A stretch of DNA of 24,008 nt, taken from the IMG/VR virus record IMGVR_UViG_3300037459_000059, positions 1-24,008 of that record; one strand, given 5' to 3'. This DNA comes from a virus. The notes below the pieces were generated by a model. That model made no database searches, was not told where the DNA came from, and saw only the letters and a list, made by a program, of their open reading frames with translations. How positions within the stretch are numbered: position 1 is the first letter of the stretch; the number at the start of each line of letters is the position of its first letter. Positions 1-24,008 of this stretch are shown in pieces. Position numbers and translations under genes: made by a program.

Positions 1-10
1 AGAAAAAACA

Positions 11-403
11 ATGGGTGAGTCAAAAATCACATTGAATGGGCGAGAGAAAATGCCTCAGAATATCGAATCATGGAAAAGGCTCTACGGATTAGCTGAGCAG
101 GCAATGTTACGCGATAAGGATGAGATTTCACAGCTAAAGCAGAAGCTGAATAAGGCTGAGCAGCTACCCAAAGCGCAATGGGTAAGTGTAGATACCCCGC
201 CAGAAACTAATCTTAAGGTTGTGGGCTATTCATGCTGCGAAGCCAATCCTGTTGATCTGTGGTCTTTCGTCGATACCGGAAAGGGTGGCAATCAATGGTT
301 TAGATTTGATGATTGTTACTGTGATCCTGAAGTAAGCCAGTACGGGTGGGATAACTGCTCAGAGCCTACCCACTGGATGCCACTACCGGAGCCCCCAAAA
401 TGA
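11..403 (+). CDS. DUF551-like phage protein
   Basis: A 130-residue protein whose C-terminal half resembles the DUF551 family common in phage early regions: a 'W-V-S-V-D-T-P-P' segment near residue 57, several aromatic and Cys residues, and the diagnostic end 'THWMPLPEPP'. The N-terminal 50 residues are charged and probably helical (possible short coiled coil, residues 30-50). Function of the family is unknown. The start is uncertain: ATG at 11 has no clear ribosome-binding site in the 10 bases available, while ATG at 50 (14th codon) follows a GAGAG run and may be the true start. The stop overlaps the next gene by four bases (ATGA), implying coupled translation. A second DUF551-like gene lies at 5502-5699. 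Confidence 0.75.
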   Translation: MGESKITLNGREKMPQNIESWKRLYGLAEQAMLRDKDEISQLKQKLNKAEQLPKAQWVSVDTPPETNLKVVGYSCCEANPVDLWSFVDTGKGGNQWFRFDDCYCDPEVSQYGWDNCSEPTHWMPLPEPPK

Positions 404-585
404 ACCCATCCCTAACCAACATCCTATGGATGATAATCCTTGCCCTCTCCTGCACCTTATGGGCTAACTGGGGCGAGTGTAAGCGCATCTGGGAGAGTTT
501 CAACGACTGGGCATGTAATCACAAGGTATTATTTGGATTGCTGTGCTGGGGCTCTGTTGTGCTGGTGGTCTGGGGGTTGTCGTGA
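400..585 (+). CDS. small two-helix membrane protein
   Basis: A 61-residue protein with two hydrophobic stretches, about residues 7-22 and 43-60, separated by a polar, tryptophan- and charge-rich loop. It is likely an inner-membrane protein with a short hairpin topology. The start ATG overlaps the preceding stop (ATGA) and a GGAG lies just upstream. Its own stop overlaps the GTG start of the next gene, so the three genes look translationally coupled. A two-helix small phage protein could be a holin or superinfection-exclusion factor, but nothing in the sequence singles out a role and no endolysin gene is near. Confidence 0.55.
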   Translation: MNPSLTNILWMIILALSCTLWANWGECKRIWESFNDWACNHKVLFGLLCWGSVVLVVWGLS

Positions 586-1448
586 AAGAGACATTATTTG
601 TATCATTTTCAGGCGGTCGCACGTCCGCGTATATGTGCTCGTATCTGCTGACCTATTGGAGCCATAAGTATAATTTTATATTTGTGTTTGCTAATACCGG
701 TCAAGAGGATGAAGAAACGCTTATTTTTGTCGATAAGTGTGATAAGGCTTTCAGTTTAAATCTTATATGGCTTGAGGCTGTAGTCAATCCAGAGAAGGGA
801 AAGGGTATCCGGCACAAGATTGTTAACTTTGAGGCAGCAGCAAGGAATGGGGAGCCATTTGAGGCTTATATTAAAAAGGAGGGCATCCCCAACATAGCAG
901 CGCCTAAATGCTCTGAGCGGCTTAAAAAGCGCCCCATGGAGTCCTATAGGCGGTCACTAGGATTTAAGTCTAACCACAAAACATGTGTGGGTATTCGGTC
1001 AGATGAGTGGGATAGAATGGATAGTAATTTTGAGAAGAATGGGATTATTTACCCGCTGATTAGCTGGCAACCAACAACAAAGCCCGAGATTATTCACTGG
1101 TGGGCAGAACAGCCTTTTGATCTAGAGCTACCCGAGCACTTAGGCAACTGCAAAACATGCTTTAAGAAATCCACTAGAAAGCTGTTAACCATTGCCCAAG
1201 AGATGCCAGAGGCTTTCGACTTCTGCCATAGGATGGAGGTTGAGAACGGTAGCGCCGGCCCTTCAGGGCTTGATAATAATGTGTTCTTTCGTGAAGGTCG
1301 TAGCGCTCAGGATATACTTGAAATGTCTAAACAGCCTTTTAATAAGTTTGTTGATTACAAGCCAGAACTACAGCTAACAATGGCTTTCGATATAGACCCT
1401 TTAGACTTAGAGGGTGATTGTGGCGCGGCAAGTTGTGAAATAGGGTGA
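582..1448 (+). CDS. PP-loop ATP pyrophosphatase, PAPS reductase-like
   Basis: A 288-residue member of the adenine nucleotide alpha-hydrolase / phosphoadenosine phosphosulfate reductase-like superfamily found in many phages. The nucleotide-binding PP-loop SGGRTS sits at residues 10-15, right after the first beta strand. Other marks are 'FANTGQEDEET' near residue 35, 'KCSERLKKRP' near residue 108, a 'GIRSDEWDR' segment, and a cysteine cluster 'GNCKTCFKKSTRK' in the second half. Such enzymes adenylate a substrate, but here the substrate is unknown; sulfur metabolism, nucleic-acid modification and defence evasion are all possible. I choose GTG 582, which gives a GTGA overlap with the upstream gene and lies behind a G-rich site. 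An in-frame ATG at 543 would add 13 unlikely residues inside the membrane-protein gene. It ends directly against a convergent gene with no gap. Confidence 0.85.
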   Translation: MKETLFVSFSGGRTSAYMCSYLLTYWSHKYNFIFVFANTGQEDEETLIFVDKCDKAFSLNLIWLEAVVNPEKGKGIRHKIVNFEAAARNGEPFEAYIKKEGIPNIAAPKCSERLKKRPMESYRRSLGFKSNHKTCVGIRSDEWDRMDSNFEKNGIIYPLISWQPTTKPEIIHWWAEQPFDLELPEHLGNCKTCFKKSTRKLLTIAQEMPEAFDFCHRMEVENGSAGPSGLDNNVFFREGRSAQDILEMSKQPFNKFVDYKPELQLTMAFDIDPLDLEGDCGAASCEIG

Positions 1449-1664
1449 CTATTTCTTTTTCTTCTTCTTCTTGCCTTTGGGAATGGTGGACGTATTTTTA
1501 GGGCCAACATCCTTAATAACTCTCCGAGGCTTAAGTTTACCCGGCTGAGCTGCACTGGCTGAATTAGCCCTAAATTGAACAATGTCACCTTTGTTTGGGC
1601 CTCTGGAGACTTTACGAGTAACAAGGACTTTAGGTTTAGCCTTACCTTTTACTTTCTTTGCCAT
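1449..1664 (-). CDS. small lysine-rich basic protein
   Basis: A 71-residue, very basic protein on the minus strand. It opens with alternating Lys/Val segments, has a middle part with 'GPNKGDIVQF' and an Ala/Ser/Gln patch, and ends in seven consecutive lysines. Its stop codon abuts the stop of the plus-strand PP-loop gene with no base between. No good Shine-Dalgarno site is visible (GGGA about 10 bases before the ATG). A nucleic-acid-binding role would fit the charge, but this is inference. The lysine tail is encoded by AAG/AAA repeats, so part of it could be a low-complexity expansion. It could also be a spurious frame, although the gap it fills holds no other plausible gene. Confidence 0.5.
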   Translation of the reverse strand: MAKKVKGKAKPKVLVTRKVSRGPNKGDIVQFRANSASAAQPGKLKPRRVIKDVGPKNTSTIPKGKKKKKKK

Positions 1665-1670
1665 GACATT

Positions 1671-1716
1671 ATTCCCGTTAGAGTGTCAAAGCCAGATGAT
1701 AGCCCAGAACGGGATT
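1671..1716. repeat. inverted repeat between divergent small genes
   Basis: ATTCCCGTT at 1671-1679 and AACGGGATT at 1708-1716 form an inverted repeat with 8 of 9 positions matching and a 28-base spacer. It sits in the 91-base space between the minus-strand basic protein gene and the plus-strand zinc-ribbon gene. It may be an operator for divergent transcription or chance; no strong -35/-10 pair is obvious beside it. Confidence 0.3.
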
Positions 1717-1755
1717 TATATCTATTAACCTATACAGAGAGCTAAAAGGAAATAA

Positions 1756-1932
1756 ATGATGGAAAACTTAAAGAAAGAATTAACCTGCACTCGATGTGAA
1801 AAAGTCGTAGAAACATACAGCGAAATAGTTTATTCGCAAGGTAGCAAGGTTTGTTTTGAGTGTAAAAAAGTATCTCAGGCCAGCGATAATGCTGCTTTTG
1901 ATCGGGATATGGCTCTGCGGCGCGTAGATTAA
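1756..1932 (+). CDS. small zinc-ribbon-like protein
   Basis: A 58-residue protein. Two CxxC pairs (C11/C14 and C33/C36) spaced by 18 residues make a four-cysteine zinc-ribbon or rubredoxin-like knuckle likely. The C-terminal tail is polar and charged. AGGA at 1747-1750 sits at a good distance from the ATG; a second ATG follows at once. It is the first of four tiny plus-strand genes (1756-2494) each with its own ribosome-binding site. Specific function is not recognised; such proteins in phages often bind nucleic acid or host proteins. Confidence 0.6.
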   Translation: MMENLKKELTCTRCEKVVETYSEIVYSQGSKVCFECKKVSQASDNAAFDRDMALRRVD

Positions 1933-1975
1933 CCCCCTGATACCGCCCCTATCTTGCATAAAAGAGGTGAATAGA

Positions 1976-2146
1976 ATGAATGTATTTGACGATATATGGC
2001 TGATGCATGCGGGTATAGCGTTTGCCAAAAATAGCCGAACAAAGTGCAGGGAGAGGATTGGATTTATCCCTAATCGGTACAGGGTCGGCAATTGCATAAC
2101 TTATCGATACCGCCAGAGAATGCCCAAAAGGCGTATATTTCTTTAA
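1976..2146 (+). CDS. small hypothetical basic protein
   Basis: A 56-residue protein with a hydrophobic, aromatic N-terminus and a strongly Arg-rich, Tyr-containing second half ('NRYRVGN', 'YRYRQRMPKRR'). It has two cysteines (24 and 40). A convincing AGAGGTGA site lies about seven bases before the ATG, the main reason to accept it. It sits between two other small genes in the same direction. No family recognised; the basic tail suggests nucleic-acid contact, which is inference only. Confidence 0.5.
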   Translation: MNVFDDIWLMHAGIAFAKNSRTKCRERIGFIPNRYRVGNCITYRYRQRMPKRRIFL

Positions 2147-2195
2147 CCACCTGATCCGCTGCCTATTCTGGATACTTTCATAAAAGGTTAAACAG

Positions 2196-2303
2196 ATGGA
2201 TTACATCATTTACTGGCTAACCGCTGGCCCTCATTGCGATAAGGCAAGAGAGGTTTTACAGGTTGATGGTAAGATTGCTTATGTGTGTAGGCATGATTAT
2301 TAA
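2196..2303 (+). CDS. 35-residue hypothetical peptide
   Basis: A 35-codon frame starting 13 bases after an AAAGG site and ending two bases before the ATG of the next gene. It contains two cysteines (14 and 31) and two histidines (13 and 33), a possible single metal site, and a moderately hydrophobic N-terminus. Position, spacing and ribosome-binding site favour a real gene, but the short length keeps this tentative. No function can be assigned. Confidence 0.4.
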   Translation: MDYIIYWLTAGPHCDKAREVLQVDGKIAYVCRHDY

Positions 2304-2305
2304 TT

Positions 2306-2494
2306 ATGAAATTATCCGAGCTTAAGACAAGTGATCGATTCTATTGGAAGGGTAATAAATACAGTGTATTCTTCACGTTAAAGAACCCCCCAAAGAAGGC
2401 TTATAAGGTTTGCTGTCTTGATTGGCCTATGCCTGACGGTAGTTATGATATGCCCTCGGGGCGCATTGTGAAGCCGTTACTAAGGATTGATTAA
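2306..2494 (+). CDS. small hypothetical protein
   Basis: A 62-residue protein that begins 'MKLSELKTSDRFYWKGNKY', a compact beta-strand pattern like small phage proteins with an SH3- or DUF-type fold ('leader, turn, GxxY strand'). Charged and aromatic residues alternate throughout, with adjacent cysteines in the middle. It starts two bases after the preceding stop, so re-initiation is likely. Its last bases overlap the stop of the convergent minus-strand 30-residue gene (shared TTA/TAA at 2491-2494). Function unknown. Confidence 0.6.
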   Translation: MKLSELKTSDRFYWKGNKYSVFFTLKNPPKKAYKVCCLDWPMPDGSYDMPSGRIVKPLLRID

Positions 2495-2583
2495 AACCTT
2501 TCCCATCCATCCTTCCAGTCTTCATGCCTGCCATTGCCGTAGCCAGTTTTACAGGATGTAAACTTGAATTTGGTTATTTTCAT
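2491..2583 (-). CDS. 30-residue hypothetical peptide, coupled to upstream gene
   Basis: A 30-codon minus-strand frame. Its ATG overlaps the TGA of the preceding minus-strand gene (ATGA), the same coupling arrangement used across this genome. The peptide starts with a strand-like KITKFKF segment and ends with a Gly/Asp/Trp-rich tail ('GRHEDWKDGWERF'). It converges with the plus-strand gene ending at 2494, overlapping it by three bases. No family recognised. Acceptance rests on the coupling, the balanced composition and its filling of an otherwise empty gap. Confidence 0.45.
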   Translation of the reverse strand: MKITKFKFTSCKTGYGNGRHEDWKDGWERF

Positions 2584-2804
2584 AAGCCTTTAGCCTCAGC
2601 CGCATAACCAAACGGTACAGGATCGCCATAAACCATCGTTATTTTCTCTTCAGAGAAATGGCTTTTATGCTCCGCTCCTTTTTTTGCCAAGCTCTCTTCG
2701 CTGACCAATTTAAGGTTGGCGCCCCTGCTCTCAAAACACATCATTTCACCTTGAGCACACAACGCCGTTTCGCACTCAGAGCACACTTGAATTAGCCTTC
2801 TCAT
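2580..2804 (-). CDS. small cysteine-rich protein, divergent from the repressor
   Basis: A 74-residue protein read leftward from the control region at 2805-2899. Cysteines at 8, 11, 16 and 23, with histidines at 46 and 49, suggest a metal-binding N-terminal knuckle. The rest is mixed polar with a 'DPVPFGYAAEAKGL' end. AAGGTGA lies four bases before the ATG, a strong ribosome-binding site. In a lambda-like layout a CI repressor would be expected in this divergent position, yet this protein has no helix-turn-helix and is too small. Its role is unknown; it may be an early accessory or regulatory protein made from the leftward promoter. Confidence 0.65.
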   Translation of the reverse strand: MRRLIQVCSECETALCAQGEMMCFESRGANLKLVSEESLAKKGAEHKSHFSEEKITMVYGDPVPFGYAAEAKGL

Positions 2805-2820
2805 AACATCACCTTATTGT

Positions 2821-2849
2821 TTGACAGTATGTTAAGAATGGCGTATTGT
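2821..2849 (+). promoter_or_regulatory. sigma70-like promoter for repressor and replication genes
   Basis: TTGACA (2821-2826) is a perfect -35 box, followed after exactly 17 bases by TATTGT (2844-2849), a 4-of-6 match to the -10 box. It would start transcription near 2856 and read the Xre gene and probably the O-like and P-like genes. Confidence 0.65.
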
Positions 2850-2883
2850 ATCACATATTAACCAATAGTATATAGAATGTTAA
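2831..2883. promoter_or_regulatory. candidate operator half-sites (GTTAA)
   Basis: Three copies of GTTAA occur around the divergent promoters: 2831-2835 and 2879-2883 on the plus strand, 2858-2862 on the minus strand. They alternate in direction, lie inside or just after the promoter, and are the best candidates for binding by the adjacent Xre protein. Flanks are only loosely conserved, so the motif is tentative. Confidence 0.35.
2845..2853 (-). promoter_or_regulatory. extended -10 promoter for leftward genes
   Basis: On the minus strand this reads TGATACAAT: a TG one base before TACAAT, matching an extended -10 element, which needs little -35 contact. It overlaps the -10 box of the rightward promoter, so the two polymerases could not bind together. 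It would drive the minus-strand genes at 2804 and 2583. Confidence 0.45.
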
Positions 2884-2899
2884 TGAATAGGGTTCAGTT

Positions 2900-3112
2900 A
2901 TGAACGTAGGAAAATCAATTAAAATTGCTCTTATCAATAGCGAAATGAAGAGTAAAGATCTAGCGGACAAGATGGGTGTTTCACCGTCTTACATATCCGG
3001 GCTGGCCAACGCATCGAAGAATCCAAGCATTGTGACAGTGATGAGAATCGCCATTGCTTTGGATCTACAAGTCAGTGAGTTCATAGCTTTAGGGGAAGAA
3101 AAAGCCGCTTAA
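2900..3112 (+). CDS. Xre/Cro-type helix-turn-helix regulator
   Basis: A 70-residue single-domain repressor of the HTH_3 (Xre) family. The scanning helix is near residues 18-26 ('KDLADKMGV'), the turn at 'SP', and the recognition helix at 29-37 ('PSYISGLAN'), followed by the typical 'NPSIVTVMRIAIALDL' dimer-side helices. The size matches lambda Cro rather than CI, and no cleavage or oligomerisation domain is present. It is followed by O-like and P-like replication genes, the lambda order, so it probably controls entry into replication. It likely binds the GTTAA sites upstream and may autoregulate. An AGGG lies upstream of the ATG. Confidence 0.85.
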   Translation: MNVGKSIKIALINSEMKSKDLADKMGVSPSYISGLANASKNPSIVTVMRIAIALDLQVSEFIALGEEKAA

Positions 3113-3165
3113 CGCTGGGGAGCAATTAGAGCGGCAATCAATCAAACATTTCGAGATCAATTATA

Positions 3166-3840
3166 ATGCAATGGTTCCGACTACACAACAAGCTACTCAA
3201 TGACCCTACTGTTCAAGGGCTATCTTCAGACCAATTCAAGGTCTATATCAATCTCCTTTGCTATGCCAGCTCGATAGATCGCGGCGGCTATGTCGGAACA
3301 TTAGATGAAACGGCATTCGCGTTACGTGAAACAATTGAGCATGTTACATCGTGTTTCAATGCGTTTCAGGGGGTCGGATTAATTGTTACAAATGAAACGG
3401 ATGATGAAACGTTTCAAATACCACAGTGGAAGAAAAAGCAATATGAATCAGATAGTTCCACTGAAAGAGTTAAGAAACATAGAGAAAAAGTGAAACGTTC
3501 CAAAACCGTTACTGTAACGCCCTCAGATACAGAAGCAGATACAGATACAGAACAGAAGCAGAAAGAGAGTAAGACAAAGCGTTTCACGCCTCCCTCGCAA
3601 AAGGATGTTGCTAATTACTTCTTTGAAAGACAATCACCGGCAGCGGTAGGCGAAGCCGATAAATTTATTGATTTCTACACATCAAAAAACTGGATGGTAG
3701 GGAAAAACAAAATGAAAGACTGGAAAGCATCAGTCAGAAACTGGATGCGAAAAGATGAAACCGATCAACGAACTAATTCCAAAGAGTCAACAGGCGACCG
3801 AGTATATCGACAGGCCACGGACACAAGTTGGGCTGATTAA
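3166..3840 (+). CDS. lambda O-like replication initiator
   Basis: A 224-residue protein with the layout of phage replication initiators. Residues 1-90 form a winged-helix DNA-binding domain ('MQWFRLHNKLLNDP', 'SSDQFKVYINLLCYAS', then a wing-like strand to 'IPQWKKKQYE'). Residues 95-140 are a highly charged linker rich in Lys, Asp, Thr and Gln. Residues 140-205 form a helical C-terminal domain with 'FIDFYTSKNWMVGKNKMKDWKASV', typical of phage initiators and DnaT-like proteins, expected to contact the helicase loader. The coding DNA for residues 46-84 carries the repeat cluster annotated as the origin. No strong Shine-Dalgarno site precedes the ATG, so expression may be low or controlled. The next gene starts 86 bases before its stop. 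Confidence 0.8.
   Translation: MQWFRLHNKLLNDPTVQGLSSDQFKVYINLLCYASSIDRGGYVGTLDETAFALRETIEHVTSCFNAFQGVGLIVTNETDDETFQIPQWKKKQYESDSSTERVKKHREKVKRSKTVTVTPSDTEADTDTEQKQKESKTKRFTPPSQKDVANYFFERQSPAAVGEADKFIDFYTSKNWMVGKNKMKDWKASVRNWMRKDETDQRTNSKESTGDRVYRQATDTSWAD
3306..3519. other. candidate replication origin with iterons
   Basis: Inside the O-like gene the hexamer TGAAAC or its complement GTTTCA occurs at 3306, 3327, 3353, 3363, 3393, and as the perfect palindrome TGAAACGTTTCA at 3405-3416: seven copies in 111 bases. Further copies lie at 3491 and 3581. After the cluster comes a purine-rich, A-rich stretch (about 3425-3490), then a CGTTAC-T-GTAACG palindrome at 3507-3519. This matches the lambda plan of initiator iterons followed by an easily melted asymmetric tract within gene O. 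Confidence 0.6.
3524..3564 (+). repeat. tandem CAGAtA/CAGAaG near-hexamers
   Basis: Seven head-to-tail near-repeats of CAGA(T/A)(A/G), the fifth one base short. They encode the Ser/Asp/Thr/Glu/Gln linker of the O-like protein. They may be a simple linker expansion or part of the origin lying beside the iterons. Confidence 0.6.
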
Positions 3841-4111
3841 CGAAAAAGACACCATTCTGATTAACTGGTTTTTTGCTCGACTTCAGGCGATCTATGGAAA
3901 CAAGTACATGACGGCCTTTCCTGATGACCAAGCCGTGAAGATGGCCAAGCGTGAATGGTCGGAAGAGATACTGCGAAAGTCGCAGGATGAGCTTGATCTG
4001 GCTCTCTCATCGGCCAAGCAGAAAATGATAACCGGCGACGCTGATGCAAAATGGCCTGATGTGGCTTATGTGCTGGGTCAGTGCGTCACTAGCGGGAGTC
4101 CATGGGCATGA
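3755..4111 (+). CDS. lambda P-like helicase loader (short form)
   Basis: A 118-residue protein resembling the N-terminal half of lambda replication protein P, which brings the host DnaB helicase to the origin. The similar block runs from 'INWFFARLQAIYGNKY' (about residue 36) through 'DQAVKMAKREWSEEI' and a helix ending 'DAKWPDVAYVLGQC', matching the P-family pattern of a helix, an R/K-x-W segment and a 'PSxxxFxxWC'-like end. Lambda P is about twice as long, so the domain that contacts helicase in lambda would be missing or replaced. Gene order right after the O-like gene supports the call. The only good start, ATG 3755, overlaps the O-like gene by 86 bases in another frame. A four-base ATGA overlap links it to the next gene. 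Confidence 0.6.
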   Translation: MKPINELIPKSQQATEYIDRPRTQVGLINEKDTILINWFFARLQAIYGNKYMTAFPDDQAVKMAKREWSEEILRKSQDELDLALSSAKQKMITGDADAKWPDVAYVLGQCVTSGSPWA

Positions 4112-4371
4112 GCTTAGTAAAACATTCTGATTACTGCGGAAAAACGGGCTGCCAGGAAGAGACTGTTGTCGCTTTAGCCATGGTCGAGAATCACAAGGGC
4201 ATGCGGATTATAGGCCCAGCGTCTAATTTTTTGATGATGGACAGGAATAAAAACCCTGTTGTGCCTTACGAGCTAAAGCTTGAATATAAATTCACATCAT
4301 GGATAACGCGGTGTGCAGCCTGTTATTCAGAAGATGCAATGATGGCCGATGCAAAAAGGCGGCAGGCATAA
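4108..4371 (+). CDS. small cysteine-containing hypothetical protein
   Basis: An 87-residue protein with paired cysteines at each end ('DYCGKTGCQ' near residue 8 and 'CAACYS' near residue 69), which could come together as one zinc site. The middle is mixed beta-like sequence. I choose ATG 4108 because it gives the ATGA overlap seen throughout this genome and a CGGGAG site at better distance; ATG 4102 would add two residues. It follows the P-like gene, the position of lambda nin-region genes, but I do not recognise it as a known nin protein. A +1-frame 22-codon extension downstream is described in the findings. Confidence 0.6.
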   Translation: MSLVKHSDYCGKTGCQEETVVALAMVENHKGMRIIGPASNFLMMDRNKNPVVPYELKLEYKFTSWITRCAACYSEDAMMADAKRRQA

Positions 4372-4437
4372 GGCCGGTAGGCGCGAACTGGACGCAATGA
4401 AGGGTATGTTCGATTAATTAACAGGAGAGATTGAAAT

Positions 4438-4809
4438 ATGAAGATTCACTCAGTGGATGATATTGAAAAACTAATGCAGCTTTCGGATGAGATTCAAATA
4501 GCCAATGATGGCTGGGCCGATATTTCCTTTAAGCCAAGCTTTGAAGAGCTAAAAGGGCCGATGTACGTTGAATCTATCTTGCTATCAACATATCGAATGG
4601 AGTTCGGCGCACAGTTTACGCGGTCTTATGGCTGCTCACCGGAAGAGGCGCAGCACCACAAAAGGGAGACCGCTCACGCTATCCACAGGGAGATATACGG
4701 CGACTTAATCCCTGAACTTCACCTACTAAAGCATAAAATGGAATATTCCCCAAAAAGCGAAGCTGAGGCCATACTCGACGGAATTATAAGGGCGCTGGGC
4801 AGGAATTAA
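4438..4809 (+). CDS. hypothetical phage protein, mostly helical
   Basis: A 123-residue acidic protein, predicted by eye to be mainly alpha-helical, with a His-rich central section ('AQHHKRETAHAIHREIYGDL', about residues 62-81) and a final amphipathic helix. AGGAG lies ten bases before the ATG, supporting the start. It is the first of a series of small genes (4438-6105), each separated by about 50-100 bases and each with its own ribosome-binding site, all on the plus strand. No family recognised. The histidine spacing could bind metal but matches no motif I know. Confidence 0.65.
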   Translation: MKIHSVDDIEKLMQLSDEIQIANDGWADISFKPSFEELKGPMYVESILLSTYRMEFGAQFTRSYGCSPEEAQHHKRETAHAIHREIYGDLIPELHLLKHKMEYSPKSEAEAILDGIIRALGRN

Positions 4810-4906
4810 TCAACCACTTTACACACTATTCAGCCCTACAGGATTAAAGCTTGGAACTACGCAAGAGCGAAACACCATAAACCAACTGTTAAGCGAGGAT
4901 GGATAA

Positions 4907-5152
4907 ATGAGTGAAATTTTAGAAGAGTTTGGCAAGCTGTTAGAGGCTGAGGCAAACGAAAAGGTCAAAAAAGCAATGCAATTGTTTATCCGTGTCGATG
5001 ATGTCTATAAGCGTATTGTACTGCATGCCAGCGGCTTTAGAGGTGAAATTACAGCGGTTAATTTGCGTAATCATTTTGACACTCTTGAGCTTCTTGATGA
5101 GATTGATGGAGCGATTGAAAACATGGAGATGGACTTGGCAGAAAGCGATTAA
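4907..5152 (+). CDS. small acidic helical hypothetical protein
   Basis: An 81-residue protein with an acidic N-terminal helix ('EILEEFGKLLEAEANEKV'), a central mixed segment and an acidic C-terminal helix ending 'ENMEMDLAESD'. AGGA lies upstream of the ATG. A long open frame runs antisense across this gene but lacks a good start site and reads as low-complexity hydrophobic sequence, so the plus-strand gene is preferred. The 97 bases before it (4810-4906) hold no gene or clear signal. Function unknown. Confidence 0.6.
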   Translation: MSEILEEFGKLLEAEANEKVKKAMQLFIRVDDVYKRIVLHASGFRGEITAVNLRNHFDTLELLDEIDGAIENMEMDLAESD

Positions 5153-5200
5153 CCCAAGACAGAGCACAGATCGATAACTTAATGAGAGAGGGTTTATAGA

Positions 5201-5452
5201 ATGGAATACATGGAATCGAAAATGCAGGATCATATGGAGGCTGGAGAAGCTGAATATGAAGCTCTGATAGAAGAAACAAATCCTCCAGAAGACTGGCAGC
5301 AGCCGGATTGGGATAAAACTACAAGGGTTCACGATTGGAAAAATTACACTAGCGAGCATGTCCGGCGAGAATGGCTTAATTTCTCGGGGCGTCAACGGAT
5401 GATATTATCCGCCTCCCTTGATGATCTTGCTAGCAATGAGCACTGGGATTAA
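5201..5452 (+). CDS. small hypothetical protein rich in Trp and acidic residues
   Basis: An 83-residue acidic protein. The N-terminal third is Met/Glu-rich and probably helical; the centre has several tryptophans and a Pro-rich turn ('NPPEDWQQPDW'); the C-terminal third ('GRQRMILSASLDDLASNEHWD') forms another helix. A GAGAGAGGG purine run upstream acts as the ribosome-binding site. It could bind a host protein, as many small acidic early phage proteins do, but no family or motif supports a specific role. Confidence 0.6.
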   Translation: MEYMESKMQDHMEAGEAEYEALIEETNPPEDWQQPDWDKTTRVHDWKNYTSEHVRREWLNFSGRQRMILSASLDDLASNEHWD

Positions 5453-5501
5453 CCAGCACATCTAACAAGGCACAGACACCACCATCATTGAGGAATTGAA
5501 A

Positions 5502-5699
5502 ATGAGCGAGAAATTAAGACCAATGGATGAGGCGCCGAAGGATGGCACAGAAATTCTGGCCTATCAGATTGACGGCGAAAGTCTACATCAAGTTCAGTGG
5601 CGCGAGCACAGAGAGCGATGGACTATGCGCTGGAATAGTGATTACGAGCAGCGGGACTCGCATTACTTGGGTTGGATTCCAATGCCGGACGTCGGATAG
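5502..5699 (+). CDS. DUF551-like small protein
   Basis: A 65-residue protein with the layout of short phage proteins of the DUF551 type: 'MDEAPKDGTEILAY' at the start, a conserved 'VQW' strand, and the end 'LGWIPMPDVG'. Function of the family is unknown. ATG 5502 is chosen because AGGAA lies six bases before it; an in-frame TTG at 5496 would add only two residues and would be less well placed. It shares the closing tryptophan-x-proline pattern with the protein at 11-403, so the window holds two related genes about 5 kb apart. Confidence 0.75.
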   Translation: MSEKLRPMDEAPKDGTEILAYQIDGESLHQVQWREHRERWTMRWNSDYEQRDSHYLGWIPMPDVG

Positions 5700-5718
5700 T
5701 TAACCAATGGAGAGAGTG

Positions 5719-6105
5719 ATGATTAATCAAGTAGGAGCAAAGCTTTGTAAGCATGGCCGTCAATTCTGTGCTGAGTGTCACATGAAAGAGTCGGAGCCAT
5801 CATTTGACCCACTCCTGAGAATATTTGAGCTAGAGGTGGCGTTGCAGGACTGTGCTAGCAAGCTTGAGTCTCAAGTTGTGCGAAACCGTAGTTTACCCTT
5901 AAGCTATCGGGCCTGTGTTAATAGATCATTCGCGCTTTTAAGAAATGAAGACCCAAGCGCGCAAGTGCCTATACCTACGGTTTGGTTATGCCCATCCTGT
6001 AATGGAGAGAATACTGTCATTGGCGATAAAGTGTGGAGCGGGAAAAATCTACAATGTGTGGCATGCAAGGAATTTCATTATTATAGCGAGTACACAGTCA
6101 AGTAA
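5719..6105 (+). CDS. zinc-ribbon hypothetical protein
   Basis: A 128-residue protein with two cysteine-rich ends. Near the N-terminus there is 'LCKHGRQFCAECHM', with three Cys and two His; near the C-terminus 'LCPSCNG' and 'QCVACKE' form a classical CxxC-x(20)-CxxC zinc ribbon. The middle (about residues 30-75) is helical. I choose ATG 5719, which follows a GGAGAG site by four bases; ATG 5707 would add four residues with no visible site. The ribbon suggests nucleic-acid or protein binding, but the substrate is unknown. It precedes the HNH gene. Confidence 0.65.
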   Translation: MINQVGAKLCKHGRQFCAECHMKESEPSFDPLLRIFELEVALQDCASKLESQVVRNRSLPLSYRACVNRSFALLRNEDPSAQVPIPTVWLCPSCNGENTVIGDKVWSGKNLQCVACKEFHYYSEYTVK

Positions 6106-6134
6106 CTCCTAGCCCCAATACAAAGGTAAAGATT

Positions 6135-6581
6135 ATGGCGCTTAGCAAAGCCCAAAGAAAGCAGGTATGGGATAAGTCTGGGGGTGTTTGCTGGTATTGC
6201 GGCAATAAGCTACCGGAAAAGGGGTGGCACGCCGACCATGTCGATGCCGTTTATCGACTACCAACGAAGGCAAGCTATGCAAGTGCATGGGGTGTCGTGC
6301 CTGAGTCGATACAGAAGCTTCTGGATAATGGAGGAATGGAAAAACCGGAAAATAACAAAATAAGTAATATTGTGCCGGCTTGTGCGCCTTGCAACCTTTT
6401 TAAATCCGTGTTCACGGTAGAGCAATTTAGAAATGAAATTTCTTTTCAGGTCGATCGGGCAAGGAAGACTTCGGTTAACTTTAGGACTGCAGAGCGGTTT
6501 GGCTTGATTGAGTGTCGCCCGATAAAGGTGGTTTTCTGGTTTGAGGCCCCCAATAGCCTCCCCTCCCGATATGCTCTATAA
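6135..6581 (+). CDS. HNH endonuclease
   Basis: A 148-residue nuclease of the HNH superfamily (beta-beta-alpha metal fold). Zinc knuckle CxxC at residues 19-22, the catalytic HADH at 32-35, the central Asn in 'KISNIVPACAPCN' (about 78), and a second CxxC at 83-86 are all present, so the active site looks complete. A long insert (40-72) separates the first and second parts. Phage HNH enzymes often lie beside the terminase genes and aid packaging; here it is 3 kb upstream of the terminase at the boundary between early and late regions, so a homing or host-attack role is also possible. AAAGG lies before the ATG. Confidence 0.9.
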   Translation: MALSKAQRKQVWDKSGGVCWYCGNKLPEKGWHADHVDAVYRLPTKASYASAWGVVPESIQKLLDNGGMEKPENNKISNIVPACAPCNLFKSVFTVEQFRNEISFQVDRARKTSVNFRTAERFGLIECRPIKVVFWFEAPNSLPSRYAL

Positions 6582-6582
6582 T
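6577..6582 (+). promoter_or_regulatory. candidate late promoter -10 box
   Basis: A perfect TATAAT overlaps the stop of the HNH gene at the junction where the late gene block starts. No recognisable -35 box lies 16-18 bases upstream, so it would need an activator or be fortuitous. Transcription would start near 6589-6590. Confidence 0.3.
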
Positions 6583-6615
6583 ATCGACCATGAGTAAACA
6601 TGGGGCTAAAATGTC

Positions 6616-6813
6616 GTGGAGTTCAACAAAGATGATGTTCTCGGGCGTGATGAGCTTCCAATGGATGAGGACATCGACCCGCGTTATTTCATCCAAGAGG
6701 GTAGCCACCCCAATAATCAGTTCTGGCATGGCGGTACATGCTATGTCCCTGTGCGCTACAAGCAAGTCCGGTACAAGCTGAAGGTTAATATCAAACGAGC
6801 TGACCATGAGTAA
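6616..6813 (+). CDS. small acidic hypothetical protein
   Basis: A 65-residue protein with an acidic N-terminal half ('DELPMDEDIDPRYFIQEG') and a basic, Tyr/Val-rich C-terminal half. The likely start is GTG 6616, since an in-frame stop lies three codons upstream. Its ribosome-binding site is weak (GGGG about ten bases before). A competing frame from ATG 6590 reads as Ser/Met-rich sequence typical of a wrong frame. The stop overlaps the next gene's ATG by eight bases. Its family is not recognised. Confidence 0.5.
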   Translation: MEFNKDDVLGRDELPMDEDIDPRYFIQEGSHPNNQFWHGGTCYVPVRYKQVRYKLKVNIKRADHE

Positions 6814-7015
6814 CGGTGACGATACTGAATTAGGCATTGAAGCCATCACAGAAGACATGGAGCCGAAGAAGAAACGGGCAGCGGCACGATTATTGCGCCG
6901 GAATAGCATGGTGGCAAAAGCTATCTTATGGGTTACAATCACACTCATTACGGGCATTTTGGGTGCTGTGGCGCTTATGTTTACCGGGTTAATTAACATA
7001 ATGGGCGGAGAATAA
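6806..7015 (+). CDS. small single-span membrane protein
   Basis: A 69-residue protein: an acidic N-terminus (1-20), a strongly basic patch 'KKKRAAARLLRRN' (21-33), and one long hydrophobic helix at about 39-62, then a short Gly/Glu end. Charge distribution predicts the N-terminus in the cytoplasm. A short membrane protein at the front of a late block could be a holin or spanin-like partner, but no endolysin lies in the window, so this remains open. It overlaps the previous gene by eight bases and the next by one base (TAATG). Confidence 0.65.
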   Translation: MSNGDDTELGIEAITEDMEPKKKRAAARLLRRNSMVAKAILWVTITLITGILGAVALMFTGLINIMGGE

Positions 7016-7200
7016 TGGCAGCGACTGTAACATACCAAGCTATAGCTGATATTTTAGATGGGATTGATAGGTGTGGGCTTGCCGAAGGGGAGGATGATGG
7101 CTGGTGGGAGAATGGCGACGGCGCGGATCTGGGCGCGCAAAAATTAGAGGAAATAAAAGCGCTATTTGAAGCTCAAGCCAAGCAAGAGGGCGGGGAATAA
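7015..7200 (+). CDS. small acidic hypothetical protein
   Basis: A 61-residue acidic protein: an N-terminal helix ('TYQAIADILDGIDRCG'), a Gly/Asp/Trp loop and a C-terminal amphipathic helix ('KLEEIKALFEAQAKQE'). GGGCGGAGA precedes the ATG, which overlaps the upstream stop by one base; its own stop overlaps the start of the SGNH gene in the same way. The chain 6806-7200-9026 therefore looks like one coupled unit, and this protein may act with its neighbours. No family recognised. Confidence 0.6.
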   Translation: MAATVTYQAIADILDGIDRCGLAEGEDDGWWENGDGADLGAQKLEEIKALFEAQAKQEGGE

Positions 7201-9026
7201 TGGCGCTAACGTCAAAAAAGATAAGCTATCGGGCTATTGGTGATATAAGTTCCAATACTGGTGGCATAAATAGGAATCTCGTATTCTCTGCCCAAATTGA
7301 ACCCAACACCTACACTGGCGTAAGGGTTATATTATTCAATACCTTCACTGACCCAGTAATCAACGCCAAAGCGTCAATGAGCTGGGTTGTTGATAAAGCA
7401 TTCCCACTAACACCTAACGCAACCCCCGATCTATTCCTGTTTAGCGGGTCATCAACCGTAACAATTCCTGCCAATTCAACAGGCAACCCAGAGCGCCACA
7501 GCTTTGTAATGTCCGATTTACTAGCCATTACTCCAACAGCTAGAATAGATAGCGGCAGAGGGTTTATTGCCCATGCTCGCATGTTCGCGCCATCAGCAGG
7601 CAATACCCAGGGCGCAAGGGCTACATCACTTAATAGCAATTCAACTACCTTTGACCAAGGTGTAGGCCAGGTTATAGGCAGCGCCGGCGGCGGAGATTTA
7701 ACCGAATCGACCACGGCTATAGCTCAGTCAACTATCGGGCCTCCAATGATGCTGGTATTTACAGCAGATAACGGGGCCGTGAGCTTTTGCGGTATAGGTG
7801 ATTCCATCACTCAGGGCTTAGATGGGGTTAATGATTTAACCGGCGCCATACGGTACGCGGCAGACACGATAAGTCTTACCGGCACTAGAACAGCGTTGTC
7901 AAATTTTGGATACTCGGGCGCCGTTACCGATACTTATCTTGCTAATTTTGAAGATTCGCTAGCCTTTACCGTACCCACAGTGGCGTTATTTTCACCATGG
8001 TCGCCAAACAATACCAACGCCTTTGCAGCTGCGGGAATAGGGGAGGCTGAAACGGCCACCTCTGATTTTGTGGCTCTGGCTAGAGCTAACGGCTTTGCCC
8101 CGATAGTGGCCACTACCACGCCAGTTAACGGTAGGTCTTCCACACTTAATGATGCCCGGCTTGATATTGATGCCGCTATTCAGGCTAGAATTGCATTATT
8201 AACGACCGCATCACAGCCGGTTTATGAGCATGACCGGAACACTATTTTTTCAGATCCTTCGCCGACTCCTGATATTTGGTTCCTTGCTGCACTAAGCGAT
8301 GACGGAACGCACCCCAACCAAACGGGATACGAGCTTGAGGCGGTCTCGTTAAGCGCCTTACTCGTCACTATTAATCTTGCAAACACCTCTCATACCGGGC
8401 GAATCAGTATTGATTATGGCAAGGTAGTAGATGCCACCGGAGCCCCATGGAATGACTTCACAGATGTGGGTGCAACGGCAGCGCTTAATGACTTAATCGA
8501 CAATAACAGCAACCCCACAGGGGTAGACACCTCCAGTCAAAACCTCGGAACCTGGACGGCAGAAAGCAAATCGATAACCACAGCGGTTGAAGGGTGCAGT
8601 TCATGGCCTGGGTCTGTTGTAGATTCGACGTTTAGAAGCTTTTCAACCCAAGAACAGCGGTTTGATTTCAGCGGCGGCGACCCCTTATTTATCGGGGCTG
8701 AGGTTGTGTTTCATATTTGGGGCGGTGAGACGGTCGATGATGATGACAGAGACGGAATATTTACGCTCAACACCAGCGGCGGGGCAGAATTAGCCACTGG
8801 AACACATGACGCTAGGGACGACGGTATAGCCCCTCCTTTAGTTTTAACCGTTACTGTCCCGAGTGATGGTATACTTGACCTGTTTTGCGCTCCCGAGTCT
8901 TCCCGGGTATTTATATCGGGTATTGAAATGTGTTATTCGATTTCACTGCCTAGCGGCGGATCAGTCAGCGAGTTTATTTCAGGCTTTATAAACAGCGAAG
9001 GCACTGTTTCAACCTTTATCAATTAG
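7200..9026 (+). CDS. SGNH/GDSL hydrolase, probable virion esterase
   Basis: A 608-residue protein with an SGNH hydrolase core flanked by beta-rich domains. Block I is 'GDSITQG' with candidate catalytic Ser202; block II glycine lies in 'NFGYSG' (235-240); block III Asn in 'SPNNTN' (near 270); block V is 'DGTH' with Asp368 and His371. Residues 1-190 and 395-580 are Thr/Ser/Gly-rich beta domains, the second perhaps carbohydrate-binding, and the end holds short Ser/Phe/Ile/Gly repeats. There is no signal peptide, fitting a virion protein or one released at lysis. Such enzymes remove acetyl groups from polysaccharides or lipids; the substrate here is unknown. The position before the terminase is unusual. 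The ATG overlaps the previous stop by one base. Confidence 0.85.
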   Translation: MALTSKKISYRAIGDISSNTGGINRNLVFSAQIEPNTYTGVRVILFNTFTDPVINAKASMSWVVDKAFPLTPNATPDLFLFSGSSTVTIPANSTGNPERHSFVMSDLLAITPTARIDSGRGFIAHARMFAPSAGNTQGARATSLNSNSTTFDQGVGQVIGSAGGGDLTESTTAIAQSTIGPPMMLVFTADNGAVSFCGIGDSITQGLDGVNDLTGAIRYAADTISLTGTRTALSNFGYSGAVTDTYLANFEDSLAFTVPTVALFSPWSPNNTNAFAAAGIGEAETATSDFVALARANGFAPIVATTTPVNGRSSTLNDARLDIDAAIQARIALLTTASQPVYEHDRNTIFSDPSPTPDIWFLAALSDDGTHPNQTGYELEAVSLSALLVTINLANTSHTGRISIDYGKVVDATGAPWNDFTDVGATAALNDLIDNNSNPTGVDTSSQNLGTWTAESKSITTAVEGCSSWPGSVVDSTFRSFSTQEQRFDFSGGDPLFIGAEVVFHIWGGETVDDDDRDGIFTLNTSGGAELATGTHDARDDGIAPPLVLTVTVPSDGILDLFCAPESSRVFISGIEMCYSISLPSGGSVSEFISGFINSEGTVSTFIN

Positions 9027-9035
9027 GATATTATT

Positions 9036-9344
9036 ATGGCCACAACAGCAAGAATTATAGCAACAACCGCAGCTTCAACCGCCTATACCGCAACCATTGA
9101 GGCGGGCGCTGTTGGCAATTTCATCGCTATCGGAATGGTTAACGATGATTTTCCTATTGTATTCGAAGGTTCAGACGCAGCCGGGACAGGGTTTACACCA
9201 CTAACATACCTTGATAAAAAGGGTGATCGAATGGTGGCTCAGCTAGCAATAGGCTATGAAACGATACAATTAGTAGGCCCAATAGATTTTAGGATAAACA
9301 AACCTACTACCGCAAACGCGGTTGAAGTTAGTCAATACACTTAG
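9036..9344 (+). CDS. small beta-rich protein next to SGNH hydrolase
   Basis: A 102-residue Ala/Thr-rich protein that begins with a Thr/Ala run ('MATTARIIATTAASTAYTAT') and continues as alternating hydrophobic strands with Gly turns. It looks like a compact beta-sandwich, as in capsid decoration or tail-tip proteins. It lies nine bases after the SGNH gene with a TAGGAT site upstream, so a role with the SGNH protein, such as an assembly or attachment partner, is plausible but not shown. No specific family recognised. Confidence 0.6.
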   Translation: MATTARIIATTAASTAYTATIEAGAVGNFIAIGMVNDDFPIVFEGSDAAGTGFTPLTYLDKKGDRMVAQLAIGYETIQLVGPIDFRINKPTTANAVEVSQYT

Positions 9345-9353
9345 GGGAATAGC

Positions 9354-9446
9354 ATGCCAGGCCACACGCCCAAAGAAAAAGCCAAGAAAAAAGTCAAAAA
9401 GACAGTGAGAAAGGTGAGAAAGCCGGCCAAGATGCGCAAGAAGTAA
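9354..9446 (+). CDS. 30-residue lysine/arginine-rich peptide
   Basis: A 30-codon gene with an excellent ribosome-binding site (AGGGGA, five to six bases before the ATG). After 'MPGHTPKEKAK' the peptide is almost wholly Lys, Arg and Val to the end ('VRKPAKMRKK'), more than half basic residues. It fills the gap before the terminase genes. Such a peptide could bind DNA or packaged nucleic acid, or be a small capsid component; this is inference. It resembles in composition, not in sequence, the basic protein at 1449-1664. Confidence 0.6.
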   Translation: MPGHTPKEKAKKKVKKTVRKVRKPAKMRKK

Positions 9447-9462
9447 CTATTAATTAAACTTA

Positions 9463-9471
9463 TGATATACT
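9463..9471 (+). promoter_or_regulatory. extended -10 promoter before terminase block
   Basis: TGATATACT matches the extended -10 consensus (TG-n-TATAAT) with one change. It lies in the 52-base gap between the lysine-rich peptide gene and the 54-residue gene, so it could start transcription near 9478 into the terminase and head genes. No clear -35 box is present. Confidence 0.4.
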
Positions 9472-9498
9472 CCCCGCAACATTAGCAGGGCTTATACC

Positions 9499-9663
9499 AT
9501 GAGCATCGAATTCCACATAGAGCCAAAGCCAACCATGCGGCATCTTGACTCAACCGAAGATGTAAAAGAGGGTGACATTATGCCCATCGGGGAGCATGAC
9601 TATAAAATACTGGTAATATTTGATGAATATCGGGTATTGGCTATTGAGCGAGTACTTCATTAA
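9499..9663 (+). CDS. 54-residue hypothetical protein
   Basis: A 54-residue protein with a beta-strand pattern: 'IEFHIEPKP', a polar turn, a 'GDIMPIGEHDYKILVIF' double strand and a final 'YRVLAIERVLH' strand. CAGGG lies upstream of the ATG at an acceptable distance, and the gene sits right after a candidate promoter and 48 bases before the terminase small subunit gene. It is too short for a confident family call. Composition and position favour a real gene; function unknown. Confidence 0.5.
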   Translation: MSIEFHIEPKPTMRHLDSTEDVKEGDIMPIGEHDYKILVIFDEYRVLAIERVLH

Positions 9664-9711
9664 GCAAGAATCATTCCACTAACAGCACCAACCGTAAGGA
9701 GTGCGCCATCA

Positions 9712-10215
9712 ATGACAGTAGGCAGACCAACAGATTACACAGAAGAATTAGGCGATGCGATATGTGCCGAGATAGCCTTGGGCCGATCATTAGTTAAGAT
9801 TTGTGAAGATGAGGGAATGCCAGTAACACAGAGCGTCTATCGCTGGCGCCGGCTGCATCCAGAATTTAGTGATAACTACGCACACGCGAGAGAAGATGCC
9901 GCGGACGTATTTGCCGAAGAAATCATTACAATCCCTGATAATGAAGTGGGCAATCCTGTCATGGTTGATGGCGTTCCTTTGATGGTCGGGGGTAAAATCG
10001 TGATGGCTGTTGATAGTGCATCTGTAGCCCATGCCAAACTAAGGACAGACAATCGCAAGTGGATAGCTTCACGATTCAATCGAGCCTACCAGGAAACCAA
10101 GAGCACGGAGCATAGCGGCCCTAATGGTGCGCCCATTGGAATTACCGCGGCTGTTGTTGGTGCAGAAATGTCCAACGATGAAGCCTCTAATATCTATAAG
10201 GATTTAATGGGTTGA
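9712..10215 (+). CDS. terS: terminase small subunit
   Basis: A 167-residue DNA-recognition subunit of the packaging motor. It starts 'GRPTDYTEELGDAICAEIALG' in spirit of the family: a helix-turn-helix region (residues 5-55) including 'SLVKICEDEGMPV' and 'QSVYRWRRLHPEF', then helices with 'YAHAREDAADVFAEEI' that form the oligomerisation core, then a variable tail. This matches the terminase small subunit family with a resolvase-like HTH. AAGGAG lies upstream of the ATG. Its stop overlaps the large-subunit start (TTGA), so the two are coupled. It should bind the pac or cos site, probably nearby, but I cannot point to that site. Confidence 0.85.
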   Translation: MTVGRPTDYTEELGDAICAEIALGRSLVKICEDEGMPVTQSVYRWRRLHPEFSDNYAHAREDAADVFAEEIITIPDNEVGNPVMVDGVPLMVGGKIVMAVDSASVAHAKLRTDNRKWIASRFNRAYQETKSTEHSGPNGAPIGITAAVVGAEMSNDEASNIYKDLMG

Positions 10216-11801
10216 TTGATTACCTTAATCCTGATTACCCTGCGATATTGGCCCAACGGTCAGAAATGCTTATCAAGATACGATCCGACCCTAAATTCCT
10301 AGAAGCCTGCAAGATTCACTATAGAACCCATCCGTGGGACTTTGTGCGTGATTGGGGCATGACCTTTGAGCCAAGGAATGTAGAGAAAGGGTTGCCCGCG
10401 GCTATTCCATTTATACCCTTCCCAAGACAGATAGAGTTTATGCAATGGCTTTTTGCTCGATGGCAGGCAGCTGAAAGGGGATTGGTTGAAAAGACCCGGG
10501 ACTTTGGCGCAACATGGATAGCGGGCTCATGGTCTGTCTCAATGTTCCTATTTTATCCTGGTTTTACTGTAGGCTTTGGCTCAAGGAAGGAAGCGCTAGT
10601 TGATAAGAAAGGTGACCCGAAGTGTATCTTTGAGAAGATTCGCTTCTTTTTGCGTTATTTGCCAATTGAGTTTAGGCCCGAGGGATATGACGAAGGCAAA
10701 CATGCCGGCTTTTTAAAGATTATCAACCCTGCTAATGATGCGACTATTACAGGCGAGTCAGGCGATGATATAGGCCGCGGCGCCAGGATGTCAGTTTACT
10801 TTGTGGATGAAGCAGCCTTTATACCGCGGCAAGAGTCAACGGATGCCGCATTATCACAGACAACTAACTGCCAGATTGATATATCTACCCCTAACGGGAA
10901 TGGTAACAAGTTCTATAAAAAGCGCATGAGTGACAAGATTCCTGTTTTTGTGATGGATTGGAAGGATGATCCGCGGAAAACTCAGGCGTGGTATGACCAC
11001 CAAGTCAGAGAACAGGATGAGGTTACAGTAGCGCAAGAGATTGACCGGGACTATAACGCATCACAAGAGAATGTTTTTATACCTGCAAAGTGGGTTGAGG
11101 CTTGCGTTGACGCCCATATTAAACTTGGGTTTAAGCCTTTGGGAGTGAAGGTAGTGGCTTTTGATCCCGCTGATACGGGCGATGCTAAAGCCTTGGTATA
11201 TCGACACGGATCTGTAATCCTCCAAGCTATGCAAAAAAAGCAGGGCGATATCAGGGATGCTATGCCTTGGGTCACTGAGTTCATCACTAACAATAAGACA
11301 GACCAGTTTGTTTATGATGCTGATGGAATGGGCGCCCCAATAATTAAGCTATCTGTTCAAGATGAGTTTGAAGCAAATGGATTGCCTATCGTTGCATTCC
11401 GCGGCGGCGGTAGCGTTGATGCTCCCGATACTTTCAATAAGAAGCTAGATAAAAATAATGTCGAGGCATTTGCAAACAAAAGAGCCCAGTCCATGTACCG
11501 ACTGAGATGTCGATGCGAGGCCACATATAACGCTATCATTCATAAGGTGTATACTGACCCCAACGAAATGATTTCATTCTCTAGCGATATTGATTGCTTA
11601 ACTGAGTTAAAGGCAGAGATGAGCAGGCCGCAACGTCAATATATGGGCAATGGCCAGATTAAGGTAGAATCCAAAAAGGATATGAAAGCCCGCGGCGTTG
11701 AATCACCGAATTTATTAGATGGTGTTAGTATGTGCCTAGAGTATAAGCCGCAAAAGAAAGTCAGAAGCGCACTTAATTACCCGAAAACAGGCTCCGTATG
11801 A
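10212..11801 (+). CDS. terL: terminase large subunit
   Basis: A 529-residue packaging ATPase and nuclease. ATPase domain: adenine-binding region near 70-75, deviant Walker A 'EKTRDFGATW' (93-102), Walker B 'VYFVDEA' (195-201) with catalytic Glu200, and motif III 'ISTPNGNG' (224-231). Nuclease domain: RNase H-like acids Asp318 ('AFDPADTGDAK'), Asp369/371 ('YDADGMG') and a late Asp in 'NLLDGVSM'. All key residues are present. The start appears to be TTG 10212, giving a TTGA overlap with the small subunit and an AAGGA site nine bases upstream; ATG 10266 is an alternative. Its last residues 'YPKTGSV' resemble the end of the next protein. A four-base ATGA overlap follows. Confidence 0.95.
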   Translation: MIDYLNPDYPAILAQRSEMLIKIRSDPKFLEACKIHYRTHPWDFVRDWGMTFEPRNVEKGLPAAIPFIPFPRQIEFMQWLFARWQAAERGLVEKTRDFGATWIAGSWSVSMFLFYPGFTVGFGSRKEALVDKKGDPKCIFEKIRFFLRYLPIEFRPEGYDEGKHAGFLKIINPANDATITGESGDDIGRGARMSVYFVDEAAFIPRQESTDAALSQTTNCQIDISTPNGNGNKFYKKRMSDKIPVFVMDWKDDPRKTQAWYDHQVREQDEVTVAQEIDRDYNASQENVFIPAKWVEACVDAHIKLGFKPLGVKVVAFDPADTGDAKALVYRHGSVILQAMQKKQGDIRDAMPWVTEFITNNKTDQFVYDADGMGAPIIKLSVQDEFEANGLPIVAFRGGGSVDAPDTFNKKLDKNNVEAFANKRAQSMYRLRCRCEATYNAIIHKVYTDPNEMISFSSDIDCLTELKAEMSRPQRQYMGNGQIKVESKKDMKARGVESPNLLDGVSMCLEYKPQKKVRSALNYPKTGSV

Positions 11802-11998
11802 ATGATTTAACCGGTATGCTCCGCGCAGCTGATGGAGATGGCGAGTGCTCAGCCGAGATAGAGCCAGGGATTCATGTTGATGATTTACGGATTGCAGTAT
11901 TGACTGAGGGATATCTATTTAAAACCAATGGCCAATCATTCTCAGTGTTAAAGAACAAGAGACAGCCTATTCAATATGCCAAGACAGGTACAGTTTAA
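11798..11998 (+). CDS. small hypothetical protein between terminase and portal
   Basis: A 66-residue protein, acidic in its first half and basic at the end. It shows a beta-like pattern 'IHVDDLRIAVLTEGYLF' and 'QSFSVLKN'. The C-terminus 'YAKTGTV' echoes the terminase end 'YPKTGSV'. ATGA overlap with the terminase gene and TAATG overlap with the portal gene tie it to packaging. It might bridge motor and portal or regulate packaging, which is inference from position only. No family recognised. Confidence 0.65.
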   Translation: MNDLTGMLRAADGDGECSAEIEPGIHVDDLRIAVLTEGYLFKTNGQSFSVLKNKRQPIQYAKTGTV

Positions 11999-14073
11999 TG
12001 CCAATGTCCGAAGACCAGCTATGCAATAGGCTGAGAGAGCGAGAAGCTGACGCCATTCAGTTTAACGGTAAGTTTGGTACGGTTAATGAAGAGAACCTTT
12101 CCTACTATATGGGCGAGCCCTTTGGTAACGAGGTAGCAGAGCAGTCCCAGGTTGTCTCAACCGATTGCGCCGACGTTGTTGAGGCTGATATGCCCTCTCT
12201 TGCCCGAGTATTCCTTGGCAGCGGTCCTATTGTCACCTTCCAGCCCAATAGCACTAATGATGCCGATGTTAAAGAGGCCGAGGAGAAGACCAAGTATATT
12301 GATTGGATAGTGCGAGAGCAGCCGCATTCATTCGCTACTCAAATGGGCTGGCTGAAAGATTCAGAGATCCAGAAGTTCGGCGCCGTTAAATACTTCATTG
12401 AAGACATCGAAACAACGAAAGAGGTTAGTCTTAGAGGGCTGACAGATTTAGAGATAGAGCAGGCGACCGAAGACCTGAACGCTAAAGACGTTAAGAAGAT
12501 TGATATCGTTAAGCAGGAGGACAATGATGTCGAGGAAGGGGAGGAGCCTACCTTTGATATCACCTTCAGGGTCACAGTAAGATCAGGGAACAGGGCGACC
12601 TATAAAGGCGTTAATACAGAGAACTTCCTTATCACCACGCAATCAGACAGCGTGGATGACGCCGACCTGGTTGGTGACAAGATGATTAAAACCCGTGGCG
12701 AACTAAAGTCTATGGGCATATCCGTTAAAAAGATTAACCTCATTCCGACGTCGGGCTCAAAGATTGTTGATTCGGAGCGAATGAATAACTTTCGCTTTAA
12801 GGATCAGGATGATGACACCGAAGGGACGTCTTCTGATGAGTGGGCTGCTGAAAACGTAGAGTTATTAGACCTTTATGTGAAAGTTGACTTTGATCAGGAT
12901 GGAGTAGCAGAACGCAGAAGGGTATTAAAAGCGAGGGACGCGGATGTAATCATAATCAATGAGGCGTTTGATCACGTACCTTATGCGGTTATCTCCTCCA
13001 TTTTAATGCCTCACTCTGCTATTGGCCGGAGTCGTGTCGAGGTTACCAAGTCAAATCAGCTGCAGAAGTCTAAAATACTCAGAGAATCCTTTGATAACTT
13101 GGAGTTCGTCAACCACCCCGGGACGATAGTAAACGATGACAATGTCAACATAGACGATATGCTTGTGGTCAGATCAGGCCGCATTATCAGAACAGACGGA
13201 GTACCGAGTCAGGATGTTTTCCCGTTGGTTATCCCCTCTGTATTAAGCGAATCCCTAAAGATGATCCAGTATCTCGACTTTGCTCGGGCGCAAACGACAG
13301 GGACTTTAATGGCGTCTCAAGGCTTGGATGCTGATGCGCTAAGCAAGGAGACGGCCACACGGTTTGACGGGATAGCTGACGAAGGCGCGGCAAAGATTGA
13401 GCTGGTAGCTAGAGGTATAGCGGAAACAGGCTACAGAAAGTTATACGAGGGCATGGCGTGGCTTATCGGTCACTTCCAAGACTCTGCCACAGAGATCATG
13501 GTATTAGGCGAGCCCTTAACCATTGACCCAAGAAAGTGGAAGTTTGACCACAATGTCAAATCAAGTGTGGGTTTAGGCGCCGGCGATAATGAAAAACTCT
13601 TACAAACAATGCAGGGTATTTATGCTATTCAACAGCAGTTAAAGGCCCAAGGCTCTGCATTGACCGACGAGGCTGATATTTACAACACACTTGACAGGAT
13701 TGTGAAGGGTGCAGGATTACAAAGAACCGATGAGTTCTTTAACAATCCAGAGAAGCCAGAGCAATTATTGCAGGCTGAGAACGAGATATTAAACAATGCC
13801 GTCCAACAGTTGCAGCAAATGGTTCAGCAGCTACAGAATCCATTGGCAGAGGCAGAAAGGATCAAAGGTCAGGCTAAATTAATTGAGGCTGAAGGCAAGC
13901 AAGAGCTAGATGCTGCTAATATGCTGAAGGATATGAACGAGTTCAGAGAAGAAATGAAGCTTGAGCTTGCCAAACTCCGAGAAGATGCGAGACAGTCCGA
14001 TCAAAAAACAGCCGTTGAGCTGACGAAGATTGAGGCTACCACTGGCAAAGACGTACCGGGAGCCGTAATATGA
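11998..14073 (+). CDS. portal protein (P22-type)
   Basis: A 691-residue portal, expected to form the dodecameric ring at one capsid vertex through which DNA enters and leaves. Size, the N-terminal 'LSYYMGEPFG' and 'VVSTDCADVVEADMPSLARV' segments, and long acidic middle loops match P22-type podoviral portals. A clip/stem-like core (about 300-480) includes 'RVEVTKSNQLQKSKILRE'. Residues about 590-690 are a long Gln/Glu/Lys-rich coiled coil, like the barrel of P22 portal. ATG 11998 overlaps the previous stop; ATG 12004 is an alternative two codons in. Next gene overlaps by four bases. Confidence 0.9.
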   Translation: MPMSEDQLCNRLREREADAIQFNGKFGTVNEENLSYYMGEPFGNEVAEQSQVVSTDCADVVEADMPSLARVFLGSGPIVTFQPNSTNDADVKEAEEKTKYIDWIVREQPHSFATQMGWLKDSEIQKFGAVKYFIEDIETTKEVSLRGLTDLEIEQATEDLNAKDVKKIDIVKQEDNDVEEGEEPTFDITFRVTVRSGNRATYKGVNTENFLITTQSDSVDDADLVGDKMIKTRGELKSMGISVKKINLIPTSGSKIVDSERMNNFRFKDQDDDTEGTSSDEWAAENVELLDLYVKVDFDQDGVAERRRVLKARDADVIIINEAFDHVPYAVISSILMPHSAIGRSRVEVTKSNQLQKSKILRESFDNLEFVNHPGTIVNDDNVNIDDMLVVRSGRIIRTDGVPSQDVFPLVIPSVLSESLKMIQYLDFARAQTTGTLMASQGLDADALSKETATRFDGIADEGAAKIELVARGIAETGYRKLYEGMAWLIGHFQDSATEIMVLGEPLTIDPRKWKFDHNVKSSVGLGAGDNEKLLQTMQGIYAIQQQLKAQGSALTDEADIYNTLDRIVKGAGLQRTDEFFNNPEKPEQLLQAENEILNNAVQQLQQMVQQLQNPLAEAERIKGQAKLIEAEGKQELDAANMLKDMNEFREEMKLELAKLREDARQSDQKTAVELTKIEATTGKDVPGAVI

Positions 14074-14384
14074 GCGATAAAGAAAGGCGCGAACAGTTAG
14101 ACGACGAGGTTAAACGCAAGGCTGATGCGGATATTATATTGAGCTCATACCTCCATAAAGAAGCGTGGAATGTGATTGAAATGCACCTATTCGACCAGTT
14201 CTCAAAGACTAAACATGAGCAATCTGATCAAAGAGAAGCGCTTTATCGGGAGATGAAAGGGTTGCAGCGTGTAAAAAAATACTATGAGAGTATACTTACC
14301 ACAGGTACACTGGCAGAAGCTGAACTTACACGGCTGCAAAAAGTTAAAAAAGTAATAGGAATGCGAGGTTTTTATGCAAGATGA
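14070..14384 (+). CDS. helical protein between portal and scaffold
   Basis: A 104-residue, highly charged, almost wholly helical protein with Lys/Glu/Gln-rich segments, likely coiled coil. It starts with an ATGA overlap on the portal gene and overlaps the scaffold gene by 11 bases. Similar short helical proteins sit here in related podoviruses, where they have no settled role; a part in portal-scaffold nucleation or in the internal capsid is possible. Nothing in the sequence gives an enzymatic clue. Confidence 0.6.
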   Translation: MSDKERREQLDDEVKRKADADIILSSYLHKEAWNVIEMHLFDQFSKTKHEQSDQREALYREMKGLQRVKKYYESILTTGTLAEAELTRLQKVKKVIGMRGFYAR

Positions 14385-15261
14385 ACTAGATAATCCAATA
14401 TTGGAACCTAGTGACAAGTTTTACGGTGTCGACTCGGATAAGACGGAAGTCCCCGAGGAAACTGCCGCTGTAGTAGAAGAAGCCCCAGAGGAAGCAGTTG
14501 TTGAATCTGAAGAGTTGGAGGTCAATGCCAGCGAAACCGAGGATGATGCGGGAACTCTTGTCTATGACATCGATGGAACAGAGACAACCCAGAAGCAGAT
14601 TCTAGAGTGGAAGCAGGGATATTTACGGCAGTCCGATTATACGCAAAAGACACAAGGTGTGGCTGACAAGGTTAAATCTGAGGTAGCTAAGAAAGTATCT
14701 GAGAGTATTGGTGATCTTGATACTAAGGCTTTGGCTCTGGAAGAGCACACAACAGCGCTTACTGCCTTGCTTGATGAGGTAGAGAGTAGCGTTGATCTTG
14801 AAGAGTTGCGCGAACTAGACTATGAAGAGTACCTGAAAACCAAGGAAACGATAGATAACCGGCGAGCGAAGGTCAAGACGGCGAAAGAAGCAGCTCAAAA
14901 GGCTGCGGAAGATGCTAATCTGGCTTACGCTACTGAGCAGCAATCATTGTTTATAGCTTCAAATCCCGAGTGGTCAGACGATAAAGGTCAGGCTACAACC
15001 AAGCGGGATGAAGACTTTAAGTTAATCAGTGAATATGCCCAGGCAGTAGGGTTTACGCCGCAAGAGTTCGGCCACGTTCAGAACCATAAGGTAATGATCG
15101 CCGTACTTGAAGCTGCAAAATATCGGCTGTTGAAGCAAAAAACAACGGCATCCAAGAAAGTTAAGTTAGCTCCGAAACTAGTCAAACCCACACAGAAATC
15201 AACTAAAACTGATGACACTCTAAGCCCAGGCGATAAGTTTTACGCAAAAGCAAAGGGTTAA
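14374..15261 (+). CDS. capsid scaffolding protein
   Basis: A 295-residue scaffold expected to guide capsid assembly and then leave the shell. It has an acidic, Glu/Val/Ala-rich N-terminal third, then the common phage scaffold segment 'VYDIDGTETTQKQILEWKQG' with 'YLRQSDYTQKTQ' (63-94), followed by a long coiled-coil region (95-190) and a basic Lys-rich tail (253-295). The tail likely contacts the capsid protein. The motif 'DKFY' after Pro/Ser occurs twice, at residues 14-17 and 287-290. GAGG lies six bases before ATG 14374. It directly precedes the capsid gene. Confidence 0.85.
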   Translation: MQDELDNPILEPSDKFYGVDSDKTEVPEETAAVVEEAPEEAVVESEELEVNASETEDDAGTLVYDIDGTETTQKQILEWKQGYLRQSDYTQKTQGVADKVKSEVAKKVSESIGDLDTKALALEEHTTALTALLDEVESSVDLEELRELDYEEYLKTKETIDNRRAKVKTAKEAAQKAAEDANLAYATEQQSLFIASNPEWSDDKGQATTKRDEDFKLISEYAQAVGFTPQEFGHVQNHKVMIAVLEAAKYRLLKQKTTASKKVKLAPKLVKPTQKSTKTDDTLSPGDKFYAKAKG

Positions 15262-15268
15262 TCAATTT

Positions 15269-15302
15269 CCTCGGGCTCGTCGTGAGACGCCCGGTAACGA
15301 GG
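15269..15302 (+). promoter_or_regulatory. RNA hairpin that could mask the capsid gene RBS
   Basis: In the 47-base scaffold-capsid gap, GGGC (15273-15276), a TC bulge and GTC pair with GAC and GCCC around a GTGA (GNRA-type) tetraloop at 15282-15285. An outer stem CCTC (15269-15272) can pair with GAGG (15299-15302), which is the Shine-Dalgarno site of the capsid gene. No U-tract follows, so it is not an intrinsic terminator. Regulation of capsid translation or transcript stability is inferred. Confidence 0.5.
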
Positions 15303-15308
15303 TGATAC

Positions 15309-16325
15309 ATGGCTACAATAGGTGGTTCATTAAAAACCCTGAACGATTGGGCTAAGGAAGTCGATCCCGATGGGAACACAGCACAAATTATCGAGATCCT
15401 GGATCAAAGTAATGAAGTGCTAAGAGAAATGCTCTGGAAGGAAGGCAACCTTCCCACGGGCGAACAAACATCAATCCGAACCGGATTACCCACATCGACC
15501 TGGCGCTTACTCAACGTCGGTACGCCAAACAGCAAAGCAACATCCGCGCAGATCACCGAAGGGGTTGGTATTCTTACCGCTCGTTCACAGATCGACAAGG
15601 ATGAAGCCATGTTAAACGGCAATACCAACTCATTCCGCTTTAACGAGAACGTGGCTCATATGGAGGGCATGAGTCAGGAAATGGCCGCGACGCTGTTTTA
15701 TGGGTCGGCGGCGAGTCCTGAAGAGTTTGTGGGCTTTTCCCCTCGGTATGATGATCTCGGTGCAGTCAATGGCCAGAACATTCTTGATGCCGGCGGTGCA
15801 GGATCAGATAACAGTTCTATCTGGTTTGTCGGGTGGGGTCCGCGCGCCGTCTTTGGCGTATTCCCTAAAGGGTCTAACGCAGGATTGCAGCATGAAGACT
15901 TAGGTCTTGGTGATGCATTTGACTCGAACAACAACCGGTTCCGTGCCTACATGGATGATTATTCATGGAAAGCAGGTCTAGTACTCAAGGATCACCGCTT
16001 TGCAGTTCGTATTGCAAACATTGATATCCCTGCTCTTATTGGACAGACGGGCTCACAGGCATCCACTGCAGCAACGGCCATCATTAAACTGATGTCTCGG
16101 TCTATTGATCGCTTGCCAACGCTTACGGGTGTTAATACGAGCTTTTACTGCAACAGAACTGTTCTATCAAACTTGCGAGTCGCAGCCCTGGATAAAAGTA
16201 ATTCAGCTGTAACGATTGAGCCAGCGCTTGATCAATTCGGCAAGACCATTTTCACAATGTCGTTCTTAGGCCATCCTGTTCGCGTCACTGACGCACTGAC
16301 AGAAGCTGAAGCTCGCGTAGTTTAA
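15309..16325 (+). CDS. major capsid protein (BPP-1 type)
   Basis: A 338-residue shell protein of the family found in Bordetella phage BPP-1 and related podoviruses, with the HK97-like fold. Family signs are 'LREMLWKEGNLPTGEQTSI', 'STWRLLNVGTPNSKATSAQ', 'IDKDEAMLNGN' in the N-terminal half and 'WFVGWGPRAVFGVFPKGS' with 'HEDLG' in the centre, then a C-terminal axial-domain region ending 'GHPVRVTDALTEAEARVV'. Length is typical. GAGG lies eight bases before the ATG but may be folded into the hairpin described at 15269-15302. Scaffold upstream and cement protein downstream complete the capsid set. Confidence 0.95.
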   Translation: MATIGGSLKTLNDWAKEVDPDGNTAQIIEILDQSNEVLREMLWKEGNLPTGEQTSIRTGLPTSTWRLLNVGTPNSKATSAQITEGVGILTARSQIDKDEAMLNGNTNSFRFNENVAHMEGMSQEMAATLFYGSAASPEEFVGFSPRYDDLGAVNGQNILDAGGAGSDNSSIWFVGWGPRAVFGVFPKGSNAGLQHEDLGLGDAFDSNNNRFRAYMDDYSWKAGLVLKDHRFAVRIANIDIPALIGQTGSQASTAATAIIKLMSRSIDRLPTLTGVNTSFYCNRTVLSNLRVAALDKSNSAVTIEPALDQFGKTIFTMSFLGHPVRVTDALTEAEARVV

Positions 16326-16335
16326 GGGGAATATT

Positions 16336-16812
16336 ATGTATATTGATTCACAATTACAATTTTCCAGCGCGCAAACGTTTGCTGCTGGTGGCGGTGTCGG
16401 GACTAATGTTATTGACCTTTCATTAGATCGTTCGATTGGTAACGGCGAGCCTATGGCGGTGGTGTTTGCTGTCACTACGGATGCGGTTGTTAACACTGGC
16501 GATGAGGACTACACGTTCGATGTGGAGTATGCCGCTAACGCGGATCAAACCACAGGTGTCGAACAACTGATTGGGCGACGGGTGTTTGAAACCACCCCCA
16601 CCAGTCCAGCTCAAGACTCTACGTTATTGGTTGTAGGATTTCGGATTATCATCCCGATTCCCCCAACTGCATTATCGGAGTCTGAGCAGTTTCTTGGCAT
16701 TCGTGTAACGACACTCGGCACTGGTGACAGTATTGGAGTGGATGCTTGGCTGACGCCTATGAGCATGATCGATGCGACAAACGATTATGCCAGTGGCTTT
16801 GGCATCACTTAA
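16336..16812 (+). CDS. Bbp16-like capsid cement protein
   Basis: A 158-residue protein matching the Bbp16 cement family of BPP-1, whose jelly-roll-like subunits bind between capsomers and stabilise the shell. The start 'MYIDSQLQFSSAQTF' and the 'TNVIDLSLD' segment are the most telling; the rest is alternating beta strands ('EPMAVVFAVTTDAV', 'STLLVVGFRIIIPIPP', 'QFLGIRVTTLGTGDS'). It lies ten bases after the capsid gene with an AGGGGA site upstream, as in BPP-1, and is followed by a terminator. Confidence 0.85.
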   Translation: MYIDSQLQFSSAQTFAAGGGVGTNVIDLSLDRSIGNGEPMAVVFAVTTDAVVNTGDEDYTFDVEYAANADQTTGVEQLIGRRVFETTPTSPAQDSTLLVVGFRIIIPIPPTALSESEQFLGIRVTTLGTGDSIGVDAWLTPMSMIDATNDYASGFGIT

Positions 16813-16818
16813 CTAATC

Positions 16819-16839
16819 GGGGCTTCGGCCCCTTATTTT
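16819..16839 (+). terminator. intrinsic terminator after cement gene
   Basis: GGGGC-TTCG-GCCCC (16819-16832), a five-base GC stem with a UUCG tetraloop, followed by TTATTTT. It lies seven bases after the stop of the cement gene and ten bases before the next start, so it likely limits expression beyond the abundant capsid and cement proteins. Confidence 0.8.
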
Positions 16840-16848
16840 GGAGTATTT

Positions 16849-17070
16849 ATGTTAGTTCGTGTTAAAGAAACACAGGTCGAAAGCTTCTATGGATACTACG
16901 CTCGAACTCGCCTTTATCCGGGTGATGAGTTTGAGCTTGTGGCCAGGAAAACTGCCAGCGGCGAGACTATCACTGCCGAATCTCAATTCTCCAAGATATG
17001 GATGGAGAAGGTCAATAAGCCGGGGCCTAAGCCGAAAGCTCCCGTTATTCCTGATCCTCCCTTAGTCTAA
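16849..17070 (+). CDS. small hypothetical protein between two terminators
   Basis: A 73-residue basic protein with an N-terminal beta segment ('LVRVKETQVESFYGYYART'), a Gly-Asp turn, and a Lys/Pro-rich C-terminus ('KPGPKPKAPVIPDPP') likely unstructured. GGAG lies upstream of the ATG. It is flanked on both sides by intrinsic terminators, so its level may be set apart from the capsid genes. A role in capsid maturation or as a minor virion protein fits the location, but it cannot be shown from sequence. No family recognised. Confidence 0.65.
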   Translation: MLVRVKETQVESFYGYYARTRLYPGDEFELVARKTASGETITAESQFSKIWMEKVNKPGPKPKAPVIPDPPLV

Positions 17071-17073
17071 AGC

Positions 17074-17095
17074 AAGGGCTTCGGCCCTTTTTTAT
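17074..17095 (+). terminator. intrinsic terminator after 73-residue gene
   Basis: AAGGGC-TTCG-GCCCTT (17074-17089), a six-base stem with a UUCG loop and a T run immediately after. It shares the core GGGCTTCGGCCC with the terminator at 16819. It starts three bases after a stop codon and ends just before the next ribosome-binding site. Confidence 0.85.
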
Positions 17096-17107
17096 TACGA
17101 GGTCGAT

Positions 17108-17722
17108 ATGTCATTAGACACTTACGACAATCTCAAGCTTGAAATAATTGACTATTCTCACCGTGATGATATCGATTTAAAGGTGGATACGTTTATTGAT
17201 CTTGCTGAAGTTGAAATGTTCTCTAACCCTATCAAAAGGTTAAAGTTCCGGAGCGGAGAGACAAGAGTCACAGACACGGCCTCAACATCGTCAAGATTTC
17301 TTGCATTGCCTTCTGGATTTCTAGAGATGAGACGCTTGCGTATCGATACCGATACAGGGTTTCTTTCTCTCACATACAGGACACCAGAGCAGTTGGTGTC
17401 TATTGATGGCCCCGCGGTGCCCATGTTCTTCACCGTCACCGATCAAATTGAATTCGATACCATCCCCGATGAGGCTTATACCGTTGAGTTTCAATATCTG
17501 GCAGAGTTCACGCCTTTATCTTCAGGTAACCAATCCAATCCAGTATTAACGCTTGATCCTAATGTCTACCTATTCGGCGCTCTTAAGCATGCGTTTTTGT
17601 GGGCAGTTGATACGGAGCAAGCCGCAATTTTCCACAATCAATTTATCGACGCCATCAGGGGGGCAAACAAGAAATACAATGCCGGAAAGTATGGCCAAAG
17701 CCCTGTAATGAAGTTAGCCTAA
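17108..17722 (+). CDS. head-to-tail adaptor
   Basis: A 204-residue protein expected to form the ring below the portal that joins the head to the short tail. It matches the phage adaptor family: an N-terminal helical part ('DTYDNLKLEIIDYSHRDDI', 'TFIDLAEVEMF'), a mid beta region ('RFLALPSGFLEMRRLRI', typical of the family), then 'AYTVEFQYLAEFTPLSSGNQ' with a buried helix 'LFGALKHAFLWAVDTEQ' and a basic C-terminus. Position between the capsid genes and the gp10-like gene fits. GAGG lies before the ATG. Next gene starts at its stop (TAATG). Confidence 0.8.
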   Translation: MSLDTYDNLKLEIIDYSHRDDIDLKVDTFIDLAEVEMFSNPIKRLKFRSGETRVTDTASTSSRFLALPSGFLEMRRLRIDTDTGFLSLTYRTPEQLVSIDGPAVPMFFTVTDQIEFDTIPDEAYTVEFQYLAEFTPLSSGNQSNPVLTLDPNVYLFGALKHAFLWAVDTEQAAIFHNQFIDAIRGANKKYNAGKYGQSPVMKLA

Positions 17723-19158
17723 TGCCTTTTGAAACCTTCGCCTTAAATATCACTGGCCCCTCTGCCGAGCATAGGGACAGGTCTGAGTCTTCCCAGTTTA
17801 CCCAAAACTTTTATCCCGAACTTATGCCTGGAGGCAAGTCTGAATTTACTACTCAGTCGTTCCCGGGTCAAAGCCTTGAGGGCTCTACTGTCGGCGCTGA
17901 TCGTGGCGAGTGGGAGATGCAAGGCATTGGTTATAGGGTGGCGGGGGATACGTTAAGCGAGGTTGATGAAAATGGTAATCATACGTCGCGCGGGACTATT
18001 CCGGGGGCGCTGAGATGTACTTTTGCCGACGATGGCAGAAACCTGATCATCTGCACGGGTGGTGTTGTGCTTCAATATACACAATCCACACAAACATTAA
18101 TTACCGTGACTGACTCCAATATTGTGGGATCAACAGCTGTCACATTCCTCAATAATCAGTTTATCTATACGAATGTGAATATTGATGCGCGTGTTGACTT
18201 TGTGGTTTCGAGTGTGGGGGATGGCACAACGGCGAGCGGATTAGATGCCGGCCAGGTAGAGGATGATCCGGGCAAGTTGATTCGAGCCTATGCTTTCGAA
18301 GATATTATTTACATGTTTACCGAAAAAACAACACCGACCTACTGGAACAATCCCGATAGTCAACCCCCTCTTGATCGCAGAACGGGTAGAGTGATTGAGA
18401 AAGTAGGCTTAGATGCGCTGCATTCAGTGGCTAATACGGATGATTTTGTCTATTGGTTGGGGGATGATAAATCTGTGTATCAGGGTGTATCGGGCGGGGC
18501 GCAGTCTATCTCAAGTATCCCTGTTGCGCATGCGATGGAGAATTACGCGGTAACATCAGACGCTATTGGTTACACCTTCAGGATTGAGGGTCAGAATTTC
18601 TACGTTTTGACCTTTCCGACTGAAAACAAAACGTGGTGCTTAAGCGAAGAGCTAGGGGTTGATGGGTGGTTTAATCTATCATCCGATACTAGTAGGGGTC
18701 GGTATAATGCGACCTCCCATATGTATGTATACAATAAACATTTAGTCGCTGATGAGCTAAATGGCAATGTGTATAAATTAGACATCGATGCCTTTTCAAA
18801 TGATACCCTCCCTATTCAACGTATTAGAACAATGGCGTCTATTCACGGGGGATTGATTGGATTACCCGGGAAACGAATACAAATGTCCAGCTTTGAATTG
18901 ATTATGAAAAAAGGCGTTGGTCTTGTGACCGGACAGGGCGATGATCCTCAAATCATTATCGAATATTCAAAAGACGGGGGTGAATCGTTTAAACAGGGCT
19001 CTTTTATAAAGATAGGCCGTCTTGGTAATACCAGGTTAAAGGTGAAGTGGGATAACATGGACTCTTTTTATGATCTGATTATCCGGATAACCACTTCTGA
19101 TCCTGTGTATTATTCACTACAAACAGCTTCTATTGACGCAAGGCTGGCGGGGTTCTGA
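17722..19158 (+). CDS. packaged-DNA stabilization protein (P22 gp10-like)
   Basis: A 478-residue tail hub protein. The family closes the portal channel after packaging and keeps DNA inside the head. It opens with 'FALNITGPSAEHRDRSESSQ' and 'FTQNFYPELMPGGKSEF', then shows repeated beta strands with aromatic and Gly-Asp turns that suggest a propeller, and near the end 'GLPGKRIQMSSFELIMKKGV' with a 'YSKDGGESF' segment typical of this group. It begins with a one-base overlap on the adaptor gene and overlaps the next ATG by one base. Confidence 0.85.
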   Translation: MPFETFALNITGPSAEHRDRSESSQFTQNFYPELMPGGKSEFTTQSFPGQSLEGSTVGADRGEWEMQGIGYRVAGDTLSEVDENGNHTSRGTIPGALRCTFADDGRNLIICTGGVVLQYTQSTQTLITVTDSNIVGSTAVTFLNNQFIYTNVNIDARVDFVVSSVGDGTTASGLDAGQVEDDPGKLIRAYAFEDIIYMFTEKTTPTYWNNPDSQPPLDRRTGRVIEKVGLDALHSVANTDDFVYWLGDDKSVYQGVSGGAQSISSIPVAHAMENYAVTSDAIGYTFRIEGQNFYVLTFPTENKTWCLSEELGVDGWFNLSSDTSRGRYNATSHMYVYNKHLVADELNGNVYKLDIDAFSNDTLPIQRIRTMASIHGGLIGLPGKRIQMSSFELIMKKGVGLVTGQGDDPQIIIEYSKDGGESFKQGSFIKIGRLGNTRLKVKWDNMDSFYDLIIRITTSDPVYYSLQTASIDARLAGF

Positions 19159-19451
19159 TGGGCATAGACGTTAATCCGCCACTACAAAACAAGATCCCCG
19201 AAGAGCTGCTGAAGAGTAAGCCGATGCGCCTCTTCTTTACACAGCTAATGGAAGACTTCTTCAAGTTATGGCTCAGAACGGGGGGTGGTTCGGATATCAT
19301 TGAAACGAGCAATGAATATAATCCAAAGGTAGCGGCAAAGATCACCGATATTGAGCTGAGATTAGGTACGGGTGATCCGTTTACATGGGATCAAACCGGG
19401 TTTACGTTTGACTCTACAAAAATAACCTTTGATAGGACTGAGCATGGTTAA
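19158..19451 (+). CDS. small tail-associated protein
   Basis: A 97-residue protein that starts 'MGIDVNPPLQNKIPEELLKS', a pattern common next to gp10-like genes in podoviruses, then a helix ('MRLFFTQLMEDFFKLWLRTG') and a beta C-terminus with repeated Thr-Phe strands ('FTFDSTKITFD'). It is probably a virion component linking tail hub and fibre, but no structure-based role is known to me. It overlaps the gp10-like gene by one base and the fibre gene by eight bases. Confidence 0.65.
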   Translation: MGIDVNPPLQNKIPEELLKSKPMRLFFTQLMEDFFKLWLRTGGGSDIIETSNEYNPKVAAKITDIELRLGTGDPFTWDQTGFTFDSTKITFDRTEHG

Positions 19452-21210
19452 GAAAGTAGTAGGGATAGGGGCAGCAGACAACGACGGAACCGGCAGCGAT
19501 CTCAGGGCTGGTGGAGAATTTATCAATGATAACTTTGACGAACTCTATGCGGCCGCTATCCCTATCGCAACTAAGGCGGACTTAGTTGCTAATAGTACGG
19601 TAGTTGGCAGTGTGATTAGCCCCAACCAAGGCGGGTATATCATTACTGCGCCTATCGATTTGATCAACGACACTATTGATGAGAATTTAGGAGGGGTAGG
19701 CTTTTTCGGCATAACAGCAACCCAGTCTAGCATTACTACCAATTCAAGCTTACCCACAATCACCTTTAGTGGTACCGGTGGTGCGTCCGGATTACAGGGC
19801 AATGTAGGGCTGCTCATTAACAACACGGGGATAGGGGCTGCGGTTAGAGGGGACGGGAGTATATTTTTCACTTCCAACTTATTAACAACAGCGGCAGGTA
19901 ATGGGTTAGAACTTGATGACATGCTAGGTTATGCAGGGAATGGCTGGACGTTCGGTTCTGGTGTTACGAATGGAACCGTGCTTACCGGCACAAACCCGAG
20001 AACCATTATGGACAACTTCAATGCCTCTAGTGTTTCGGGTACCGGGGTTGATATACAAGGGCCGATGTCAGGGCCTCTCAATATGTTCCGTCCAATTATT
20101 GAATCTGTTGGTATCGGTATTAAGTGTAACCAAGCCATACAGGGTTATGGTATTTCTGATGGATTGATTTCATCCAGTGGCGCGAAGGGTGTTGAGTTCA
20201 CAGGCTCGGCTGTTGGGGCTTTGCGGTTTACCGGTTGTCGAATAGCAGGAAACACAGCCAATACGGCGTCTTCTGGTGATGGTCACGCCTTGGATATTGA
20301 AGGTGCATCGACTATCAGTACATTAATTGTGGATGATTGTAATTTATTTGTTTTGGGGTCTGGTCAAGCCTGCTTTAATACAAGCGCCAATAGCAGTACT
20401 AATATCGGCTTAAGGGGTGATTTTAGTGATAGCTCATTTATTGCCCTTGCAGGATCAACAGCATTAGTTAACGCCACCAAGAAAGACGTTAGATTGCTGT
20501 TCTCAGGCTGTATTGGTAACACTTCCTCAGTAAGTACTGAGGTCGCCAACTCTATCGTTATTGGCTGCTTTACACTTGATGCCCAAGCGACAACAACGCT
20601 GAGTTTTCAGGGAGCCGACGGGACAATCACGGCTTTTGCTGACTCTGCGGGTAACCCAGGTGTCGATACAACGGTTTCAACTGCGGCTACTCCTGCCAGC
20701 GGTGCCCCAGTCGCTATTTTTGGCACGACATCTTATAACGGGCTATTTACGGCGGCTAATGTTGTCGGTGGAGTGTCGTTTGATATTGTCAGAACATTTG
20801 TTGCTGATGATGCTACGGGGGGCTGGGAATCTGGCTGGGTAAAGTTAGCAGGGTCCACAACAGACTGTCCTACTATTGAGCGGTTTGTGGGCAGTGCTGA
20901 TAACGAACTTCAGTTTTTAGGCGAAGCAACAATCTCAACGGTTTATAACGCGAATATTGCAGGGCAGAAATCAGGTGCCACGGTGCAAGGGTATCAATTT
21001 GCCCTTTTTTGCGATGATCAAACAGGGAATGGATTTGCTAAGGTTAACGGCTCCATTCCCTCAGATTTCACCAACAGAAGCGCGAACGTATCGTTAAGAA
21101 TACCCAGTTCTGCCCCATCAGGGTCAAAATTTACGGACTTTGTGAGAAATATGGATGCGTCGAATGATTTTATCTGTGATGCTAATACTGTTGATGTGAG
21201 TGGAAGCTAA
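19444..21210 (+). CDS. tail fibre or tailspike protein
   Basis: A 588-residue receptor-binding protein. The N-terminal 'GIGAADNDGTGSDLRAGGEF' and 'INDNFDELYAA' (7-37) form the conserved phage fibre attachment module. Residues about 60-410 are Gly/Ser/Thr/Asn-rich with short regularly spaced hydrophobic strands, as in a parallel beta-helix; the C-terminal part is a beta-sandwich-like head. No catalytic residues of a depolymerase stand out, so enzymatic activity is uncertain. I choose ATG 19444, six bases after AGGA; an in-frame TTG at 19429 would add five residues. Confidence 0.8.
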   Translation: MVKKVVGIGAADNDGTGSDLRAGGEFINDNFDELYAAAIPIATKADLVANSTVVGSVISPNQGGYIITAPIDLINDTIDENLGGVGFFGITATQSSITTNSSLPTITFSGTGGASGLQGNVGLLINNTGIGAAVRGDGSIFFTSNLLTTAAGNGLELDDMLGYAGNGWTFGSGVTNGTVLTGTNPRTIMDNFNASSVSGTGVDIQGPMSGPLNMFRPIIESVGIGIKCNQAIQGYGISDGLISSSGAKGVEFTGSAVGALRFTGCRIAGNTANTASSGDGHALDIEGASTISTLIVDDCNLFVLGSGQACFNTSANSSTNIGLRGDFSDSSFIALAGSTALVNATKKDVRLLFSGCIGNTSSVSTEVANSIVIGCFTLDAQATTTLSFQGADGTITAFADSAGNPGVDTTVSTAATPASGAPVAIFGTTSYNGLFTAANVVGGVSFDIVRTFVADDATGGWESGWVKLAGSTTDCPTIERFVGSADNELQFLGEATISTVYNANIAGQKSGATVQGYQFALFCDDQTGNGFAKVNGSIPSDFTNRSANVSLRIPSSAPSGSKFTDFVRNMDASNDFICDANTVDVSGS

Positions 21211-21533
21211 TGACTGATAAAGTACTTGTCGATACAAAGGTCACTGCAGTGGATACCCGTACCCCGCTGTATATCTCTCCCGCTGATGGGTTTGGGACGA
21301 TTATCACAGCCTTTACTGCCACAAACTGTTCTGTTAGCGGGCTGTCTTTCGTGGTTTATATATCAAGCGGTACGGGTGATTGTGCGCTGATTCCTTTTAC
21401 GACGATAGCAAAGAATAAATTCAGCCCGGGATCGGCGATTGTTAACCATGTGGTGCCGGCGGGATCATCTATCTTGGCTGAAAACAGTGTAGCCGATGGC
21501 GTCAATTTCTATATAACGGGGCGTGAACAGTGA
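21210..21533 (+). CDS. small beta-rich protein after the fibre
   Basis: A 107-residue protein with alternating hydrophobic strands and Gly/Ser turns ('FGTIITAFTATNCSVSGLSF', 'YISSGTGDCALIPF', 'NHVVPAGSSILAE'), a small beta-sandwich pattern. It follows the fibre gene by TAATG overlap and overlaps the oxygenase gene by four bases (GTGA). It may be an adaptor, a fibre chaperone or a small virion protein. Its strand pattern recalls the 102-residue protein at 9036 but I see no convincing alignment. Confidence 0.65.
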   Translation: MTDKVLVDTKVTAVDTRTPLYISPADGFGTIITAFTATNCSVSGLSFVVYISSGTGDCALIPFTTIAKNKFSPGSAIVNHVVPAGSSILAENSVADGVNFYITGREQ

Positions 21534-22072
21534 AGAATTTCTTTCGATTAGCTGAAAAGATGGACATTGTTCCTTTAATGGCTGCGCTTAAAGCTAATCC
21601 TGATTTATGGGATGAAAACACACTGCGAACAGAGCACAAGGGTACGGCACACAGCCAGGTGAGTGATATTTGGTTGAGGTTTAATGATGTCTCAGATGAA
21701 TCAACGGTTATTGATGATAAAGAATGTATTAGTTATCCGGCTTTATATCAATTACCCGAGGCCCAGCAGTTTATATTCTGGCTGATGGCGAGGGTTAAGG
21801 GTGAGCGTATAGGTCGTTGTTTGATTACTGAATTAACCCCAGGCAAGTGTATAACACCCCACGTGGATATGGGGGCGCCGGCCGAATACTACGAGCGCTA
21901 TCATGTGGTATTATCGGGCCATCGAGGAAGTGTTTTTAGGGCAGGAGATGAGCAAGTAACCATGTTGACGGGTGAGGTGTGGTGGTTTGATAACGAGCAA
22001 GAGCATGAGGCGATTAACAACAGCGCTGAAGACCGGGTTCATTTGATAATTGATATTAAGGTGTTTAGATGA
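21530..22072 (+). CDS. Fe(II)/2-oxoglutarate oxygenase, Asp/Asn hydroxylase-like
   Basis: A 180-residue enzyme of the aspartyl/asparaginyl beta-hydroxylase-like cupin family, which uses iron, oxygen and 2-oxoglutarate to hydroxylate a side chain. The double-stranded beta-helix metal ligands are visible: H111-V-D113 in 'ITPHVDMG' and H159 in 'QEHEAINN'; Arg169 in 'DRVHLIID' is placed to bind the co-substrate. The active site therefore looks complete. The start is GTG 21530, overlapping the previous stop (GTGA); the stop overlaps the GNAT gene (ATGA). Likely targets are a virion or host protein, but none can be named. Location in the tail gene cluster is the interesting point. Confidence 0.85.
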   Translation: MKNFFRLAEKMDIVPLMAALKANPDLWDENTLRTEHKGTAHSQVSDIWLRFNDVSDESTVIDDKECISYPALYQLPEAQQFIFWLMARVKGERIGRCLITELTPGKCITPHVDMGAPAEYYERYHVVLSGHRGSVFRAGDEQVTMLTGEVWWFDNEQEHEAINNSAEDRVHLIIDIKVFR

Positions 22073-22524
22073 TTACATTCGAGGTTGAGTCATTTACCGA
22101 CAGGTTGCCAGAACTTAAGCCCATTTTGCCACTACACTATGAAGAGTTAGCGTTAGATAAAGACAAGGTGCCCCTTTCCCCCCAGTATCATATTTATGAG
22201 GCAAGGGAGGCGTTAGGGGAGTTAATCTTTGTTACTGCAAGAGAGAAGGGGGAATTAATTGGTTATTTTATTGGTTTTATTGCCCCCGGTTTACATTATT
22301 CAACGTGTCTGACCTGCATTATGGACATTTTTTATATCCATCCAGAGCATCGAGGTTCTGACTTCGGCTTTAAGTTATTTGATTTTGTTGAAAAAGAACT
22401 ATTAAGGCGCGGCGTTGACCGGTGGTTTGTTGGCTCGAAATGTCATTTAGATGCAAGCTGGTTATTTGAAAGATTAGGGTTTGAGCGTACTGAAGTGACA
22501 TATTCAAAATATATGGGTGATTAA
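22069..22524 (+). CDS. GNAT acetyltransferase
   Basis: A 151-residue acetyl-CoA-dependent N-acetyltransferase. The core strand-loop-helix 'MDIFYIHPEHRGSDFGFKLF' (85-104) contains the acetyl-CoA pyrophosphate loop R95-G-S-D-F-G100; a preceding 'ELIGYFIGFI' strand and the later 'FERLGFERTEVTYSKY' end complete the fold. This variety of GNAT is seen in tail regions of several podoviruses, acting on an unknown substrate. Four-base overlap with the oxygenase gene suggests a functional pair; the next gene's ATG follows its stop directly. No specific target motif is visible. Confidence 0.85.
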   Translation: MITFEVESFTDRLPELKPILPLHYEELALDKDKVPLSPQYHIYEAREALGELIFVTAREKGELIGYFIGFIAPGLHYSTCLTCIMDIFYIHPEHRGSDFGFKLFDFVEKELLRRGVDRWFVGSKCHLDASWLFERLGFERTEVTYSKYMGD

Positions 22525-23226
22525 ATGGTAGGCGCAGCGATAGGCGGGGCGGCAGTTCTTGGTTTTGCAGGCTCTAAATCAGCCTCGAACAAGGCGGCAA
22601 GCGCGGCAAGACGCGCAGGCAGAGCCCAAGCCGAGGCTGGCCGTGAAGCTATAGAAACCGAGCAGGAATCGGCAATTAGAGCGCAAGGCTTCTTTGAGCC
22701 GTTTGCCGGGGTTGCTGAACGAGGGGTAGAAGGCTCTGATTTTCTTGCTAATCCTCAAGCCCAGTTTGATTTTTTACAAAGCAATCCTTTATTTAATCTG
22801 GCGCTAGAGAATGCCAATCGTGGCACTGAGCGACGGGCGGCTGCGGGCGGTCGATTAAGTTTCGGCGATACTTTACAGGAATTATCGAATAACGTTTTAT
22901 TGGCCTCGACCCCGTTGATTGACCGCCAGCGTCAAGATATTACTAACTTATTGCAATTTGGCGGGGATATAGCGACCTCTCAAGCGAATATAGAAACCGG
23001 TCAAGCGGCGAGAATTGGCAATATTCAGACCGATATTGGCGCGGTTAATGCAGCCGCAGGGGTGGGCGCTGCGAATGCTGAAATTGCAGGCATTCAGGGG
23101 CTAACACAAGCCCTTCAGACTGGAGTGATAGGCGCTAGCGGTGGCTTTGGGGGTGGCACCTTCCAAGATTTACTAAAACGACCCAATCTAGCGACTACCG
23201 GCGCACCCATCACACTATCGATTTAA
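22525..23226 (+). CDS. DNA ejection protein (gp7-like)
   Basis: A 233-residue internal virion protein that would travel into the cell with the DNA. Signs: an N-terminal Gly/Ala-rich membrane-active segment ('GAAIGGAAVLGFAG', glycine-zipper spacing), a Lys/Ala/Arg helix, the family-like 'FDFLQSNPLFNLALENANRG' and 'GRLSFGDTLQELSNNVLLA' segments (about 82-128), and a Gln/Ala-rich C-terminal half. Length and the following long ejection gene fit the P22 gp7/gp20/gp16 type set. ATG follows the preceding stop with no gap. Confidence 0.75.
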   Translation: MVGAAIGGAAVLGFAGSKSASNKAASAARRAGRAQAEAGREAIETEQESAIRAQGFFEPFAGVAERGVEGSDFLANPQAQFDFLQSNPLFNLALENANRGTERRAAAGGRLSFGDTLQELSNNVLLASTPLIDRQRQDITNLLQFGGDIATSQANIETGQAARIGNIQTDIGAVNAAAGVGAANAEIAGIQGLTQALQTGVIGASGGFGGGTFQDLLKRPNLATTGAPITLSI

Positions 23227-23238
23227 TAGGTAATTATC

Positions 23239-24008
23239 ATGGCACTAAGGCCAGAAATAGCATTAGCAACCCGGCCAAGCATCGGCAATACCTTCCAGAA
23301 CGCACTGTTAAGTGTTCAAGGCGCTGAGAATCTATTTGAGCGGCGTGAACAGGCACCCTTGAGAAGTCGGCTGCTAGAGGCTCAGGTCGGTACGGCAGAA
23401 TCCTCTCAGTCACAACAGGAGCAATTAAGCCGGTTTACATCGGTGGCCTTTGGCGCGGCGGAAATACTCCCGGGCTTACAGTCGGGTGATTTTGCAGGGG
23501 TTGCACAGCAGTTACAGACCCGAAGAGCTCAGCTTGTCGCAGAAGGCCGAGATACTACAGAAACTGATAATGCAATTAATCTACTCGCCACTGACCCCCA
23601 GACTTTACTGGCTAAAACCAGCGAGGTGATTGGGGTTGCCCAGCAGCAGGGGATATTGAAGGCTACAGCGGGCGCCGGCGGCTTTGCCTCGGCCAAGACT
23701 GAGATTTTTGACGACGGTACTGTTATACAGGCTTTACCGGGCGGCGAAGTTCAAGTTAGAAACCCTGCCGGGGCGATTGTCACAGGACAGGACAGGCTTG
23801 ATACGCTCCAACGATCCACCCAATTTGGTATTGCTCAGCAACAGCAGAAATCTGATATAGCCGTCAGGCAGGCAGAGCGCACGGCAGATGCCACGCAAAG
23901 GGCTCAGCGAGTCTCACAAATCACCACAGAGCTGTCGGAAAGAAATAGATCGTCTAGGCGCGGCGCTATCAATCTAGCCCAAGCGGCTACATTAGTGGAG
24001 AATGCACA
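23239..24008 (+). CDS. DNA ejection / internal virion protein, cut by window end
   Basis: The first 256 codons of a gene that continues past the window. It is Gln/Ala/Arg-rich with long helices, as in phage ejection proteins, and contains 'IFDDGTVIQALPGGEVQVRN' with 'PAGAIVTGQDRL' near residues 160-195, a beta motif frequent in such proteins. The region after it ('QQQQKSDIAVRQAERTADAT') is coiled coil. ATG 23239 lies after a weak TAGGTAA site and 12 bases after the preceding stop. The family assignment rests on composition and place in the cluster; a later enzyme domain, if any, is not visible. Confidence 0.7.
   Translation, partial: MALRPEIALATRPSIGNTFQNALLSVQGAENLFERREQAPLRSRLLEAQVGTAESSQSQQEQLSRFTSVAFGAAEILPGLQSGDFAGVAQQLQTRRAQLVAEGRDTTETDNAINLLATDPQTLLAKTSEVIGVAQQQGILKATAGAGGFASAKTEIFDDGTVIQALPGGEVQVRNPAGAIVTGQDRLDTLQRSTQFGIAQQQQKSDIAVRQAERTADATQRAQRVSQITTELSERNRSSRRGAINLAQAATLVENA

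Follow-up and report, generated by a model that had tools for sequence, protein, structure and literature searches.

A probable replication origin inside a phage initiator gene, with an unfamiliar iteron and a fixed-spacing CAGA array

Replication origins that lie inside the coding sequence of their own initiator are established for lambda-type phages (PMC7466680); for other phages, SPP1 is reported to carry its origin within the replisome organizer gene, and the same is inferred for 80alpha (PMC5499656). In lambda gene O, and also in P22 gene 18, iterons occupy the middle of the initiator gene and are followed by an opening region, and the gene for the loader P comes after O. RepA_N plasmids are arranged similarly. 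In pSK41 Rep and the pPR9 chimera, the sites bound by a winged-helix N-terminal domain are central in rep, the ori encodes the linker, and a separate C-terminal domain is host-specific; the N-domain and ori were exchanged as a unit in pPR9 (PMC5703833). A third related group comprises the Firmicutes phage replisome organizers (Phage_rep_org_N; Tuc2009 Rep, SPP1 G38P, and 80alpha ORF20).

We analysed a window of 24,008 nucleotides of viral DNA that contains an initiator gene with internal repeats (Table 1), which a sequence-only reading had described as a lambda-like origin. The layout does resemble that of lambda, with iterons in the initiator gene and then an array at which we infer opening. 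The resemblance does not extend to detectable initiator homology or to 18-bp iterons: lambda has four spaced iterons of ~18 bp, whereas the sites of the window run in both orientations as half-sites of 6-7 bp and palindromes of 12 bp, and the CAGA array of the window was not seen in lambda O. The window belongs to a known kind of origin, since origins inside initiator genes are established (lambda-type phages, SPP1, RepA_N plasmids, and probably 80alpha). As far as the literature was searched, its iteron, the distribution of that iteron, the CAGA array at fixed spacing, and the fact that iteron and array vary separately are new. A literature search for the 12-mers, mostly of open-access papers, returned no phage-origin paper and only other contexts, including the regulator Cra, and the papers covered yielded no experiment on binding, footprinting, or replication in this family. 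Given the family palindrome, the 5-nt spacing, and the codon uniformity of the tract described below, the window appears to hold a complete origin cassette, and we consider it highly probable from sequence comparison that 3306-3562 is a phage replication origin within the coding sequence of its own initiator.

Table 1. Features of the initiator gene and its neighbour in the window
Feature	Position	Strand	Remarks
Replication initiator gene, 224 aa, with the proposed origin inside	3166-3840	+	PF09681; PHROG replication initiation / DnaD-like loader families
Winged-helix DNA-binding domain, ~residues 1-92 (predicted)	3166-3441	+	AlphaFold2 model
Upstream iteron cluster	3306-3416		7 TGAAAC half-sites plus TGTAAC at 3343-3348 (-) and 3385-3390 (-)
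Perfect palindrome TGAAACGTTTCA	3405-3416		Seen in the sequence
Conserved basic helix SDSSTERVKKHREKVK, joint from winged helix to linker	3448-3495	+	A2 alignment columns; model helix 98-110
TGAAACGTTCCA, counterpart of the family core palindrome adjoining the array	3491-3502	+	Position in the family
Inverted repeat CGTTAC-T-GTAACG	3507-3519		Half-site nearest the array: right arm, TGTAACG (3513-3519)
Spacer GCCCT, 5 nt, from last GWAAC to first CAGA	3519-3523	+	Spacing kept in 41/42 genes
CAGA array	3524-3562	+	CAGA at 3524, 3530, 3536, 3542, 3548, 3553, and 3559; steps of 5-6 nt
Conserved C-terminal domain (WMVGKNKMKDWKASVRNW)	3580-3750	+	Many phages and prophages carry homologs
Putative P-like helicase loader gene; its start overlaps the initiator gene end	3755-4111	+	phrog_109, E 4e-7

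The initiator and its gene neighbours

The N-terminal domain of the initiator matches PF09681 (Phage_rep_org_N) marginally (E 5e-5; 23.7 bits against a cut-off of 23.3), the profile of the Firmicutes replisome organizers; its score against TIGR01714 fell below the cut-off of that profile. An AlphaFold2 model built on an alignment of the window and locus N-domains (A2) is a winged helix with a mean pLDDT of 86 and the element order helix-strand-helix-helix-strand-strand. The nearest PDB folds are the RepA_N initiators 4pql, 4pt7, 4pta, and 5kbj, together with the DnaD N-terminal domain 2v79; the matches to plasmid initiators are weak (E ~1e-3 to 1e-2, best 1.3e-3; TM-score 0.53-0.58). RepA_N initiators, the nearest but weak matches in fold, differ in the absence of a sequence-level family match (a Pfam search gave no hit to the RepA_N domain PF06970), in their binding site, and in context, the window being phage DNA with a P-like loader gene. 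PDB sequence searches returned nothing convincing for either the N- or the C-domain. No O-family match was found in Pfam or PHROGs, and BLAST against lambda O gave only E 9.7 over 12 aa. The N-domain is a predicted winged helix (Phage_rep_org_N; nearest folds RepA_N and DnaD) and no lambda O similarity was found; calling the gene lambda O-like is unsupported.

Within the basic helix that joins the winged helix to the linker, the A2 columns S-D, R-V, and R are invariant or nearly so. We propose that the C-domain is a helicase-loading or host-interaction module. This assignment draws on homology and gene context, since the full-length model, built from the single sequence, has a pLDDT of 41 and is unreliable. 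The neighbouring P-like protein (118 aa) reaches PF06992 only below cut-off, and at the matching position in Psychrobacter phage Y8A a replication protein P is annotated. The window differs from the Firmicutes organizers in its array (CAGA, not TAGA), in its C-domain, and in its partner, which is P-like where theirs is DnaC/DnaI-like. Searches of viral_contigs with the window N-domain or the P-like protein alone found no close relatives, and the nearest terminase to that of the window is from a Pseudoalteromonas phage.

Two features outside the initiator gene were also recorded. A PAPS-reductase-like gene (543-1448) lies near the replication module, and in Psychrobacter phage L414 the gene order is initiator, protein P, PAPS reductase. 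An imperfect 26-nt inverted repeat flanks the divergent intergenic region before a small HTH gene (2801-2903) and possibly represents repressor operators.

Half-sites and palindromes

TGAAAC or its complement GTTTCA occurs in the initiator gene at 3306+, 3327+, 3353-, 3363-, 3393+, 3405+, 3411-, 3491+, 3581-, and 3756+, so that 10 of the 21 copies in the whole window sit in these 675 nt; the copy at 3756 coincides with the beginning of the following gene and is probably fortuitous. The first seven are packed into 111 nt, as the sequence-only reading had noted, and form the densest hexamer cluster across the window. In 20,000 synonymous shuffles of the gene, the mean was 3.1 copies and the maximum 8, and seven or more within 111 nt were rarely reached (P = 5e-5). 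No hexamer of any kind reached seven per 111 nt in 2,000 shuffles, whether codons were shuffled within the gene or drawn from the codon usage of the window. One-base variants, TGTAAC, lie at 3343-, 3385-, and 3513+; counting these, the cluster holds 9 half-sites, a number matched by 0 of 20,000 shuffles. Both palindromes and the CAGATA repeats (3524-3562) described in the sequence-only reading are present as well. Its melting-prone tract fared less well: 3403-3502 is 66% AT against a shuffle mean of 63% (P = 0.12), so AT-richness was rejected as a signal, the AT content lying within what the protein demands. A sequence-specific CAGA array is the more fitting description.

We then asked how the palindrome is distributed among relatives. 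Since alignment A2 was too diverse as a search query, we used a closer set (A3), whose members were drawn from a palindrome scan and whose search patterns (W[VI]N[LI]LC.. and RQYKSD..) do not overlap the palindrome. This N-domain protein search gave 57 non-redundant genes, 43 of which carry TGWAACGTTWCA and 14 of which lack it, compared with 0.5 genes expected and a maximum of 4 in synonymous shuffles. Copies number 45 in the 40 kb of these genes and 1 in the 237 kb of flanks of the same loci, and they are found in all three reading frames. Half-sites beyond the palindromes are also in excess (126 observed, 48.5 expected). The intragenic origin with an unfamiliar iteron that had been read from the window alone is strongly supported by this comparison.

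Divergent relatives provide a further view. Between the window initiator and those of Pseudomonas phages D14H, YMC, and PP9W, similarity is confined to residues 2-130 (~39% identity), yet these phages carry the variant TGTAACGTTTCA twice in a gene of 58% GC; the second copy takes the place of TGAAACGTTCCA but in another reading frame. Two other members have palindromes before a CAGATA tract, CGTCACTGTGACG at 3345-3366 of L001 and CGTTACAGTAACG at 1040-1065 of L002, and their symmetrical base changes relative to CGTTACTGTAACG of the window suggest a shifting site specificity.

When 2.9 million viral contigs were scanned by DNA sequence alone, at least 119 had the palindrome plus GATACAGA; a scrambled palindrome gave 13 contigs and a scrambled octamer 4. 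The palindrome-bearing genes of 102 of the 119 encode a homologous N-domain. Among these, the 57 non-redundant genes show the palindrome in every one of the three codon phases, and their C-domains form many groups between which no similarity was detected. Judged by sequence, the iteron follows the N-domain while the C-domains differ, iteron specificity and putative loader domain being exchanged as separate modules. The coding region is shaped at the nucleotide level, very probably by replication. Origins of environmental phages are rarely located, and the signature of TGWAACGTTWCA, then GWAAC, 5 nt, and CAGA repeats should mark them in many uncultivated phages from sequence alone.

The CAGA array

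In 41 of 42 genes, including that of the window, a GC-rich spacer of exactly 5 nt separates the end of the last GWAAC from the first CAGA. This constancy could partly reflect protein conservation, since most members encode a TPPDTDT-like peptide in the same frame. Across relatives, the palindrome is followed by (CAGAN1-2)n at 6- or 5-nt spacing in all three codon phases. In the window, 3524-3562 is the densest CAGA stretch of the 24 kb on either strand, and its complementary strand reads as TCTG repeats. In 29 genes with the dipeptide form of the tract, Thr is ACA in 99 of 99 cases and Asp is GAT in 64 of 64, against 20% and 44%, respectively, outside the tract of the same genes. This uniformity is not protein-level, and because Thr is always ACA and never the equally AT-rich ACT, it is the sequence of the tract that is kept rather than its AT content.

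We suggest that the winged-helix N-domain probably recognises the TGWAACG half-site, both as single sites and as TGWAACGTTWCA palindromes. The resulting initiator nucleoprotein complex would set the last half-site close to the array, across the 5-nt gap from GTAAC to CAGA. The array would then be the opened, strand-specific entry region, at which the C-domain and the P-like partner may load the replicative helicase and primase. We infer these steps, from initiator binding and strand opening to helicase loading and the role of the array, by sequence comparison.

Two mechanisms for the array itself are compatible with an intragenic origin. It is possible, and we put this forward tentatively, that the initiator itself binds the array as single-stranded DNA during opening, by analogy with DnaA-trios or plasmid DUE repeats. 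DnaA and plasmid Rep proteins are established to bind specific repeated single-stranded motifs beside their duplex sites (PMC10797057), and the precise layout of half-site, 5-nt GC-rich spacer, and tandem 5-6-mers, as well as the invariant ACA codons, fits such an element. The basal origin of DnaA-box and DnaA-trio likewise consists of an initiator site, a short spacer, and tandem short repeats, but its initiator and repeat unit differ and the likeness is an analogy only. A single-stranded element explains the array layout at least as well as priming does; alone, it does not predict the change from CAGA to TAGA where Firmicutes-type genes retain the iteron unchanged.

That change is what the second mechanism addresses, a rather doubtful one in which the array supplies start sites for host DnaG, with the trinucleotide on the complementary strand tuned to the host (CTG Pseudomonadota-type, CTA in Firmicutes). 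DnaG is reported to start at CTG in gammaproteobacteria and at CTA/TTA in most Firmicutes (PMC5204125, PMC5429622), and the complements of CAGA and TAGA arrays contain CTG and CTA, respectively. CAG is enriched in the palindrome family (258 against 141 expected, z 15.8), while Firmicutes C-domain homologs are enriched for TAG (z 5.6) and TAA (z 5.8) and not for CAG (z -1). The five significant tracts of Firmicutes phage initiators hold 28 TAGA and 8 CAGA, arrays of TAGAGATAGAG occur in Firmicutes phages whose N-domain is related, and four Firmicutes-type loci (L089, L419, L423, and L425) combine the TGTAACGTTACA iteron, shared between some Firmicutes-type organizers and the window family, with TAGA arrays. 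Base composition alone is an unlikely cause, since palindrome-family genes at 38-42% GC still have CAGA.

Several observations weigh against priming. First, Vibrio phage homologs are TAGA-type or have no significant tract, despite their gammaproteobacterial hosts. Second, a bare requirement for CAG leaves the invariant Asp GAT unexplained. Third, the sampled Firmicutes phages are mutually related and independent samples with named hosts are few; among the four loci above, only L089 has a named host (Clostridiales), those of L419-L425 being inferred from protein type and GC. With named hosts, a [CT]AGA tract test was significant in 5 of 7 Firmicutes phages, few prophages, and 0 of 11 gamma C-domain genes, and genome searches across whole phyla did not yield enough loci to test the host link strongly. 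Fourth, in the linkers of L097, L110, and L128, which are among the Firmicutes and Bacteroidota homologs, top-strand ACTG/CTGA repeats take the place of CAGA/TAGA arrays; the priming idea as stated does not explain them. On these sequences, the host link of the arrays is suggestive, and it offers a testable connection between phage origins and host primase specificity. It is unlikely, though worth stating, that phages widely share an origin cassette whose single overlapping coding sequence holds both initiator sites tracking the DNA-binding domain and an array tuned to the host primase, the two varying independently; if so, the origin would record both initiator specificity and host priming specificity.

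Other readings of the repeats and other repeat clusters

Alternatively, a LacI-family regulator of the host, for instance Cra, could use the palindromes as operators, which would make the region regulatory. The E. coli Cra (FruR) consensus operator contains TGAAACGTTTCA as its core (PMC11157272), identical to the window palindrome. We rejected this reading, which is very improbable, on three grounds: the variants TGTAACGTTACA, TGTAACGTTTCA, and TGAAACGTTACA occur frequently among family members; single half-sites are many and the sites lie mid-coding region; and the sites follow one protein family while being almost absent elsewhere in the same contigs. That the repeats are a by-product of peptide motifs (VKRFR, xET, DTDT) and codon bias has next to no probability and is ruled out by the synonymous-codon tests: several copies do encode DET, RET, or NET and many family palindromes encode VKRF, but identical DNA is read in three frames and so encodes differing peptides, and 33 of the 34 VKRFR-coding genes use exactly GTGAAACGTTTCAG[GA], where CGT makes up 17% of Arg codons.

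Whether repeats persist in homologs, on which the sequence-only reading had staked its origin, depends on the domain that is shared. Whole-protein relatives, found mostly through the C-domain, usually lack TGAAAC, whereas N-domain homologs keep TGWAACGTTWCA. The former often have other short-repeat clusters, mostly just upstream of the C-domain: 25 of 123 homologs (the window gene counted) compared with only 3 when 283 other genes of those loci served as controls (P = 2e-11). The same cluster test gave low P values for lambda O, P22 gene 18, Tuc2009 rep, and 80alpha gp20 and not for 16 control genes; it missed TP901-1 rep, annotated as experimental, so its sensitivity is incomplete. One control ORF that is not an initiator (L047, 3788-4676) has 13 ACCTGAG copies within 200 nt. 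The initiator gene of Vibrio phage 1.061 (L087) has its own GTGACA-type repeats, GTGACAAACTGTCA, in the equivalent region (nt 260-345), a different candidate iteron alongside a similar C-domain.
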